Of a DNA stretch of 64,000 nucleotides, positions 1-64,000 are shown piece after piece (within the stretch, counting starts at the first letter, position 1; every line of letters begins with the position of its first letter). The stretch comes from Clostridia bacterium. GTDB taxonomy: Bacteria; Bacillota; Clostridia; Christensenellales; CAG-138. The notes under the pieces are model-generated. The model worked only from the letters and a program-made list of their open reading frames with translations, was not told the DNA's origin and did not search any database. The stretch is from assembly GCA_017614315.1 (NCBI GenBank), contig JAGACA010000013.1:1-64000 (forward strand), given 5' to 3'. A program made the position numbers and the translations under genes.

Positions 1-168
1 CACACCCACCTGCATGTGCATACATTCACGCACACACATGACGGCTCAACGCACACGCACACAGTCACGCATACACACTCACACGACCATATCCTGTCGG
101 ATGAGAAGCACGGTCACCGCCATTCTACCGAGGAATTGGAGAATGCGTTGAAAACATCAAACGGATAA
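1..168 (+). CDS. C-terminal fragment of a histidine-rich protein (5' end outside window)
   Basis: Frame 1 is open from the first base to a TAA at 166-168 and encodes 55 residues. The first 40 are dominated by alternating His-Thr pairs (HTHLHVHTFTHTH, then HTHTVTHTHSHDH), and the tail (STEELENALKTSNG) is ordinary. About a third of the residues are histidine, which suggests a metal-binding tail for Zn, Ni or Co, as seen on metal transporters, metallochaperones and metal sensors. The catalytic or core domain lies outside the window, so the family cannot be named. A terminator follows after the repeat element downstream. Confidence 0.6.
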   Translation, partial: HTHLHVHTFTHTHDGSTHTHTVTHTHSHDHILSDEKHGHRHSTEELENALKTSNG

Positions 169-313
169 ACAAATTCCGGTTTGTCGGAATGAAACGGATT
201 TGCACCTTCCGGGAAACAGTTCCTTCTCGGGAGGTTTTTGTTTATTTGAAGCGCACGTTCCGCCGCCGCATGGTGGTGAGTAAGTGCGCTCTTTCGGAAA
301 AGCGCAATCAATC

Positions 314-484
314 TTGCCTCCCCTGTGTAATGGGAGGTGGATCGCGAAGCGAGACGGAAGGGTTGTCGAGCTCAATCCCGGGTTTTACAACCCCTCAGTC
401 TCGGCAAGCCTCGACAGCTCCCCTTGCACAGGGGAGCCAAGGAGCGAGTGCACGTAACCAAAGCCCTTGTACAGGGGAGCCAAG
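314..484. repeat. Imperfect palindromic dispersed repeat with duplicated tail
   Basis: The left arm begins GCCTCCCCTGTGTAATGGGAGG at 316. The right arm ends CAGCTCCCCTTGCACAGGGGAGCC at 417-439. In between, GGGTTGT (360-366) faces ACAACCC (388-394), so the whole unit folds into a long imperfect hairpin. The closing motif (CCCTTGYACAGGGGAGCCAAG) occurs a second time at 464-484, so the tail is tandemly duplicated. The layout resembles short non-coding palindromic repeats that I recall as common in gut Clostridia genomes. It does not appear to be coding. The stretch 169-313 holds only a small ATTCCG/CGGAAT hairpin and no gene. Confidence 0.55.
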
Positions 485-490
485 CGATAG

Positions 491-531
491 AAAAAAGACG
501 GAGGATTGATGCGTTTCCTCCGTCCGTTTTT
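491..531. terminator. Rho-independent terminator, possibly bidirectional
   Basis: The stem GACGGAGGA (497-505) pairs with TCCTCCGTC (516-524) and is followed by a T run. An A run at 491-496 gives a T run on the other strand as well. It closes the transcript of the His-rich gene. Confidence 0.75.
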
Positions 532-614
532 ATTGCTTGAAAACTACCCTTTAGAGAATAGCTCTTCGAGCGGGCTTTTTTCATTTTTCTGTGGATTTTA
601 TGCGCAAAATGCGC

Positions 615-620
615 TATAAT
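615..620 (+). promoter_or_regulatory. Possible -10 box for the HD-GYP gene
   Basis: A perfect TATAAT lies 30 bases before the start codon. No convincing -35 hexamer is present at 16-18 bases upstream, so this is a weak call. Confidence 0.35.
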
Positions 621-649
621 CCAACAAAGAGCAGCTTCGAAGGCGAAAG

Positions 650-1852
650 ATGGAAAAGGTCAATATAAAAAACGTGCTCCTTTACGGGGGCAAAACCAGG
701 GAAGAATTCAATTCGATACTTCAGCTCGTATGGCGGCGCAACCGCAGGATACTGCGCGTCACGTCGCTGCTTTCCGCGCTGATGGGGTTCCTGTTCCTGA
801 TAATCGTTCTCGTATCGCGGTCGGGCACGCAGCTGCCGTACATGATACTGCTCGTCGGCAGCCTTATCATCTACGTCTTGACAAGGCTTACGGAAAGGCG
901 CGGCGATCCTTTGTCGGCGTTGTTCCTCTGCTACGGACAGATGCTGCTCGTATGCGTATACGCCGGCATACTGAGCACCAGAGAGACCAATTATGCCATC
1001 CCCGCGACCAGCATAGTCGTTTTTATCGCTCTTCTGCCTCTCAGCATCGACGACAGGCTTATACGCATGTTCCCGTTCATGATCTTCGAGTCCGCGGCGT
1101 ATCTTCTGGTGTCGAAGCTTTTCAAGTCCCCCGCCGCGTTTTCGCTTGACATAATGAACGTCGTGACCTTCCTCGCGATAGGCATGGTCATGTACGCCGT
1201 AATAAGCATAAGGAACATCCGCGAGATCTATCAGAGCGTCAGGATCGAAAGGATCCAAAGGAGCATAATCTCCTCCATGGCTACGGTGGTCGAGGAGAGG
1301 GACGAGAGCACAGGAGGGCATATCAAGCGCACCGAGGATTACGTCCGCGGTATTACCGAAAACATGCGGCGGACGGAGAGATACAGACATCTGACGGACG
1401 ACTTTTATTACAGTGTGATGCTCGCCGCTCCAATGCACGATATAGGCAAGATAAAGGTCCCCGATGCAATACTCAACAAGCCCGCAAGGCTGACTCCCGA
1501 GGAGTACGAGATAATAAAAAAGCATTCCGTCTTCGGCGCGGAAATAATCGAAAAGACGATGCGCGGCATCGAGGAGCCGTCCTATTTCACCGCCGCATAC
1601 AACATCGCAAAGTATCATCACGAAAGGTTCGACGGCGAAGGCTATCCCGAGGGGCTTAAGGGCGAGGACATCCCGCTTGAGGCGCGTATAATGGCATTGG
1701 CGGACGTTTACGACGCCCTCGTATCGGAGCGCGTATACAAGAAGGCTTTCACGAAAGAAGAGGCGCGCGCGATAATCGAGGAAGGCTCGGGCACGCAGTT
1801 CGATCCGGAGCTTGCAAGGCTGTTTCTCAAATATATAGACGAAACCGACTGA
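650..1852 (+). CDS. Membrane-anchored HD-GYP cyclic-di-GMP phosphodiesterase
   Basis: The protein has 400 residues. The N-terminal half (about 35-190) is hydrophobic with roughly six membrane segments and no recognised ligand domain. The C-terminal half is an HD-GYP domain. Visible motifs are the HD metal site MHDIGK near residue 262, the HHERFDGEGYP signature near 322, and the ADVYDAL helix after it. HD-GYP proteins hydrolyse c-di-GMP to pGpG/GMP, so this should lower c-di-GMP in response to a membrane signal. It is monocistronic, with a GAAGG ribosome site and a shared terminator downstream. A second c-di-GMP phosphodiesterase (EAL type) lies at 8.5 kb. The biochemical family is firm; the signal is unknown. 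Confidence 0.9.
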   Translation: MEKVNIKNVLLYGGKTREEFNSILQLVWRRNRRILRVTSLLSALMGFLFLIIVLVSRSGTQLPYMILLVGSLIIYVLTRLTERRGDPLSALFLCYGQMLLVCVYAGILSTRETNYAIPATSIVVFIALLPLSIDDRLIRMFPFMIFESAAYLLVSKLFKSPAAFSLDIMNVVTFLAIGMVMYAVISIRNIREIYQSVRIERIQRSIISSMATVVEERDESTGGHIKRTEDYVRGITENMRRTERYRHLTDDFYYSVMLAAPMHDIGKIKVPDAILNKPARLTPEEYEIIKKHSVFGAEIIEKTMRGIEEPSYFTAAYNIAKYHHERFDGEGYPEGLKGEDIPLEARIMALADVYDALVSERVYKKAFTKEEARAIIEEGSGTQFDPELARLFLKYIDETD

Positions 1853-1865
1853 AATAAAGCATTAC

Positions 1866-1895
1866 AAAGAGCCCGTTCATGCGAACGGGCTCTTT
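1866..1895. terminator. Bidirectional terminator between convergent genes
   Basis: A perfect stem AAAGAGCCCGTT/AACGGGCTCTTT with A and T flanks lies between the HD-GYP gene and the oppositely oriented zinc-ribbon gene. Confidence 0.85.
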
Positions 1896-1912
1896 CGTTA
1901 TTCGATCGTTAT

Positions 1913-3115
1913 TCAGTTCTGTTCTACGGGCTTGCCGCACTCGGCGCAGAACTTCTTCGAGCCCAAAAGCTCGGCTCCGCAGAAAGCGCACTTCGGGGGC
2001 TCGGGCGGGGCGACGGGAGTTCCGCAGTTGGTGCAGAACTTCTTGCCGGGAACGAGCTCATAGCCGCAGTTCCTGCAGGCCTCCTTCTTCTCCGCGGGTT
2101 CGGGCGGATTCACCGGAGTGCCGCACTTCGGGCAGAACTTCTTGCCCTCCGCGATCTCGGCTCCGCAGCCGCGGCAGACGATCGTGTTGACCGGAGCAGC
2201 GGGCTCGGGCACGGGTACGGGTGCGGGTTCGGGCGGATTCACCGGAGTGCCGCACTTCGGGCAGAACTTCTTGCCCTCCGCGATCTTGGCTCCGCAGCCG
2301 CGGCAGAATCTCTTTTTGACCTCGGGAACGGGCTCGGGCTCAACAACGGGTTCGGGCTCCGGCTCGACAACGGGTTCGGGTTCCGGCTCAGGCTCGACAA
2401 CGGGTTCGGGCTCGGGCTCCGGCTCGGCGACAGGTTCGGACTCGGGCTCGGCGACCGGCGCGGGTTCGGACTCGGGCTCGGGCTCGGGTTCGGGCGGGTT
2501 CACCGGAGTGCCGCACCTCGGGCAGAACTTCTTGCCTTCGGCAAGCTCCGCGCCGCATCCGCGGCAGACGATCTTATTCTCCCCGGCAACCGGAACGGCG
2601 ACCGGCGCGGGCTCGGGAACGGGCTCGGGCTCGGGTTCGGGCGGGTTCACCGGAGTGCCGCACCTCGGGCAGAACTTCCTGCCCTCATGAAGCTCCGCGC
2701 CGCATCCGCGGCAGACGATCTTATTCTCCTCGGCAACCGGAACGGCGACCGGCGCGGGGGCAGGTTCGGGCTCCGGAGCGGGAGCGGGTTCCGGCGGATT
2801 GACGGGGGTGCCGCACCTGGGGCAGAACTTTCTGCCTTCGCCGAGTTCGGCGCCGCAGCCGCGGCAGAACTTTTTCTTTTCGGGAACGGGAGCGGGTATG
2901 GGTTCCGCGGCGGGCTCGGAAACGGGCTCCGGCGCATCCTCGGGCATTCTGTTGCCGCAGCGCTTGCAGAACATGTCTTCAGGCGGTACGTAGGCGCCGC
3001 AGACGGGGCAGGTCTTCAAGCCCTCGGCGGGGATCTCGACCGGATTCCCGCAGTTCTTGCAGAACTTAACGCCGGGCGTCAGCGGATTACCGCACTTTTT
3101 ACAGAAATTAGCCAT
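1913..3115 (-). CDS. Protein of nine tandem zinc ribbons joined by Pro/Glu linkers
   Basis: The protein has 400 residues. I chose the ATG at 3115 because AAAGGAGGT sits directly before it; an in-frame ATG 27 bases further up has no ribosome site. There are nine double-CxxC zinc ribbons: two degenerate ones at the N-terminus, five near-identical ones of the form CRGCGAE-(5)[15 protein letters not shown] in the middle, and two divergent ones at the C-terminus. They are separated by low-complexity Pro-Glu-Val-Ala linkers. There is no signal peptide, membrane helix or other domain. Zinc ribbons of this kind usually mediate protein or nucleic-acid contacts, so the protein looks like a beaded cytoplasmic scaffold or metal store. 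The function is unknown. The repeated DNA could change copy number between strains. Confidence 0.85.
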
Positions 3116-3156
3116 ATCTTGACCTCCTTTATTCGCAGGCATATATTTTCGAATAT

Positions 3157-3185
3157 ATTATAACATATCGTTTCTCCGTTGTCTA
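3157..3185 (-). promoter_or_regulatory. Sigma-A promoter for the zinc-ribbon gene
   Basis: Read on the minus strand: TAGACA, 17 bases, TATAAT, with a TG one base before the -10 (extended -10). Confidence 0.7.
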
Positions 3186-3196
3186 TATCAAAAACA

Positions 3197-3225
3197 TTGA
3201 CACCCAAAGGAGGGTCGGATATAAT
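3197..3225 (+). promoter_or_regulatory. Perfect-consensus sigma-A promoter for the M16C peptidase
   Basis: TTGACA (3197-3202), 17 bases, TATAAT (3220-3225). It lies divergent to, and 11 bases from, the zinc-ribbon gene promoter. Confidence 0.9.
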
Positions 3226-3260
3226 TGTTCTGTAAAATTTTACGATTCGGAGGAAACAAA

Positions 3261-6116
3261 ATGAAACTTGAAACCGGTTCCGTGATCAAAGGCTTTAAGG
3301 TCGAGCGCGTCCGCGAGTCGAAGGAGCTCGGCGGCAGGTTCGTCGAGATGCGTCACGAAAAGCTCGGCACTGAGCTGTGCTGGCTGGACAACGGCGACGC
3401 GAACAAGCTCTTCTGCGTGGGCTTCAAGACCCTGCCCGAGGATTCCACAGGCGTGTTCCACATACTGGAGCATTCCGTCCTCTGCGGATCAGCGAAGTAT
3501 CCCGTAAAGGAGCCCTTCGTCGACCTTATGAAGAGCTCCATGCAGACCTTCCTCAACGCGATGACCTTCCCCGACAAGACGATCTATCCCGTGTCGAGCC
3601 GCAACGAGAGGGACTTCCTGAATCTGACCGAGGTCTATCTCGACGCCGTGTTCGCCCCGCGCTGCGTGGTCGATCCCAACGCCTTCCGTCAGGAGGGCTG
3701 GCACCTTGAGGTCGGTGAGGACGGCAAGCCCTTTATAAACGGCGTCGTCTATAATGAGATGAAGGGCGCGACGAGCAGCGTCGACGAGATCATACAGGAG
3801 GGCGTTCTCGCGCTCCTCTTCCCCGACAACTGCTACGGCTTCAATTCGGGCGGCGATCCCGCGTGCATACCCGAGCTCACGTACGATATGTACAAGGCCA
3901 TGTACAGGAAGTATTACAGCCCCTCCAACGCGAGGATATTCCTGGACGGCGCGGTGCCCCTTGAAAAGACGCTCGATCTCATCAACGAGTACCTCGTAGG
4001 CGAGAAGGTCGATTCCGCCCACGTTATCCCCATGCAGGCGATCGAGCCCGGCGAGAGCACCCTCACTTATGAGATCGGCCCCGACGAGGATCACGCTAAC
4101 CGCACGATGGTCACCTATGCGCGCATATTCGGCGATTATTCCGAGAAGAAGCGCATAATGATGGCGCAGATACTCTGCTCGCTCCTTGCCGACACCAACG
4201 AGGCGCCTTTGAAGAGGGCGATCCTCAAGGAAGGTCTCGGCACCGACGTCGACCTCAGCTTCTCCCCCGATATCCAGCAGCCGGTACTCGCGCTGAACGT
4301 GAGGAACACCGAGGCCGACAAGGCGGCGAGGATCCGCGAGGTCGCCGAGGAGGTCGTGTCCGGTCTCCTTGAAAGCGGGCTCGACAAGGCGCTCCTTACC
4401 GCGCACCTCAACCGCTATATTTTCCGCATAAAGGACATGGAGGAGCCCGCCGGACTTATCCGCTGCATAATGAGCTATCAGAGCTCCCTTTACGGCGGCG
4501 ATCCCATGCTCTGGCTCGAGAACGACGAGACCATCCGGGAGCTTCGCGCGGGCGTTGAAAACGGCGAGTTCGACGCGCTGCTCAGGGAGATGTTCGATTT
4601 CGGCATGATGTCGAAGCTCGTCGTACTGCCCTCGAAGGAGCACGGAAATAAGCTCCGCGCCGAGGAGGCCGAGCGCGCCGAGAAGCTGTATAAGGCTATG
4701 AACGAGGCGGAGCTCAGGGAGCTTTCCGAGCTCAACGACCGCCTGCACGCCTGGCAGCAGCAGCCCGATTCCGAGGAGGATACCGCAAAGATCCCCGTGC
4801 TGCCTCTTGAGGAGGTCAGTCCCGATCCCCTCGATCAGCCGACCGAGGTGTGCATGAAAAACGGCCTGCCCGTGATCTATCACGCAGTGCCCTCGCAGGG
4901 CATCACCCACCTCAACCTGTACTTCTCGCTTACCGATCTCGACATTCCGTCGATCTCCGCCGCGAGCCTCCTGTGTCAGCTTTATACCAAGCTGCCCACG
5001 AAGCGCCGCAGCGTGTCCGAGCTTCAGACCGAGATCAAGACCTGGATCGGCAGGCTGAAGTTCGATATCCGCGCGTCGATGCGCAGGCCCGGCGCCTGCA
5101 CCCCGTACCTTGCGGTCTACTGCGACGTCCTCGACGAGAACCTCGAAAAGGCCATGGATCTGACCGCCGAGATCGTCACCGAGACGGTGTTCGGCGAGAC
5201 CGACCGCATCAGGGAGGTCGTCGCCCAGCTTGACGAGATGACCAAGCAGAGGGCGATAATGTCGGGACATATGCTCGGCATCTGGGCGGTGAGCTCGCAT
5301 TACCTCTCCTCTTCCGTCGTCACCGAGGCCGCACAAGGCTACACCTTCCGCAGCTTCATTAAGGAGCTTGCGGCGGACTTCGACGGCAGGAAGGCCGCGC
5401 TCGTTGAAAAGCTCGAGGCCATACGCGACAATTCCGTCGTGAGGAGCCGCCTCACCGTCAGCCAGACCGCGACCGAGAAGCGCTGCATAAAGCGCATCGT
5501 CGAGGCTCTGCCCGAGGGGCTTCCCGCTCCCGCCGAGGCGAGCTATGTAAGCCCGCTGCCCCGCAGGATGGGCGTCCGCATACCCGCGCAGGTCAGCTTT
5601 GCCGAGAAGGGCTCGCTGTTGCCCGAGCTCACCGGCTCCATGAAGGTCGCTTCGAGCATCATCAGCCTGAGCCATCTGTGGAACCGCGTCCGCGTTCAGG
5701 GCGGCGCATACGGCGCCGGCATGCGCGTAAGCGACAGCGGGATGCTCTGCCACTACACCTACCGCGATCCGTCCCCCGCGAGGAGCCTTGACGTATTCGG
5801 CGAGGAGGCCGGATTCATCGGCGAATTCTGCGAAGGCGGCGAGGATATAACGAAGTTCATAATCTCCACCGTCGGAAACACCGAGCCCCTGCGCTCCCCC
5901 GCGGAGCTCGGCGAGGAAGCCGATATGGATTACCTGAACGGCATGACCGACGAGAAGCGCAGGAAGCTTCGCAAGGAGATGCTCGAGACCGACGGCGAAA
6001 AGCTTAAGGCCTTCGCGAAGGAGCTCAAGAACTGCGCGGACAACGGCGCGGTCTGCGTCGTCGGCTGTGACTCCGCGCTCAAGGAGATCGAGGGCATCAC
6101 GGTGTTCGATCTGTAA
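3261..6116 (+). CDS. Presequence-protease-like M16C zinc metallopeptidase
   Basis: The protein has 951 residues, the usual length for the PreP/Cym1 group. The start at 3261 follows GGAGG with correct spacing. The inverted zinc motif HILEH lies near residue 66 and is followed by the family stretch SVLCGSAKYPVKEPF. The third zinc ligand is probably in YNEMKG near residue 163. Four M16-type lobes are expected; only the first carries the catalytic site. There is no signal peptide, so it should degrade peptides in the cytoplasm. It is transcribed alone from a consensus promoter, with the CPBP gene 53 bases downstream possibly in the same transcript. Confidence 0.9.
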   Translation: MKLETGSVIKGFKVERVRESKELGGRFVEMRHEKLGTELCWLDNGDANKLFCVGFKTLPEDSTGVFHILEHSVLCGSAKYPVKEPFVDLMKSSMQTFLNAMTFPDKTIYPVSSRNERDFLNLTEVYLDAVFAPRCVVDPNAFRQEGWHLEVGEDGKPFINGVVYNEMKGATSSVDEIIQEGVLALLFPDNCYGFNSGGDPACIPELTYDMYKAMYRKYYSPSNARIFLDGAVPLEKTLDLINEYLVGEKVDSAHVIPMQAIEPGESTLTYEIGPDEDHANRTMVTYARIFGDYSEKKRIMMAQILCSLLADTNEAPLKRAILKEGLGTDVDLSFSPDIQQPVLALNVRNTEADKAARIREVAEEVVSGLLESGLDKALLTAHLNRYIFRIKDMEEPAGLIRCIMSYQSSLYGGDPMLWLENDETIRELRAGVENGEFDALLREMFDFGMMSKLVVLPSKEHGNKLRAEEAERAEKLYKAMNEAELRELSELNDRLHAWQQQPDSEEDTAKIPVLPLEEVSPDPLDQPTEVCMKNGLPVIYHAVPSQGITHLNLYFSLTDLDIPSISAASLLCQLYTKLPTKRRSVSELQTEIKTWIGRLKFDIRASMRRPGACTPYLAVYCDVLDENLEKAMDLTAEIVTETVFGETDRIREVVAQLDEMTKQRAIMSGHMLGIWAVSSHYLSSSVVTEAAQGYTFRSFIKELAADFDGRKAALVEKLEAIRDNSVVRSRLTVSQTATEKRCIKRIVEALPEGLPAPAEASYVSPLPRRMGVRIPAQVSFAEKGSLLPELTGSMKVASSIISLSHLWNRVRVQGGAYGAGMRVSDSGMLCHYTYRDPSPARSLDVFGEEAGFIGEFCEGGEDITKFIISTVGNTEPLRSPAELGEEADMDYLNGMTDEKRRKLRKEMLETDGEKLKAFAKELKNCADNGAVCVVGCDSALKEIEGITVFDL

Positions 6117-6169
6117 TAAACGGCTTTACGGGGAAACGGCACGGCTGTTTCCCCGATCATTGAGGTGTT

Positions 6170-7165
6170 ATGAAAAACGATTTCGGAATAAGGAACGACC
6201 ATCCCGTTCTGAACGAGGCGCGCGCGAAAAAGCCCGGCCTTCGCGTCGGGCTCGAAATACTCGTCTTCTTCGCGCTCTTTATCGCAGCGTCTCAGATCGA
6301 GAGCATACCCGCCGCGATATCGACGGGAGTATGGATCGCGAACGACAGAGCGTTCATCGACGGGATACTGCCCCTTGCCTCGAGCGGCGATTTTGCGGGC
6401 GTTATCGCGTTCGTGAACGCCTTCGTCAAGAACATGCCCGTATGGCTCGCGCTCGTGTCGCTCTTCGCGACGGTTCTCGCGACGATAGTCGGCATTGTCT
6501 TCTGCCGCGTCATACAGAAGCGCGGCCTTTCGTCGATGGGCTTCGTCCGCCGTCATGCCGTAAGGGAATACCTCCTCGGCGCGCTCGTCGGAGCGGTCAT
6601 GATCTCGGCGACGGCGCTCCTCGGGGCGGCGTTCGGAGCATTCCGCTATACGCCCGCAAAGCCCAAATGGTGGCTGATCGCGCTGTTCCTTCTGGGGTAT
6701 TTCTTCCAGGGCATGAGCGAGGAGGTTCTCTGCCGCAGCTGCTTCATGGTGTCGCTCGCGAGGCGCAATAACGTCTGGCTCGCGATCGCGGTAAGCTCCG
6801 GCATGTTCGCGCTCCTGCACGCGTTCAATCCCGGCTTCGGCGTGATCTCGTTCGTCAACATACTGCTGTGCGGCGCGTTCTTCGCGGTGTATTTCTTAAA
6901 GCGCGGGAGCATTTGGGGCGCGTGTGCGATCCACACCTTCTGGAACTTCTTCCAGGGCAATTTCTTCGGCATAAGCGTAAGCGGTACAGGCGGCTCGGAC
7001 GCGGTATCCGTGTTCAGTTCCGAGACCCTGCAGACGATGAAACTCACGACCGGCGGCGATTTCGGCATCGAGGGCAGTATCTGGTGCACCGTCGTTATGG
7101 CTGCGGCGCTCGCGATCACAGTATTCCTCGTGAAGCCGAAAAAAGGCCTTTACGACGCGGAATAA
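6170..7165 (+). CDS. CPBP-family intramembrane metalloprotease
   Basis: The protein has 331 residues and about eight hydrophobic segments. The CPBP (Abi/Rce1-like) motifs are present in order: EEVLCR in the segment GMSEEVLCRSCF near residue 185, a second motif with FALLHAFN near 211, and the C-terminal HTFWNF near 258. The glutamates and histidines that bind the metal in this family are all conserved, so the enzyme is probably active. Substrates are unknown; relatives process prenylated proteins or peptide pheromones, or act in self-immunity. A TGAGGTG ribosome site precedes the ATG. Confidence 0.85.
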   Translation: MKNDFGIRNDHPVLNEARAKKPGLRVGLEILVFFALFIAASQIESIPAAISTGVWIANDRAFIDGILPLASSGDFAGVIAFVNAFVKNMPVWLALVSLFATVLATIVGIVFCRVIQKRGLSSMGFVRRHAVREYLLGALVGAVMISATALLGAAFGAFRYTPAKPKWWLIALFLLGYFFQGMSEEVLCRSCFMVSLARRNNVWLAIAVSSGMFALLHAFNPGFGVISFVNILLCGAFFAVYFLKRGSIWGACAIHTFWNFFQGNFFGISVSGTGGSDAVSVFSSETLQTMKLTTGGDFGIEGSIWCTVVMAAALAITVFLVKPKKGLYDAE

Positions 7166-7173
7166 GCGATATT

Positions 7174-7203
7174 AAAACACGGTCCCGTTCGGGACCGTGT
7201 TTT
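7174..7203. terminator. Bidirectional terminator between CPBP gene and psuG
   Basis: Perfect stem AAAACACGGTCCC/GGGACCGTGTTTT with a TTCG loop. Confidence 0.9.
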
Positions 7204-7214
7204 AGTATGCGTTT

Positions 7215-8126
7215 TTACAGGGCGCATGCGATCTTCGCCGCGAGCTCGACGTTGTTCAGTACGAGCGCGATGTTCGTTTCGAGGCTCTCGCCGCCGGTCA
7301 CGTCCTTGATCTCGGCGAGCAGGAACGGGGTGATCTTCTTGCCCTTTACGCCGAGCGCGTTCGCCTTTTTGACCGCCGCGTCGATGACCGCGTCGATCCT
7401 GTCCTTATCCATGGAATATTTCTCGGGCACGGGATTCACGATGAGCGTTCCGCCCTCTATGCCGAGGCGCGCCTTTTCGTTTATCGCTCGGGCGATCTCC
7501 TCGGGCGTATCCATGCGGTAATCGACGCCGAAGCCGGAGCTCCTCGTATAGAACGCGGGCATCTCGTCAGTGCCGTAGCCGATGACCGGAACGCCCTTCG
7601 TTTCGAGGTATTCGAGCGTGAGACCTATGTCGAGTATGCTCTTCGCGCCGGCGCAGACGACCGCGACGGACGTGCGTCCGAGCTCGTCGAGGTCGGCGGA
7701 GATGTCCATGGTCTCGGCTGCGCCCCTGTGGACGCCGCCTATGCCGCCGGTCGCGAAAACGCGGATACCGGCGAGCTTCGCCGCGATCATCGTCCCCGCG
7801 ACGGTCAGCGCGCCGTCGCCGCCCCTCGCCGCGATGACGCCCATGTCCCTGCGGCTCGCCTTCGTGACCGCGAGGCCGGATCTGCCGAGGTGCTCGAGCT
7901 GTTCGCCGGTCAGCCCCGCGCAGAGCCTGCCGCCGATAATGGCGCAGGTGGCGGGCACGGCGCCGAAGCTGCGCGCGGTCTCCTCGCAGCGCCTTGCCGT
8001 TTCGACGTTCTGGGGATAGGGCATCCCGTGCGAAATGATTGTGGACTCCAGCGCGATAACGGGGCGGTCATTCAGTATCGCCTCCGCGACCTCGGGAGAA
8101 TAACGGATGTTTTCGTTAAGCTTCAT
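7215..8126 (-). CDS. psuG: Pseudouridine-5'-phosphate glycosidase
   Basis: The protein has 303 residues, full length for the family. It reversibly cleaves pseudouridine 5'-phosphate into uracil and ribose 5-phosphate in the cytoplasm. The catalytic and binding residues known from E. coli PsuG are recognisable in context: Glu in ALESTIISHG, Lys in TKASRRD, His in GIGGVHRG, Lys in AGAKSILD and Asn in LETNIALVLNN. No pseudouridine kinase (psuK) or pseudouridine transporter is next to it. The start codon has no Shine-Dalgarno sequence and lies 9 bases after the terminator of the upstream gene, which leaves its expression signal unclear. Confidence 0.93.
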   Translation of the reverse strand: MKLNENIRYSPEVAEAILNDRPVIALESTIISHGMPYPQNVETARRCEETARSFGAVPATCAIIGGRLCAGLTGEQLEHLGRSGLAVTKASRRDMGVIAARGGDGALTVAGTMIAAKLAGIRVFATGGIGGVHRGAAETMDISADLDELGRTSVAVVCAGAKSILDIGLTLEYLETKGVPVIGYGTDEMPAFYTRSSGFGVDYRMDTPEEIARAINEKARLGIEGGTLIVNPVPEKYSMDKDRIDAVIDAAVKKANALGVKGKKITPFLLAEIKDVTGGESLETNIALVLNNVELAAKIACAL

Positions 8127-8135
8127 AATATCGTC

Positions 8136-8162
8136 ATAAAAAGAGCGGCGTCAGCCGCTCTT
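8136..8162 (-). terminator. Terminator of the DUF1858 gene
   Basis: Stem AAGAGCGGC/GCCGCTCTT at 8141-8162; on the minus strand it is followed by TTTTT, just before psuG. Confidence 0.8.
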
Positions 8163-8173
8163 AACCTTTCCGC

Positions 8174-8380
8174 TTACGCGTTCTTGGACGCGAGCCAATC
8201 GTTGATGGTCCCGACGAGCTGATCGCAGTCTATACCGTGAACGGCGCAGGCCTGCTCGAGGTTTTCGCCGCTCGCCATAACGCAGCCGAGGCAGTGCATG
8301 CCGCTTGCCAGAAGTATGTTCGCGATGCCGCGGTCGACCGTGATGATCTCCTCGATGGTCATATTCTTGTTGATCTCCAT
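8174..8380 (-). CDS. DUF1858 / hybrid-cluster-associated redox disulfide protein
   Basis: The protein has 68 residues. I chose the ATG at 8380 because AAGGAG lies 9 bases upstream; the ATG three codons earlier directly abuts the AAGGAG and would have no spacing. The sequence carries the family CxxC (MHCLGC) after the conserved stretch TIEEIITVDRGIANILLASG. This small alpha-helical family is linked to anaerobic redox proteins and is thought to form a redox-active disulfide. The gene has its own promoter and terminator. Confidence 0.85.
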   Translation of the reverse strand: MEINKNMTIEEIITVDRGIANILLASGMHCLGCVMASGENLEQACAVHGIDCDQLVGTINDWLASKNA

Positions 8381-8413
8381 GTTTTTCATCTCCTTTTCTT
8401 TTTTGACGAGAGT

Positions 8414-8442
8414 ATTATACCCGCTTTGCTCAAGGAATGCAA
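8414..8442 (-). promoter_or_regulatory. Sigma-A promoter for the DUF1858 gene
   Basis: Minus strand: TTGCAT, 17 bases, TATAAT. Confidence 0.75.
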
Positions 8443-8478
8443 GCTATTTCGATATGAATGCTTTTTTTGTCCGCGCTA

Positions 8479-8506
8479 TTGACTTTTTTCCGTTTTGTGT
8501 CATAAT
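8479..8506 (+). promoter_or_regulatory. Sigma-A promoter for the EIIC-EAL gene
   Basis: TTGACT, 16 bases, CATAAT, with a TG one base before the -10 (extended -10). The start codon is 37 bases further on, with GAGGAG before it. Confidence 0.7.
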
Positions 8507-8542
8507 TGAAACGGAATAATATACCGCTGAGGAGCAGACAAG

Positions 8543-10633
8543 ATGAGGGTGCCCAGAAAGTCCGGCGTTTTCTCAAGGCTTGAGCAGACGACCGTCGTCC
8601 GCGCGGTTCGCGGCGGCCTTACGAATATAATACCCGTTCTTACGGTCGGAGCGTTCGCGCTGATACTGAAGTCCTTCCCCGTCGACGCCTACCAGAAGGC
8701 GATCGCGGGATTCGCGGGGGGCTTTCTCCCCGAGCTGTTCAACATTGTTTTTCAGGCGACGTTCGGCGCGCTTTCGGTCTACATGACGTTCTCGATAAGC
8801 TGGGCGTTCATCAAGCTCAAGGCCGACGACGACACGGTCAAGGGCGGCGCGCTCGTCGCGTCCCTCATATCCTTCTTCATACTCGCCGGCGCGAACCTTT
8901 CCTCGTTCGGCACCGACAGCATGGGGCCGAAGTCGATGTTCCTCGCGATAATCACCGCGCTCGGCGCATCTTATCTGTACCTCGTTTTCTCCCACCTGCT
9001 CGCCAAGCGTTCGAGGAGGCTTTACACGACCGGCGGCGACCGTGATTTCAATCACATGCTCCGCACGCTGATCCCCATCGCGGCGGTCTCGCTCATCTTC
9101 GCGCTGTTCAACGCGCTGGTCATCCGCCTGTTCTCCGTCGATTCGTTCCGCTCCCTTGTCGCCGAGGTGTTCGATCAGCTCTTCTCGTTCGGTCACGCCG
9201 GATTCATAAAGGGCTTCCTGTTCGTGTTCATATCCTCGATACTGTGGTTCTTCGGCATACACGGCAGCGACATACTCGAGGGCGTGATGCAGACATATTT
9301 CGTCCCCGGGCTCCAGGCCAACCAGGCAGCGGTGCTCGTGGGGGGCGCGCCGGTGAACGTGCTTACGAAGGAATTCTTCGACTGCTTCGTTCTGATGGGC
9401 GGCTGCGGCGCGACCATATGCCTTCTTATCGCCATACTGCTGTTCTCCCGCAGCCGTTCGCGGCGAAGGCTTGGACTTACTGCGGCGTTCCCGATGATTT
9501 TCAACATAAACGAGCTGATGGTGTTCGGGATTCCCATTATCCTCAATCCGATAATGCTGATCCCCTTCCTGCTCGTTCCGCTCGTATGCTACTCGACGGC
9601 GTATTTCGCGATCTACATGGGCTGGGTGCCCATGATAACGAGCTCCGTCGAATGGACGACGCCGATACTGCTCGGCGGCTTCCGCTCCACCGGCTCGATC
9701 GCGGGCTCGATACTCCAGCTTGTGAACGTGGCGCTGGGCGTTTTGATCTATCTTCCCTTCGTCCGAATGCTCGACCGCCAGTCCGAGGAGGACGTCCGCC
9801 GCGGATTCGAATCGTTCATGGAGTTCTACCGCAGGAACGAGCCGGAGCTCCTTGGCCTCAGTCTTATCGACCGCGGCGACGTTTACGGCGATTTCGCGAA
9901 GAATCTTTGTGAGGAGCTCAAAAACGATCTTCCAGAAAAAGTCGTGCTCTATTATCAGCCGCAGTATCATTACAACGGCTCGCTGATCGGCGTCGAGGCG
10001 CTCCTGCGCTACAAGCACCCCATCCACGGGATGCTTTATCCGCCGCTTATATTCAAGCTTGCCGAGGACGGCGGCTTCCTGCCCGAGCTTGAGGAGGCGG
10101 TGCTCGCGGCCGCGCTCCGCGACCGGGATAAGGTCCTTGCGCGGTTCGGCGCGGACGTCAAGCTTTCCGTCAATGTAACTGGCACCACCATCGTGAGCCC
10201 GAGGTTCATCGAGTACTGCCGCGAGCTGAACGAAAAGGCTCCCTTTGACGGCAAGAACATCTGCCTTGAGGTTACCGAGCAGGCGGCGCTCCTCTTCAAC
10301 GGCGACACGATGCGCATACTGCGCGAGCTCCGCGACATGGGCATGCTGCTCGCGATCGACGACTTCTCCATGGGTCAGACCTCGCTCCATTATCTTGCGG
10401 ATAACCTGTTCGACCTCGTCAAGCTCGACGGGTCGCTGGTGCGCGGACTGTTCACGCACACGAACACGCGTGAGATAATCGCCTCGGTCGTGCGCCTTGC
10501 GGATTCGCTGGAAATAAAGGTGCTTGCCGAGTTCGTCGAGACCGAAGAGCAGCGGCAGGCTCTGCACGAGATCGGCTGCGACCGCTACCAGGGTTACCTC
10601 TACTCCGCCGCAGTGCCGCTTGACAGGAATTGA
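8543..10633 (+). CDS. PTS EIIC permease domain fused to an EAL c-di-GMP phosphodiesterase
   Basis: The protein has 696 residues. Residues about 10-430 match the EIIC membrane domain of the lactose/cellobiose PTS family, including FFGIHGSDILEGVM and the NINELMVFGIPIILNP stretch that holds the sugar-binding Glu in relatives. Residues about 450-690 are an EAL domain: GVEALLRY near 482, Asn in SVNVTG, ExTE-type EVTEQ, DDFSMGQTSL near 605, Lys in VKLDGS, Glu in LAEFVE and Gln in YQGYLY. The expected metal and catalytic residues are therefore present. There is no EIIA or EIIB domain in the protein or nearby, so phosphotransfer transport is unlikely. The likely role is a sugar- or membrane-signal-controlled c-di-GMP phosphodiesterase. 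Confidence 0.9.
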   Translation: MRVPRKSGVFSRLEQTTVVRAVRGGLTNIIPVLTVGAFALILKSFPVDAYQKAIAGFAGGFLPELFNIVFQATFGALSVYMTFSISWAFIKLKADDDTVKGGALVASLISFFILAGANLSSFGTDSMGPKSMFLAIITALGASYLYLVFSHLLAKRSRRLYTTGGDRDFNHMLRTLIPIAAVSLIFALFNALVIRLFSVDSFRSLVAEVFDQLFSFGHAGFIKGFLFVFISSILWFFGIHGSDILEGVMQTYFVPGLQANQAAVLVGGAPVNVLTKEFFDCFVLMGGCGATICLLIAILLFSRSRSRRRLGLTAAFPMIFNINELMVFGIPIILNPIMLIPFLLVPLVCYSTAYFAIYMGWVPMITSSVEWTTPILLGGFRSTGSIAGSILQLVNVALGVLIYLPFVRMLDRQSEEDVRRGFESFMEFYRRNEPELLGLSLIDRGDVYGDFAKNLCEELKNDLPEKVVLYYQPQYHYNGSLIGVEALLRYKHPIHGMLYPPLIFKLAEDGGFLPELEEAVLAAALRDRDKVLARFGADVKLSVNVTGTTIVSPRFIEYCRELNEKAPFDGKNICLEVTEQAALLFNGDTMRILRELRDMGMLLAIDDFSMGQTSLHYLADNLFDLVKLDGSLVRGLFTHTNTREIIASVVRLADSLEIKVLAEFVETEEQRQALHEIGCDRYQGYLYSAAVPLDRN

Positions 10634-10643
10634 TCGGTAAAGC

Positions 10644-10675
10644 AAAGGGCCGTGAGATGATCTCACGGCCCTTTT
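10644..10675. terminator. Bidirectional terminator between EIIC-EAL gene and glgP
   Basis: Stem AAAGGGCCGTGAGA/TCTCACGGCCCTTT followed by TTTTT. Confidence 0.9.
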
Positions 10676-10687
10676 TCTGTATCGGGA

Positions 10688-13060
10688 TTATAACTGTTCG
10701 ATCTTTTCGATGTGCCAGATCTCGCTCGCATACTGCGAGATGGTGCGGTCGGATGAGAACTTGCCCGCGGAAACGACGTTGTTCAGGCACTTTTTCGCGA
10801 ACTCGTCGGCGTCCTTCGTGTCGTAGATCGCGCGGAGCTTCGTATCGATATAGCCGTGCAGGTCGTAGAGGTTGAAGTAATAGTCGGGCTTGCGCCAGTC
10901 GCCGATTAGGAGCGAGTTGTATATCTCGCGCAGTATCCTCGCAGACTCGTCGTTCTTCGCGACGGTGCCGTTTACAAGGGAATCGACGGCGCGCCTTACG
11001 ACCTCGTCGGAATTGTAGACGTCCATCGGGCTGTAATTCGGGCGTATGCGCTCGAGCTCGTCGACCCTCGCGCCGAAGATGTAGTTGTTCTCCTCGCCCG
11101 CCTCGCGCACGATCTCGATATTGGCTCCGTCATAGGTGCCGAGCGTGACCGCGCCGTTCAGCATGAGCTTCATATTGCCCGTGCCGGACGCCTCCGTGCC
11201 GGCGGGGGATATCTGTTCGGAGATGTCGGCGGCGGGGATTATCACCTCGGCGTAGGAGCAGTTGTAGTTCTTTACGAACACGACGCGCATCCTGTCTTTG
11301 ACGTCGGGATCGTTGTTGATGACCTTCGCGACGTCGTTGATGTACTTGATGATGTTCTTCGCCATGATATAGCCCGGCGCGGCCTTCGCGCCGAATATGA
11401 ACGCCGTCGGGGGCATATCGGGGAGCGAGCCCTCCTTGACGCGGTAATAGATGTACATTATGGACAGCGCGTTCATGAGCTGGCGCTTATACTCGTGCAT
11501 CCTCTTGACCTGCACGTCGAACACGAAGTTAGCCGGGATATGCACGCCCTCGCGCTCCGCGATCTCCCTTGAGAGGCGCACCTTCATGTGATGCTTGACC
11601 TCGCGGAACTTTGCGATCGTCTCGGCGTTGATGTACTGGCGGAACTTCGATATCTGGGAAAGATCCTTTATGAAGCCCGAGCCGATCTTCGAGGAGATGA
11701 GGTTGGTGAGCTCGGGATTGCAGAGCCCCAGCCAGCGCCTCGGCGTGATGCCGTTGGTCATATTGAGGAAGCGCTCGGGATACACGGCGTACCAGTCGGC
11801 GAGGACGCTCGTCTTCAGAAGATCGGAGTGTATCTCCGCGACGCCGTTTACATAGGTGGAAACGTAGGTCGCGAGCTTCGCCATGTGCACGAGGCCGTCC
11901 TTTACTATGAGCATGCGGTCGATGCGGTCCTCGGGGACGTTCTTCGCGCGGAGCTCTGTTACGAGCCTGTCGTTTATCATGTAGATTATATCGAGCATGC
12001 CGGGAACGACGGCGCGGATGAGATCGACATGCCATTTCTCGAGCGCCTCGGCCATGAGCGTATGGTTGGTGTAGCTGAAGGTCTGTGCGGCGGTATCGAA
12101 GGCCGCGTCGAAATCCATGCCCTCGAGCATGAGGAGCCTTATGAGCTCGGGTATCGAGATGGTGGGGTGCGTGTCGTTGAGCTGTATCGCGCAGTGGGCG
12201 GCAAAGCCCGTGAAGTCCTTGCTCCTTATGCGCTTATAGCGGCGCACGATATCCTGCATGGACGCGGAGGAGAGGAAGTACTGCTGCTTCAGCCTTAATT
12301 TTTTGCCCGCCTCGGTGGAGTCGTTGGGATAGAGCACGCGGGTGATATCCTCGACCTGATTCTTCTCCCTTACGGCGAGGGCGTATTCCTGCGCGTTGAA
12401 GAGGCCGAAGTCCAGCTCCTCGATGGGCTCGGACTGCCAGAGCCTCAATGTGCCGACGTTGTCGGTCTTATAGCCGATGATCGGCATGTCGTAGGGAACG
12501 GCCATGACCTTCTGCCCCTCGAACTCGACTATGACCGCCTTGTCGTCGCGGCGGCGGCTCCACGGGTCGCCCTGCTTCTGCCAGTTGTCGGCGAGCTCGG
12601 CCTGGAAGCCGTTGTTGAAGCCCTGCTTGAAGAGCCCGAATTTATAGCGCAGGCCGTAGCCGTCAAGCGGCAGGTCGTGCGTGGCGGCGCTGTCGAGGAA
12701 GCAGGCGGCGAGCCTTCCGAGGCCGCCGTTGCCGAGAGCGCAGTCCTCGATATCCTCCATCACGGCGATATCCACACCCCTGTATTTGAGTATGTTTTTG
12801 ATGTCGTCGAGTATCCCGAGGGCGTAAAGGTTATTGTAGACCATGCGTCCGGTCAGATATTCGGCGGAAAGGTAATACGCTTTTCTCGTCGCCTCGTGAG
12901 CGCGGCGGCTCCTGCGCCAGTCGTCGCTAATGGCGTACATCACCGCGTTCGAGAGTGCGCGGTGCAGCTGCGCCACGGTCGCCTCGTTGAGCTCCACGAG
13001 ATATTCGCTCCTCAGCTCTTCCTCGGCTCTCCTGACAATGCCCTTAGCATCCATCAACAT
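10688..13060 (-). CDS. glgP: Glycogen/alpha-glucan phosphorylase
   Basis: The protein has 790 residues. It releases glucose 1-phosphate from alpha-1,4-glucan chains using pyridoxal phosphate. The PLP lysine lies in EASGTGNMKLMLNG (about residue 630). The N-terminal LGNGGLGRLAACFLDS and the NDTHP substrate loop are also present. AAGGAAGG precedes the ATG at 13060. It follows malQ by 61 bases on the same strand, so the two probably form a glycogen/maltodextrin breakdown unit expressed from the promoter upstream of malQ. Confidence 0.95.
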   Translation of the reverse strand: MLMDAKGIVRRAEEELRSEYLVELNEATVAQLHRALSNAVMYAISDDWRRSRRAHEATRKAYYLSAEYLTGRMVYNNLYALGILDDIKNILKYRGVDIAVMEDIEDCALGNGGLGRLAACFLDSAATHDLPLDGYGLRYKFGLFKQGFNNGFQAELADNWQKQGDPWSRRRDDKAVIVEFEGQKVMAVPYDMPIIGYKTDNVGTLRLWQSEPIEELDFGLFNAQEYALAVREKNQVEDITRVLYPNDSTEAGKKLRLKQQYFLSSASMQDIVRRYKRIRSKDFTGFAAHCAIQLNDTHPTISIPELIRLLMLEGMDFDAAFDTAAQTFSYTNHTLMAEALEKWHVDLIRAVVPGMLDIIYMINDRLVTELRAKNVPEDRIDRMLIVKDGLVHMAKLATYVSTYVNGVAEIHSDLLKTSVLADWYAVYPERFLNMTNGITPRRWLGLCNPELTNLISSKIGSGFIKDLSQISKFRQYINAETIAKFREVKHHMKVRLSREIAEREGVHIPANFVFDVQVKRMHEYKRQLMNALSIMYIYYRVKEGSLPDMPPTAFIFGAKAAPGYIMAKNIIKYINDVAKVINNDPDVKDRMRVVFVKNYNCSYAEVIIPAADISEQISPAGTEASGTGNMKLMLNGAVTLGTYDGANIEIVREAGEENNYIFGARVDELERIRPNYSPMDVYNSDEVVRRAVDSLVNGTVAKNDESARILREIYNSLLIGDWRKPDYYFNLYDLHGYIDTKLRAIYDTKDADEFAKKCLNNVVSAGKFSSDRTISQYASEIWHIEKIEQL

Positions 13061-13121
13061 ATTTCGATAACCTTCCTTTTCAGTCGGATTCTGTTCGTTT
13101 TATACGGTATAAGCCCGGTTT

Positions 13122-14624
13122 TCAGTTTAGAAGCTCCCCGAGCTTTTTCTTGAACACTTCGTACTCCGCGGGAGTGATGCGGCGGGTCCAGTTGCCCGAC
13201 GCGGTCGCGGGTGTGTTCATCCTCGCCTCACTGCCGAGGAGCAGTACGTCCCAGAACGGCACGAGCGCGTAGCGGGCGTTCGAGCCCATCGTTGCCTTTA
13301 CTATGCCGCGGGGCATGTCTGAGGCGTACTCACCCGCGTATTTTTCCGCAAGCTCCTTCGTACGCTCGTCTGCGCCCTCCCACCACTCGGCAAGGGGCGG
13401 ATTGTCGTGCGTGCCGGTATAGGCGATCTTGTTTTTGAGGGTGCGGATATCGCCGTCCCACCTCTTATTCTTATGGGGATTGGCGGGATCGTCATCAAAG
13501 GCGAACTCCATCACCTGCATGCCGGCAAAGCCGGTCCTGGTGAGCAGGCTTTTCACATCCCTCGTGATGAAGCCGAGATCCTCGGCCACTATCTCGACGG
13601 GGAGCTCCTCGCGCGCGGCGGCGTTGAAGAGCCTCTGCCCCTCCGCCTTGATCCATTCGCCCTCGCGCGCGTTGGGCGCGCCGGCGGGTACTGCGTAGTA
13701 GGAGGCAAAGCCCCTGAAATGGTCTATCCTTAAAATATCGTAGAGCTCCGAGGTGCGGCGGAGCCTCCTGAGCCAGAAGCCGAAGCCGTCCTTTCGCATA
13801 TACGGCCAGTCATAGACGGGATTGCCCCAAAGCTGGCCGTCCTCGCAGAAATAATCGGGCGGCACGCCGGCGACGAGCGTCGGCCTCCCGTCCCTGTCGA
13901 AGCGGAAATTGTCGCGGTACGCCCAGCAGTCGGCCGAGTCGTAAGCGCAGTATATGGGAAGGTCGCCCATTATGAGTACACCCTTTTCGAGCGCGCGCTG
14001 CTTGAGCGCCGACCATTGACATGCGAGCTTGAACTGTAAGAATTTGTGGAAGCCGACCTCGCAGGAGATCTTCGGCGCGATCTCTGCCATGGCGGCGGGC
14101 TCGCGGTTCCTGAGCCCCTCCGGCCACTCGTACCAGGGGATCCCGTTTTCGGCGTCCTTTATCGCCATGAAGCGGGCGTAGTCGTCGAGCCACGGCGCGG
14201 TCTTCTCGAAATCCTCGATCAGCTTTTCGTGATCGGGCAGCTTAACGAACCTCGCGTACGCCGTCATGAGGAGCGGCAGGCGGTTTTGGTAAAGCTTGCC
14301 GTAATCGACGCGCTCGGGATCGGCGCCGAAATCGGTCGCGCCGCATTCGTCCTTCGTAAGGAGGCCTTCCTGAATGAGTATGTCGAGATCGAGGAAATAC
14401 GGATTGAGCGCAAAGCTCGAAAAGCTCTGGTAGGGGGAATCGCCGTAGCCGGTGACGCCGGTCGGCAGTATAGCCCATATCGACGCGCCGCGGGATGCGA
14501 CGTCGTCGATGAAATCGAAAGCGGTCTTTCCGAACGTGCCGACGCCGTACTCGGACGGCAGTGAGAACACGGGCATGAGAACGCCTCTTCTCCTGGCATA
14601 GACGGGTTCGGTCTTTTCTTTCAT
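13122..14624 (-). CDS. malQ: 4-alpha-glucanotransferase (amylomaltase)
   Basis: The protein has 500 residues, the normal size for GH77. I chose the ATG at 14624, preceded by GGGAGGG; an upstream in-frame ATG would add 11 unlike residues and has no good ribosome site. GH77 motifs seen: DSPYQSFSSFALNPYF, the nucleophile Asp in RIDHFRG (about residue 298), the acid/base Glu in AEDLGF (about 348) and the HDN motif in GTHDNPP (about 406). It transfers glucan segments between maltodextrins and makes chains suitable for GlgP, which lies directly downstream. Confidence 0.94.
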   Translation of the reverse strand: MKEKTEPVYARRRGVLMPVFSLPSEYGVGTFGKTAFDFIDDVASRGASIWAILPTGVTGYGDSPYQSFSSFALNPYFLDLDILIQEGLLTKDECGATDFGADPERVDYGKLYQNRLPLLMTAYARFVKLPDHEKLIEDFEKTAPWLDDYARFMAIKDAENGIPWYEWPEGLRNREPAAMAEIAPKISCEVGFHKFLQFKLACQWSALKQRALEKGVLIMGDLPIYCAYDSADCWAYRDNFRFDRDGRPTLVAGVPPDYFCEDGQLWGNPVYDWPYMRKDGFGFWLRRLRRTSELYDILRIDHFRGFASYYAVPAGAPNAREGEWIKAEGQRLFNAAAREELPVEIVAEDLGFITRDVKSLLTRTGFAGMQVMEFAFDDDPANPHKNKRWDGDIRTLKNKIAYTGTHDNPPLAEWWEGADERTKELAEKYAGEYASDMPRGIVKATMGSNARYALVPFWDVLLLGSEARMNTPATASGNWTRRITPAEYEVFKKKLGELLN

Positions 14625-14687
14625 TGTCCCTCCCGCGCCGTGAAGGCGCGCCGTCATTCGGGTATTGCCCCCGAAAAAATTAAATAT

Positions 14688-14716
14688 ATTATAGCACGGG
14701 CGACCCCGTTTAACAA
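14688..14716 (-). promoter_or_regulatory. Sigma-A promoter for malQ-glgP
   Basis: Minus strand: TTGTTA, 17 bases, TATAAT, 64 bases before the malQ start codon. It separates malQ-glgP from the GT-C-like gene upstream. Confidence 0.7.
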
Positions 14717-14738
14717 TACCAAATTGTTTTTTTCGCGG

Positions 14739-16832
14739 TCAAGGTATCCTGTAAAGCGTCGTGCCGCCCTCGTGCCAAACGACCTCGTATCTTCTGAAAT
14801 ACGCCGTATCGACGCTGTACGAGCCGCGTTCCCAGGTGCTTATAAGCACGTAATCGACGCCGTATTCCTCGGCGTAACGTTCGAAAAACTCGCCGGGCTC
14901 CTCGTACATCTTTTTTACCCTGTCGTACCTTTCGCCGTAGTTCACGCCGTGGAAATAGAGGAAAGTCGGCGCGCCGCATACGATGCTGCGTCCGGTGAGC
15001 ATCGCGACGGCGTTGTTGTGATTGGTCGCCGTCAGGAAAACCGCGTCGGGCTCGGCGTTTTCGTTGATCCAGTCGGTCAGCCTTTTGAGCTCGGCGGAAA
15101 CGACCTGATAGCCGTTCTCCTCATATTTCAGCTTGGCGTTCACATGGTCGGCGGAGACGTATTCGCGGGCGAGCGTCATCGAGCCCGAAAGGAGCATCGA
15201 GAAAATGAGCCCCGCGAAAACGAGCCCGTACGCGAGCCGTTTTATTAACGGCGACCTCTTCTCGACGATCCCGCCGCCGTCCGGCGAGAGCGTCTTTTCG
15301 GTGCGGAGCCTGTGCCATGTGTCGGCGATGAACTCCGCGTCAATGCCGCAGGTGAGCGCGAACCACACGAACAGGAGCTTGTTATTGTCGTAGGTGTTAG
15401 GCTGGAACACGACGAATTCGCAGAGCAGCCATATCACGAACGTGCCGCCGTAGAAGAGCTTCGTTTCCTTCTTTGCCGCGATGAACGCGGGGATCATAAG
15501 CAGGAATATGAAACCCATGTTCTTAATATAGAACCAGAGCCACGAATCGGACTGGTTGCACCAGTTGAAATGCCATTTGAGGAAGCCGCCCGCTGAGGAC
15601 TGTCGGAACGTGAACCCGAAAAGCTGCGGCGCGGCAAGCGCCACGGCGATGAGGCCGTAGTACACGAAGAACAGCAGCGTCTTTTTGCCCTGTTTTTTCT
15701 CCTCCGCGTCCTTGCACAGAAACTGACCTGCGCCGAGGGCGATTATGAGGAAGAGGCTGATGAGCCCGAGCGCAAAGAAGCTGTGCGTGTGCACGAGGGG
15801 CATGGCTCCCGCGAGTATGCCGAGGGGGATGAACAGCCTGTATTCCTTACCCAGCGCGGCGCGCCTCAAGAGCCCGAGCGCGGGGAACAGGAGCGCCCAG
15901 CCGAAAAGCGTCGCCCTTTGGGGGATGAGCATGTCGGCAATGGTGTTTACCCATCTTAAGCCGTTGTCGACGAAGTTGGTCGGCGTCTTGTACCAGCCCT
16001 CGAGGAGCATCTTTTCCATATCGACGGTCGGCGAGCCGCTTACCGTGACGCGGAAGCCGAGCGTTTCGCGGATCCAGTTGGCCCAGTCGCCGCCCGCGCT
16101 CAGGCTCTCGAAGGTCTTGGCGTGATCGAAGAAATACCAGAAGCCGAAGCCGCCGCCCACGAAGAACAGCCATGTGCCGAGCACGGCGGCGGAGTTCTTT
16201 TTGAACCATTCCTCGAAGAGCATGTAAACGCCGGTGACGACGCAGACGAGCGCGTACACCGACGGGAGTATCACGGCAAAACGGAGCGACGCGCCGAGCG
16301 TATAGAACGTGGAGCTCACGCTGTCGCAGAGGAAGGGATAGCCGAGCTGCGTATCCGGAAGTATCGAATACATCGGCGGGAAGGTCTTCTGCACCGAAAT
16401 GCTGGTGATGAAGCCGAGATGCATGCAGAGGTCGCCGTAAGTGCACTGCCCGACGTGGAGCGAGCCGTCCGAGGCGGCGACGATGTTATGATTCAGCATG
16501 AGCACCGTGCCGACGAAAATTATGGGCAGCACGGTCAAAAGGAACGCGCATTCCTCCTTGAGCTTGAATTTGCCGGTGCGCGCGCGCTTCCTGCCGAGCA
16601 CGGCGAATAGGACGCCTGCCGCGGCGGCAACGGCGAGCGCGAGGAGCTGGGCGAGGAGCGTGAATCCTATCGCGAACGCAAAAAGCACCGGCAGCCACAT
16701 GAGCATCGCAAGCCCGAACGCAAGCCCCATGACCGTCTGCCGGGTAAGGCGGTCGTCGGGGAGAGCGAATCTCGCCGCCGAGAAGCCCGCCAGCGCGAAT
16801 ATAAGAATGTAGAGTACGGAAAGAAGGTTCAA
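14739..16832 (-). CDS. Large polytopic membrane protein, GT-C glycosyltransferase-like
   Basis: The protein has 697 residues and about 12-14 membrane segments. After the third helix pair comes an outer loop with acidic residues (ASDGSLHVGQCTYGDLCMH), and the C-terminal 130 residues form a soluble domain. This matches the layout of GT-C lipid-linked sugar transferases, where an Asp or Glu in the first large outer loop is catalytic. I cannot assign a donor or acceptor. The start is TTG (MNLLSVL) with GGTGGG before it; no ATG fits. It is the last gene of the sortase/signal-peptidase operon, 15 bases after the dead peptidase, so a role in cell-surface glycosylation is plausible. Confidence 0.65.
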   Translation of the reverse strand: MNLLSVLYILIFALAGFSAARFALPDDRLTRQTVMGLAFGLAMLMWLPVLFAFAIGFTLLAQLLALAVAAAAGVLFAVLGRKRARTGKFKLKEECAFLLTVLPIIFVGTVLMLNHNIVAASDGSLHVGQCTYGDLCMHLGFITSISVQKTFPPMYSILPDTQLGYPFLCDSVSSTFYTLGASLRFAVILPSVYALVCVVTGVYMLFEEWFKKNSAAVLGTWLFFVGGGFGFWYFFDHAKTFESLSAGGDWANWIRETLGFRVTVSGSPTVDMEKMLLEGWYKTPTNFVDNGLRWVNTIADMLIPQRATLFGWALLFPALGLLRRAALGKEYRLFIPLGILAGAMPLVHTHSFFALGLISLFLIIALGAGQFLCKDAEEKKQGKKTLLFFVYYGLIAVALAAPQLFGFTFRQSSAGGFLKWHFNWCNQSDSWLWFYIKNMGFIFLLMIPAFIAAKKETKLFYGGTFVIWLLCEFVVFQPNTYDNNKLLFVWFALTCGIDAEFIADTWHRLRTEKTLSPDGGGIVEKRSPLIKRLAYGLVFAGLIFSMLLSGSMTLAREYVSADHVNAKLKYEENGYQVVSAELKRLTDWINENAEPDAVFLTATNHNNAVAMLTGRSIVCGAPTFLYFHGVNYGERYDRVKKMYEEPGEFFERYAEEYGVDYVLISTWERGSYSVDTAYFRRYEVVWHEGGTTLYRIP

Positions 16833-16847
16833 TTATCCGCCCACCTT

Positions 16848-17384
16848 TCAAGCGAAAGCTCTAAACCGTTCAAAGGGCAGTATCAAAATGCGCGCGGCGC
16901 CGTAGACCTCGGAATAGGGGAAGATGAAGCGTTCGGGATCGAGCACGCCCGAACGGTCGTCGGGAAGCAGAAGCAGCGAGCCCTCGGGGATCGTCACGCT
17001 GAAATCGACGCCTTCGCTCCACGAGCCGCCGTAGGCGCTCTCGTCGATGAGCGCGCCGTCAAGGTACGCCCTGCCGTTCCTAACGGTGTATTCCTGACCG
17101 CCGGCCGCGGCGCAGCGCAGGAAGAACACGCCCTCCTCCGTCCTTGCGTTCAGCACGTCGCCGAGCTCGTAATCGACGAAGAACCTCGACACCCTGTCGA
17201 CCAGCACGACGTCTCCCTCCTTAAGCTCCTTCACGCTGTCCGCGCCGACTTCGCAGGGGACGAGCGCGAAGCGGAAAAGAAGGAAGACGATGAGTACGGA
17301 GACCACGAGCACGACCGCAACGTCGGCGGCGCGCCACAGGTATGAGTCCGTTCTCGTATAGGTGCTTCTGACCGTGTAATCCAT
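16848..17384 (-). CDS. Signal-peptidase-I paralogue lacking the catalytic lysine
   Basis: The protein has 178 residues with one N-terminal membrane helix (about 20-42) and an S24/S26-like beta fold. It aligns with the active signal peptidase encoded just upstream. GADSVKELKEGD lines up with GPSMQNTLQNGE, keeping Ser50 but losing the Met/Pro/Thr context by a one-residue deletion. The stretch FFLRCAAAGGQ lines up with FVKRIVATAGQ, so the general-base Lys is Leu89. The GDHR-type box is reduced to PDDRSGVLDPER. It should be inactive as a Ser/Lys protease. The start overlaps the stop of the active enzyme by one base (TGATG), implying coupled translation and perhaps a complex. Confidence 0.75.
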   Translation of the reverse strand: MDYTVRSTYTRTDSYLWRAADVAVVLVVSVLIVFLLFRFALVPCEVGADSVKELKEGDVVLVDRVSRFFVDYELGDVLNARTEEGVFFLRCAAAGGQEYTVRNGRAYLDGALIDESAYGGSWSEGVDFSVTIPEGSLLLLPDDRSGVLDPERFIFPYSEVYGAARILILPFERFRAFA

Positions 17385-18034
17385 CAGCTGACTTTCCTTA
17401 TGTTCTTAAACGGGAATACGACCCCGTGCACGCGGCCGATGACGTACGAAAGCGGTATCGCGCCGACCACGCGGGAGTCCTGGGAATTGGTGCGGTGATC
17501 GCCCATGACGAATATGCAGCCCTCGGGAACGGTGAAAACGCCGTCCTCCGCACCCTCGCAGGTGATCCTGTTATATCTGGTTATGCTGTCGATCAGCATG
17601 GTGTCTTCATACGCGGATTCGTCGAGCGGCTCTCCGTCGACGTACACCCGCATGACCGCCCCGGAGGACGACGCCTCGTTGGATACCTTCCTGACCTCGA
17701 CGGTCTGCCCGGCGGTCGCGACTATGCGCTTGACGAACGCCTCGTTCTCCCTGCCGGGGAAGTGGATTATGACTATGTCTCCCTGCTTGGGAGAGGCGAA
17801 CAGATAGCCTATCTTTTCGACGAAGCAGCGCTCTCCGTTCTGGAGGGTGTTCTGCATGGACGGGCCCTCCACGCGGACGGGCTCGAAAGCGAACGCCCTC
17901 ACGGCGAGCATTATGAGCACCAGCCACATGAGGAACCTTAAAAAATCGACGTTGCCCGCCGACCTGAAGCCGGGTTCCTTATCGTGCAGAGCTTCCGAAA
18001 GCTTAAGCGTTTTTTTTGCGTTACCGTCCATCAT
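17384..18034 (-). CDS. lepB: Type I signal peptidase
   Basis: The protein has 216 residues: a cytoplasmic N-terminus, one membrane helix at about 31-49, and a periplasm-facing S26 catalytic domain. The nucleophile is Ser59 in GPSMQNTL, the general base Lys102 in FVKRI, and the conserved GDHRTNSQDSR box lies near the end. It cleaves signal peptides of exported proteins. AAAGGAG precedes the double ATG (18034 or 18031). It overlaps the DUF951 gene upstream by 14 bases and the inactive paralogue downstream by one base, within the sortase operon. Confidence 0.93.
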   Translation of the reverse strand: MMDGNAKKTLKLSEALHDKEPGFRSAGNVDFLRFLMWLVLIMLAVRAFAFEPVRVEGPSMQNTLQNGERCFVEKIGYLFASPKQGDIVIIHFPGRENEAFVKRIVATAGQTVEVRKVSNEASSSGAVMRVYVDGEPLDESAYEDTMLIDSITRYNRITCEGAEDGVFTVPEGCIFVMGDHRTNSQDSRVVGAIPLSYVIGRVHGVVFPFKNIRKVS

Positions 18035-18221
18035 CTTCTCCTTTGAGCATCTTTGCCGCCCTCAGAAAGTCGCCCCTATCGAGCATTACCGTCCGCCCGC
18101 AGAAGACGCATTTTATCTTTACGTCGGCGCCCGTCCTCGTGATCTCCCATTCGTTGGCGCCGCAGGCGTGCGGCTTGCGCATTATCACGCGGTCTCCGAC
18201 CTTGAAATCGTTGGATATCAT
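18021..18221 (-). CDS. DUF951 family small protein
   Basis: The protein has 66 residues. The family pattern is clear: FKVGDRVIMRKPHACG, then EWEITRTGADVKIKC, CxxC (CVFCGRTVML) and an RxDF segment. DUF951 is a short single-domain family, widespread in Firmicutes, with an OB-like/SH3-like predicted fold and a probable metal site; its function is not established. It sits between the sortase gene (4 bases upstream) and lepB (overlap), so it is cotranscribed with them. Confidence 0.88.
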   Translation of the reverse strand: MISNDFKVGDRVIMRKPHACGANEWEITRTGADVKIKCVFCGRTVMLDRGDFLRAAKMLKGEDDGR

Positions 18222-18225
18222 CCGA

Positions 18226-20208
18226 TCAATTGCCTCCGACCCATCTTAAGAAGAAATACAGCGCGGCGCCCTTCAGCGCGGCAATATGATCGTCGCCGCA
18301 GGTGTAGAGCGTCATGAACCTATCCTCGAGCACGACCTGTACCTCGTATCCGAGCTGGTTCCGTTCGAGCTGATACATGATCCATTCGAGCTTCTGCTCG
18401 TCGGTCTTCCTGTCGTAGGTGAGGGGCCAGTTGAGGTTGTAGAGCCTCGAAGACATGTACTCGTTCGGGAACGCGCCCTCCTCGTACATCGCCCATACCT
18501 CCCACCAGCCGCTTTCGCCGTAAACGTTTATGTACCAGACGCGGTTCTCGTAATCGTTCAGCGTCTCGCTCCTGTCCTGAATAACGTGGAGCTCGTGGAA
18601 CATGGTTCCGGTCGGGCGCGAGTTATGCCCCGCGATGACTATATTGCCTGTGGGCTTCTCATAGAAGTACGATATGCAGCCCCTTGCCAGTGTCTTTCTG
18701 TCTATGCCGTGATACTGATAAAAGAAATCGTCGCCGTAGAGTATCGGATAGCAGATATTGGTGTCGGGGAGCTCAATGTATCCCGTCGCGTCGGGGTTTA
18801 TGCGGCGGGCGACCGCAAGAGGCGTCGTGTACTTGTCCGTCTTGGCGTACTGGTCTATCGCGCCGCCGGACTGCGCTTCCTTGAGAATGAGCTCGATGTC
18901 GCTGACGTCGATCGATCCGGGCAGCTCCTCGTCCACTATTATGTTCGCGGCGCGCAGGTACGCTCCTTCGAGCGGCGCGGAACCGTCGGCGTGCGCCTTC
19001 GCGGCGTCGACATCCGAAAGATCTATCACGCCGTCGCCGTTCACGTCGCCCAAAAGCACGCATACCGCCTCGCGGGAAGCGCCCGTCGCGGGATCGAAAT
19101 AAGTCGTGATCTGACCGGTATGGACGGGTTCGCCGTCCATCTCGGATCCGGGCTGAAGCCCGAGGAGCCAGCCCTCGTCGGTCACGTACGGCAGGAGCCG
19201 CCACCAGCCGACCGTGAGCCTCAGATCGCGGTCCTCACCGAAGCCCTCCGCTCGGCCGCTGCCGTAAAGCACCACCGCGTGCTCTCTGCCCGCAGCGACG
19301 AAGTAGACGTCCTCGACCCCGTATGGAACGAACGGCGCGTCGGTCACGAGGGTCCCTCCCAATGTAACGGCGTACGTCGCGCCCTCCGCGGCGAACACCT
19401 TTATGAGATCGTTTCGGAAGAAGGGCTCCTTCTCCTCGCCGGTCGAAATATCGTAAGTCCTGACCTTTCCGTCCTCGCCGAGCGCCGCGAGGTGATCGGG
19501 AGCGGCGGCGATCGCCACGACGCGGTGCGCGTTGACGGCGTCGTCGAATTCCGCGCCCAGCGTGGTCTTCACGCCGAGCCAGTCGGTCAGCCCCGCGGTA
19601 TAGCTGCCCGCGGCATCGATCATGACGACACGCTTCCACGAAGAGACCTCCGCGCCGGCGCCTTCGCCCGCGGAAACGAGCGTGCCGTCGGCCTTAAGCC
19701 CCACGATATGCGCGTCTCCGAGCTTGATATCGACTATATCCGTCCACTCCTCCGCCTCGGGGAACGGGTTGACCGCGCCCGCGCCGGTGAAGAGGAGCGT
19801 CCCGTCGCCGGTGAGAGCTATCGTTCCCAGATCGTTTGTCGCGACCCTTCTTACGTCGGCCCAGCCGCGGATGTAATTCTGCCCGGCGGTCGGCCTGCCT
19901 ATGAACCGGATCGAGCCGTCGTCGGCCACGCCGAAGGTGCCGTGCTCGTCGGTGACGAGGAATGCGTCCCTTCCGGGGATCTCATTACAAACGAAGTCGG
20001 GCAGTATGGGCTCGGGAGTAACGGGGATCTCGGTCGGCGCCGACGTCGGAGCCAATGTCGTCGCGGGCGTGTCGGTGACTTCAGGCAGCTCTTCCGGAGC
20101 CTTCTTTTCCCTGACCTTCGGCAGTACGACGAACCACACGACCGCTATCGCCGCGGCAAGCGCGGCGAGCGCCGATATCTTGATGATATAGCCCTTTTTC
20201 GTTCGCAT
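18226..20208 (-). CDS. Class B sortase fused to RCC1-like repeats and a dockerin-type domain
   Basis: The protein has 660 residues. I chose the ATG at 20208, with GGAGACGGG before it; it begins MRTKKGYIIK. Order: membrane anchor about 8-28; Thr/Pro/Ala-rich linker 40-65; RCC1/beta-propeller-like repeats about 70-330 (units such as WTDIVDIKLGDAHIVGLKADGT); a dockerin-like pair, GDVNGDGVIDLSDVDAAK near 386 and GSIDVSDIELIL near 429; then a class B sortase domain from about 470. The sortase triad is visible: His in AGHNSR near 528, Cys in LYTCG near 636 and probably Arg in FLRWVG near 654. Sortases join surface proteins to the wall or to each other. It heads the operon that carries DUF951, two signal-peptidase homologues and a GT-C-like protein. 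Confidence 0.85.
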   Translation of the reverse strand: MRTKKGYIIKISALAALAAAIAVVWFVVLPKVREKKAPEELPEVTDTPATTLAPTSAPTEIPVTPEPILPDFVCNEIPGRDAFLVTDEHGTFGVADDGSIRFIGRPTAGQNYIRGWADVRRVATNDLGTIALTGDGTLLFTGAGAVNPFPEAEEWTDIVDIKLGDAHIVGLKADGTLVSAGEGAGAEVSSWKRVVMIDAAGSYTAGLTDWLGVKTTLGAEFDDAVNAHRVVAIAAAPDHLAALGEDGKVRTYDISTGEEKEPFFRNDLIKVFAAEGATYAVTLGGTLVTDAPFVPYGVEDVYFVAAGREHAVVLYGSGRAEGFGEDRDLRLTVGWWRLLPYVTDEGWLLGLQPGSEMDGEPVHTGQITTYFDPATGASREAVCVLLGDVNGDGVIDLSDVDAAKAHADGSAPLEGAYLRAANIIVDEELPGSIDVSDIELILKEAQSGGAIDQYAKTDKYTTPLAVARRINPDATGYIELPDTNICYPILYGDDFFYQYHGIDRKTLARGCISYFYEKPTGNIVIAGHNSRPTGTMFHELHVIQDRSETLNDYENRVWYINVYGESGWWEVWAMYEEGAFPNEYMSSRLYNLNWPLTYDRKTDEQKLEWIMYQLERNQLGYEVQVVLEDRFMTLYTCGDDHIAALKGAALYFFLRWVGGN

Positions 20209-20261
20209 TTTCCCGTCTCCGTTCGAAAATATCATACCGAGTTTATCATACCATAAATACA

Positions 20262-20297
20262 CAAAAAAATAAAGAGGCGAATAATATTTTATCCGCC
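20262..20297 (-). terminator. Terminator downstream of the C-N hydrolase gene
   Basis: Minus-strand stem GGCGGATAA/TTATTCGCC followed by TCTTTATTTTTTT. It separates this transcript from the sortase operon. Confidence 0.85.
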
Positions 20298-20314
20298 CCG
20301 GCATGTTTCCCGTT

Positions 20315-21079
20315 TCAGTTTCCTATGGGTATCTGCGCCCGCGCCCGCGCCGTTTCCGCGGGATCGACCGCGACGTTCACAACGGTCTCGTTTATGCCGG
20401 CGTTCGCGATCACCCGTCCCCATGGATCGACCGCGATGGAGTTCGCGTATGAGACATAGGAAGCGTCCGTGTTCCGCGAAGGAGCGCAGCCGAAAGCGAA
20501 CATCTGGCTGTCGACTGCGCGCGCCCTGAAAAGAAGCTCCCAGTGCATAGGACCGGTCGTCATATTGAACGCCGCCGGGACGAAGAGCATATCCGCCCTC
20601 ATGTCGTTAACGAAGCTCGAAAAGCGGACGTCGAAGCAGACGCACACCCCCGCCTTTCCGAACGGCGTTGGGAACACCGTCGCCGAACCGCCCGCGGAAA
20701 GCGTGTCGGACTCGCGGAAGCTCTGTCCGCCCTCGACGTTTATGTCGAAAAGATGCGCCTTACGGTGACGCGCGATAAGCCCGCCGTCTTTCCCGAAGAC
20801 AAAGCAGGTGTTGTAGATCCTGCCTCCGTCCGATTCCGGCATGCTGCCGCCGATCAGTACGGCATTCCTCTTCGCTGCGATACCGGAAAGCGCCTCCGTG
20901 ACCCTTTCCCCGAAGGGCTCCGCGTTCTTCACGAACGAAGCCGCGTCGTAGGGACAGCAGAACATCTCGGGCAGCATTATAAAGTCCGCGCCGTCCGACC
21001 TTTCGGAAAGCGCCTCCGCGCGGGCGAGGTTTTCGAGCTTGTCTTCCGTGACGGAAGACTGTATCAGCGAAACGATCAT
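20315..21079 (-). CDS. Carbon-nitrogen hydrolase (nitrilase superfamily, omega-amidase-like)
   Basis: The protein has 254 residues. The Glu-Lys-Cys triad is in place: Glu in MLPEMF, Lys in HRKAHLFD and the nucleophile Cys in VCVCFDVRF. The FDINVEGG and FCCPYD stretches resemble omega-amidases (Nit2/YafV group), which hydrolyse alpha-ketoglutaramate or related amides in the cytoplasm. Substrate is inferred, not shown. Its start overlaps the stop of the upstream unknown gene by 4 bases (ATGA), so the two are translated together. Confidence 0.88.
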   Translation of the reverse strand: MIVSLIQSSVTEDKLENLARAEALSERSDGADFIMLPEMFCCPYDAASFVKNAEPFGERVTEALSGIAAKRNAVLIGGSMPESDGGRIYNTCFVFGKDGGLIARHRKAHLFDINVEGGQSFRESDTLSAGGSATVFPTPFGKAGVCVCFDVRFSSFVNDMRADMLFVPAAFNMTTGPMHWELLFRARAVDSQMFAFGCAPSRNTDASYVSYANSIAVDPWGRVIANAGINETVVNVAVDPAETARARAQIPIGN

Positions 21080-21813
21080 TTTCCCCCTCCGATCCTGTAA
21101 TAAACATAGCTTGCGTCCCGCTTCTCGCGCCGCAGCGCGCCTGCGGACATGATCGACCTCGCCATCGCGCCGGCAACGCGGTTGGGTATGCCGAGCGCCT
21201 TTTCGAGCTCCTTTACCGTGAAGCCGTCGAGCCCGTCGGGAAGCAGCATCAGCCAGTCCGCGCTCTCCGCGAATACGCGCTCGTCGGCGAGCGCCGTCGG
21301 AACGAGCTCGAATTTATCGTAGCCCTTGTCGCGGAACCGCCTTTTCGGCTCCCTTTTCACGCGGTATTCGTCCGCGTCGATCACGGGCACGACGATCATG
21401 AGGTTTTTGTCGGAGAGCCTTTTTCTAATATGCATCAGCTCGAAGAACAGGCTCTCGATCCTGCCCTTTTTGGGCGAGCTCCTCGGCTTCGTCATCTCGC
21501 CCGTTTCGGGATCGAGATAGATTATCCTCTTGTTCCGTATCAAGGGGCAGACGAGCGTAACGGGGTATTCCCCGAGGAACACCCCGAGCTTGCGGTCGAT
21601 ATGGAAGAAGCTTCCGGTCTGTATCTCGGTTACTCCGTCCGCGTTGAGTATGTCCGCGAAAAAGCCGCAAAGCTCCGCTTCGTGCTTCGTTTCGTCCGGC
21701 TCGTAATAGTATTTGAGAGCGCTGTGCAGGGTCTTTTCGGCAAGCGTGCCTATGCCGCCCGACTCCCTCGCCTTCGCGCGCTCCACCGCTTTTCGAAAGG
21801 CTTCCGTATCCAT
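21076..21813 (-). CDS. Conserved-looking protein of unknown function with C-terminal winged-helix-like region
   Basis: The protein has 245 residues from the ATG at 21813 (MDTEAFRKAVERAK). I do not recognise it firmly. It is soluble. The middle contains EIQTGSFFHIDRKLGVFLGEYPV and a long helix ending ELMHIRKRL, a layout that could be a divergent nuclease-like fold with an E-x-Q active-site pair, but this is speculative. The last 60 residues (FTVKELEKALGIPNRVAGAMAR then ALRREKRDASYVYYRI) look like a helix-turn-helix. There is no ribosome site; the promoter puts the transcript start on the ATG. It is coupled to the C-N hydrolase gene. Confidence 0.7.
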   Translation of the reverse strand: MDTEAFRKAVERAKARESGGIGTLAEKTLHSALKYYYEPDETKHEAELCGFFADILNADGVTEIQTGSFFHIDRKLGVFLGEYPVTLVCPLIRNKRIIYLDPETGEMTKPRSSPKKGRIESLFFELMHIRKRLSDKNLMIVVPVIDADEYRVKREPKRRFRDKGYDKFELVPTALADERVFAESADWLMLLPDGLDGFTVKELEKALGIPNRVAGAMARSIMSAGALRREKRDASYVYYRIGGGK

Positions 21814-21819
21814 GTAAGA

Positions 21820-21848
21820 ATAATACCATACCCGCCGACGCAATTCAA
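21820..21848 (-). promoter_or_regulatory. Sigma-A promoter giving a probable leaderless transcript
   Basis: Minus strand: TTGAAT, 17 bases, TATTAT. The -10 ends 6 bases before the A of the ATG at 21813, so transcription should begin at the start codon. Confidence 0.6.
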
Positions 21849-21874
21849 TCCGGATCGTGTCCGTCAAAACTTTT

Positions 21875-21889
21875 TATTGTTTTACAATA
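21875..21889. promoter_or_regulatory. Perfect inverted repeat, candidate operator
   Basis: TATTGT-TTT-ACAATA, centred just upstream of the -35 box of the DUF2975/HTH pair and upstream of the divergent promoter. The HTH protein encoded at 22447 is a natural candidate binder (inference). Confidence 0.5.
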
Positions 21890-21897
21890 AATTATTG

Positions 21898-21925
21898 TTG
21901 ACTTTCTTCGTTTTCGGTGTATAAT
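21898..21925 (+). promoter_or_regulatory. Sigma-A promoter for the DUF2975/HTH pair
   Basis: TTGACT, 16 bases, TATAAT. Confidence 0.8.
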
Positions 21926-21955
21926 GGATACAAAGGACCGATAATGGAGGAAATC

Positions 21956-22438
21956 ATGAAACAAAAAACTCTCGCAAGGCTCATAATGGCGGCGATAATA
22001 GGCGTCGCACTGTGTCTTCTTATCGCGTACATATTCATCATACCCGCCTTCGCGGAGCATCTTGCCGGGATCGCAGGCGGCGAATTCGCGTCGTTCAAGA
22101 CCCCCTGGCTCGTGCTCGTTTCGATCACTGCGCTGCCGCTCTTCGCGATGCTGGCGCTGGCGTTCGTCATCGCGGTGAACATTTCCCGCGACCGCTCGTT
22201 CATTATGACGAACGCAAAGCTCCTCGCGGCGATGAGCCTGCTCGCGGCGGCGGATTCGGCGTATTTCTTTGTCGGGAACGTGGTAATGCTCCTGCTCAAC
22301 ATGAATCACCCGGGAGTATTCCTTTTCGACATGATCATCTGCTTCCTGGGGCTTGCCGTGACGCTTATCTGCGCCGCGCTCTCCCACTATGCGCGCAAGG
22401 CCGCCGAGATGAAGGCCGACGCGGAACTGACGATATGA
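21956..22438 (+). CDS. DUF2975-type four-helix membrane protein
   Basis: The protein has 160 residues. The start at 21956 follows GGAGG; an upstream in-frame ATG overlaps the promoter. It has four hydrophobic segments (about 7-30, 50-73, 90-115, 125-145) with the arrangement of DUF2975 proteins. This family is nearly always encoded next to a small YozG-like HTH regulator, as here (stop and next start region overlap within ATGAGG). The pair is thought to act as a membrane-linked regulatory module, but the signal is not known. Confidence 0.75.
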   Translation: MKQKTLARLIMAAIIGVALCLLIAYIFIIPAFAEHLAGIAGGEFASFKTPWLVLVSITALPLFAMLALAFVIAVNISRDRSFIMTNAKLLAAMSLLAAADSAYFFVGNVVMLLLNMNHPGVFLFDMIICFLGLAVTLICAALSHYARKAAEMKADAELTI

Positions 22439-22446
22439 GGCGAAAT

Positions 22447-22689
22447 ATGGACGAATTCGATCTTATTGACCACGGCGAGCTCGTTTTCAACATCGACGTG
22501 ATGCTCGCGAAAAGAAAGATGAAGGTCGGCGACCTTGCCGACAAGATAGGCATAACCATATCGAACCTTTCCATTTTGAAGAACGGCAAGGCGAAGGCTG
22601 TGAAGGTCTCCACGCTCATACGCCTCTGCGAGGCGCTCGACTGCCAGCCGGGCGATCTTATGGAATACAGAAAACCGGAAGGCGACTGA
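22447..22689 (+). CDS. YozG-like XRE-family transcriptional regulator
   Basis: The protein has 80 residues from the ATG at 22447 (GAGG 5 bases before). An alternative ATG at 22435 overlaps the DUF2975 stop as ATGA and would add four residues. The whole protein is a single helix-turn-helix: LAKRKMKVGDLADKIGITISNLS, then the KNGKAKAVKVSTL segment and the ending CEALDCQPGDLMEY, the signature of the small regulators paired with DUF2975. It probably controls its own promoter through the inverted repeat at 21875-21889 (inference). Confidence 0.88.
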   Translation: MDEFDLIDHGELVFNIDVMLAKRKMKVGDLADKIGITISNLSILKNGKAKAVKVSTLIRLCEALDCQPGDLMEYRKPEGD

Positions 22690-22718
22690 CGGCTCGATAC
22701 TTTTCTTCCTCCTTAACG

Positions 22719-22749
22719 AAAAAGCCGCTGCTTTTTAAGCAGCGGCTTT
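22719..22749. terminator. Bidirectional terminator
   Basis: Stem AAAGCCGCTGCT/AGCAGCGGCTTT with A and T flanks, between convergent HTH and DUF1002 genes. Confidence 0.9.
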
Positions 22750-22758
22750 CGTTCGTTC

Positions 22759-23646
22759 TCAGTCGTTGTTCCCGCCGAACCATCTGTTCCAGACGTCGGT
22801 GAAGAAGTCGCCTATCGTCTTGAAGAACTCGCCAATCGAGGTGATTATCGACTGGACGGTCTCGCCGAAGGTCTGCGCCTTTTTGGCGGCGTTCGCCATG
22901 TTGACGAGCCTCTGCTGGATCTCCTCGGCGGAGAGCCCCTCGAACATGCGGGCGAGAGTAAAGACCTGCTTCGACTGTTCGTCGGTGAGGGATACGTTGT
23001 ACTCCGCGGCGATCTCGTTGATGCGCGTCATGACGTCCTCGTCGCTCATGGTACGGGTCTCGTCTAGTATCTTCTTTACGTCGCGGATGATAGCGAGGGC
23101 TTCCTCGGAACCCACGTACTCCGCGAGCTCGCCGGTGGCGATGAGCTCCTCGATGCCGAGATCCTTCGCGGCGGCGTCGAGCATGCGCCCGGTCATGTCC
23201 TCATAGGCCTTGTAGATGCCGGTGAGGGCGGCGGTGCCGCTTAAGGGGCGCGGAGCCCAGATCTTGATATCCGCGTCGGTGATGCCGGCGGAGATAAGTG
23301 CGTTTTCATACATCTCGGCGGTGCAGTAGTTGATGTTGAAGGTCTCGATATGAAGCCCCGAGCCTTCTGCGCGGCCGACGATATAGATGGACGAGAGCGC
23401 GACGCGGCCAAGCCTCTCGTCGGGAAGCTTGCCCTCGAAATACTGGCGCTCGTCGCGGTTGGTGACGGTGAGCACGGGGACGTCCCCGTCCGCCGCGCCG
23501 AAATACGCGAGCGCTTCCTGCTTCTGTTCATCGGTAAGATCGGCGCCGAGGACTATCCTCGCCTCGTTCTCGCCTAGGGCGAAGGCGGCGGAAAAGGCGG
23601 TGAGCGCCATGAACGCCGCAAGCATTATCGTAAGTATTTTTTTCAT
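22759..23646 (-). CDS. Secreted DUF1002 (YpuA-like) protein
   Basis: The protein has 295 residues. It has an N-terminal signal peptide (MKKILTIMLAAFMALTAFSAAFA) and then the DUF1002 domain (VLGADLTDEQKQEALAYFG, TNRDERQYFEGK, ICTAEMYENAL-like stretch, KIWAPRPLSGTAALTGIYKA). The last 40 residues (ETVQSIITSIGEFFKTIGDFFTDV) form an amphipathic helix ending in WFGGNND. The family is found in spore-forming and other Firmicutes, exported, with unknown function. GGAGGT precedes the ATG. Confidence 0.88.
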   Translation of the reverse strand: MKKILTIMLAAFMALTAFSAAFALGENEARIVLGADLTDEQKQEALAYFGAADGDVPVLTVTNRDERQYFEGKLPDERLGRVALSSIYIVGRAEGSGLHIETFNINYCTAEMYENALISAGITDADIKIWAPRPLSGTAALTGIYKAYEDMTGRMLDAAAKDLGIEELIATGELAEYVGSEEALAIIRDVKKILDETRTMSDEDVMTRINEIAAEYNVSLTDEQSKQVFTLARMFEGLSAEEIQQRLVNMANAAKKAQTFGETVQSIITSIGEFFKTIGDFFTDVWNRWFGGNND

Positions 23647-23741
23647 TTTATTACCTCCGAAAAGGAACTCGTTTTTGCTTTTGCCGGGCTGCGCCCGGAT
23701 ACTAATATAACGCGCGGGAACGAAAAAGGTTCCATATATTA

Positions 23742-24623
23742 TTATCCGCGCGCGGCGAGCCTTAAGATCTCCCCCGGCAGAGGCGCCGAGAGCGATACCG
23801 TCTCCCCCGTCATGGGATGCGTGAAAACGAGCCTTGAAGAGTGGAGCGCGGGCCGGTCGATGCGCGGATCCTCCTCGCCGTAGAGCCAGTCGCCGACGAT
23901 GGGGTGACCGATCGCCGCCATGTGCACGCGGAGCTGATGCATGCGTCCCGTCCTCGGCACGAGCCTGACGAGGGTATTCTCCCCGAAGACCTCGACCGCC
24001 TCGTATTCCGTGACGGACGGACGCCCGTCCTCCCTGACCTCCATCTTATAGTGCGAGCCCTCGGGATGCGCGAGCGGGAGCTCGACCGCGCCCTTATCTT
24101 TATCGAAGCGCCCCTTTATGAGGGCGAGGTATTCCTTATAAAAACGCTCGGTGTGCAGAATGCGGATCATGCGCTCGTGCACATATCCGGACTTCGCGGC
24201 GGTCATGAGCCCGCTGGTGCCGCGGTCGAGGCGGCTTACCGTATGCACGAACTCGTCCTCCTTAAAATGCGCGGTCAGCGCATTTTCGACCGATCCGCCG
24301 ACGCCCGCCCTTTCGGGATGCACGGTCATGCCGGCGGGCTTGTTGACGACGGCGAGCCATTCGTCCTCAAAAACTATGTCGAGGGGCGCCTCCATCGGCT
24401 CGAGCCTCTTCGTGTCCGGTGGGTCGCTTATCAGCGCGGTCACGGTATCGCCGGGAGCGCATACCGCGGTGACATAGCACGGGGCGCCGTTTAAGAGTAT
24501 GCCGCCTTCGCGCCGTTTAAGCCTTGCCGTGTGCGAATGCGACATATAAAAGATCTCGTTAAGGATGTGTTTTACCGTCATGCGGGAAGCGTCCTGCGGG
24601 ACGGTGTAGGTCAGTGGCCTCAT
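23742..24623 (-). CDS. RluA/RluD-family 23S rRNA pseudouridine synthase
   Basis: The protein has 293 residues. The N-terminal S4-like region (VKHILNEIFYMSHSHTARLKRR) is followed by the catalytic domain with the invariant Asp in HTVSRLDRGTSGL and the later GRMHQLRVHMAAIGHPIVGD motif. It isomerises specific uridines in rRNA or tRNA to pseudouridine. Which position is modified cannot be read from the sequence. It is the third gene of the ftsH-PHP unit (4 bases after the PHP gene). Confidence 0.9.
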   Translation of the reverse strand: MRPLTYTVPQDASRMTVKHILNEIFYMSHSHTARLKRREGGILLNGAPCYVTAVCAPGDTVTALISDPPDTKRLEPMEAPLDIVFEDEWLAVVNKPAGMTVHPERAGVGGSVENALTAHFKEDEFVHTVSRLDRGTSGLMTAAKSGYVHERMIRILHTERFYKEYLALIKGRFDKDKGAVELPLAHPEGSHYKMEVREDGRPSVTEYEAVEVFGENTLVRLVPRTGRMHQLRVHMAAIGHPIVGDWLYGEEDPRIDRPALHSSRLVFTHPMTGETVSLSAPLPGEILRLAARG

Positions 24624-24627
24624 AAGC

Positions 24628-25443
24628 CTATACGCACTTTTTCCTCAATATCTCTTCGGTCTTTATAAGCTCGTCCGTATCGCGCCAGGCGCAGCCGAGC
24701 TGCGCCTCGGGACGGTGCGGACCGTGGAAGTCGCTGCCGCAGGTGGGACGGAGCGAGAACTCCTCCGCGAGCGACAGGAAGAACGCGGTCTCCTCGGGGG
24801 TCGAGGTCGAGTAATAAGCCTCCACGCCCCAGAGCCCGTGATCGGTCATGTCCTTAATGAGCGCGCGGTGATCGCAGCGCATCTTCATGGGATGCGCGAG
24901 CACCGGATACCCGCCCGCGTCGAGTATCGCCTCGAGCACCTCGGGCATGGCTGGATACTCCTGACGGACGTCGAAGGGGCGTCCCTTGCGAAGGTATTTG
25001 TCGAACGCCTCCGCCGCGGTCTCGCAGTAGCCCGCCGCGACCATGGCGAGGGCGATATTCGATTTGTTTATGAGCCCGTTCGTCGGGGCGATGTGGCCGT
25101 ACACGCTGAAGCCGCCGTCCGCAAGCTTTTTAAGGAGCTTTTCGTTCCTCTCGGCGCGGCGAACGGCATGAAGGCCGATCAGCCCTTTGAGCTTTTCGCC
25201 CTCGGGATCGACGCCGAGGCCGAGCACGTGGAGCTGCGAGGTGAAATCGGCCTCGAGCTCCGTCCCGATAAGGAGCGGTATCCCGAGCCTCTCGGCCGCT
25301 TCCCGCGCACGCGGTATCCCCGCGAGGCTGTCATGGTCGGTAAGGCCTATGAGCGTGAGCCCCGCGGATGCGGCTTCCTCTATTAATTTCTCGGGCGGGA
25401 AAGCCCCGTCCGAGAAATTCGAATGCGTATGCGTATCGTACAT
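24628..25443 (-). CDS. PHP-domain phosphoesterase (RNase AM / nucleoside-bisphosphatase-like)
   Basis: The protein has 271 residues from the ATG at 25443; a TTG 9 bases earlier is also in frame. PHP metal motifs in order: DTHTHSNFSDG at the N-terminus, LTDHDS near 40, GTELEAD near 65, LAHPMKM near 190, and GSDFHGPH near 245. This matches the family that removes phosphate from 3',5'-nucleoside bisphosphates or trims RNA 5' ends. It begins one base after the ftsH stop, so it is read from the same transcript. Confidence 0.88.
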   Translation of the reverse strand: MYDTHTHSNFSDGAFPPEKLIEEAASAGLTLIGLTDHDSLAGIPRAREAAERLGIPLLIGTELEADFTSQLHVLGLGVDPEGEKLKGLIGLHAVRRAERNEKLLKKLADGGFSVYGHIAPTNGLINKSNIALAMVAAGYCETAAEAFDKYLRKGRPFDVRQEYPAMPEVLEAILDAGGYPVLAHPMKMRCDHRALIKDMTDHGLWGVEAYYSTSTPEETAFFLSLAEEFSLRPTCGSDFHGPHRPEAQLGCAWRDTDELIKTEEILRKKCV

Positions 25444-25444
25444 T

Positions 25445-27586
25445 TTATTCAAGGCCGTTTTTCTTGACCTCGTCCTTGTCCTCTTCGATGTGCTTCTGCT
25501 TCGGGGTCTCGATAGTCTCGGGTTCGGGAGCGGGTGCCTCGGGCTTGACGTCTTCGGTCTCCGGCTTGTTCTCGCTCGACGGCTTGCCGTCGGTGGGCTT
25601 ATCCTCCCAGTCCGCCTCGCCGTTCACAAGCTTCTCGAACTCTGTGCCGGTCAGGTGCTCCTTCTTGATGAGCGCGTCGATGATGACGGTCATCACGTCG
25701 GCGTTCTCCTCGATTATGCTCTTCGCCCTCGCGCAGGCGTTCTCCATAATGCGCCTGACCTCGCGGTCGATATCCGCGGCGACGGCCTCGGAGTAGTTGG
25801 GCTGATGCCCCCACTCGCGGCCGATGAATACCTCCTCGTCGCCGGCGAGGAACACCGGACCGATGTTCTCGCTCATGCCGAACTCGGTGACCATGCGCTT
25901 CGCGATCTCGGTCGCGCGCTTTAAGTCGTTCTGCGCGCCGGCGGAGATGTCGTCGAGGCGCACCGCCTCGGCCATGCGTCCGCCCATCGCCATGGTGATG
26001 GTGTCGAGCATCTTGCCGCGGGTGATGTGCTTGTGATCGTCGTCGGGTATGAAATTGGTATAGCCCGCGGCGCGTCCGCGCTGTATGACGGAAAGCTCGT
26101 CTATGCGCTCCGCCCTGTTGAGCTTATAGCCGACTATCGCATGGCCGACCTCGTGCGTGGCGGTGATGAACCTGTCCTCCGCCGAGACGATGCGGCTCTT
26201 CTTTTCGGGACCCCACTCGACGCGCTTCATCGCCTCGGAGATGAGGTTCGTGTCTATCTTTTTGAGCTTGCGGCGGGTCGCGAGTATCGCCGCCTCGTTG
26301 AGCACGTTTTCAAGATCCGCGCCGGTGAAGCCCGGTGTGAGCTTCGCGATCCTCTCGAGGTCGACGTCGTCCGCCATGGGCTTTTTCTTCGCGTACAGCT
26401 TGAGTATCGCCTCGCGGCCCTTCACGTCGGGATAATCGACCGTGATGGTGCGGTCGAACCTGCCCGGCCTCTGGAGAGCGGGATCGAGTACGTCCGGCCT
26501 GTTGGTCGCGGCGATGACGATAACGCCCTCGTTGCCGTCGAAGCCGTCCATCTCGACGAGGAGCTGGTTGAGCGTCTGCTCCTTCTCGTCGTGACCGCCG
26601 CCGAGACCCGCGCCGCGCTGACGGCCGACCGCGTCGATCTCGTCGATGAATACGAGCGCGGGAGCAAGACGCTTCGCGGTCTGGAACAGGTCGCGCACGC
26701 GGCTCGCGCCGACGCCGACGAACATCTCGACGAAATCGGAACCCGATATCGACAGGAAGGGCACGTTGGCCTCGCCCGCGACCGCCCTTGCGAGCAGCGT
26801 CTTACCGGTGCCGGGAGGGCCTATGAGCAGCACGCCCTTGGGGATCCTTGCGCCCATCGCGGTGAACGCGGCGGGATCCTTAAGGAAATCGACGAGCTCT
26901 TTTATCTCTTCCTTTTCCTCGTCGCAGCCCTGAACGTCATCGAAGGTCTTTTTGTCCTTGCCGTCGGCGAGCCTCGCGCGGGATCTGCCGAAGTTCATCG
27001 CCTGACGGTTGTCGCGGCCGGAGGCTCTGACGATTATGAGCATCGTCACAATGAGCACGACGCCGAGTATGAGATACGGGAGGAGCATTAAGAACCACGA
27101 CACCTCCGCCACCTTGATAAGGTAAGTGAAGCCGTAGTCGTTGATGGTGACGGTATCGGGATCCACGCCCTTCGCCTCGGCGACGATCCTCGTGATCTCG
27201 TTCTGGACGTTGGCCGCGGAGGAGACAGTAACGTGGAAGTCGCTGGTCTTGCCCTTCTTGAAGCTTTCGAGCCTGGTGCTCGCGTCGCGCGCGGTGAGCT
27301 CCGTGCCGGTTATCACCTCGTAATGTTCGGGCGTGAAAAGACCGTAAAGCTCGGTATCGGTGACGCGCACGGCGGCGACGCAGTTGTTCTGAACTCCGCC
27401 GTCGGAGGCGACCTTGGTGCTCTGCTTAAGAAGCGTGGAAAATTCGCCGTAGGTGTATTCGATGGGCTTGGGCTTCAGCGCAGACTGCCCCGCGATGATG
27501 AGGAACACGAGCAGAGCGCCTATAACCAGATAGATTATCAGTGTTCTGTATTTCTTCAAAAGCTTTCCTTCCTGTCCGCGCCTCAT
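25445..27586 (-). CDS. ftsH: ATP-dependent membrane zinc protease FtsH
   Basis: The protein has 713 residues. It has two N-terminal membrane helices (about 15-33 and 165-187) around an external domain, an AAA domain (Walker A GPPGTGKT, Walker B FIDEID, second-region-of-homology [19 protein letters not shown]), and an M41 protease with HEVGH in place of the usual HEAGH. The C-terminal 60 residues are an added acidic Pro/Glu/Lys-rich tail. It degrades membrane and short-lived soluble proteins. The ATG at 27586 has GGAAG before it; an internal TTG at 27559 has an even better GGAAGG and would shorten the cytoplasmic tip by nine residues. First gene of ftsH-PHP-pseudouridine synthase. Confidence 0.95.
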
Positions 27587-27619
27587 GCGCAGACTTCCAT
27601 TCTATATTATTACCACGCT

Positions 27620-27648
27620 ATACTACCATAAAACATCGGAATGTTCAA
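27620..27648 (-). promoter_or_regulatory. Possible promoter for ftsH
   Basis: Minus strand: TTGAAC, 17 bases, TAGTAT. Moderate match only. Confidence 0.45.
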
Positions 27649-27691
27649 ACCCCAAAAGGTAAAATTTTTGTAAATATTTTGGATTTTGTCG

Positions 27692-27724
27692 AACAAAACA
27701 AGAAAGCCGCGCCTATGGCGCGGC
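27692..27724 (-). terminator. Terminator of the DtxR-like regulator gene
   Basis: Minus-strand stem GCCGCGCC/GGCGCGGC with a 3-base loop, then TTTCTTGTTTTG. Confidence 0.8.
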
Positions 27725-27747
27725 AGTATGTGCCGTCCGTTATTGTA

Positions 27748-28122
27748 TCATTTTCTTTCGCCGCCGCGTTCTTTTATGTGCTTTTTGACCGCTTCGAACG
27801 TCTCGTCGCTCAAATAATGTTCTATCCTGCACGCGTCCTCCGCCGCGGTCTTTTCGCCTACGCCGAGGCTGACGAGCACCTCGGTCAGTATCGTGTGCCT
27901 TTCGTAGATCGAGTTCGCGATATCGAGCCCCGCCTTCGTGAGCGTTATCGCGCCGGAGGAGTCGACGTCGATCAGCTTCCTCGTGCGGAGTATGTTCACG
28001 GCGCGCGAGACCGAGGGCTTCGAATACCCCATACGCTCCGCCACGTCTACTGAACGGACGGTCTCCTTCTCGCCCGAAAGTATCAGTATGTTTTCGAGAT
28101 ACATCTCGCCGGATTCCTTCAT
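27748..28122 (-). CDS. DtxR/MntR-family metal-dependent repressor with iron-type ligands
   Basis: The protein has 124 residues: a winged-helix DNA-binding domain (1-65) and the dimerisation/metal domain, with no SH3-like third domain, as in MntR. The ligand positions read Met7 (GEMYLE), His76 (ERHTIL), Cys98, Glu101 and His102 (DACRIEH). Mn sensors of the MntR type carry Asp and Glu where this has Met7 and Cys98; DtxR/IdeR iron sensors carry Met and Cys. This points to Fe(II) sensing. It is divergent from feoA-feoA-feoB, whose promoter holds three palindromes. GGGAG precedes the ATG. Confidence 0.88.
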   Translation of the reverse strand: MKESGEMYLENILILSGEKETVRSVDVAERMGYSKPSVSRAVNILRTRKLIDVDSSGAITLTKAGLDIANSIYERHTILTEVLVSLGVGEKTAAEDACRIEHYLSDETFEAVKKHIKERGGERK

Positions 28123-28152
28123 AACAAGCTCCCGTCAGCGTTCTTTTCTCAT

Positions 28153-28181
28153 ATAATATCATCCCCGGCGGCTTTCGGCAA
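28153..28181 (-). promoter_or_regulatory. Promoter of the DtxR-like regulator gene
   Basis: Minus strand: TTGCCG, 17 bases, TATTAT. No GTTAGC palindrome overlaps it. Confidence 0.55.
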
Positions 28182-28212
28182 GAAAAAAAACGGCTTTTTT
28201 ACAAAAAAGGTG

Positions 28213-28241
28213 TTGACAAGTTAGCAAACGCTAACTATAAT
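28213..28241 (+). promoter_or_regulatory. Perfect-consensus sigma-A promoter of the feo operon
   Basis: TTGACA (28213-28218), 17 bases, TATAAT (28236-28241). The spacer is filled by a 16-base palindromic operator (28220-28235). Confidence 0.92.
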
Positions 28242-28298
28242 ACAGATGGTTAGCGGAAGCTAACCGATCATTTGCCGGCAGGGTTAGCGTAGGCTAAC
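28220..28298 (+). promoter_or_regulatory. Three iron-box operators, GTTAGC-N4-GCTAAC
   Basis: Perfect palindromes at 28220-28235 (in the promoter spacer), 28249-28264 (at the expected transcript start) and 28283-28298 (in the leader). The second and third extend to GGTTAGC and GGGTTAGC arms. The half-site resembles the TTAGG/GTTAG half-sites of DtxR and IdeR boxes. Start-to-start spacing is 29 and 34 bases. With the regulator encoded divergently, this is very probably its binding site array. Confidence 0.88.
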
Positions 28299-28337
28299 CC
28301 CGCCGCGGCCGGGCATTGGCCGGCGAAAGGAGGAATC

Positions 28338-28550
28338 ATGATGCCTTTGATCTTCGCGGAAGCGGGCAAGGTGAACATCATAAAAAAGATCGGCGGATCT
28401 CCCGAGGTAAAGCAGCACCTTGAGGACATGGGATTCAACGTAGGCGGGCAAGTCAGCGTCATAAGCACGCTCGGCGGGAACGTGATCGTCCGCGTTAAGG
28501 ACGCGCGCGTCGCGCTCGACTCCGGGCTCGCCGCCAAAATAATGATTTGA
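28338..28550 (+). CDS. feoA: FeoA-domain protein (first copy)
   Basis: The protein has 70 residues, an SH3-like FeoA fold: HLEDMGFNVGGQVSVIS followed by GGNVIVRVKDARVALDSGLAAKIM. FeoA supports Fe(II) import by FeoB, probably by binding its cytoplasmic G domain. AAAGGAGG precedes the double ATG (28338 or 28341). The MMPLIFAEAG start is typical of the first of two FeoA proteins in Clostridia. Confidence 0.9.
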   Translation: MMPLIFAEAGKVNIIKKIGGSPEVKQHLEDMGFNVGGQVSVISTLGGNVIVRVKDARVALDSGLAAKIMI

Positions 28551-28570
28551 ATCGTAAGGAGGATCATCGT

Positions 28571-28792
28571 ATGACTTTAAGAGACGTTCCGGTGGGCGGC
28601 ACTGCGACCGTCGTGAAGCTTCACGGCGAGGGCGCGGTAAGGCGCCGCATAATGGACATGGGGATCACGAAGGGCGTCAAGGTATTCGTCCGCAAGGTGG
28701 CTCCGCTCGGCGATCCCGTCGAGGTCAACGTCAGGGGCTATGAGCTTTCGATAAGGAAGGCCGACGCGGAGATGGTGGAGGTGACCGTATGA
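28571..28792 (+). CDS. feoA: FeoA-domain protein (second copy)
   Basis: The protein has 73 residues from the ATG at 28571, preceded by AAGGAGG. It shows the FeoA pattern: LRDVPVGGTATVVKL, RRRIMDMGITKGVKVFVRKVAPLGDPVEV, GYELSIRKADAEMVEV. It overlaps feoB by 4 bases (ATGA). Two different FeoA proteins in front of FeoB is a frequent arrangement in anaerobic Firmicutes. Confidence 0.92.
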   Translation: MTLRDVPVGGTATVVKLHGEGAVRRRIMDMGITKGVKVFVRKVAPLGDPVEVNVRGYELSIRKADAEMVEVTV

Positions 28793-31293
28793 GCGGGATC
28801 CGCATAGCCCTCGCGGGCAACCCGAACAGCGGCAAAACGACGCTGTTCAACGCGCTGACCGGCTCGAACCAGTTCGTCGGGAACTGGCCGGGCGTCACCG
28901 TCGAAAAGAAGGAAGGCAAGCTGAAAAAGCAGGACGGCGTAACGCTGACCGACCTTCCCGGCATCTATTCGCTTTCGCCCTACACCCCCGAGGAGGTCGT
29001 GGTGAGGAATTACCTTTTGAGCGAGCGTCCCGACGCGATACTGAACATCGTCGACGGCACGAACCTCGAAAGGAACCTCTACCTCACTACCCAGCTTACG
29101 GAGCTCGGCATCCCCGTGGTGGTCGCGGTGAACATGATCGACGTCGTAAAGAAAAACGGCGACTCGATCGACATTTCCGAGCTCTCGCGTCAGCTCGGCT
29201 GCAGGGTGGTCGAGATCTCCGCCCTTAAGGGCACGGGCGTCGCGGAGGCGGCGGACGCCGCGGTAGAGGCCGCGAGATCCGGAAAGACGGTGCCGCTCCA
29301 CACCTTCTCCGGCCCCGTGGAGCACGCGCTCGCCCACATCGAGGAAGCGGCGGTGCACTCCATGCCCGAGGAGCAGCAGCGCTGGTATGCGATAAAGGTA
29401 TTCGAGCGCGACGGCAAGGTGCTCGAGGAGCTGAATATCGAAAAGAGCGTCCTGGAGCATATCGAGAACGATATCGCCGCCGCCGAGAAGGAGCTCGACG
29501 ACGATGCGGAATCCATAATCACCAACGAGCGCTATATTTGCATAGGATCTGTCATAAAGGCCTGTTACAGGAAGAAGAACAAGGGCAGCCTGACCGTTTC
29601 GGACAAGATCGACAAGATCGTCACCAATCGCTGGCTGGGACTTCCGATATTCGCGCTCGTGATGTTCCTCGTCTACTTCATAGCCATGGCGCCCAACGCG
29701 CCGGGCACGAAGGCGACCGACTGGATGAACGACGGCGTGTTCGGCGACGGCTGGTTCCTCCTCGGCATAGGAAGAAGGGCGTACGACTCCGACGCGGGCG
29801 ACTATGAGGACGCGATGAACGCCATAGGCGCGTATTACGACCTCGATACCGAAGCGGAAGACTTCGATCCCGCTTCCGCCCTTAAAGAGATAAACGCCGT
29901 CGTCCCGGAAACGCCCTCCGCCGTCATAGAGGTCGAGGACGACGAAACGCTCGAGATCAGCGAAAAGACGGTCTGGTTCGACGCCGTTCCCGAAGGCGCG
30001 GACGAGGAGACCACGGTCGGCATGAGCTATAAGGACGCCGCCGCGTATTTCGGCGAAAAGGGCTTCGACGAGCCCGATCCCGCGGACTACGGCCCGTGGG
30101 TGCGCTCCATACCCGACGTCGTCGAGGGCTGGCTCGATAAGGCGAACGCCGCCGAATGGCTCAAGGGGCTGATCCTCGACGGCATCATCGCGGGCGTCGG
30201 AGCCGTGCTCGGCTTCGTTCCCCAAATGCTCGTACTGTTCCTGCTCCTCGCGTTCCTCGAGGCCTGCGGTTATATGGCGAGGATAGCGTTCGTACTGGAC
30301 CGCATTTTCAGAAGGTTCGGGCTTTCCGGCAAGTCGTTCATACCCATGCTCGTCGGTACGGGCTGCGGCATACCCGGCATCATGGCCTCGCGCACCATTG
30401 AAAACGAGCGCGACCGCCGCATGACGATAATGACGACGACCTTCATCCCCTGCGGCGCGAAGCTGCCGTTCATAAGCATGGTCGCAGGCGCCATATTCGG
30501 CGGGAGCCCGTGGATCGCGGTATCCGCGTACTTCCTCGGCATGGCGGCGATAATCGCTTCCGGCGTGATGCTGAAAAAGACGCGCATGTTCTCGGGCGAG
30601 CCCGCTCCGTTCGTAATGGAGCTGCCCGCATACCACTGGCCCACTCTCGGAAACGTCCTCCGTTCCATGTGGGAGCGCGGCTGGTCGTTCATAAAGAAGG
30701 CGGGGACCGTGATACTCCTTTCCACCATCGTAGTCTGGTTCCTTTCCTTCTTCGGCTGGGTGGACGGCGCTTTCGGGATGCTCGAGAATTCGGAGCTTGA
30801 ATACTCCATACTCGCAAGGATCGGCAACGGCGTCGCGTGGATATTCAGGCCGCTCGGCTGGGGCACCTGGCAGGCGGCGGTCGCGTCCGTCACCGGCCTT
30901 GTCGCCAAGGAGAACATCGTCGGCACGATGGGCATACTCTACGGCGCGGGCGAGCTGACGGCGTGGCAGGCCATCGGCCGCGCGTTCAACGGCGTGACGG
31001 GTTACAGCTTTCTCGCGTTCAACCTGCTCTGCGCTCCCTGCTTCGCGGCGATGGGCGCGATCAGGCGCGAGATGAACAGCGCGAAGTGGACATGGTTCGC
31101 GATAGGCTATCAGTGCCTGTTCGCCTACGCTGTTGCGCTGATGATCAATCAGTTCGGCGGTATCTTCACCGGGAACGTGAGCGTCGTCGGCCTGATCGCC
31201 GCCACGCTCGTGCTGGGAGGCATGGTCTATATGCTCTTCATCAGGAAATACCGCGAGGCTACCACTCTTACGAAGAAGATAAGCGTGAAATGA
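28789..31293 (+). CDS. feoB: Ferrous iron transporter FeoB with a large acidic outer-loop insertion
   Basis: The protein has 834 residues. The N-terminal G domain has GNPNSGKTT (G1), TDLPGIYSL (G3) and NMID (G4). The membrane part shows the two Gate motifs, including GTGCGIPGIMASRTI and IPCGAKLPF, whose Cys residues are thought to line the iron path, and CAPCFAAMGAIRREM near the end. Between membrane segment 1 (about 283-302) and segment 2 (about 460) lies an extra stretch of about 100 residues (roughly 331-440), very rich in Asp and Glu, on the predicted outer side. Short FeoB proteins lack this. It is translated together with feoA. Confidence 0.95.
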   Translation: MSGIRIALAGNPNSGKTTLFNALTGSNQFVGNWPGVTVEKKEGKLKKQDGVTLTDLPGIYSLSPYTPEEVVVRNYLLSERPDAILNIVDGTNLERNLYLTTQLTELGIPVVVAVNMIDVVKKNGDSIDISELSRQLGCRVVEISALKGTGVAEAADAAVEAARSGKTVPLHTFSGPVEHALAHIEEAAVHSMPEEQQRWYAIKVFERDGKVLEELNIEKSVLEHIENDIAAAEKELDDDAESIITNERYICIGSVIKACYRKKNKGSLTVSDKIDKIVTNRWLGLPIFALVMFLVYFIAMAPNAPGTKATDWMNDGVFGDGWFLLGIGRRAYDSDAGDYEDAMNAIGAYYDLDTEAEDFDPASALKEINAVVPETPSAVIEVEDDETLEISEKTVWFDAVPEGADEETTVGMSYKDAAAYFGEKGFDEPDPADYGPWVRSIPDVVEGWLDKANAAEWLKGLILDGIIAGVGAVLGFVPQMLVLFLLLAFLEACGYMARIAFVLDRIFRRFGLSGKSFIPMLVGTGCGIPGIMASRTIENERDRRMTIMTTTFIPCGAKLPFISMVAGAIFGGSPWIAVSAYFLGMAAIIASGVMLKKTRMFSGEPAPFVMELPAYHWPTLGNVLRSMWERGWSFIKKAGTVILLSTIVVWFLSFFGWVDGAFGMLENSELEYSILARIGNGVAWIFRPLGWGTWQAAVASVTGLVAKENIVGTMGILYGAGELTAWQAIGRAFNGVTGYSFLAFNLLCAPCFAAMGAIRREMNSAKWTWFAIGYQCLFAYAVALMINQFGGIFTGNVSVVGLIAATLVLGGMVYMLFIRKYREATTLTKKISVK

Positions 31294-31338
31294 CGGCTCA
31301 TGGCGGGGAGGCTCCCCTCCCCGTGAAAGGAGGCAGCT

Positions 31339-31515
31339 ATGTTCGAATGGCTTAAAGCCAATCTTGCGACGGTGCTCATCTCCGCGGCTCTCGTCGCCGT
31401 AATAACGGCGATCATCGTCGGCATGGCGAAAAGGAAGAAGAAGGGCGGCGGCGGCTCCTGCGGCTGCGCCGAATGTCCCATGCGCGGCGCCTGTCACGGG
31501 GGAAAGAAACAATAA
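31339..31515 (+). CDS. FeoB-associated Cys-rich membrane protein
   Basis: The protein has 58 residues: MFEWLKANLATVLISAA starts a single membrane helix (8-30), then a Lys/Gly-rich stretch and a Cys cluster, SCGCAECPMRGACH, before the TAA at 31513. This is the pattern of the FeoB-associated Cys-rich (FeoC-like) family. AAAGGAGG precedes the ATG. It is 45 bases downstream of feoB and ends the operon. It may bind or pass on iron at the inner face. Confidence 0.85.
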   Translation: MFEWLKANLATVLISAALVAVITAIIVGMAKRKKKGGGGSCGCAECPMRGACHGGKKQ

Positions 31516-31532
31516 GTGAAGAAGAAAGCGCG

Positions 31533-31566
31533 AGCGGCTCCGGCAGGAAACTGCCGGAGCCGCTTT
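31533..31566 (+). terminator. Strong hairpin ending the feo operon
   Basis: 14-base-pair stem AGCGGCTCCGGCAG/CTGCCGGAGCCGCT with a GAAA loop; the T run after it is short. Confidence 0.7.
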
Positions 31567-31573
31567 GCCGCCC

Positions 31574-31602
31574 TTGACATAATTTTAAATGAGTGATAAC
31601 AT
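31574..31602 (+). promoter_or_regulatory. Promoter of the VanY gene
   Basis: TTGACA, 17 bases, TAACAT with a TG one base before the -10. Confidence 0.7.
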
Positions 31603-31626
31603 TTCGGCGTACCGGAGGAAAGTGAC

Positions 31627-33093
31627 ATGAAACGTGTTGTTTCGCTGTTTTTGTTTGTAATAATGCTCGCGGGCGCCGCGTCGTGCCTGCCAGCGGTCGA
31701 TCCCGGCGCGCATGCCGGCACGCCCGCGCCGACCGAGACCACGACCGAAGAGCCGTCGTCCGCGCCGACGCCCGAGCCAACCGAGGCGCTCACCCCCGCT
31801 CCGACGCCCGAGCCCACGGAGGAGCTCACGGAGGGACCGACCGAAGAGCCCACCGAGGAGCCGACGGAGATCCCAACGCCCGCACCCACGCCGTATTATA
31901 CTCCCGTGATCACCGAGGAGCCAACGCCGACGCCGATGCCCACTCCCGTTGAGCCGACGCCGACCCCCGATCCCAACGCCTCGCTCAAGTTCTATCCCTC
32001 CGCGTCCCTTCCCCTGCCGAACGAAGCCGAGCTCATACCCTCAGGTCAGCCCTTCTGCTTCGGCGGCGTGGTAAAGTGCGAAAACCCGATCCTCTCCGTT
32101 ACCGCTGTCATCACCGCCGATAGCGGCAATGTCAGGACGTACACCGTCGAATTCGACCAGTACGAGGGCGTGAGGAGCATAGAGCTCTTCGACCGCACCT
32201 TCCCCAAAACTGGCGACAAGTCCCTTTCAGCGAAGTCGAAGATCGGCGAGCTGCCCGCCGGGCATTACACGTTCGAGCTTTACGCCTCCGCGATAGGCTG
32301 TCCCGAGGAGCTTCTTGCGAGCTCCGGCTTCACGATGACGGACAGCACGTGGAGGAGCCTCATAAGCAATAATTTAAGGAACAGCTACGCCTACGCTCTG
32401 AGCTTTTTCGGCTCGCGCGACGAGTTCATGTTCGAATACAAATGGCAGGCGCCGACCGGCCGCGACATCGATATAAAGGGCGGCAAGGACGCCTGGGATT
32501 CGGCGCACATGACGTACGTATCGAATCCCACCGGCGGCAGATGGCATGTCCACAAGAAGGCCGCCGCGGGCTTCAGCGCCGCGGTCGATTACATGAAGTT
32601 CACCTATATCCGTGTGCACGGCACTAACGGCGACAGCGGGATAATCAGGCTCGCCGACCTCATACAATCCTTCGACGGCACGTGGAACCCGCGCTTCGTC
32701 TCCGACCGCAGCTTCGTCAGCCATCACGCCTTCGGCGCGGCGATCGACCTGAACGCCTCTATGGACGCGAACGGGAACAGCCTGTCGAACCGCAGCCTCA
32801 TAAAGAGCGAGGTGCGCGACCACCTCGCCTATAACGGGATAATGGAATATAACGGCGTGTACTATTACGACTTCACCTACGATGGAAACCATTCTTCGAA
32901 GTACAGGAGCGTGCCCACCACCGTTATCAACTACCTGCTCTATGAGCTCGCGTTCTACCGCGCGGGATTCAACTGGGGCTATTACTACGACCACACCTGC
33001 GACGCGATGCACTTCGGGCTTTCCGAAATGACGTCGAACATACACAACACCTCGTCGAGATCCCTCCGCAAGGTGTATGATTATGTACAGTGA
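31627..33093 (+). CDS. Lipoprotein D-alanyl-D-alanine carboxypeptidase (VanY/M15)
   Basis: The protein has 488 residues. A lipoprotein signal peptide ends at the lipobox LAGAASC (Cys20). Residues 25-120 are a Pro/Thr/Glu-rich spacer (units such as TPEPTEE) that should reach through the wall. A beta-rich region follows, then an M15B peptidase domain at about 330-480 with SHHAFGAAIDLN (His and Asp ligands), and DAMHFGLSE (last His). It trims the terminal D-Ala from peptidoglycan stem peptides. No VanA/VanH/VanX genes are near, so it is a housekeeping wall-remodelling enzyme, not a glycopeptide-resistance cluster. Confidence 0.88.
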   Translation: MKRVVSLFLFVIMLAGAASCLPAVDPGAHAGTPAPTETTTEEPSSAPTPEPTEALTPAPTPEPTEELTEGPTEEPTEEPTEIPTPAPTPYYTPVITEEPTPTPMPTPVEPTPTPDPNASLKFYPSASLPLPNEAELIPSGQPFCFGGVVKCENPILSVTAVITADSGNVRTYTVEFDQYEGVRSIELFDRTFPKTGDKSLSAKSKIGELPAGHYTFELYASAIGCPEELLASSGFTMTDSTWRSLISNNLRNSYAYALSFFGSRDEFMFEYKWQAPTGRDIDIKGGKDAWDSAHMTYVSNPTGGRWHVHKKAAAGFSAAVDYMKFTYIRVHGTNGDSGIIRLADLIQSFDGTWNPRFVSDRSFVSHHAFGAAIDLNASMDANGNSLSNRSLIKSEVRDHLAYNGIMEYNGVYYYDFTYDGNHSSKYRSVPTTVINYLLYELAFYRAGFNWGYYYDHTCDAMHFGLSEMTSNIHNTSSRSLRKVYDYVQ

Positions 33094-33106
33094 GAAACAG
33101 CATATA

Positions 33107-33141
33107 AACAGCGCTCCCGGTTCCCGGGGCGCTGTTATTTT
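33107..33141. terminator. Terminator between VanY and the YgjP-like gene
   Basis: Stem AACAGCGC.../...GCGCTGTT followed by ATTTTA, between convergent genes. Confidence 0.75.
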
Positions 33142-33694
33142 ACTCTCTTTCCGCCGCGGCGGTCAGGAGATCGCCGTTTTCCTTGAGCCATTTATTGTGT
33201 TTGCGGTATTCGGGGAAGACGCGGAGCACCTCGTTATAGAACGCCCGCGAATGATCCATCACCCTGCGGTGGCAGAGCTCGTGCACGACGACGCTGTCCA
33301 CGACCTCGTCGGGAGCGAGCATTAAAAGACTGTTGAATGTGAGGTCACCCTTCGACGTACAGCTTCCCCAGCGGGTCTTCATACGGCGGATCGTGATCCT
33401 GCCGAACGTTACGCCGACGAGCGGGGCGTAGTGCCTGGCGCGTTCGGGTATGACCTCCTCCGCGCGCTTTTTGAGCGCCGAAAGCTCCGCGTCGGTCAGC
33501 CGCCTTACGCCGGCCTTCGCCTTCTCGCGCTCGCGGGCCTTTTCAAGATGCTTCCCGATCCTGTCCGCGTTCTCGTCAAGGAACAAACGTATCTCCCTTT
33601 CGGAGGCGCGTCTCGGCGCGCGCACGATCAGCCTGCCGTCCTTTATCTGCGCCGCTATCGTCCTGCGGTCGGAGCGGATAAGCTCATATTCCAT
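33140..33694 (-). CDS. YgjP-like (DUF45/SprT-related) zinc metallopeptidase
   Basis: The protein has 184 residues from the ATG at 33694 with GGAG 9 bases before; an ATG 27 bases upstream is possible. The zinc motif is VVHELCHRRVMDHSRAFY (HExxH plus the third His), preceded by the family hallmark MKTRWGSCTSKGDLTFN. The biological substrate is unknown; relatives sit near restriction systems or DNA-repair genes, but not here. It overlaps the TIGR04076 gene by 11 bases. Confidence 0.88.
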   Translation of the reverse strand: MEYELIRSDRRTIAAQIKDGRLIVRAPRRASEREIRLFLDENADRIGKHLEKAREREKAKAGVRRLTDAELSALKKRAEEVIPERARHYAPLVGVTFGRITIRRMKTRWGSCTSKGDLTFNSLLMLAPDEVVDSVVVHELCHRRVMDHSRAFYNEVLRVFPEYRKHNKWLKENGDLLTAAAERE

Positions 33695-33938
33695 CGACGA
33701 TCTCTCCGTGAACGCATACACGCCCGCCGTCGGGGCATTTGACGTCGAACGCCTTCGCCGAGGCCTCGCCGCAGTCGAGCGACGCGCCGTTCAAAAGCGC
33801 GAAGACGCAGGGATACGCGGCGTTCCAGAGCTCGTGGCAGAGAGGCGGGCAGATATCCTCCACGATGAACTCGTCGCCTTTTTTGTGATAGCCGCATCTG
33901 CATGCGCTTTCGGTAACGGTCAGCTTGACTTTCGGCAT
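33684..33938 (-). CDS. TIGR04076 family small cysteine-rich protein
   Basis: The protein has 84 residues. The family pattern is visible: MPKVKLTVTE, RCGYHKKGDEF, CPPLCHELWNAAYPCVFALLNGA, and DVKCPDGGRVCVHGEIV. Conserved Cys/His residues suggest a bound metal. No function is established. AAAGGAT precedes the ATG; cotranscribed with the YgjP-like gene downstream. Confidence 0.82.
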   Translation of the reverse strand: MPKVKLTVTESACRCGYHKKGDEFIVEDICPPLCHELWNAAYPCVFALLNGASLDCGEASAKAFDVKCPDGGRVCVHGEIVDGI

Positions 33939-33969
33939 GAGTGGGATCCTTTCTTTACCGCTTGTTTAC

Positions 33970-34605
33970 TCATTCCCCGTCGTATAAGCTCATTTCGTCG
34001 ACCCAGACGGGGTCGTTTTTGATCCTGCCGTTCTCGGATCTGCATTTGGGACAGACCGCCTGACGGCTCGTGTATCTCGCGCCGCACCTCGAGCATCGGT
34101 ATACGGCCTTTCCGAAAAGATGTTCCTCCTTATACCATATTCCCGTCCTGCGCGATCTGCGGTCCTCGATCCTGTTGGTTATGCTGTAAGCCTTTGAAAC
34201 GGGCTTCGTTTCGACTATCCTGTATCTGCTTTTGTCCTTGTATCTTTTTCTCAAAGCCCGTCTTTCGTCCCTGTCGGTGACGGCGTCGGCGTACCCGTTC
34301 GCCGTTTTTACTCTCTTGACGGAGATATCTATCGGGATGCGCATGTCGGCAGCCCTTTGTGCGGAGCTTTCCCCGATAATCGCCTTGCGGATGACCTTCT
34401 TCGTCTTGTCGAGGGGATAAGGAACGTTCTTTTTCTCATATACGCCGACGTGTGTGACGATCGCCGCCTTTTCCTCCGCGCCCGCCGGTACGATCACCCG
34501 GTCGTTCACGCGGATGCTCCTGTCGTTCGTGCGGTAGCAGTAAAAGTGTCTTCCTCCCGGAAAACAGACGAAAACGTATATGTATTTCCTGCCGAATAAG
34601 CCCAT
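33970..34605 (-). CDS. Unknown protein with N-terminal PriA-N-like beta domain and C-terminal zinc ribbon
   Basis: The protein has 211 residues. It starts MGLFGRKYIYVFVCFPGGRH and continues with YRTNDRSIRVNDRVIVPAG, a beta-rich stretch whose order of strands resembles the small N-terminal domain of the PriA helicase. A basic middle region follows (many Arg/Lys). The C-terminus holds a zinc ribbon: CSRCGARYTSRQAVCPKC. A nucleic-acid-binding role is possible but unproven. AGGAGG precedes the ATG. Confidence 0.7.
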   Translation of the reverse strand: MGLFGRKYIYVFVCFPGGRHFYCYRTNDRSIRVNDRVIVPAGAEEKAAIVTHVGVYEKKNVPYPLDKTKKVIRKAIIGESSAQRAADMRIPIDISVKRVKTANGYADAVTDRDERRALRKRYKDKSRYRIVETKPVSKAYSITNRIEDRRSRRTGIWYKEEHLFGKAVYRCSRCGARYTSRQAVCPKCRSENGRIKNDPVWVDEMSLYDGE

Positions 34606-34724
34606 GCCGTTCCTCCTTTTTGATTATACACTATCGCGGCGGATCGTCATAGACAAATTTCGGTACTCAAATCGTCCGCAGGAAAATATATTATCGGATC
34701 GGCTGCGGCAAGGGCAGATGGAGA

Positions 34725-34809
34725 GATTTGCTTCTCCGCCCTTCGAATCTCCTCATTAATAAAACAACCCGTTTCAGTCCTGTTGGGCTGAAACGGGTTG
34801 GTGCAGATG
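34725..34809. repeat. 85-base direct repeat, copy 1
   Basis: Identical to 34912-34996 (offset 187). It contains the hairpin AACCCGTTTCAG/CTGAAACGGGTT, which on the minus strand directly follows a CCA-ending tRNA 3' tail and so looks like a tRNA terminator. The 3' end of the copy (GGTGCAGATG) is part of the tRNA-Leu tail sequence. Confidence 0.9.
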
Positions 34810-34819
34810 GAGAGATTCG
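34799..34819. repeat. 21-base copy of the tRNA-Leu 3' end (candidate att site)
   Basis: TGGTGCAGATGGAGAGATTCG, identical to the 3' end (CCA, acceptor, T arm) of tRNA-Leu at 36235-36255. A shorter 15-base copy lies at 34714-34728. No complete tRNA is present here. The unit looks like an attachment-site remnant. Confidence 0.75.
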
Positions 34820-34911
34820 GTTTTTCGCGCATCGGGTCTCGAAGCCGGCTCACACCGCAGCCTTCTCGCCCTGCAACGAAAAACACGGGGCGGGCAAATC
34901 ATCCACCGGAT

Positions 34912-34996
34912 GATTTGCTTCTCCGCCCTTCGAATCTCCTCATTAATAAAACAACCCGTTTCAGTCCTGTTGGGCTGAAACGGGTTGGTGCAGATG
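34912..34996. repeat. 85-base direct repeat, copy 2
   Basis: Second copy of 34725-34809. Between the copies lies a short segment with a 10-base-pair perfect hairpin (CAAATCATCC/GGATGATTTG, 34895-34917). Nothing else in 34606-35145 looks coding. Confidence 0.9.
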
Positions 34997-35046
34997 ACCT
35001 GATTCGCTGTCAAAAAAGCCTTGATTTTACACTGCTTTTTCAGATG

Positions 35047-35069
35047 CCGTGTGCAACCGGTGTGCAACG
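35047..35069. repeat. 23-base direct repeat, copy 1
   Basis: A 23-base stretch containing GTGTGCAACCGGTGTGCAAC, repeated exactly at 36088-36110. The two copies bracket the AbiJ-like gene region. Confidence 0.85.
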
Positions 35070-35145
35070 GAAGATGATCCAACTTAACTCAAGCTATTCT
35101 TTATTCGGTCATTCATGGAATATTCGAAATCTAGGAAATAAAAAA

Positions 35146-35196
35146 GGCGGGAGGTCTCGCATCGTAAAAATGCAAACCCTCCCGCCAAAGTTTTTT
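35146..35196. terminator. Rho-independent terminator inside the tRNA-linked scar
   Basis: Stem GGCGGGAGG (35146-35154) with CCTCCCGCC (35178-35186), then TTTTTT on the plus strand; an A run on the left allows function on the minus strand as well. Confidence 0.75.
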
Positions 35197-35242
35197 CGAG
35201 TGTCAATTACCCGGCTGTTTTAAGAAGCTTGATGAAAAGTTT

Positions 35243-35374
35243 ATGTCTCCGGATCACTCCGGGCCATGCGACATTGCTTCGTTCCTTGATACGCCCGAAG
35301 GCGAGGAGGCGGATATGAAAAAACAAGATGCATATCAAACGGTGCATTATCTTGTGATGAGTTTAGGAGGATAG
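35243..35374 (+). CDS. Short open frame or gene remnant, unknown
   Basis: 43 codons from ATG 35243 (MSPDHSGPCD...) to TAG 35372. A nested ATG at 35315 has GGAGG before it and would give 19 residues ending HYLVMSLGG. The frame stays open further upstream through the terminator, as if it were the tail of a lost longer gene. I do not recognise it. It could equally be non-coding. Confidence 0.3.
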   Translation: MSPDHSGPCDIASFLDTPEGEEADMKKQDAYQTVHYLVMSLGG

Positions 35375-35409
35375 AATTGACCAAATAAGGGCTCGTCAGA
35401 GGTAGTTAT

Positions 35410-36285
35410 ATGAACAAGATTACAGATATAACCAGAAGGGATATAATAGATATTATCAACAACGGGTTTATCGAACAATTGGATGGCCCGGTTTATGATA
35501 ATGAAAAAGGGGCTTTTGTTACTGAAAGAGCTATTTTCATGCCGTTCTATGGTCGGCTTGATGAGATCGGCTTCTTCTCGAGGCTGTATGATTTGACTAC
35601 ATTGCCTTCATACGACCATAGGTATCATGATGCCTTGGGAGACATCAAATGTCACCTTGGTTGGGGAGACTATGAAAAAGGTTGGTTTTTTCATGATCGA
35701 AGATTCAAGCTGCTTCCGGAAAATGGCGACGAGCCTCTCCTTAACTTTATCTGTGAAATGCTGCACCCAGCCGTACGTGCCACAAATTCTCCATGGAAGC
35801 TATACTTGGAAAAGTTTAACGAATTGCTGCGTGCTGACGGTTATGAGATATATGCTGCTCAGCATATATCTGGAAGGGATGTTTTCAAGGCAAGGCCCTA
35901 TACGCCGTTAGAAACTCAATTGCTGCCGGACAACCTTTTCACAGAGCGTTATAAAGAACTGATAATCATTGGCGAAGGAGTGGCGGCGATTACCTATTTG
36001 ACGATTGTATCCGCATTTTTACTGTTGAAGTTTCAGATCGCAGAAGCCAAAAACTTTTCCATTGCTACAAGAAAATCTGCTCCGAGCCCGTGTGCAACCG
36101 GTGTGCAACGCATACGACTTTTAACATTCTCAAGCCGATTCAAGTCGAAATACCGAGCTTCAAAAAAGCCTTATGATCATTGGATTTTAGGCGTTTTGAG
36201 AAAAGAAAGATCCGGGTTAAGAAAACCCGGATTTTGGTGCAGATGGAGAGATTCGAACTCTCAAGCTTTCGCCGACGGATTTTAA
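35410..36285 (+). CDS. Truncated AbiJ-like (AbiJ N-terminal domain 3) abortive-infection protein
   Basis: The frame is 291 codons. Residues 1 to about 165 match the AbiJ_NTD3 pattern as I know it: ITRRDIIDII, a GRLDEIGFFSRLYDLTTLPS core, then HALGDIK-like and FLCEMLHP-like stretches (here DALGDIKCHLGWGDYEKGW and ICEMLHPAVR). The expected C-terminal effector part is missing. After about residue 220 the frame runs through the 23-base repeat and into the opposite strand of tRNA-Leu, so the last 70 residues are almost certainly not native. GAGGT precedes the ATG. Codons are AT-rich (ATA, AAT, TAT), unlike the neighbours, which indicates acquisition by transfer. Probably a broken phage-defence gene. 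Confidence 0.6.
   Translation: MNKITDITRRDIIDIINNGFIEQLDGPVYDNEKGAFVTERAIFMPFYGRLDEIGFFSRLYDLTTLPSYDHRYHDALGDIKCHLGWGDYEKGWFFHDRRFKLLPENGDEPLLNFICEMLHPAVRATNSPWKLYLEKFNELLRADGYEIYAAQHISGRDVFKARPYTPLETQLLPDNLFTERYKELIIIGEGVAAITYLTIVSAFLLLKFQIAEAKNFSIATRKSAPSPCATGVQRIRLLTFSSRFKSKYRASKKPYDHWILGVLRKERSGLRKPGFWCRWRDSNSQAFADGF
36088..36110. repeat. 23-base direct repeat, copy 2
   Basis: Exact copy of 35047-35069, here inside the 3' part of the AbiJ-like frame. Confidence 0.85.
36204..36234 (-). terminator. Terminator of tRNA-Leu
   Basis: Minus-strand stem AATCCGGGTT/AACCCGGAT followed by CTTTCTTTTC, right after the encoded CCA. Confidence 0.8.
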
Positions 36286-36317
36286 GTCCGTTGTGTATGC
36301 CGTTCCACCACATCTGC
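36235..36317 (-). tRNA. tRNA-Leu (anticodon UAA)
   Basis: 83 bases with encoded CCA. The acceptor GCAGATG pairs with CATCTGC; the anticodon stem ACGGA/TCCGT holds loop CTTAAAA (anticodon TAA); a long variable arm marks a class II tRNA; the T arm reads GAGAGTTCGAATCTCTC. The 3' 21 bases are repeated at 34799-34819. Confidence 0.93.
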
Positions 36318-36369
36318 GTCCCGGTAATTATACAACGGATCGGTTACTCCGTCAACCGCAATTATCTTT

Positions 36370-37644
36370 TTAAATCACGCGATCGGTGATGCAGTCGTAC
36401 CAGTGCACGTACGTTTCGCCGTTGATCGTGAGCGTTTCGTTCTCCGGATACATCTCGTTCCAAAGCTTTCCGAAGCTTTCGACGCGCCAGTCGTTTTTGT
36501 TGAAGCGGCGCCAGAGCACCGTCCTGCCGGTCGTGTCGATATACTGCTCGGTCGCTACGCCGTCGCCGCAGTAATCCTCGACGTCCATAACGCATATCGT
36601 GTCGTAGGTCTTTCCGCTGATCGTGACTGAGTACCTGCCGACCACGTCGATGAGCTGCTTTTTGTCCTTAGCGGACACGGCGCTGCCGTTCCTCGTGATG
36701 TCGCCCTTCGGGGCTATATCGGTCTCGTTGCCGCAGTTGTCCTCGCCGAATCCCCAGTTGTTGAGGAATTCATCGCCGTCCAGGAAGGTGTGATACTTCA
36801 TGACGCCTCCCTCCTCGTGGGCTTCCGCGAGCATGCGGCAGTGCGTGGCGGTGAGCTGAGCGACGAAACGGCGCTCGTTGTAACTGCGGTCGTCGATGCG
36901 GTTGTTCTCCATGGGCTCATATTCCTTCGCGAGTATGGAAACGCCCTCGACGCCGTGCACTTCGGCGCGGCCTGTGACCTCCTCGGTCACGTATTCGGCG
37001 CGGTTCCTCTTGGGGAAATCGTACATCGCCCATTCGAGCTTTTCCCCAAGCTTCGGGACTATGAACCAACCCATTACCTCCTCCCACTTGACCCTGAAGG
37101 GGGCTTTGTCCGTGGGCTTTATCGTGTATTCGGGCATTGTTTCGGGCATCTTCGTTAACATGTTTTTCACTCCTTTCGGCGGGTAGGGATAAAGTTTTTC
37201 AAAATGCTTCCTGGCCGAGCTCAGCCTGCTCTTGACCGTGCCTTCGGCTATGCCGAGCTTCTTCGCGATCTCGGGGATCTTCATGTCCTCAAAGTAATGA
37301 AACCTCAGTATCTCGCGGTCGCCGGACGAGAGCTCCTCGAGCGTTTCCATGACGGGCGACGCGCCGATCAGTCCGACGCGGCTCATCGTGAGCTCGTTCT
37401 CCGGTACGGAGTCGATCGGAACCTCGTCGGTGCGCTTCCTGTAAAAGTCCGCGCATTTGTGACGGGCTATGCCGATGATCCATATGCGGAACCGTTCCGT
37501 ATCCATGGTCGGGTCGAATCCGCGGAACGCGGCCAGCCTGACCTCCTGCAGAACGTCGTCGGCGTCGTGCCTGCCGCTTATTTTGAACCTTACGAACCTT
37601 GTAAGCGCGGGATCGATCAGCTCGAGCATTTCCTCAAACGTCAT
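36370..37644 (-). CDS. ECF-type sigma factor with a 260-residue C-terminal domain
   Basis: The protein has 424 residues from the ATG at 37644 (AAAGGAGGT, 7-base spacing; a GTG nine bases upstream lies within the ribosome site). Residues 1-80 form sigma region 2 (DADDVLQEVRLAAFRGF, then WIIGIARHKCADFYRKR) and about 105-160 region 4 (LSSGDREILRFHYFEDMKIPEIAKKLGIAEGTVKSRLSSAR). After a short linker, residues 165-424 form an extra soluble beta-rich domain with repeated Tyr/Trp and paired Cys (VMDVEDYCGDG, MYPENETLTINGETYVHWYDC). Some ECF groups carry such C-terminal regulatory domains. No anti-sigma gene is adjacent, so this domain may control activity itself. Confidence 0.85.
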   Translation of the reverse strand: MTFEEMLELIDPALTRFVRFKISGRHDADDVLQEVRLAAFRGFDPTMDTERFRIWIIGIARHKCADFYRKRTDEVPIDSVPENELTMSRVGLIGASPVMETLEELSSGDREILRFHYFEDMKIPEIAKKLGIAEGTVKSRLSSARKHFEKLYPYPPKGVKNMLTKMPETMPEYTIKPTDKAPFRVKWEEVMGWFIVPKLGEKLEWAMYDFPKRNRAEYVTEEVTGRAEVHGVEGVSILAKEYEPMENNRIDDRSYNERRFVAQLTATHCRMLAEAHEEGGVMKYHTFLDGDEFLNNWGFGEDNCGNETDIAPKGDITRNGSAVSAKDKKQLIDVVGRYSVTISGKTYDTICVMDVEDYCGDGVATEQYIDTTGRTVLWRRFNKNDWRVESFGKLWNEMYPENETLTINGETYVHWYDCITDRVI

Positions 37645-37873
37645 CCTTTCCACCTCCTTTTTTTGTTTTTCAAAGCGCTTTCACCGTAATAGTCGCAAAG
37701 ACGCCCCGAAAGGTTCGGCGCGGGGAAAATATATTTTTTCCGGCCGCCCTTACCGAGCCTTTCTCGAAACTATTTTCACACTCCGCGCGGCTTTTGTCAA
37801 CCGTCGGGACGAAACGCGGTATTTTCGTTAAAATATATATTGAAAACCACTTTATCTGAACGGGGTTTGGTTA

Positions 37874-37879
37874 TATAAT
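37874..37879 (+). promoter_or_regulatory. Probable -10 box of the gcv operon
   Basis: TATAAT, 68 bases before gcvT. No good -35 is present. The 302-base region 37645-37946 otherwise holds AT-rich patches and no gene; I did not find a glycine riboswitch in it. Confidence 0.4.
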
Positions 37880-37946
37880 AAAGGGGATAATGCGGGGAAG
37901 GTATGACCTTTTCCGAAGCAAATTTTCAAGAAGGAACAGGTGTGAT

Positions 37947-39023
37947 ATGGACGAACTGAAAAAAACTCCGCTTTACGAGGCGCATATCGCTCTCGGCGGC
38001 AAAATGGTCGATTTCGGCGGCTGGGCTCTGCCCGTGCAGTACAGCTCCATAATCGAGGAGCACAAGGCCGTCAGGACTGCCTGCGGTCTGTTTGACGTTT
38101 CCCACATGGGTGAGGTTTTCGTGGTCGGCAATTCCGCTTTCGATTACATCCAGAACCTCGTCACCAACGACATCACCACCATGACTCCCGGCCGCTGCCG
38201 CTACGCAGTCATGTGCTATGAGGACGGCGGCGCTGTCGACGACGTCCTGATCTATAAGTTTGCGGACGACCGTTATATGCTCGTCGTGAACGCCGCGAAC
38301 ACCGCAAAGGATATCGAGTGGATGAAGAAGAACGTTATGGGCGACGTTCAGATCATCGACGAGAGCCCCCTCTGGGCGCAGCTCGCTCTCCAGGGCCCGA
38401 AGTTCGAGGAAGTCCTCCGTGCCGCCGGCTACGAAGGCGAGATCCCCGCGAAGAATTACACCTTCACCGAGAACAACGTCGTTGCCGGCGTTAACTGTCT
38501 CGTCTCCCGCACCGGTTATACCGGCGAGGACGGCGTCGAGCTCTACTGCAAGGCGGCCGACGCGATGAAGCTCCATGCCGCGCTGCTTGCTGCCGGCAAG
38601 GAATTCGGTCTTCTCCCCTGCGCGCTCGGCGCGAGGGACACCCTCCGTTTCGAGGCGTCCATGCCCCTTTACGGTCACGAGATGAGCGACAAGATCAACC
38701 CCGTCGAGTGCGGCGTCGATTTCGCCGTCAAGTTCAAGAAGCCCGCCTTCATCGGCCGTGAGGCTCTCATTCAGCCCGCAAAGCGCATGCGCATCGGCCT
38801 CAAGGTCCTCAAGGGTCTTGCCCGCGAGCATATGCCCGTTCTCGCGAACGGCGTCGAGGTCGGCTTCACCACCTCCGGCGGTCCCGCTCCCAGCCTCGGC
38901 GGAAATTACGCCATGGCGATCGTCCCCGTCGACGTTCCAGAAGACGCCGTGTGGACGATCGACGTCCGCGGCAGGCAGATTCCCTGCGAGCGCGTCGCTC
39001 TTCCGTTCTATAAACGCGCGTAA
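37947..39023 (+). CDS. gcvT: Glycine cleavage T protein (aminomethyltransferase)
   Basis: The protein has 358 residues from the ATG at 37947 (MDELKKTPLYEAHIALGGKM), a standard N-terminus. It transfers the C1 unit from the aminomethyl-lipoyl H protein to tetrahydrofolate and releases ammonia. Family motifs: DFGGWALPVQY, LFDVSHMGE, SRTGYTGEDGVELYC, ALGARDTLRFEASMPLYGHE. First gene of gcvT-gcvH-gcvPA-gcvPB; the L protein is not in the window. Confidence 0.95.
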   Translation: MDELKKTPLYEAHIALGGKMVDFGGWALPVQYSSIIEEHKAVRTACGLFDVSHMGEVFVVGNSAFDYIQNLVTNDITTMTPGRCRYAVMCYEDGGAVDDVLIYKFADDRYMLVVNAANTAKDIEWMKKNVMGDVQIIDESPLWAQLALQGPKFEEVLRAAGYEGEIPAKNYTFTENNVVAGVNCLVSRTGYTGEDGVELYCKAADAMKLHAALLAAGKEFGLLPCALGARDTLRFEASMPLYGHEMSDKINPVECGVDFAVKFKKPAFIGREALIQPAKRMRIGLKVLKGLAREHMPVLANGVEVGFTTSGGPAPSLGGNYAMAIVPVDVPEDAVWTIDVRGRQIPCERVALPFYKRA

Positions 39024-39079
39024 GGCACGTCCGTGCTTTCGTTATAAAAACAAAAACTACCATATGGAGGTAAAATAAT

Positions 39080-39454
39080 ATGGCACCCAATGATCGTAAA
39101 TACACCCGTGACCACGAGTGGGTAATGGTTGAAGGCAGCATCGCGAAGATGGGCATCACCGTCCATGCCGCCGAGGCTCTCGGCGATATCGTATACGTCG
39201 AGCTCCCCGCCGTCGGGGACGAGACCGTTATGGGCGAAAGCTACTGCGTAGTCGAGTCCGTCAAGGCGAGCTCCTCCGTCTACTCCGCCGTCACCGGCAA
39301 GGTCGTCGAGGTCAACGAAGAGCTTGACGGCGCTCCCGAGAAGCTGAACGAGGACGCTTTCGCGAACTTCATCGCCGCCGTTGAGTTCACCGAGATCAAC
39401 GAGGACGAGCTCATGAACGCCGACGAGTACGAAAAGTTCTGCGCCGAGGAATAA
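39080..39454 (+). CDS. gcvH: Glycine cleavage H protein
   Basis: The protein has 124 residues. The lipoyl-carrying Lys is in VVESVKASSSVYSAVTG; YTRDHEWV and GITVHAAEALGDIVYVELP are also typical. It shuttles the aminomethyl group between the P and T proteins. GGAGG precedes the ATG, 56 bases after gcvT. Confidence 0.95.
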   Translation: MAPNDRKYTRDHEWVMVEGSIAKMGITVHAAEALGDIVYVELPAVGDETVMGESYCVVESVKASSSVYSAVTGKVVEVNEELDGAPEKLNEDAFANFIAAVEFTEINEDELMNADEYEKFCAEE

Positions 39455-39526
39455 TCGAATAATCCGCTCTTCCGCCGGCGAGTATGATCGTCGGCGGAAA
39501 TGATATTTCAGAAAAGGAGTCCTTTT

Positions 39527-40867
39527 ATGAGATCTTACGTTCCGAACACCGAAAAAGAACGTCGGGAAATGCTCGAATCCATCGGCATGACCGAGATGGA
39601 CGATCTTTTTGCGGATATCCCCAAGGATCTGAGGCTTGACCGTCCTCTCGATCTTCCTCAGCCCATGAGCGAGATGGAGCTTCGCGACCTGCTTTTTGAT
39701 TACGTCAGCATGAATGACGAGGGCGGCCCCCTCTTCCGCGGCGCGGGCGCGTACCGTCACTACATCCCCTCGCTGGTGCCGCAGCTTGCCGCGAGGAGCG
39801 AGTTCTATACCGCGTACACCCCCTATCAGGCCGAGATGAGCCAGGGCATGCTCCAGAGCCTCTTCGAGTATCAGACCGTGATCTGCGATCTGACCGGGCT
39901 CGACGCCGCCAACGCCTCCGTTTACGACGGCGCCACCGCGGCGGCCGAAGCGATGCTCATGCTGCGCGACAACAAGAGAAAGAAAAAGATACTCTACGCG
40001 GCCTCCCTCAATCCAAACGTCGTCACCGTCATGAAGACCTACGCGCACTGCGCCGGTCTTGAGCTCGTCGAGATCCCGATGACGGACAAGGGCGTTACGG
40101 ATATCGACGCTGTCGCCGCCAATATGGAAGGCGCGGCGGGCTATATCGCCGCCAACCCCAACTATTACGGCTGCCTTGAGCCGATGGACGAGGTCGCGAA
40201 CGCCGTTCACGCGGCGGGCGGTCTTCTGGTCGCATACGTCAACCCCATCACCCTCGGCGTCATCCGCCGCCCGGGCGATTACGGCGCGGACATCGCGATC
40301 GGCGACGGCCAGCCCCTGGGTCTGCCCCTTTCGTTCGGCGGCCCGTATGTCGGGTTCATGGCCGCGACCAAGAAGCTCATGCGCAACCTCCCCGGCCGTA
40401 TCGCCGGCGAGACCGCCGACGCGGAGGGCAACCGCGTGTTCGTACTGACGCTTCAGGCGCGCGAACAGCATATCCGCCGCGAGATGGCCTCCTCTAATAT
40501 CTGCTCCAACCAGATGCTCTGCGCGATAATGGCTTCCATGTACTGCTGCACGATGGGCCCCGCCGGCATGCGCGAGGTCGCCGAGCAGAACATCAATAAG
40601 GCGCATTTCCTCGCCTCGAAGCTCTGCGCGATAAAGGGCGTCAAGCTCCGCTACCCGAACACGCCGTTCTTCAACGAGTTCGTCATCGACGTCGATAACG
40701 CCGCCGAGATCAACGAGGCGCTCGCCAAGTATTCCATCACCGGCGGTCTGGTGCTTCCGGACGGCGGCATGCTCTGGTGCGCTACCGAGATGAACAGCGC
40801 CGACGAGTTCGATTTCGTCTGCGATCTGATCCAGGACACCCTCGATCCCATGGGAGGTGAAGACTGA
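39527..40867 (+). CDS. gcvPA: Glycine decarboxylase P protein, subunit 1
   Basis: The protein has 446 residues from the ATG at 39527 (AAAAGGAG before it). It is the N-terminal, non-PLP half of the split P protein: [58 protein letters not shown] and the [23 protein letters not shown] loop. Its stop overlaps the gcvPB start by one base (TGATG), giving balanced synthesis of the two subunits. Confidence 0.95.
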
Positions 40868-42315
40868 TGCGTTCCGAATACAAACTGATCTTTGAGCGTT
40901 CCCACGAAGGACGCCGGGCTTACGATCTGCCCGCCTGCGACGTTCCCTCCGCCATTCTCGAGATACCCGACGGGATGCGCGCGAAGGAGCCCCTTAAGCT
41001 TCCCGAGCTGGGCGAGGTCGATCTTGTCCGTCATTACACCAATCTTTCCCGCAGGAACTTCGGCGTGGACAACGGCTTCTATCCCCTCGGCTCCTGCACG
41101 ATGAAGTACAATCCCAAGATCAACGAGGAGCTTGCTCCCATGTTCGACGACGTGCATCCCCTGCTCGACGCCGAGATGTGTCAGGGCTGTCTTGCCCTCA
41201 TGCGCGACATGGAAGGCATGCTCTGCGAGATCTGCGGCATGGACGCCTTCACTCTCCAGCCCGCGGCCGGCGCTCACGGTGAGCTGACCGGACTTATGCA
41301 TATTAGGGCTTATCACGAGCATCGCGGCGATCTTGAGCGCAAAGTAATGATCGTTCCCGACGCGGCGCACGGCACCAATCCCGCCTCCGCCGCCATGGCC
41401 GGCTTCAAGGTGAAGGAGATCAAGTCCGCTCCCGACGGCGGCGTCGATCTCGACGCTCTCCGCGAGGCGGTGGGTCCCGATACCGCGGGTCTTATGCTCA
41501 CGAACCCCTCGACGCTCGGCCTCTTCGAGCGCAACATCAAGGAGATCGCGAAGATCGTCCACGAGGCTGGCGGCCTGCTCTATTACGACGGAGCGAACCT
41601 CAACGCCATAATGGGCATCGTCCGTCCGGGCGACATGGGTTTCGACGTTATGCATATCAACCTGCATAAGACCTTCTCCACGCCTCACGGCGGCGGCGGC
41701 CCCGGCTCCGGTCCGGTCGGCGTAAAGAAGCACCTCATCCCCTTCATGCCCGTTCCGCGCATCGCGGAAAACGACGACGGCGAGCTCTTCCTCGATTACG
41801 ACAAGCCCGAGACCATCGGCAAGATCAAGAGCTTCTACGGCAACTTCGGCGTTATCGTCAAGGCTTACTGCTATATCCGCTCCCTCGGCGCGAAGGGTCT
41901 TAAGGAGGCCTCCGAGAACGCGGTGCTGAACGCCAACTACATCATGAATCAGCTCCGCGGCGTGTACGACATCCCCCACGACCGCATCTGCATGCACGAG
42001 TGCGTCGTCACCCCGACCGAGGATATGATGGCAAACGGCGTCCACACCTCCGACGTCGCAAAGGCGCTGATCGACCGCGGGTATCATCCCCCGACGATCT
42101 ACTTCCCGCTGATCGTGCATGAGGCGATGATGATCGAGCCCACCGAGTCCGAGTCCGTCGAGACCCTCGACGAGTTCGTTGAGGCGATGAAGGGCATCGC
42201 GGATCAGGTCAAGTCCGATCCCGCCGCCATCCACGCGGCGCCCGTCACCACCCCCGTCGGCCGTCCCGACGAGGTCACCGCGGCAAGGAAGCCGATAGTC
42301 AAGTACGAGTGGTAA
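40867..42315 (+). CDS. gcvPB: Glycine decarboxylase P protein, subunit 2
   Basis: The protein has 482 residues. It is the PLP-binding half; the Schiff-base Lys is in [18 protein letters not shown]. Also seen: [10 protein letters not shown] near the N-terminus and the [15 protein letters not shown] stretch. With GcvPA it decarboxylates glycine and loads the aminomethyl group on GcvH. Last gene of the operon, ended by a strong terminator. Confidence 0.95.
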
Positions 42316-42324
42316 AAGAACAAC

Positions 42325-42353
42325 TAAAAACTCCGCCGCAAGGCGGAGTTTTT
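42325..42353. terminator. Bidirectional terminator ending the gcv operon
   Basis: Stem AAAAACTCCGCC/GGCGGAGTTTTT; also serves the convergent ABC permease gene. Confidence 0.9.
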
Positions 42354-42361
42354 GTTTGCGT

Positions 42362-43159
42362 TTATCCTCTCCCGAACCTTTTGTCGATCGCCTTTTCGAG
42401 CCACGCGACGGCGTAGTACATGATCGCCGCGAGCGCACAGAGTATCACTATGCTCGCCATGACGAGGTCGAGCTTGAAAACCTGTCCGCCGTAGACGATG
42501 AGATAGCCGAGCCCGCGCTTCGAAACGAGGTATTCGCCGACGATCACGCCTACCCAGCTCATGCCTACCGAGATCTTGAGCGCGCTCATCAATGTCGGTA
42601 CGGAACCCGGCAGAACGACCTTCATGAAGGTCTGCAGCCGGTTCGCGCCGAGCGTCGCCATTAGCTTGAGCTTCGCCGGATCGGTCTCGATGAACCCCGC
42701 GAGCACCGTCATCACCGTGACGACCGTCGACACGAGGAGCGCCATAACGATTATCGCCGAAGCTCCCGCGCCTACCCACACGATGAGTATGGGGCCGAGG
42801 GCTATCTTCGGCAGGGCGTTGAGCACCACGAGATAGGGATCGAGCACCCTTTCGGCGAACGGGCAGAACCACAGGAGCACGGCTGCCGCAACGCCTATCG
42901 CCGTGCCCGATACGAAACCCGCGACCGTTTCGAGGAAGGTGGCGAATATATGCGGGAAGAGGTCGTGCGACGAATAGAGCGAGGCGATCGTCCTGACCAC
43001 CCTCGCGGGGGACGACACGATGAACGCGTCCGCCATGCCGAGGCGCACCGCGCCCTCCCATGCGCCGAGGAGCAGCGCGAGGAGTATTATCTGCGCCGCT
43101 CTTTTGAGCGCCGCCTGCCGTTTGAGCCTTTTTAAGTACAGTTCATGCTCCGCGCTCAT
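42362..43159 (-). CDS. ABC transporter permease, SsuC/TauC type
   Basis: The protein has 265 residues with about six membrane helices. The EAA-like loop reads LMATLGANRLQTFMKVVLPGSVPTLMSALKISVG, typical of permeases for nitrate, sulfonate, taurine or thiamine-precursor importers. I chose the ATG at 43159 because it overlaps the ATPase stop (ATGA). No solute-binding protein is encoded in the operon or elsewhere in the window, so the substrate cannot be deduced. Confidence 0.88.
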   Translation of the reverse strand: MSAEHELYLKRLKRQAALKRAAQIILLALLLGAWEGAVRLGMADAFIVSSPARVVRTIASLYSSHDLFPHIFATFLETVAGFVSGTAIGVAAAVLLWFCPFAERVLDPYLVVLNALPKIALGPILIVWVGAGASAIIVMALLVSTVVTVMTVLAGFIETDPAKLKLMATLGANRLQTFMKVVLPGSVPTLMSALKISVGMSWVGVIVGEYLVSKRGLGYLIVYGGQVFKLDLVMASIVILCALAAIMYYAVAWLEKAIDKRFGRG

Positions 43160-43914
43160 GCTCTCAGCTCCTTCCATATCCCGTCGAAGAGCCGCGAAAA
43201 ACCTGGGCTCGACCTTCTTTCGAAGGCGGAGCCTTTAATGTCTACGTCGAATTCCCTTCTCACCCGCGCGGGTCTTCCCGAGAACACCGCCACGCGGTCG
43301 CTCATCGCTATCGCCTCGGAGATGTCGTGCGTGACGAGTATCGCCGTGTAGCCGCCCTTTATTATCGCGTCGCGCACCTCGTCCTCCAGTATCAGCCGCG
43401 TCTGGTAATCGAGCGCGGAAAACGGCTCGTCGAGGAGCAGGAGCTCCGGCTCGAGCGCAAGCGTCCTGACGAGCGCCGCCCTTTGCCGCATGCCGCCGGA
43501 AAGCGCGGAAGGGTACGATCTTCTGAACTCGCCGAGCCCGAATCTGTCGAGGAGCGCGAGCGTCTTCGCGCGGGTCTTGCGGGTGAGCTTCTTCCTCACC
43601 TCGAGCCCGAGGAGCGCGTTCTTCTCGATGGTGCGCCACTCGAGGAGCTCATCCCTCTGCAGCATATATCCGACGCGGCTGCCCGCATCGCCGGGCTTCC
43701 CTCCGAGCACGCTGACCCTGCCGCCCGACGGCTGAAAAAGCCCGGCGATCAGCGAAAGGACGCTCGTCTTTCCGCAGCCCGACGGGCCGACTATCGAAAC
43801 GAATTCGCCGCGGCGGACGTTAAGATCGAGCCCGTCCACGGCCAAGGTCTCCCGCGAGGGCTCGTGATAGACGAGCTTCACGCCGTAAAGACCGACTGCT
43901 GTATCTTCGTTCAT
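43156..43914 (-). CDS. ABC transporter ATP-binding protein, SsuB/TauB type
   Basis: The protein has 252 residues. Walker A GPSGCGKTS, Q-loop YMLQRDELLEWRT, signature LSGGMRQRAAL, Walker B LLLLDEPFSALD and the switch His in LVTHD are all present. It powers the permease encoded downstream (overlap of 4 bases). GGAGG precedes the ATG, and a palindrome overlaps the probable promoter. Confidence 0.92.
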   Translation of the reverse strand: MNEDTAVGLYGVKLVYHEPSRETLAVDGLDLNVRRGEFVSIVGPSGCGKTSVLSLIAGLFQPSGGRVSVLGGKPGDAGSRVGYMLQRDELLEWRTIEKNALLGLEVRKKLTRKTRAKTLALLDRFGLGEFRRSYPSALSGGMRQRAALVRTLALEPELLLLDEPFSALDYQTRLILEDEVRDAIIKGGYTAILVTHDISEAIAMSDRVAVFSGRPARVRREFDVDIKGSAFERRSSPGFSRLFDGIWKELRA

Positions 43915-43929
43915 TTTATTCCTCCGAAC

Positions 43930-43948
43930 AGTATCATACTGTGATACT
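43930..43948. promoter_or_regulatory. Perfect inverted repeat before the ABC operon, candidate operator
   Basis: AGTATCA-N5-TGATACT, 16 bases upstream of the ATPase start codon. On the minus strand its right arm contains TATGAT, a possible -10. A regulator binding here would block transcription; the regulator is unknown. Confidence 0.55.
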
Positions 43949-43962
43949 ATGCTTTATCACCC

Positions 43963-43997
43963 AAAAACGACAAAAGCCCGACCGCGAAGGCCGGGCA
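43963..43997 (-). terminator. Terminator of the Gate-domain transporter gene
   Basis: Minus-strand stem GCCCGGCC/CGGTCGGGC with a TTCG loop, followed by TTTTGTCGTTTTTG. Confidence 0.85.
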
Positions 43998-44010
43998 AAA
44001 GGTATTGTTT

Positions 44011-45198
44011 TTATATCTTAAAAATCAATGCAACCAACTGGTACAGCCAGTTTGCCGCGATTCCCGCTACCAGACCGCCGATCGTGTGGCTGCCTATCGC
44101 CTTGCCGGTAAGGTACTTATAGCCCAGGCTGTCCATCATTGACACGTGGGTGGAGAGGTATCCCGACCAGCACATGCACATCGCGGTGAACACCGCGACG
44201 TCGTGCGCGTTTGCGAAGCCCTCCTTGAGCAGGTTCGGCACGAGACCCATCGCCGCGCCCGCGGAACCGAGCGCAGTTATGGGCACGCTGACGCCGCCCG
44301 CGGAGGCGAAGCCGAACAGGGGCTTTAATATGAAATTGATCTTGTCGGCGATCACGGGAAGAAGGCCGATGCCCTCGTACGCCGCGCCGGAATATGCGCC
44401 GTCCGCGCCCGCGCCGTTCGTGAGCATCATTACGAGCGTGCAGATAATGACCACGCCGGGGATTATCCCGAGACCGAGCTGTACGCCGGACTTGCCGCCT
44501 TCGAGGAGCGCGTTCATCGTCCTCATGCCGATGGTCTGGTCGGTATGCTCGACTATATCGTGCTCGTGCACGTCCTTTTCCTCGATCGCGGGGGATTCCT
44601 TGCCGAACACCTTTTTGGTGAACAGGAGCATTATCCTCGTCGATACGATCGAGCCGATTATCGCTGCGAAATTGCCGACGAGCACGGCGGGCATGAGGCT
44701 CTGCCCCGCGGCGCCCTCCTGACCGAGCATGAACGTGGTGACGATGAGGCCCATTCCGAAGGAGGTGCCGATATTGGTGAGCGCGGGGAGCTGATATCTT
44801 TTGAAGAAGCTCTTGAATCCCTTATCCTCCGCAAGGGAGAGTATCGCGGGGTTGTCGGAAAGATACGTCGTGACGACGCCGAGCGCCGCCGCGCCGGGGA
44901 GGTCGTAGACCGGCTTCATGAGGGGCGAAAGTATCCTGTTCAGCATATTGACGACGCCGAACTCCGTGAAAACAGCGGATAGCGCGCCCATCAGCACGGC
45001 TATCGCCATAATGTAAAGGCAGGTGTTGACAAGGATATCGAAGGCCGTGTTCATCAGCGTGGAGAACATGTTCGAGAGCCCCATGGGTATCCCGAGCAGC
45101 ACGAATATGCCTATGACTATGACAAGGCAGATCATGGCCGACACCCATTTGGGCGCGTGCCGCTTTTTCCACATGTCTTTGAGCTTCGTGCGCTTCAT
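44011..45198 (-). CDS. Nucleoside-recognition (Gate) domain membrane transporter, CD0519-like
   Basis: The protein has 395 residues and about nine membrane helices. Two Gate-type halves are seen: MGALSAVFTEFGVVNMLNRILSPLMKPVYDLPGAAALGVVTTYLSDNP at 90-140 and FGFASAGGVSVPITALGSAGAAMGLVPNLL at about 290-320. A charged cytoplasmic insert (EEKDVHEHDIVEHTDQ) lies between them. Relatives in Clostridia are annotated as nucleoside-recognition-domain proteins of unknown substrate. AGGAACGG precedes the ATG; it is transcribed alone. Confidence 0.8.
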   Translation of the reverse strand: MKRTKLKDMWKKRHAPKWVSAMICLVIVIGIFVLLGIPMGLSNMFSTLMNTAFDILVNTCLYIMAIAVLMGALSAVFTEFGVVNMLNRILSPLMKPVYDLPGAAALGVVTTYLSDNPAILSLAEDKGFKSFFKRYQLPALTNIGTSFGMGLIVTTFMLGQEGAAGQSLMPAVLVGNFAAIIGSIVSTRIMLLFTKKVFGKESPAIEEKDVHEHDIVEHTDQTIGMRTMNALLEGGKSGVQLGLGIIPGVVIICTLVMMLTNGAGADGAYSGAAYEGIGLLPVIADKINFILKPLFGFASAGGVSVPITALGSAGAAMGLVPNLLKEGFANAHDVAVFTAMCMCWSGYLSTHVSMMDSLGYKYLTGKAIGSHTIGGLVAGIAANWLYQLVALIFKI

Positions 45199-45337
45199 GC
45201 CGTTCCTCCGGAAAAATACGCTTCGATCTTCCGATCACGCTTATTATACCATATAAAAAAGTTTTTTGTTGATTTTATTCGCGCGGAATAAATATATTTG
45301 TTCCTTTCGGGAACCGAACGCCCCTCCCGCGCGTCAT

Positions 45338-45457
45338 ATGATCGAACGCACAAGGCATGACGCCGAAGAAAACCGGAGGCGCCGTGCCCTGACCCGTTCG
45401 CGGCGAACACCCCCTCGCGGAAAAGAAAACCTTGCCCGCGAAGGTATAAATAGATGA
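45338..45457 (+). CDS. Possible 39-residue basic protein or small RNA region
   Basis: An ATG at 45338 opens a 39-codon frame rich in Arg (MIERTRHDAEENRRRRALTR...). A plus-strand terminator follows 12 bases after its stop, so a plus-strand transcript probably exists in this 350-base gap although no large gene is present. There is no clear ribosome site. It could be a small protein, a small RNA, or chance. Nothing else is seen in 45199-45545. Confidence 0.25.
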   Translation: MIERTRHDAEENRRRRALTRSRRTPPRGKENLAREGINR

Positions 45458-45469
45458 TCCATATAGATC

Positions 45470-45497
45470 GGCAGACCGAAAGGTCTGCCCCTTTTTT
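45470..45497 (+). terminator. Plus-strand terminator in the gap between the transporter and etfA
   Basis: Stem GGCAGACC/GGTCTGCC with a GAAA loop followed by CCTTTTTT. No known plus-strand gene ends here. Confidence 0.75.
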
Positions 45498-45531
45498 CGA
45501 AAAAGGGGATCCCGCGTCCGGCGGGATCCCC
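45498..45531 (-). terminator. Terminator of the bcd-etfB-etfA operon
   Basis: Minus-strand stem GGGGATCCCGC/GCGGGATCCCC followed by TTTTT. Confidence 0.85.
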
Positions 45532-45545
45532 TGATCCGTTCTAAT

Positions 45546-46559
45546 TCAGTCCTCGTTTTTCAGCGCGCGGATCTTTTCCGTCAGCATGGGCACGACCTTG
45601 TTGAGATCGCCGACCACGCCGTAATCGGCGATGTTGAATATCGGGGCGGTCTCGTCGCGGTTGATCGCGATTATTATCTCGGATTCCTCCATGCCGGCCA
45701 TGTGCTGTATCGCGCCGGAGATGCCCACCGCGATGTAGAGCTTGGGACGGACGGTCTTGCCCGTCTGGCCGACCTGCAGCTCCTTATCCGCCCAGCCCGC
45801 GTCGACCGCCGCGCGGCTCGCGGCGACCCTGCCGCCGAGCGCGTCCGCGAGGTCATAGAGCATTTTGAAGTTCTCCTTCGAGCCCATACCGCGGCCGCCT
45901 GCGACAAGTATCTTCGCCTCGGAGATGTCGACCGCCTCGTTCATCTTTTTTATGACGTCGAGTATCTCGATGAAGCGGTCGTTCCTTTCGATCTTGTAAT
46001 TGAAGGGCATAACGTTCGCTCGCCTTCCCGGGACGCGCTCCGCCTTCTGCATAACGCCGGGGCGGACAGTCGCCATCTGGGGACGGAAATCGGGGCAGAC
46101 GATGGTCGCCATGAGGTTGCCGCCGAACGCTGGACGCGTCATGAGGAGCCTTCCCGTCTCCTTTTCGATCTCGAGCTTCGTGCAGTCGGCGGTGAGGCCG
46201 GTATGCACCCTCGCGGAGACGCGCGGCGCGAGGTCGCGGCCGATCGTGGTCGCACCGTAAAGGACTATCTCGGGCTTGAAATAGTCGATCACGCCATACA
46301 TCGCCTGCGCGTAAGGCTCGGTCATGTAGTCCCTGAGCTCGGGATCGTCGAGCAGCACCACGTTGTCCGCGCCGTACTCGCCGAGCTCGTCCGCGAGCGC
46401 CTTTACGCCGCAGCCGCAAAGCACCGCGGAAACGGAGGTGTTTAGCGAAGAAGCAAGCTCCTTTGCCTTGCCGATCAGCTCGAACGATACGGGAGCGATA
46501 ACGCCCTCGACCTGCTGAACGAATACGTAAACGCCTTTATATTCACTGAATTCTTTCAT
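45546..46559 (-). CDS. etfA: Electron transfer flavoprotein alpha subunit
   Basis: The protein has 337 residues. The FAD-binding C-terminal motif VGQTGKTVRPKLYIAVGISGAIQHMAGM is intact, as is the following NRDETAPIFNIADYGVVGDL. With EtfB it exchanges electrons with the acyl-CoA dehydrogenase encoded upstream; in Clostridia such complexes can bifurcate electrons between crotonyl-CoA and ferredoxin. Bifurcation is an inference from context, not shown by sequence alone. Confidence 0.95.
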   Translation of the reverse strand: MKEFSEYKGVYVFVQQVEGVIAPVSFELIGKAKELASSLNTSVSAVLCGCGVKALADELGEYGADNVVLLDDPELRDYMTEPYAQAMYGVIDYFKPEIVLYGATTIGRDLAPRVSARVHTGLTADCTKLEIEKETGRLLMTRPAFGGNLMATIVCPDFRPQMATVRPGVMQKAERVPGRRANVMPFNYKIERNDRFIEILDVIKKMNEAVDISEAKILVAGGRGMGSKENFKMLYDLADALGGRVAASRAAVDAGWADKELQVGQTGKTVRPKLYIAVGISGAIQHMAGMEESEIIIAINRDETAPIFNIADYGVVGDLNKVVPMLTEKIRALKNED

Positions 46560-46569
46560 ATCCGTTACC

Positions 46570-47355
46570 TCAAATCACGAACTTTTCGCGGAGCTTTTCG
46601 AGGAGGTAATCCGCCTCGGCCTCGGCGTCGAGCGTCACGACCTCGCCCTTGCCCTTCAAGGCCTTGGGGAAGGATTCCTTTACGCGGGTGGGCGAGCCCT
46701 TGAGCCCGATATTGCCGTCGTCGACGGGAACGTCGGGACGCGTCCAGACCGTTACCTTTTTTTCGCGGTAGGCCTCGAAGATGCCGCCCGGCGTCATGTA
46801 TCGGGGGCGGTTCAACTCGGTCAGCGCGGTGACGAGGCAGGGCATCTTTACCCTGACGACCTGATAGCTCGACTCGAACTGCCTCTTTACGATCAGCGAA
46901 TCGCCTACCACGCGGATCTCCTCGGCGTAGCTGACGTTCGGCACGCCGAGATGCTCCGCCATCTGCGGACCGACCTGCGCAGTGTCGCCGTCGATCGCCT
47001 GACGGCCGGTGAAGACTATGTCGAAGGGCAGCTTCTTTACCGCGGCGGCGATGGTGGATGAGGTCGCCCAGGTATCCGCTCCGCCGAAAGCGCGGTCGCT
47101 TATGAGATAAGCCTCGTCCGCGCCCATCGCAAGCGCCTCGCGGAGCACCGCGTCGGCCTGGGCGGGGCCCATCGAAACCACGCGCACGACCGCGCCGAGC
47201 TCGTCCTTTATGCGCAGAGCCGCCTCAAGGCCGGCCTTGTCGTCGGGATTCATTATGGAAGGCACTCCCTCGCGGATCAGCGTCCCGGTCTTGGGATCGA
47301 GCCTGACCTCGTTCGTGTCGGGGACCTGTTTTATACACACTACTATATTAAGCAT
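46570..47355 (-). CDS. etfB: Electron transfer flavoprotein beta subunit
   Basis: The protein has 261 residues from the ATG at 47355 (GGAG before; MLNIVVCIKQVPDTNEVRLD). The AMP/FAD site GADEAYLISDRAFGGADTWAT, the GRQAIDGDTAQVGPQMAEHL segment and the recognition loop near TALTELNRPRYMTPGG are present. It lies between bcd and etfA in one operon. Confidence 0.95.
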   Translation of the reverse strand: MLNIVVCIKQVPDTNEVRLDPKTGTLIREGVPSIMNPDDKAGLEAALRIKDELGAVVRVVSMGPAQADAVLREALAMGADEAYLISDRAFGGADTWATSSTIAAAVKKLPFDIVFTGRQAIDGDTAQVGPQMAEHLGVPNVSYAEEIRVVGDSLIVKRQFESSYQVVRVKMPCLVTALTELNRPRYMTPGGIFEAYREKKVTVWTRPDVPVDDGNIGLKGSPTRVKESFPKALKGKGEVVTLDAEAEADYLLEKLREKFVI

Positions 47356-47384
47356 ACTTTTCTCCGTTCCTTGCTCCCGCGGGA

Positions 47385-48524
47385 TCAATTGAGGATGCTC
47401 CCCGCGATTACCATGCGCTGCACCTCGCTGGTGCCCTCGTATATTTCGGTGATCTTAGCGTCGCGCATCATGCGCTCGACCGCGTATTCGCGGGTGTAGC
47501 CGTAGCCGCCGTGGAGCTGGACGCATTTTGTGGTGACGTCCATAGCCGTCTCCGCCGCAAAGAGCTTCGCCATGGCGGCCTCGACGCTGAAGCGCTTCTG
47601 CGTATCCTTGGCGTACGCCGCCTTGTAGACCAGCTGCTTCGCCGCTTCGATCCTCGTAGCCATGTTCGCTATCGTGAACTGCGTGTTCTGGAACGCCGCG
47701 ATGGCGCGCCCGAACTGCTTCCTCTGCTTGACGTACGCGACGGTCGCGTCCAATGCGCCCTCCGCGATGCCGAGCGCCTGCGCCGCGATGCCTATGCGCC
47801 CGCCGTCGAGCGTCGCCATGGCGATGGAGAAGCCCTTGCCCTCCTGCCCCAGCAGGTTCTCGCGCGGGATGCGGCAGTCGCGGAATATGAGCTCGTACGT
47901 GGACGAGCCGCGGATTCCCATCTTCTTTTCCTTGGTGCCGAAGGTGAACCCCGGCGTACCCTTTTCGACGATGAAGGCGGATATGCCCTTCGTGCCCATC
48001 GAGGGATCGGTCATGGCGAATATGACGTAGATATCGGCTTCCTTGCCGTTTGTGATGAACGTCTTGGAGCCGTTTATGACGTACTCCTCGCCGTCGAGGA
48101 CGGCCCTCGTCGCCTGGCCGGAGGCGTCCGTCCCGGCGTTCGGCTCGGTCAGCGCGAACGCGCCGAGCTTATCGCCCGAGGCGAGCGGCTTTAAGAACTC
48201 CTCCTTTTGGGAGGGCGTGCCGAATTTGAGTATCGGGTCGCAGCAGAGCGACGTGTGCGCGGAGACGATGACGCCTGTTGTGGCGCACCTTTTCGATATC
48301 TCCTCGACGCACAGGACGTACGTCAGCGTGTCGCAGCCCTGTCCGCCGTACTCGCGCGGGATGGGAATGCCCATGAAGCCGTATTTCTGAAGCTTCTCGA
48401 CGCTCCCCCGCGGGAACTCCTCCGTTTCGTCGACCTGTTCGGCATAGGGCTTTATCTCGTGCTCCGCGAAATCGGAGAAGAGCGTCCTTGCCATAAGGTG
48501 CTCGGAGCTTAGCGTAAAATCCAT
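47385..48524 (-). CDS. bcd: Short-chain (butyryl-CoA type) acyl-CoA dehydrogenase
   Basis: The protein has 379 residues, full length. The FAD-contact motif FALTEPNAGTDASG and the MGIRGSSTYELIF stretch are present; the catalytic Glu is in ITEIYEGTSEVQRMVI. In fermenting Clostridia this enzyme reduces crotonyl-CoA to butyryl-CoA with EtfAB. Thiolase, hydroxybutyryl-CoA dehydrogenase and crotonase genes are not in the window, so butyrate production is suggested, not shown. TGGAGGT precedes the ATG. Confidence 0.92.
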   Translation of the reverse strand: MDFTLSSEHLMARTLFSDFAEHEIKPYAEQVDETEEFPRGSVEKLQKYGFMGIPIPREYGGQGCDTLTYVLCVEEISKRCATTGVIVSAHTSLCCDPILKFGTPSQKEEFLKPLASGDKLGAFALTEPNAGTDASGQATRAVLDGEEYVINGSKTFITNGKEADIYVIFAMTDPSMGTKGISAFIVEKGTPGFTFGTKEKKMGIRGSSTYELIFRDCRIPRENLLGQEGKGFSIAMATLDGGRIGIAAQALGIAEGALDATVAYVKQRKQFGRAIAAFQNTQFTIANMATRIEAAKQLVYKAAYAKDTQKRFSVEAAMAKLFAAETAMDVTTKCVQLHGGYGYTREYAVERMMRDAKITEIYEGTSEVQRMVIAGSILN

Positions 48525-48576
48525 GAATTACCTCCATAGAACCATGATTACTGATAAGCCCTTACAGGGCGTAATG

Positions 48577-48605
48577 ATTATACCCCTTTTTCGTCCCTCT
48601 TTCAA
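48577..48605 (-). promoter_or_regulatory. Sigma-A promoter of bcd-etfB-etfA
   Basis: Minus strand: TTGAAA, 17 bases, TATAAT. The leader contains a small GCCCT-TAC-AGGGC hairpin (on the plus strand 48559-48570). Confidence 0.85.
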
Positions 48606-48660
48606 GCTCGGCGGGCAGTATATATGATGTATCTAATATCCCAAATTAGATTTTATGCTC

Positions 48661-48689
48661 TTGAATATCATTTTTGTTTGTGTTACAAT
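48661..48689 (+). promoter_or_regulatory. Promoter giving a probable leaderless acyltransferase transcript
   Basis: TTGAAT, 17 bases, TACAAT with a TG one base before the -10. The -10 ends 7 bases before an in-frame GTG at 48697. Confidence 0.65.
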
Positions 48690-48696
48690 GCTGACC

Positions 48697-49980
48697 GTGA
48701 AGCAATCATCCGAAAACCCGACCTGGCTTAAGCTCGACAACGCGGCGAAGATCTATCCGCCCGCGCAGACCGAGGGCTGGAACGCGCTGTTCCGCCTGTC
48801 GGTCACTTTCGACGAGCCGGTCGACCGCGGCGTGCTGTCGGCGGCTCTTGCCAGGGTGCTCAAGAGATTCCCCAACTTTGCCATGAGGCTCCGTCGGGGG
48901 TTGTTCTGGTACTATCTCGACCGCCTTTCGGGACAGCCGGAGATCCAGGACGACGTGAAGAACCCCTGCGCGCGCATGAATTTCAAGGAAAACGGCGGCT
49001 TCGCCTTCCGCGTGCGCGTTTTCGGCTGCAGGGTCGCCGTGGAGATATTCCACGTGATCACCGACGGCGCGGGCGGGCTGTCGTTCATAAAGACTCTCGC
49101 GGCGGAATATGTCTCGATCAAATACGGCGTGACCGTCCCGCGCGAAGGCGACATACTCGACTGTGACGAGGCGCCGTCGAAGGACGAGCTGGAGGACGGT
49201 TTTTTGAAGCATGCGGGGCCGAGGGCGGTGCCGCCTCCCCCGGGGCTCGCGTATCACCTTCGCAGCACTCCCGACAGGGACTTTCTGCGCGTGACGACGG
49301 GGATCGTCGACTCCGCGGAGATATCCGAAAAGGCGAAGGCGCTCGGCGTGACCGTCACGGAATATCTCGCGACGGTGCTCCTCTTCGCCGCCGCGGACTG
49401 GAAGCGCGCGAGGCGCGGCTTCTTCCAGTCGAGGCGCCCGGTCATCGTCAGCATACCCGTCAATTTAAGGAAGCTTTTCGGCTGCCGCACATTGAGGAAC
49501 TTCGCCAATTACGCTACCGTCGGGCTCGATACGCGCCTCGGGGAATACTCGTTCGAGGAGGCGGTCAAGGTCGTGCATCATCAGCTCCGCCTCGGTACGG
49601 ATAAGCACGTGCTCGCGGCGAGGATCGCGTCGAACGTCGGCATCGAAAAAAACATACTGCTCCGCATGGTGCCGCGCGTCATCAAGAAGCCGATAATGAG
49701 CCTCGCCTACCGCATGGAGGGCGATATGAAGAATACGACGAGCCTGTCGAACCTCGGTCAGGTGACCCTCCCGCCTGAGATGGGGGCGCATATCGCGAGG
49801 TTCGATTTCCTGCTTGGCTCGCTCGTCAGGAATCCCGTAAACGCCGCGGCCGTCGGCTACGGCGGGAAAGTCGTTATCAATTTCTCCCGCGTGATCGAGG
49901 AGAGCTTCCTCGAAAGGGCGTTCTTCCGCCGCCTCGTGAAGCTGGGCGTGCACGTTTTGATAGAGAGCAATTACAGTTAG
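48697..49980 (+). CDS. Condensation/alcohol-acyltransferase-like protein (HxxxDG family)
   Basis: The protein has 427 residues from the GTG at 48697. Upstream in-frame ATGs at 48655 and 48688 lie inside the promoter and have no ribosome site. The catalytic motif FHVITDGAGGLSF (HxxxDG) near residue 125 places it with BAHD-like/condensation-domain acyltransferases such as alcohol acetyltransferases and PapA-type enzymes. The N-terminus (PTWLKLDNAAKIYPPAQTEGW) is typical of the Firmicutes branch. Acyl donor and acceptor are unknown. A zinc-ribbon membrane protein follows 80 bases downstream, a pairing often seen for this branch. Confidence 0.8.
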   Translation: MKQSSENPTWLKLDNAAKIYPPAQTEGWNALFRLSVTFDEPVDRGVLSAALARVLKRFPNFAMRLRRGLFWYYLDRLSGQPEIQDDVKNPCARMNFKENGGFAFRVRVFGCRVAVEIFHVITDGAGGLSFIKTLAAEYVSIKYGVTVPREGDILDCDEAPSKDELEDGFLKHAGPRAVPPPPGLAYHLRSTPDRDFLRVTTGIVDSAEISEKAKALGVTVTEYLATVLLFAAADWKRARRGFFQSRRPVIVSIPVNLRKLFGCRTLRNFANYATVGLDTRLGEYSFEEAVKVVHHQLRLGTDKHVLAARIASNVGIEKNILLRMVPRVIKKPIMSLAYRMEGDMKNTTSLSNLGQVTLPPEMGAHIARFDFLLGSLVRNPVNAAAVGYGGKVVINFSRVIEESFLERAFFRRLVKLGVHVLIESNYS

Positions 49981-50036
49981 GAGTTATTGATTTGCGATCG
50001 GTTTCCGGCTCCTAACTCCTAATTCCTCACTCCTAA
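49976..50036. repeat. Short AACTCCT-type tandem repeat with inverted partner
   Basis: TTAGGAGTTA just after the acyltransferase stop pairs with TAACTCCTAA at about 50013-50022, followed by further CTCCTAA units. It forms a hairpin between the two genes. Similar CCTAACTCCTAA units are common intergenic filler in bacteria. Confidence 0.55.
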
Positions 50037-50060
50037 CCGAAATATGATCCGGAGGTATTT

Positions 50061-50765
50061 GTGTCTTACTGCGTCAACTGCGGCGTCGAGCTTGCCGCTT
50101 CCGAAAAAAGATGTCCTTTGTGCGGAGTCGAGGTGATAAACCCCTCCTCTCCCTTCGACCCGACCGCCGCAAGGCCGTATCCCGACCGTCACGAGGCTAT
50201 CCGCCACCGCGCCATCCGCGTGGTCGCGGCCCGGGTGCTGTCGCTGCTTATGGCGATACCGTTCATACTCGTGCTGCTTCTCGACCTCATAGAGGACGGC
50301 TCCATGTCGTGGTCGCTCATACCCGCGGCGTCAATCGCTTTCGCGTTCCTCGCATTCGTGTTCCCCTGCCTTTTCAAGAAGCCGATACTTTGGATGTTCA
50401 TGATATTCTCCACGCTTGCCGCGGCAGCATACCTTTTCGTGCTTCACATCATTCTGAAGGGCGGATGGTATTACCTCTTCGCTCTTCCCCTTACCGCGAT
50501 GACCGGCGCGGCGACTATCGGCATATACCTCATGATCCGTTCGAAAAAAGCTTCGCTCCCGTTAAAGCTCATAATAATCCTCCTCATAATAATGGTGTTC
50601 GTGCTGCTCGTTCAGCTCGTGACCGAGCTCAACTTCCGCGGCGAGATCAGATTTGACTGGTCGCTCTACGTCGCGGTCAGCTGCGGCATGCTCAGCCTCG
50701 TCGTGCTGATAGTCGGCAGGCTGTACAGAAAGAGCGAACGCTTCCGCAAAAAGCTCTTCTTCTGA
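50061..50765 (+). CDS. DUF6320-like zinc-ribbon membrane protein
   Basis: The protein has 234 residues from a GTG at 50061 with a perfect GGAGGT 4-9 bases before. An N-terminal zinc ribbon (CVNCGVELAASEKRCPLC) is followed by about six membrane helices between residues 50 and 220. Proteins of this layout commonly accompany the acyltransferase type encoded upstream; their role is unknown. It is probably cotranscribed with that gene. Confidence 0.75.
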   Translation: MSYCVNCGVELAASEKRCPLCGVEVINPSSPFDPTAARPYPDRHEAIRHRAIRVVAARVLSLLMAIPFILVLLLDLIEDGSMSWSLIPAASIAFAFLAFVFPCLFKKPILWMFMIFSTLAAAAYLFVLHIILKGGWYYLFALPLTAMTGAATIGIYLMIRSKKASLPLKLIIILLIIMVFVLLVQLVTELNFRGEIRFDWSLYVAVSCGMLSLVVLIVGRLYRKSERFRKKLFF

Positions 50766-50777
50766 GCCGCGCGGTTA

Positions 50778-50806
50778 TTGAAAACCCGTAAAAAACAGTA
50801 TATAAT
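50778..50806 (+). promoter_or_regulatory. Sigma-A promoter of the XRE membrane regulator
   Basis: TTGAAA, 17 bases, TATAAT. It is followed by a leader of about 146 bases that contains repeated TTGCGTC units and the complementary pair AAGGTTG/CGCAACC, so it may fold. Confidence 0.8.
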
Positions 50807-50958
50807 AGTCGGTGTGGGGCCTTTCTTGCGTCCTGCAACCCAAGGTTGACAAAAATTGCGTCAAAATTTATGCATTTGAAAAGCAGAATTGCTGGCGCAA
50901 CCGAGGGTAAACGGGGTATCATTTGCCCAGAAAAACCAAACGGAAAGGAAACCCGATC

Positions 50959-52314
50959 ATGAATATCGAAATCGCAAACCGTCTTGTAAAGATGCGTAAA
51001 GCCCACGGGTATTCGCAGGAAGAGCTTGCCGAAAAGCTCGGTCTCTCCCGCCAGGCGGTATCCAAGTGGGAAAGGGCGGAATCCTCCCCCGACACCGACA
51101 ACCTTATAATGCTCTCAAGGCTCTACGGAGTATCGCTTGACGAGCTTCTCTCCACCGAGGACGAGATCCCCGAGCCCGAGGTCGTCGAAGAAGAGACCTC
51201 CTCCGGCGAAAAGGACAGCGTTCACGTCAGCTTCATTCACGGTATCAACGTCACCGACGAGGACGGCTCGAAAGTGCACATCGGCTGGGACGGCATTCGC
51301 GTGAACGATAAGAAGGACGGCGAGAACATCAATATCGGCTCGGCGGACGCGGAGGTCATCGACGACGATCCCGACTGGATCAATTCCTATATAAAGGATA
51401 TCGAGGTCGACGACAGCGGCGTCACCTTCACCCAGAACGGCGAAAGGATCCACCGCGACTGGAACCGCTTTAAGGGCGGCAAGAAGAGCTTCGTCCACAA
51501 GGTAAGATCCGAAAAGACCGGCAAATGGCGCACCACGATCGTGTCCGAGAACGGGCACAAGGTCGTGCTCGACACCAACGACGAGCCCTCGGACGACGTG
51601 ATCAGCTCCAACGGCGTTACCGTTTCGAAGAGCGTCTCCTCCGGCTTCCCCTATGCGGTGTTCGTGACCGGCGCGTTCCTGCTCCTCGGCTTCCTCAAGC
51701 AGTGGTGGCATCCCGCATGGGTGCTGTTCCTCACGATACCGATCTATTACACGATCGTGAACGCCCTTAAAAAGAAGAGGATCGGCGCTCTCGACATAAT
51801 CGTACCGATAGTCGTCACCGGCGCGTACGTCGCTCTCGGATGGATCTATGGCTTATGGCATCCCCTGTGGCTGATGCTTCTCGCGATCCCCGCTTACTAT
51901 GCGATCTCCATCGCCGTCCGCAGGAATTGGGGCAAGGGTTCCGCCGCGACGGGCATATACGCCCTTCTCGTTGTCGCCGCTTACATCGCGCTCGGCGTGA
52001 CCTTCGGCGGCACCGCGTGGACCGTAGGCTGGCTCCTGTTCCTCACCGTCCCGATGTTCGCTTCGATCGTGACCTCCATCAGGAAAAAGTCGTTCAGGCG
52101 CTTCCTTACCCACTTCCCCTGGGAGCTCCTCATCGTCGGCGGCTATCTTTTCGTAGGTCTCATGTACGGCGTCTGGCATCCCACCTGGGTCGCCTTCCTC
52201 TTCATCCCCGTATGGCGCTGGCTCGTCAGCCTCATGGCCGGCAAGAAGAAGGACTCCTCCGTCGTTATCGACGTGGATTCGGATGACGACGATGACGACG
52301 ATGACGACGATTGA
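50959..52314 (+). CDS. XRE-type HTH protein with beta-rich middle and four-unit membrane domain
   Basis: The protein has 451 residues from the ATG at 50959 (AAAGGAAA before it). Residues 5-62 are a helix-turn-helix (MRKAHGYSQEELAEKLGLSRQAVSKWERAESSPD). Residues 85-225 are acidic and beta-rich with no recognised family. Residues 230-440 hold eight short membrane segments in four units that share a W(H)PxW...(F/L)xIP motif (WWHPAWVLFLTIP, LWHPLWLMLLAIP, a degenerate third, VWHPTWVAFLFIP). The protein ends in a run of ten Asp residues. It looks like a membrane-bound transcription regulator; target and signal are unknown. Confidence 0.8.
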   Translation: MNIEIANRLVKMRKAHGYSQEELAEKLGLSRQAVSKWERAESSPDTDNLIMLSRLYGVSLDELLSTEDEIPEPEVVEEETSSGEKDSVHVSFIHGINVTDEDGSKVHIGWDGIRVNDKKDGENINIGSADAEVIDDDPDWINSYIKDIEVDDSGVTFTQNGERIHRDWNRFKGGKKSFVHKVRSEKTGKWRTTIVSENGHKVVLDTNDEPSDDVISSNGVTVSKSVSSGFPYAVFVTGAFLLLGFLKQWWHPAWVLFLTIPIYYTIVNALKKKRIGALDIIVPIVVTGAYVALGWIYGLWHPLWLMLLAIPAYYAISIAVRRNWGKGSAATGIYALLVVAAYIALGVTFGGTAWTVGWLLFLTVPMFASIVTSIRKKSFRRFLTHFPWELLIVGGYLFVGLMYGVWHPTWVAFLFIPVWRWLVSLMAGKKKDSSVVIDVDSDDDDDDDDDD

Positions 52315-52338
52315 TTGAAAACGGCGATACGTTAATGG

Positions 52339-52371
52339 CATAAAGGGCGAAAAGCCCTTTATGCTTTTTTT
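52339..52371 (+). terminator. Terminator of the XRE membrane regulator gene
   Basis: Stem CATAAAGGGC/GCCCTTTATG with a GAAAA loop followed by CTTTTTTT. Confidence 0.9.
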
Positions 52372-52372
52372 C

Positions 52373-52401
52373 TTTACATTCAAAGCGGGGCGTGTTATAA
52401 T
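52373..52401 (+). promoter_or_regulatory. Sigma-A promoter of the ABC-F gene
   Basis: TTTACA, 17 bases, TATAAT; leader of about 133 bases before the start codon. Confidence 0.85.
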
Positions 52402-52407
52402 TCCGTC

Positions 52408-52525
52408 GGAGCATTTCCGATCATTGAATACGAGGTACACCGGCTTGAACATTCGCTGAATCGCATCATCACCCATATCCTTTTGACCCGCGCCCTTAAT
52501 ATGGGGCGTTGCGGTTGTGTTTTGA
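52408..52525 (+). promoter_or_regulatory. Attenuator-like leader of the ABC-F gene with a tiny upstream frame
   Basis: GAGGT (52432-52436) stands 8 bases before a TTG (52445) that opens a four-codon frame, TTG AAC ATT CGC, then TGA. Downstream, CCCATAT (52472-52478) can pair with ATATGGG (52499-52505), or GCGCCC (52490-52495) can pair with GGGCGT (52504-52509) followed by a U-rich stretch. The two stems share bases and exclude each other, the usual layout of ribosome-stalling attenuation before ABC-F resistance genes. Confidence 0.5.
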
Positions 52526-52540
52526 TTCGGCGAGGTATTT

Positions 52541-54079
52541 ATGATCCAACTCAATAACGTAAGCATATATCTTATCTCAAACGGGCGGACGCTCGTGGAC
52601 GGTATTTCGTTTACCCTGAATCCCGGTGACCGCACCGTAATAATCGGCGAGGAGGGCAACGGCAAGTCCACCCTTCTCAAGCTCATCGCAGATCCCGCGC
52701 TGATCGCGGATCACGCGGAGTATTCGGGCTCCGTAAACGTCGGAAGGCACCGTATAGGGTATCTGCCGCAGGAGCTGACCGAGCCCGAGCGCGCCATGCC
52801 CGTGAAGGAGTATCTCGCCGCGGACGAGGAAAAGCTTTGGCTCGCGGAGAGTCTTGCCGCCGAGACCGGCCTCGATCCCGCGATACTTTACGAGGACCGG
52901 CCGATGAAAACGCTTTCGGGCGGCGAGAGGGTGAAGCTCCGGCTCGTGAAGCTTCTGACGGACGAGCCCGACATGCTGCTCCTTGACGAGCCTACCAACG
53001 ACATCGACCTCGACACGCTCGTGTGGCTCGAGGGCTTCATATGCCGCTTCGACGGCGGCGTGCTGTTCGTTTCGCACGACGAAACGCTGATAGAGAACAC
53101 GGCGACGGCCGTAATACACCTCGAGCACGTCCATCACAAGAAGGTCGCGCGGCACACCGTCGCGAACGTGCCCTACCGCGAATACATGGCCGACCGCGAA
53201 CGCGCGCTTTCGCATCAGGCGCAGGTGTCGAAGTTCGAACACGACGAGTTCCGGAAAAAGGAGGCTCGCTGGCGCGAGATATACGAGAAGGTCGATACAG
53301 CGCAGCGGAATCTGTCAAGGCGGGATCCCTCGACGGGAAGGCTTTTGAAAAAGAAGATGCACTCCGTGATGAGTCAGGGAAGAAAGCTCGAGAAGGAGAA
53401 GGAGGCTCTGACAGAGGCTCCGGTCAGCGAGTGGCAGATAGATCTGGCTCTTCCCGAGGTCTCCATGCCCGGACGCAAGGAGATACTGCGCTTCTCCTGC
53501 GAGGGCCTGTTCTCCCCCGACGGCGAAAGGCTGACCGCGGGCTTCCGGCTTAACGTCAACGCCGCCGAGCACGTCGCGATAATCGGCAGGAACGGCGTCG
53601 GCAAGACCACGCTCCTGAGGCTGATCGAAAGCGAGCTTAAAAAGAGGCGCGACCTCAAGGTGTTCTATATGCCCCAGAACTATTTCGAGCTCCTCGACGG
53701 TTACGGCACGCCCGTAGAGCTGCTCGCGCCGACAGGCGAAAAGGACGCCGTGACGCGGGCAAGGACGTATCTCGGCAGCGTGCGGTTCACGAAGGACGAG
53801 GCCGAAAGCCCGATCGAGCGGCTTTCGGGCGGGCAGAAGGCGAAGCTTTTGTTCGTCAAGATGGCGCTCGACGGGTATAACGTGCTTCTGCTCGACGAGC
53901 CGACGCGAAATTTCAGCCCGCTGTCGAACCCGGTCATTAGGGGCATGCTCCGCGATTTCGGCGGATGCGTGATCGCCGTGACGCACGACCGCAGGTTCAT
54001 AAGCGAGGTCTGCGAAAGGGCGGTAAAGCTTACCGAAAACGGGCTCGAGGAGGCAAGTCCCCTCTTCCCCGCCGGTTGA
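52541..54079 (+). CDS. ABC-F type ribosome-associated ATPase
   Basis: The protein has 512 residues with two ABC domains, no membrane part, and a basic linker between them (about 225-300), as in ABC-F proteins. Domain 1: GEEGNGKST, LSGGERVKL, LLLDEPTNDID. Domain 2: GRNGVGKTT, LSGGQKAKL, LLLDEPTRNFSPLSNP. ABC-F proteins act on the ribosome E site; some protect against antibiotics and others assist translation. The regulatory leader favours a drug-inducible role, but resistance cannot be claimed from sequence. The stop codon lies within the -35 box of the next promoter. Confidence 0.88.
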   Translation: MIQLNNVSIYLISNGRTLVDGISFTLNPGDRTVIIGEEGNGKSTLLKLIADPALIADHAEYSGSVNVGRHRIGYLPQELTEPERAMPVKEYLAADEEKLWLAESLAAETGLDPAILYEDRPMKTLSGGERVKLRLVKLLTDEPDMLLLDEPTNDIDLDTLVWLEGFICRFDGGVLFVSHDETLIENTATAVIHLEHVHHKKVARHTVANVPYREYMADRERALSHQAQVSKFEHDEFRKKEARWREIYEKVDTAQRNLSRRDPSTGRLLKKKMHSVMSQGRKLEKEKEALTEAPVSEWQIDLALPEVSMPGRKEILRFSCEGLFSPDGERLTAGFRLNVNAAEHVAIIGRNGVGKTTLLRLIESELKKRRDLKVFYMPQNYFELLDGYGTPVELLAPTGEKDAVTRARTYLGSVRFTKDEAESPIERLSGGQKAKLLFVKMALDGYNVLLLDEPTRNFSPLSNPVIRGMLRDFGGCVIAVTHDRRFISEVCERAVKLTENGLEEASPLFPAG

Positions 54080-54104
54080 CATATCCCGGCATATAAACTA
54101 TAAT
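54076..54104 (+). promoter_or_regulatory. Perfect-consensus sigma-A promoter of the M32 gene
   Basis: TTGACA, 17 bases, TATAAT. The TGA stop of the ABC-F gene is embedded in the -35. Confidence 0.92.
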
Positions 54105-54135
54105 ATTTCTGCAAAAAATTACGGGAGGTTAATTT

Positions 54136-55638
54136 ATGGAACTGAACGAAGCCAAACAGGCGTTCAAGGAAAGATTAAAGCTTCTGGACGCTTACGATCA
54201 CGCCATGGGCGTTATGTATTACGACATCGAGACCGCCGCGCCGAAAAACGCAGCCGCGGGCTTCGGCGACACCGTCGCGACGCTTTCCGAGGTCACTTAC
54301 AAGCTCTCCGTCAATGAAGAGGTCTTCGAGGTGCTCGATTTCCTCACCGCGCACGCCGACGAGCTTGACGAGATCACCCGCCGCGAGGTCGAGGAAGTGC
54401 AGAAGGGTCTGCGCCTTCTGAGGAACATCCCCATCGACGAGTGGGTCGAGTATCAGCGCGCGCAGGCGGAGGCCTCGAACGTATGGCACGAGGCCAAGGT
54501 CAAGAGCGATTACGCCATGTTTGAGCCGCACCTCAAAAAGCTGGTCGATTTTACCGTGCGTTTCGCGAAGTACGCCGCGCCCGAGATGGACCCCTACGAT
54601 TACTGGCTCAACGAGTACGAAGAGGGCTTCACGCAGGACGTGCTCGACAAGTATTTCGAGAAGATCAAGGCCGGGCTCGTGCCCCTTATCCATAAGATAC
54701 AGGAAAAGGAACAGCCCGACGTATCCTTCCTTCACAGGGAATATCCCGTGTGGAAGCAGCGCGAGTTCTCCGATAAGCTGATGGAGATCATGGGCATCGA
54801 CCGCGACGACTGCGCGATAGGCGAGACCGAGCACCCATTCACCACGGGCTTCAACAAGCACGACGTCCGCATCACCACGCATTATCACGAGGACGCGCTC
54901 GAATCGAACATGTATTCCGTCATCCACGAGGGCGGCCACGCGATATACGAGATGGGCAACAGCGACGAGATCTCCGAATCCAACCTTTCGGGCGGCGCCT
55001 CCTGCGGCATGCACGAGTCCCAGTCCCGCTTCTATGAGAACCTGATCGGCCGCTCCCGCGCGTTCACCGACCTCGTTTACCCGGTCATAAAGGAGCTCTT
55101 CCCCGAACAATTCGCGGACGTCACTCCCGACGCGTTCTACCGCGCCGTCAACCGCGCCGAGCCCTCGCTCATAAGGACGGAGGCGGACGAGCTGACCTAT
55201 TCGCTCCACGTGCTCATCAGGTACGAGATCGAAAAGAAGCTCCTCCACGGCGAGCTCGACACGAAGGATCTTCCCGCGGAGTGGAACAGGCTCTATAAGG
55301 AATACCTCGGCGTGGACGTTCCCAACGACAAGGCCGGCTGCCTGCAGGATTCGCACTGGTCGAGCGGCAGCCTCGGTTACTTCCCGTCGTACTCCCTCGG
55401 CTCCGCCTACGGCGCGCAGATACTCGCCGGCATGAAGAAGGAGCTCGACGTGGACAAGCTCGTTTCCGAGGGTAAGATCTCCGTCATCACGGAATGGCTC
55501 CGCGAGCACATCCTCAAGTACGGCCAGCTGAAAAAGCCCGCCGAGCTCCTGCGTCTCTCCACCGGCGAGGACTTCGATCCGGATCATTACGTCGAATATC
55601 TGAAGGACAAGTTCGGCAAGCTGTACGGAATAGAATAA
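54136..55638 (+). CDS. M32-family metallocarboxypeptidase
   Basis: The protein has 500 residues, the normal M32 size. The zinc motif HEGGHAIYE is near residue 265, and the HESQSRFYEN motif (with the third ligand Glu) is near 297. It also shows TTHYHED and the late GYFPSYSLGSAYGAQ stretch. It removes C-terminal residues from peptides in the cytoplasm. Transcribed alone from a perfect promoter; GGGAGG precedes the ATG. Confidence 0.94.
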   Translation: MELNEAKQAFKERLKLLDAYDHAMGVMYYDIETAAPKNAAAGFGDTVATLSEVTYKLSVNEEVFEVLDFLTAHADELDEITRREVEEVQKGLRLLRNIPIDEWVEYQRAQAEASNVWHEAKVKSDYAMFEPHLKKLVDFTVRFAKYAAPEMDPYDYWLNEYEEGFTQDVLDKYFEKIKAGLVPLIHKIQEKEQPDVSFLHREYPVWKQREFSDKLMEIMGIDRDDCAIGETEHPFTTGFNKHDVRITTHYHEDALESNMYSVIHEGGHAIYEMGNSDEISESNLSGGASCGMHESQSRFYENLIGRSRAFTDLVYPVIKELFPEQFADVTPDAFYRAVNRAEPSLIRTEADELTYSLHVLIRYEIEKKLLHGELDTKDLPAEWNRLYKEYLGVDVPNDKAGCLQDSHWSSGSLGYFPSYSLGSAYGAQILAGMKKELDVDKLVSEGKISVITEWLREHILKYGQLKKPAELLRLSTGEDFDPDHYVEYLKDKFGKLYGIE

Positions 55639-55645
55639 CATGATG

Positions 55646-55672
55646 AAAACTCCGCCGGAGGCGGAGTTTTTA
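55646..55672 (+). terminator. Terminator of the M32 gene
   Basis: Stem AAAACTCCGCC/GGCGGAGTTTT followed by T. It resembles the terminator after gcvPB. An AT-rich run of TTCATTA-type units follows (55677-55708). Confidence 0.88.
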
Positions 55673-55708
55673 CATCAATTATTCATTATTCAGTATTCAT
55701 TATTCATT

Positions 55709-55738
55709 AAAACGGGATCGCTTTCGCGATCCCGTTTT
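55709..55738 (-). terminator. Terminator of the glgBCDA operon
   Basis: Stem AAAACGGGATCG/CGATCCCGTTTT with A and T flanks, directly after glgA. Confidence 0.88.
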
Positions 55739-55741
55739 CCC

Positions 55742-57166
55742 TCAAATTATATTCCTGTAAAGCTCGAGGTATCTTCCCGCGCTGACCTTCCAGTCGTTAT
55801 CGCAGGCCATAGCCCTCTTTATGAGCGCGTTCCAGTTCTTCTTGTTCATATATGTGTCGAGCGCGAGGTACACGACGTCGCGGAACGAGCTGTATTCCCT
55901 GCCCCAGTAGCTGAAGCCGTTGCCCGTCTTTTCATATTGGTTGTACGCGTGAACGGTGTCGGCGAGTCCGCCCGTTTCGCGGACGAGGGGTATGCAGCCG
56001 TAGCGGAGCGCGAGGAGCTGCGACAGTCCGCAGGGCTCGAACGCCGAGGGCATCAGGAACACGTCCGCGCCGGCGTAGATCCGCCTTGCGAGCGCGTCGT
56101 TCATCTCCGCTCGGAAGGCGAAATTCGGGCTGGCCCAGTCGTAATGTCTGAACGCGCCCTCGTATTTTTCGTCGCCCATGCCGAGCACGACGACCTGCGC
56201 GCCGACGGACAGGAGCTCCGGCAGTATGCCGAGCACGAGATCCATGCCCTTCTGGTCGGTGAGGCGGGATATGACCGCGAACAGCGGCTTCTTCTCGTCC
56301 TGCTCGAGCCCGAGCTCCTTTATGAGCGCCCTCTTGCAGACCGCCCTGCCGGCCAGGTTCTCGGCGGAGAAGTTCTTCGCTATGTTCTTATCCGTCGCGG
56401 GATCGTAGAGCGTATTCGAAATGCCGTTCAGTATGCCGACGAGGTCGCCCGCCCTGTCGCGGAGCACGCAGTCGAGCGTTTCGCCGTATTCGGGGGAGAG
56501 TATCTCCCGCGCGTAGGTGGGGCTGACCGTGGTGATCTTGTTCGAGTACATGAGCCCCGCCTTCATCGCGGACGCGCCGCCGCCGTATTCGATCCGGTCG
56601 AGGGCGTCCTGCCCCAGCGAGAGCAGATCGTCGACGAGCTCGCGCCTGCCCCAGCCCTGGAACTTAAGGTTGTGGATCGTGAACACGGTGCGGATATTGG
56701 AATAATCCGGACGCTTCGCGTACTGATGCACGAGCAGGGGGATGTATCCCGTCTGCCAGTCGTTCGCGTGAATCACGTCGGGCATGAAGTCGAGCCGTTT
56801 AAGGCTCTCCATGACGGCCTTGCAGAAGAAGCAGAATCGCTCCGTCTCGAAATCGCCGTAGCCGTAGACGTAATCGCTGCCGAAATAGAACTCGTTGTCG
56901 ACGAACCAGTACGTCACGCCGTCGAGCACGTATTCGTCCACTCCGAGATACTGATTCCTCCAGCCGAGAGCGATATACGTGTCGAACACATGGCGCATGT
57001 TGAACCTGTACTCCTCGGGTATGCGTCTGAATTTGGGGAGTATAACGCGGACTTCGTCGCCGCTGTTAAGCTCCTGTATCGCCTTGGGAAGCGTGCCCGC
57101 GACGTCCGCGAGCCCGCCCGTCTTGATGAACGGTACGCATTCGGATGCTGCAAACAGAATTTTCAT
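55742..57166 (-). CDS. glgA: Glycogen synthase (ADP-glucose type, GT5)
   Basis: The protein has 474 residues from the ATG at 57166 (MKILFAASECVPFIKTGGLADVAGTLP); an ATG two codons earlier is equally possible. The KTGGLADV donor site, the HANDWQTG stretch and the late AFEPCGLSQLLALRYG (E-x7-E-like) and RETGGLADTV motifs are intact. It extends alpha-1,4 chains with ADP-glucose. Last gene of glgB-glgC-glgD-glgA; a strong GAAGGGGC/GCCCCTTC hairpin without a T run lies in the 47-base gap after glgD and may protect or tune the mRNA. Confidence 0.95.
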   Translation of the reverse strand: MKILFAASECVPFIKTGGLADVAGTLPKAIQELNSGDEVRVILPKFRRIPEEYRFNMRHVFDTYIALGWRNQYLGVDEYVLDGVTYWFVDNEFYFGSDYVYGYGDFETERFCFFCKAVMESLKRLDFMPDVIHANDWQTGYIPLLVHQYAKRPDYSNIRTVFTIHNLKFQGWGRRELVDDLLSLGQDALDRIEYGGGASAMKAGLMYSNKITTVSPTYAREILSPEYGETLDCVLRDRAGDLVGILNGISNTLYDPATDKNIAKNFSAENLAGRAVCKRALIKELGLEQDEKKPLFAVISRLTDQKGMDLVLGILPELLSVGAQVVVLGMGDEKYEGAFRHYDWASPNFAFRAEMNDALARRIYAGADVFLMPSAFEPCGLSQLLALRYGCIPLVRETGGLADTVHAYNQYEKTGNGFSYWGREYSSFRDVVYLALDTYMNKKNWNALIKRAMACDNDWKVSAGRYLELYRNII

Positions 57167-57213
57167 TGTCATTCGTTGAGGAAGGGGCGTTCATGCCCCT
57201 TCCCTCTCCTTGA

Positions 57214-58335
57214 TCAGATTTTTGTGCCCTTCCTGAGCACGACCGGATACAAATCGTGTCCCGAAAGCGTTACGCCGCTGCCGACGATGACGCCCTTGTC
57301 GAGTATCACGCAGTTGAGCGAGGCGTTCTCGCCGATCTGGGCGGCCTGCATTATGATGCTGTTTTTGACCACCGCGCCGCGGCCGACCTTGATGCCGCGG
57401 AAAATGATGCTGTTTTCGACGGTGCCCTCGATCACGCAGCCGTCGGCGACGATCGAATTGATCGCGCGGCCTTCGCCCACATAGCTTGCGGGGAACTCGT
57501 CCTTGACCTTGGTATAGATCGGATGGTCGTGGCTGAACAGATCCCTCGTGACTGCCTTATCGAGAAGCGCCATGTTGTGCTTGTAGTAGGAATTGATCGA
57601 GTTGAGCCTCGCGACATATCCCTTGTACTCATAGCCCCTTATGTTCAGCTCTTTTACGTTCCTAAGGAGCACGTCGTTGGTGAAATCGTAAAGCGCGTGC
57701 GCGTAGGCGTCCTCGACGAGGTATTCGAGCAGCGTCTTTTCCATGACGAACGCGTCGCAGCTGCAGAAAGTGGTCTCGTTGTCCTTGGGGTTGATGGCGA
57801 GATCCGTCACGCGGCCGTTCTCGTCGAACTTAAGGCGAAGATCGTCGTACTGCTCGCTGAAATCGTAATTCTCCTCGGAGTTATACATCACGGTGATGTC
57901 CGCGCCGGACTCCTCGTGCTGTTTTATCATGTCGTTGAAGGTGGTGTTGTAGATGGTATGGCTGCCCATCAGCACCACATAGCGCTGGGAGGAGCGCCTG
58001 ATATAGCCCATGCAGGAGCGGATCGCGTCGACCGTTCCCTTGTAAACGCCGGTATTATCGTGCGTGACGAAGGGCGGGAGTATGAACAGTCCGTCGCGCT
58101 TCCTGTGAAGATCCCATTCCTTGCCGCTTTCAAGATGATCCATCAGGGAATGGTAGTTCCTCTGGGCGATTATGCCGACGTTGTAAATGCCCGTATTGAC
58201 GAGGTTCGACAGCATGAAGTCGATGGAGCGGTATCTGCCGCCGAAGGGCACCGCCGCAACGGAACGGGAGAAGGTCAGCTCGCGGAGCTCCATGCTCGCG
58301 TCGCCTGTGTAGATCAGACCGAATGCGTTTTCCAT
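57214..58335 (-). CDS. glgD: GlgD, non-catalytic ADP-glucose pyrophosphorylase subunit
   Basis: The protein has 373 residues. It is a GlgC paralogue: FGGRYRSIDFMLSNLVN near the N-terminus and a C-terminal left-handed beta-helix (GTVENSIIFRGIKVGRGAVVKNSII). The nucleotide-binding GGxGxR loop of GlgC (AGGQGSRL) is replaced by YTGDASMEL, the usual state for Firmicutes GlgD. It forms a complex with GlgC and raises its activity. It is 16 bases after glgC. Confidence 0.93.
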   Translation of the reverse strand: MENAFGLIYTGDASMELRELTFSRSVAAVPFGGRYRSIDFMLSNLVNTGIYNVGIIAQRNYHSLMDHLESGKEWDLHRKRDGLFILPPFVTHDNTGVYKGTVDAIRSCMGYIRRSSQRYVVLMGSHTIYNTTFNDMIKQHEESGADITVMYNSEENYDFSEQYDDLRLKFDENGRVTDLAINPKDNETTFCSCDAFVMEKTLLEYLVEDAYAHALYDFTNDVLLRNVKELNIRGYEYKGYVARLNSINSYYKHNMALLDKAVTRDLFSHDHPIYTKVKDEFPASYVGEGRAINSIVADGCVIEGTVENSIIFRGIKVGRGAVVKNSIIMQAAQIGENASLNCVILDKGVIVGSGVTLSGHDLYPVVLRKGTKI

Positions 58336-58351
58336 GTGTTACTCCTTTCCG

Positions 58352-59554
58352 TCACTTTACGATCATGCCGACGGGGATACGCTTTTCTGCGGGCACGGTC
58401 ACGGTGTTGGCCACGAGAGTGATATCGCCCGTCAGCTTGGTATCGTAATCGCCGTCCTCGGGAAGCCTTTCGTCGCCGATCTTCGCGTTCGGGCCGATGA
58501 CGGCGCCTTCGCCGATTATCGCCTTTTCGATGACCGCTCCGTCGCCGATCTCGGCATTGGGCATCACTATCGAATCCCTGACAAGGGCGTTTTTGCCGAT
58601 ATGCGCGCCGGTGAAGAGCACGCTCTTTTCGACCGTGCCGTATACGACGCAGCCCTCGGAAACGAGGCAGTCCTTCACCTTGGCGTCGGCGCCGATATAG
58701 TGCGGCGGCATGGCGTTCGATTTGGAATAGATCCTCCAGTCCTTATCGGCAAGCTTGAACTCGGGCGTCTTGCCGATGAGATCCATGTTCGCCTCCCAAA
58801 GGCTGCCGATCGTTCCTACGTCCTTCCAATAGCCGCTGAAGCTCCACGCGTAGAGCCCCGCGCCGTCCGAAAGGAGCTTCGGGATTATGTTCTTGCCGAA
58901 GTCGTGATCGCTCGACTTGTCCGCCTCGTCCGAAACGAGATACGGGCGAAGCGTGCGCCAGTTGAAAATGTAGATGCCCATCGACGCCTTGTTGGACTTG
59001 GGGACCTTGGGCTTTTCCTCAAAGTCGATTATCCTGTCGTCCTCGTCGGCGTTCATGATGCCGAAGCGGGAGGCCTCCTCCATCGGCACGGTGAGCACGG
59101 CGATGGTCGCGTCGGCCTGCTTCTTTTCGTGGAATTTGAGCATCTTGGAATAGTCCATCTTATAGATATGATCGCCGGAGAGTATGAGCACATACTCCGG
59201 ATCGTACTGGTCGATGAACTGTATGTTCTGATAGATCGCGTTCGCGGTGCCGCTGTACCACTGTCCCTCGGAGCCCGATACGTACGGGGGCAGCACGAAA
59301 ACGCCGCCGTTCATTCGGTCAAGATCCCAAGGCTGGCCGGAACCGAGATACGAGTTCAGCGCGAGCGGCTCGTACTGCGTCAAAACGCCGACCGTGTCGA
59401 TATCGGAGTTTACGCAGTTCGAGAGCGGGAAGTCGATTATCCTGTACTTCCCTCCGAACGGGACCGCGGGCTTCGCCATGCTCTTCGTGAGCACGCCGAG
59501 CCTTGAGCCCTGTCCGCCCGCAAGCAGCATGGCGATTATCTTCTTCTTTGGCAT
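58352..59554 (-). CDS. glgC: Glucose-1-phosphate adenylyltransferase
   Basis: The protein has 400 residues from the ATG at 59554; the ATG two codons earlier abuts GGGAGGT and leaves no spacing. It makes ADP-glucose from glucose 1-phosphate and ATP. Motifs: [44 protein letters not shown] and the C-terminal hexapeptide beta-helix. It follows glgB and precedes glgD in one operon. Confidence 0.95.
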
Positions 59555-59613
59555 TTTCATACCTCCCCTGTTTTTATATCTTCGTCCCCGTGTGCCCGGG
59601 GCGTTCTTTACGG

Positions 59614-61434
59614 TCAGATCCTGTAAAATGCTCCCTCGTAGCCGTACACCGGCAGAAACAGCATGCCGTTCCTGATCGGCGCTTCCGTGCCGACGCGGTT
59701 ATGGGTGGAGAACACGCAGGGAAGCGAGGTCTTGTCGCCTATCTCGTCCTTGATGGGATCGAGGCTTATGCCGTATTCCCCATGCTCGCCGGGCGTAAAG
59801 TTGAATATTGCGATCAGCCCGTCGCCCGTTTTGGGATTGCGCCTCCTGAACGATATGACGGAATGCTCCGTGTCGTTGAGGGCGAGCCACGTGTATCCCT
59901 CCCATGCGGAGAAATCATCGTGCAGCGCGGTGTTTTCGCGATAGAAGAAGTTCATCGCCTTGGCGAAGTTCTGCATGGCGCGGTGCTCCCTGTAATCGAG
60001 CATGAACCATTCGAGCGAGCGCTTGAAATCCCACTCGCTGTACTGGCCGAACTCGCTGCCCATGAATTCGAGCTTCTTTCCCGGGAAGGCGAAGCGGTAC
60101 GCGAGGAGGAGCCTCAATTGAGCGAACTGCGCCTCGTAATTGCCGTGCATCCTGCCGATCAGGGAATGCTTGCCGTAAACCACCTCGTCATGCGAGAAGG
60201 GCAGTATGTATTTTTCCGAGAAAGCGTACGCCATCGGGAAGGTCAGCTTGTCCTGATGGTATTTCCTGTAAACGCTGTCGTATTCGAAATACGAAAGCGT
60301 ATCGTTCATGAAGCCCATGTTCCACTTGTAGTCGAACTTCAGACCCTCGTCGCCGGTTACGTGCGGATACGCGCTCGATTCCTCGGCGATCATGACGGCG
60401 TTCGTCCTTTCGTGGACGAGCCAGTTAAGATGCTTTAAGAAATTCTCGGCCGCGTAGTTCCTGTTCGAGCCGTCGAAGTTCGGTCTCCATTCGCCCTTGC
60501 AGAAATCGAGATAGAGCATGGCGGAGACCGCGTCGACGCGTATGCCGTCTATGCCGTAGTTCTCGATCAGATAGAGGGCGTTCGACATGAGATAGCTTCT
60601 TACGAAGGGCTTATCGTAATCGTAAAGCAGCGTTCCCCACAGCGGCATTTCGGCGCGCAGGGGATCGGAGGACTCGAAAAGCGGCGTGCCGTCAAAGAGC
60701 CTCAGCCCGCAGTCGTCCTTTACAAAGTGTGCGGGCACCCAGTCGATTATTACGGCAAGTCCCTTCATATGCGCCCTTTCGACAAACATCCTCAGCTCCT
60801 GGGGAGTGCCGTAGCGCGCGGTTATCGCGTAAGCGCCGCTGGACTGATATCCCCAGCAGTCGTCCAGAAGATGCTCGGTTATGGGCATGAGCTCTATCGC
60901 GGTGTAGCCCATGTCGGCGGCGTAATCGACGAGCGCGGAGGACGCGCCGACGAAGTTGAGCCCCTTTTCCCACGAGCCGAGATGCACCTCGTATATGGAT
61001 ACGGGCTTGTCGTACGCAAGGCGGCGTTCGCCGTCGCACCTGTTCGCGAATTCCGCGTCCCACACGACGCTGGCGCTGCCGGGGCGGAGCTCGTTCCTTA
61101 CCGAGAACGGGTCGCTCTTAAGCTTCGTCCACGAATCCGCGCCTGTCACGGCGTATTTATACCTCTCGCCGACGTGCACATACCTGCGGGTCTCCCACAC
61201 GCCGAACTCGGGTATGAAATGCATCTGCTCTCCCTGCCAGCCGTTGAAGTCGCCCGTGAGCCTTACGTTTTTAGCGTTCGGAGCGTAGACGCGGAAAAGC
61301 CACTCGTCGCCCCACACGCGGTGGGCGCCGAGCACCCTGTATGCCTCACAGCTCCTGCCCTCAAGGAAGGCGCGAAGCTCGTTTCGCACGGCTTCGCTGT
61401 CGATCGTTACGGAAGAATTGCCGGAAAAGCCCAT
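59614..61434 (-). CDS. glgB: 1,4-alpha-glucan branching enzyme
   Basis: The protein has 606 residues from the ATG at 61434 (GGAG 9 bases before; [13 protein letters not shown]). It has an N-terminal CBM48 (about 40-140) and a GH13 barrel with DWVPAHF, the nucleophile Asp in [12 protein letters not shown], the acid/base Glu in [10 protein letters not shown] and the HD pair in FSHDEVV. It introduces alpha-1,6 branches. First gene of the glycogen synthesis operon, with a good promoter 76 bases upstream. Confidence 0.95.
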
Positions 61435-61509
61435 ATGGATCACTGCTCCGAATCGTTTTTTGGTCAAGCTGCGTATAAGAAAAATGTGCTATTATACAGC
61501 TCCGATTGT

Positions 61510-61538
61510 ATTATAGCACACAAGTTATATATTGTCTA
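61510..61538 (-). promoter_or_regulatory. Sigma-A promoter of the glgBCDA operon
   Basis: Minus strand: TAGACA, 17 bases, TATAAT; a second TATAAT lies about 24 bases further downstream. Confidence 0.75.
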
Positions 61539-61543
61539 CAATT

Positions 61544-63253
61544 TTACGCTTCGTTTGAGCTCCGGTTTTTTTCGGTCACATCCGCGAGTGCGTCGTCGAT
61601 GTCACCGAAGAAGTTATCCTCCCCGACCCTGTCGATGAAGCCGGCCTTCTTCATTGCGGAGAGCGGCTGCTGCCTTACGTGCGAGAACACAAGCCTCACG
61701 CCCTTTTCGCCGAGCCCGGAGTGGAGCTGTTCGAGGTTGCGCATGGCGGTCGCGTCGAGCGCGTCGACCTTGCCCATGCGGAGTATCACCGTATTCGCGC
61801 CGTCCGCCGCGAGGCAGTCGAGTATCTTATCCGAGCCCGCGAAGAACATGGGTCCCGAATATTCGTACACGACCGTGCCCTCGGGGATCTTTTTGGACTT
61901 TCGGTCGCCCGAATCCTCGTCCCAGCGTCGGACGCTCGACACCTCGCTCATGCGCTTCATGAACAGCACGAACGCGAGGAGGAGCCCCGCGATTATCGCG
62001 ACGACAAGGTCGAACACGACTGTCAGCACGAACGTCGCGATCATGACGATTATGTCGCTCTTCGGCGCGGTCTTCAAAATGTGGACGAAATGCCGCCACT
62101 CGCTCATGTTGTACGCGACCATGAACAGTATCGCGGCGATTATCGGCATGGGTATGAGCTTCGCGAGCGGCATGAGCGCGACGAGGAACAGAAGGAGCAC
62201 AACGGCGTGCACCATGCCGCTTACGGGACTGCGGCCGCCGTTTTTGACGTTCGCCGCCGTCCTTGCGATGGCGCCGGTCGCGGGTATGCCGCCGAATATG
62301 CCGGAGGCGATATTGCCTATGCCGAGGGCGATCAGCTCCGTATTGGAATTATGCCTGTCGCCAATCATGCCGTCGGATACGACGCAGGAGAGCAGGCTCT
62401 CTATCGCGGCGAGTATGGCTATCGTGAACGCGCTCGGCGCGACGGCGACGATAGTGTCGAAGCTTATCGCGGGGAACGACGGCACGGGGAAGCCTGCCTT
62501 GATATCGGGATAGAGCGAGCCGATCGTGTTGACCTTGATCGGAGTGAAGCTTACGAGGAGTATGCCCGCGATGACCGCGATTATCGAGGCGGGGATCTTT
62601 GAAACGACCTTCGAGAATCCTCCCCTGCCGAGCTTTCCGAGCATCGGGAAGAGTATCAGTATCGCCATGCCGGCCGCGCCGACGATCAGCGCGTGAAGGT
62701 TGATCGTGTTTATAGAGAGCGCGACGGCCTTCAGCTTGTCCAGCGTCTCGATGGTCGCCATACCCGCGGGGTACGTCAGCCCGAGGAAATCCTTGATCTG
62801 ACCTATCGCGATGGTGACCGCTATGCCCGCGGTAAAGCCGACCGTGATGGTCGTCGGGATGTATTTTATGAGCGCGCCTATGCGGAAAACGCCCATGAGT
62901 ATGAGTATCGCGCCCGCGAGTATCGTCGCGATTATGAGCCCCGAAAGCCCGTGCTGGGCGACGATGCCCGCGACTATCACGGCGAACGCCGCCGTCGGGC
63001 CGGAGATATTGACGCGGCTGCCGCCCAGAAGGGCGATCACGAAGCCCGCGACTATCGCCGTGTAAAGCCCCTGCTCCGGCGAAACGCCCGACGCGATCGC
63101 GAGCGCGATGGAAAGGGGCAGCGCGATTATCGCGACGATGACGCCCGCGACGATATCGTTTATGAGCATTTGCCCCGAATAGTCCTTAAGACATGAGAAA
63201 AGCTTGGGTGAGAATATCTTTCGCCCGGGCCTCTTTCCCTCTTTCGCTTCCAT
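61544..63253 (-). CDS. SulP-family anion transporter with STAS domain
   Basis: The protein has 569 residues. The membrane part (about 25-430, 12-14 segments) shows the SulP signatures ALPLSIALAIASGVSPEQGLYTAIVAGF and ISGPTAAFAVIV. A cytoplasmic STAS domain follows (about 450-555) with the VDALDATAMRNLEQL segment. SulP proteins carry sulfate, bicarbonate or other anions; the substrate cannot be told. GGGGTG precedes the ATG. It lies 32 bases after the MATE gene on the same strand. Confidence 0.92.
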   Translation of the reverse strand: MEAKEGKRPGRKIFSPKLFSCLKDYSGQMLINDIVAGVIVAIIALPLSIALAIASGVSPEQGLYTAIVAGFVIALLGGSRVNISGPTAAFAVIVAGIVAQHGLSGLIIATILAGAILILMGVFRIGALIKYIPTTITVGFTAGIAVTIAIGQIKDFLGLTYPAGMATIETLDKLKAVALSINTINLHALIVGAAGMAILILFPMLGKLGRGGFSKVVSKIPASIIAVIAGILLVSFTPIKVNTIGSLYPDIKAGFPVPSFPAISFDTIVAVAPSAFTIAILAAIESLLSCVVSDGMIGDRHNSNTELIALGIGNIASGIFGGIPATGAIARTAANVKNGGRSPVSGMVHAVVLLLFLVALMPLAKLIPMPIIAAILFMVAYNMSEWRHFVHILKTAPKSDIIVMIATFVLTVVFDLVVAIIAGLLLAFVLFMKRMSEVSSVRRWDEDSGDRKSKKIPEGTVVYEYSGPMFFAGSDKILDCLAADGANTVILRMGKVDALDATAMRNLEQLHSGLGEKGVRLVFSHVRQQPLSAMKKAGFIDRVGEDNFFGDIDDALADVTEKNRSSNEA

Positions 63254-63285
63254 TTTTCACACACCCCCGTTACGCCTTTATGATA

Positions 63286-64000
63286 TCACAGACCGTCCTT
63301 TTTTGCAAAGGCTTTGCGGCGATTTCTCAGCATAAGGAGCGCCGCCGTGAGCGCTATGCCGTCGACTATCGGCTGTACCCACATCAAGCCGTAAAGCGGC
63401 TCTATCGCGTCCGTCAGGAACAGGAGCGGGACGTCGATCACGCCCTTTCGGAGGATCGAGCAGACGAGCGACGCGGTCACCCTGCCCTCGGCCTGAAATC
63501 GTATTATTATCGGATAGCAGACGCTCATAAGCGGCATCGCCACGACCATGCGGCGGAGGAACGCCGCGGCGTAGCCCACGGTCTCTTTATCCTTGATGAA
63601 AAACCTCGCGAGCTCAGGCGCGAACGCCTCGTACGCCGCGAGGCATAAGAGCGCGAAGCCCAGCGCGATACCCGTGCCGAGGCGGAAGCATTTTTTGAGT
63701 CTATCTTCGTTTCCCGCGGCGTGGTTGTACGCGAGGAGCGGCAGAAGTCCCGTCGCGACGCCTATCGCGAAATTGATCGGGAGCTGATCGAGCTTTTTGG
63801 TGATGCCGAGCCCGGCGACGGCCGCCGTCGGGTATTTTGAGACGAATCTCGCCTGCGCGGCTATCGCGACGACGGTCAGAAGGAACTGCGCCGCGGAGGG
63901 CAGGCCGGTCTTGAGCACCTCGCCGAGGCGTCCGAGTCCCGGGCGGAGCCTCTTTATCGACAGGCTGAGCACGCTCCCCTTCCTTAAGATGAGGACAAGG
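63286..64000 (-). CDS. MATE-family efflux transporter, C-terminal part (5' end outside window)
   Basis: The frame is open from the window edge to the TGA at 63286 and covers about 238 residues. It corresponds to the second half of a MATE exporter: a cytoplasmic loop, then six membrane helices, with GLPSAAQFLLTVVAIAAQ and the PINFAIGVATGLLPLLAYNHAAGNEDRLKKC segment that marks the second repeat. MATE proteins export drugs or metabolites with Na or H exchange. Substrate unknown. Confidence 0.85.
   Translation of the reverse strand, partial: LVLILRKGSVLSLSIKRLRPGLGRLGEVLKTGLPSAAQFLLTVVAIAAQARFVSKYPTAAVAGLGITKKLDQLPINFAIGVATGLLPLLAYNHAAGNEDRLKKCFRLGTGIALGFALLCLAAYEAFAPELARFFIKDKETVGYAAAFLRRMVVAMPLMSVCYPIIIRFQAEGRVTASLVCSILRKGVIDVPLLFLTDAIEPLYGLMWVQPIVDGIALTAALLMLRNRRKAFAKKDGL

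Follow-up and report, generated by a model that had tools for sequence, protein, structure and literature searches.

The window, a stretch of 64,000 nucleotides from an uncultured gut bacterium (Clostridia), carries on its minus strand a single open frame that runs from an ATG at position 20208 to a stop codon at 18226-18228, with a GGAG eight bases upstream of the start. The frame encodes one chain in which a membrane segment and a Thr/Pro-rich spacer are followed by an RCC1-like propeller, a dockerin-like module and a class B sortase domain (Table 1), and this layout agrees with the original prediction made from the DNA letters. Direct reading revealed no lipobox Cys around the membrane anchor of the window copy; a lipobox-like LxxC was read by eye in several of its relatives. 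The propeller region comprises, by eye, about seven repeats of 30-40 residues each, for which residues 115, 154, 190, 229, 268, 298 and 335 were chosen by hand as landmarks.

Table 1. Positions in the window of the gene, its domains and key codons, and the conserved neighbouring genes.
Feature	Residues	Positions	Strand	Basis or remark
Whole gene, RCC1-like / dockerin-like / class B sortase protein	660 aa + stop	18226..20208	minus	
N-terminal hydrophobic membrane anchor	~9-29	20122..20184	minus	direct sequence reading
Thr/Pro-rich spacer	~36-71	19996..20103	minus	direct sequence reading
RCC1-like propeller region	72-345	19174..19995	minus	RCC1_2; family profile vs BLIP-II/RCC1
Dockerin-like module	381-447	18868..19068	minus	family profile vs solved dockerins
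Calcium loop 1, DVNGDGVIDLSD, canonical	388-399	19012..19047	minus	D388 and D399 invariant, 28/28
Loop 2, DEELPGSIDVSD, non-canonical, Pro at ligand position 5	426-437	18898..18933	minus	loop placed by eye
Class B sortase domain	456-660	18229..18843	minus	Pfam/NCBIfam matches; family profile
Catalytic His codon	528	18625..18627	minus	invariant, 28/28
Catalytic Cys codon (TLYTC)	637	18298..18300	minus	invariant, 28/28
Ala codon GCG at the place of the catalytic Arg	649	18262..18264	minus	Arg in 27/27 aligned full-length relatives
DUF951 gene, conserved neighbour, begins 4 bases past the sortase stop		18024..18221	minus	PF06107, 5.5e-24
Type I signal peptidase, conserved neighbour		17384..18034	minus	PF10502, 7.6e-42
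Second S26 signal-peptidase-like protein, conserved neighbour		16848..17384	minus	PF10502, 1.5e-7
Apparently polytopic membrane protein, conserved neighbour	697 aa	14739..16832	minus	weak DUF6798/Dpy19 matches, both below cut-off

Domain searches bore out the RCC1 assignment directly, as RCC1_2 matched the window copy at 3.3e-9 (36.7 bits, over the cut-off of 22) and 27 of the 28 family members at E<=0.01; WD40_RLD (3.5e-7) stayed under its cut-off. For the sortase, the Pfam profile PF04203 was barely over its cut-off of 26.6 bits on the protein itself (2.1e-6, 27.9 bits) and barely under it in genome-wide searches (26.1 bits). The best NCBIfam match was indeed the class B sortase profile TIGR03064 (E = 4.3e-10), but at 39.3 bits it lay far below the cut-off of 153.75. 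For the family as a whole, a profile of 28 aligned full-length members (A1), compared with the sequences of solved structures, matched sortase B at 2.9e-23. The N-terminal half of the same profile matched BLIP-II (2.8e-11) and RCC1 (5.8e-11), and for its dockerin-like part the matches were 8x39 (labelled as a serine protease; 1.5e-9), 2ccl_B (xylanase Y; 1.9e-7) and 3ul4_B (labelled as a type I dockerin; 7.5e-5). Thus, the propeller, dockerin-like and sortase domains are all supported at the level of sequence.

That such a chain might consist of separate genes joined by a sequencing or assembly error, a case raised with the original prediction, was ruled out by its relatives. Propeller and sortase parts share one frame in at least 35 of 103 family genomes, from 12 of 26 genera (a hand count among the matches listed, hence a lower bound), and the gene order around the fused gene is the same in ten genomes of the genus. 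Some match was present in 98 of the 103 genomes, many of these to the propeller part alone. A first scan of genome contigs with the sortase part alone as query returned no relatives, and a second with A1 returned 39 loci, which overlap with the genomes of the former count, so that the two figures are not independent. The dockerin-like part was read between propeller and sortase in the 28 members of A1, out of the at least 35 genomes with the fusion. Relatives with names come mostly from gut and rumen assemblies labelled Clostridia, Clostridiales, Christensenella sp. or Christensenellaceae. Judged from these sequence comparisons, this is a conserved family of membrane- or lipid-anchored class B sortases, in which an RCC1/BLIP-II-like propeller and a dockerin-like linker precede the enzyme (propeller-sortases hereafter).

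In all ten other genomes of the genus that bear the gene, and in G003 of genus g4, it adjoins the DUF951 gene, the two signal peptidases and a protein of about 700 residues, the last of which was found in 12 of the 13 genus genomes. None of these neighbours was found at five of six further contexts examined (G016, G023, G024, G005 and G033); in the sixth, G022, the cluster lies close to the sortase gene but on the opposite strand. Two of the 13 genus genomes have no propeller-sortase. In G087, the sortase alone is missing from an intact neighbourhood, where DUF951 and the signal peptidases come right after a nitrilase gene (L229, G087:C30, ~9062-9233). In G086 (94% complete), the adjoining 700-residue protein was also not found. 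Elsewhere in the window, positions 8576-10666 hold another open frame of 697 residues with zero Pfam matches at 0.001.

The original prediction had credited the sortase with its His, its Cys and a probable Arg. The first two are in place as His528 and Cys637, but residue 649, where the Arg should stand, is Ala. All 27 relatives in A1 have the complete set of His, Cys and Arg, and the window copy is the only member that lacks the Arg. The column of residue 649 lines up with the Arg of five other class B type sortases, and Arg was read at all 38 of the 39 A1-scan loci where the catalytic region was readable (L124 being the locus left out). An ordinary intact catalytic set in the window copy was rejected on this alignment. 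The catalytic Arg217 of C. difficile SrtB lies at the start of the last strand (PMC5118464), and the SrtA Arg that matches this site is called catalytically essential (PMC4155245). Since the catalytic Arg is replaced by Ala, an active enzyme at a surface complex is unlikely for the window copy, which is probably a disabled or strongly impaired sortase.

The rest of the sortase domain has changed as well, and it is the only domain of the window protein outside the identity range of the genus. Its mean identity to the ten other genus members is 55.3%, against 63.2-71.0% for the others; the corresponding values are 44.1% against 43.4-52.5% for the propeller and 52.9% against 46.7-60.0% for the dockerin-like part. 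Columns that are otherwise invariant in the genus are changed in the window copy at 11 of 88 sortase positions (other members, at most 4 of 81), 4 of 42 propeller positions (others, up to 7 of 45) and 0 of 24 dockerin-like positions. The TIGR03064 score of the window copy is the lowest among the 11 such proteins of the genus (41.7 against 60.8-76.6 bits). The terminal branch of the window copy is 0.79 against 0.00-0.41 in the sortase tree, 0.74 against a next value of 0.67 in the propeller tree, and 0.50 against up to 0.73 in the tree of the dockerin-like part. The long sortase branch may partly reflect an early split, since the root-to-tip distance of L006 from G088 (0.76) nearly equals that of the window copy (0.79) and support values are weak. 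We read the excess change as lost or altered constraint on the sortase part. Some function is nevertheless probably kept, because the frame is intact and 55% mean identity remains.

Could Ala649 be a sequencing or assembly error in an otherwise ordinary, active member? The residue comes from a single assembly, an incomplete draft in 21 contigs. However, a base-calling error at codon 649 would need at least two bases, because GCG is two or three bases away from the Arg codons (CGC, AGG and AGA) of eight relatives read. Besides, the frame is intact on both sides of the codon, ten further genus-invariant sortase columns are changed along with it, and the scaffoldin motif described below, on another contig, is broken too. 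We therefore give little credence to an error at this site.

In each of the two calcium loops of a type I dockerin, positions 1, 3, 5, 9 and 12 are occupied by acidic or amide side chains. By this rule, the first loop of the window copy conforms and the second fails at position 5. The Dockerin_1 profile scored 12.4 bits, under its cut-off of 22.9, and at E<=0.01 it matched 18 of the 28 family members, the window copy not among them. Aligned with hhalign against the 17 canonical dockerins that exceed the cut-off in the window's genome, the sortase module was homologous with a probability of 96%. A two-repeat dockerin as claimed at the outset was thus not confirmed in the window copy, in view of the low profile score and the non-canonical second loop.

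From this module, the original prediction had proposed that an active sortase is docked on a cohesin-bearing scaffold at a defined surface complex. The modular sortase is indeed conserved and possible partners are encoded: a genome search for cohesins, suggested at the same time, found four modules in two proteins of the window's genome, three of them in one scaffoldin of 540 residues, and cohesins are present in all 13 genus genomes. In contrast, a DALLxLR-type helix motif found in both repeats of all 17 genome dockerins is absent from every one of the 28 sortase modules, and G032 (95% complete) has a sortase with the first calcium loop present and zero cohesin matches. The internal position of the module is a weak point against docking, as 16 of the 17 genome dockerins are C-terminal, ending 6-21 residues before the chain end, whereas one (L046) is internal with at least 500 residues after it. 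With the non-canonical second loop and the missing Arg of the window copy added, docking through the dockerin-like module is possible but not favoured, and the docking of an active enzyme as first proposed is quite unlikely. The dockerin-like part may rather be a linker ahead of the sortase domain, probably stabilised by calcium.

The cohesin scaffoldins of the genus, in which the number of cohesins varies, close with a hydrophobic segment and a basic tail, preceded in 10 of the 12 genomes read by PPVTG, PPITG or PPQTG (the tail of G082 is cut off by a contig end, and that of G083 was taken from two single-cohesin frames). The motif is broken in the window's genome (NPW-G) and in G086 (PPHEG), where no class B sortase was matched. 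G086 also has the scaffoldin most similar to that of the window's genome (68% identity), and the two broken motifs may go back to one event in a shared ancestor. The C-terminal sorting signals that the original prediction had proposed to look for thus exist on the cohesin scaffoldins of the genus, and are broken in the window's own genome. Gram_pos_anchor (PF00746) had zero matches in the window's genome; six of the 13 genus genomes have one.

Searching the DNA of the window's genome for a PPxTG/SPxTG pattern proved too unspecific (160 matches against 104 in the reversed control), and an alignment of 12 tails (A2) was used in its place. A2 favours PPxTG-like tails, because all 12 are PPxTG tails taken from genera g1 and g4; it does not include the broken tails of G086 and the window's genome, the TPKTG tails of G034, or the G089 tail, which is almost identical to that of G079. 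The resulting model matched 33 of the 103 family genomes. Seventy distinct tails were found, of which 65 have a PxTG core after any residue (PPxTG in 47 of these); the five without it belong to the window's genome, G086, L152, L260 and L272. Eight tail-bearing proteins of relatives were scanned: two of them combine cohesins with cleaved-adhesin domains, three are 5'-nucleotidases, and no informative match was obtained for the remaining three. C. difficile SrtB cleaves (S/P)PXTG, and a 5'-nucleotidase is among its putative substrates (PMC4155245).

Some tail-bearing proteins deserve mention on their own. L264, L265 and L291 are 5'-nucleotidases with PPxTG tails, like the putative C. difficile substrate, and L276 and L285 are large proteins joining cleaved-adhesin domains, cohesins and a PxTG tail. 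In eight genus genomes, a secreted protein of some 370-450 residues with a PPxTG tail lies a few kilobases from a cohesin protein (L066, L256, L263, L267, L268, L269, L270 and L271; homology of all eight judged by eye). Two scanned copies had zero Pfam matches, and the A2 search found no such protein in the window's genome.

Loss of the Arg and of the scaffoldin motif in one genome could also mean a switch of specificity, in which Arg to Ala and PPxTG to NPW-G changed together into an altered but working pair. In a modelled complex of C. difficile SrtB with PPKTG, Arg217 bonds the P1 Thr (PMC5118464); the changed tail of the window's scaffoldin has lost that Thr and keeps its hydrophobic and basic parts. 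Against such a switch, the Arg is retained in 27 of 27 relatives, its SrtA counterpart is described as essential, and G086 lost the motif without having any class B sortase match. We consider the switch very improbable.

At the level of genera, tails and propeller-sortases tend to occur together. Tails were found in 8 of 12 genera with a propeller-sortase and in 1 of 14 without, the latter a weak match (Fisher, 0.003, uncorrected for relatedness); when two genera with weak tails only are set aside, the figures are 7 of 12 and 0 of 14 (Fisher, 0.001, likewise uncorrected). Within the genus, ten genomes with an Arg-intact enzyme have 1-3 tails each, against none in the window's genome, none in G086 and one in G087 (Mann-Whitney, 0.007, from few and related genomes, some of them incomplete). 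Tails per genome were counted by hand after weak motif-less tails (G079:C52 and G080:C21) had been dropped; one of the three tails of G084 was not read to its end, and the result is unchanged with two. For the scaffoldin PPxTG alone, the comparison is 9 of 9 genomes with an Arg-intact enzyme against 1 of 3 without (Fisher, 0.045). When genera g1, g4 and g13 are pooled, motif tails are present in 18 of 18 genomes with an Arg-intact enzyme and in 5 of 7 without (Fisher, 0.07).

Five genomes have PPxTG or xPPTG tails and apparently no propeller-sortase, which weakens the link between enzyme and substrate. One is G087 of the genus, where the search for a propeller-sortase gave zero matches, yet the scaffoldin keeps PPVTG. 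In the others, G020, G021, G025 and G026 of genus g13, the top matches are weak at 7.7e-12 to 4.6e-9, compared with 2.9e-71 to 2.5e-115 for g13 genomes bearing the gene; among the matches listed, G021 is the only one of these four to appear, with a propeller match. All five have other sortases. Together with the association over g1, g4 and g13 and the possibly shared motif loss, these genomes mean that the PPxTG proteins could be handled by a second type of sortase, either by itself or next to the propeller-sortase.

A conventional sortase, for which C18:40337 is the candidate in the window's genome, would then anchor the PPxTG proteins, and the propeller-sortase would have other substrates. 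The window's genome has three sortases besides the propeller type. Sortase matches in frames of fewer than 400 residues, besides or instead of the propeller type, are present in 12 of the 13 genus genomes, G087 included; in G089 (61% complete), the propeller type is the sole sortase match. However, the C. difficile enzyme that cleaves PPxTG is of class B, and 9 of the 13 genus genomes have the propeller type as their sole class B match, with an extra one in two and none in two. Furthermore, conventional sortases do not explain the loss of the scaffoldin motif, because both genomes with a broken motif (the window's and G086) have them. We therefore hold it unlikely that a conventional sortase does this work in place of the propeller-sortase.

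Around these other sortases of the window's genome (G000), a second RCC1-repeat protein (L002, G000:C18:44190; a frame of 554 residues) was seen about 3.5 kb from a conventional sortase gene. L073 (G000:C2) and L074 (G000:C16) each comprise a small sortase and a pair of related proteins, and the two sortases are very similar by eye; both loci look like copies of a mobile element. L074 also holds a repeat-rich surface protein of 1080 residues.

The reading that we prefer, with a probability of roughly 0.55, is that this modular class B sortase serves to anchor surface proteins with PPxTG signals, including scaffoldins, and that in the window's genome it has decayed along with the motif of its substrate. 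In the relatives, the enzyme would most likely cut and anchor surface proteins with PPxTG-type C-terminal signals, cohesin scaffoldins and 5'-nucleotidases probably among them, and these exported proteins may also be processed by the signal peptidases of the same cluster. A surface partner is the most likely target of the propeller, and the dockerin-like module would serve mainly as a rigid, calcium-bound spacer. In the window's genome, the loss of both the catalytic Arg and the scaffoldin PPxTG is what suggests a disabled or strongly impaired sortase. This copy may be kept for its non-catalytic modules or be on its way to loss, and the scaffoldin would be held in the membrane by its hydrophobic tail.

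A bolder version would have the sortase load itself: the module would grip the cohesins of the very scaffoldins whose PPxTG tails the enzyme cuts, with the propeller as a second contact, and in the window's genome this pair would have come apart or altered its chemistry on both sides. If true, enzyme and substrate would be held together before anchoring; we regard it as improbable. The occurrence of the propeller-sortase family alongside PPxTG cohesin scaffoldins suggests a way in which gut bacteria may attach their surface enzyme complexes to the cell wall. The parallel loss of catalytic Arg and scaffoldin motif in a single genome offers a natural test of whether this enzyme and this substrate belong together.

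In most descriptions, sortases are small enzymes that stand alone. Our literature searches found neither an RCC1/BLIP-II-like propeller fused to a sortase nor a combination of sortase, dockerin and RCC1. Searches on sortase, scaffoldin, class B and Christensenell returned none on this fusion among the titles listed; those on sortase with RCC1 or with pseudoenzyme returned other subjects only, judged by title or the start of the abstract; and one on class B sortases with a domain fusion found nothing. The available parts of PMC2930009 and PMC11557425, both on sortase-anchored scaffoldins, make no mention of a sortase with its own dockerin-like module.

The dockerin-like module resembles type I dockerins in its first calcium loop and in overall homology. 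It differs from them in its degenerate second repeat, in lacking the helix motif of the genome's dockerins and in its place between two domains. BLIP-II and RCC1-like propellers share the repeat type and are among the best matches of the family's N-terminal half; BLIP-II, however, is a separate inhibitor protein, and here the propeller is fused to a sortase. As for the enzyme, the solved chains 5b23 and 5gyj, which we take to be clostridial class B sortases (SrtB), and 4ux7 share with the family the sortase domain, the His, the Cys in TLxTC and a candidate motif of PPxTG type. Known SrtB enzymes are short and stand alone, whereas a propeller and a dockerin-like module precede the enzyme in this family. 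Chain 4ux7 is C. difficile SrtB, in which the Arg follows the Cys by 8 residues (Cys209, Arg217; PMC5118464); it follows by about 12 in the family, and the window copy has Ala there. Finally, ScaE of Ruminococcus flavefaciens and other sortase-anchored scaffoldins offer a parallel from a gut bacterium, in which a sortase attaches a cohesin protein to the wall (PMC2930009 and PMC11557425), although the motif in the ScaE system is LPXTG (PMC2930009) and the candidate motif here is PPxTG.
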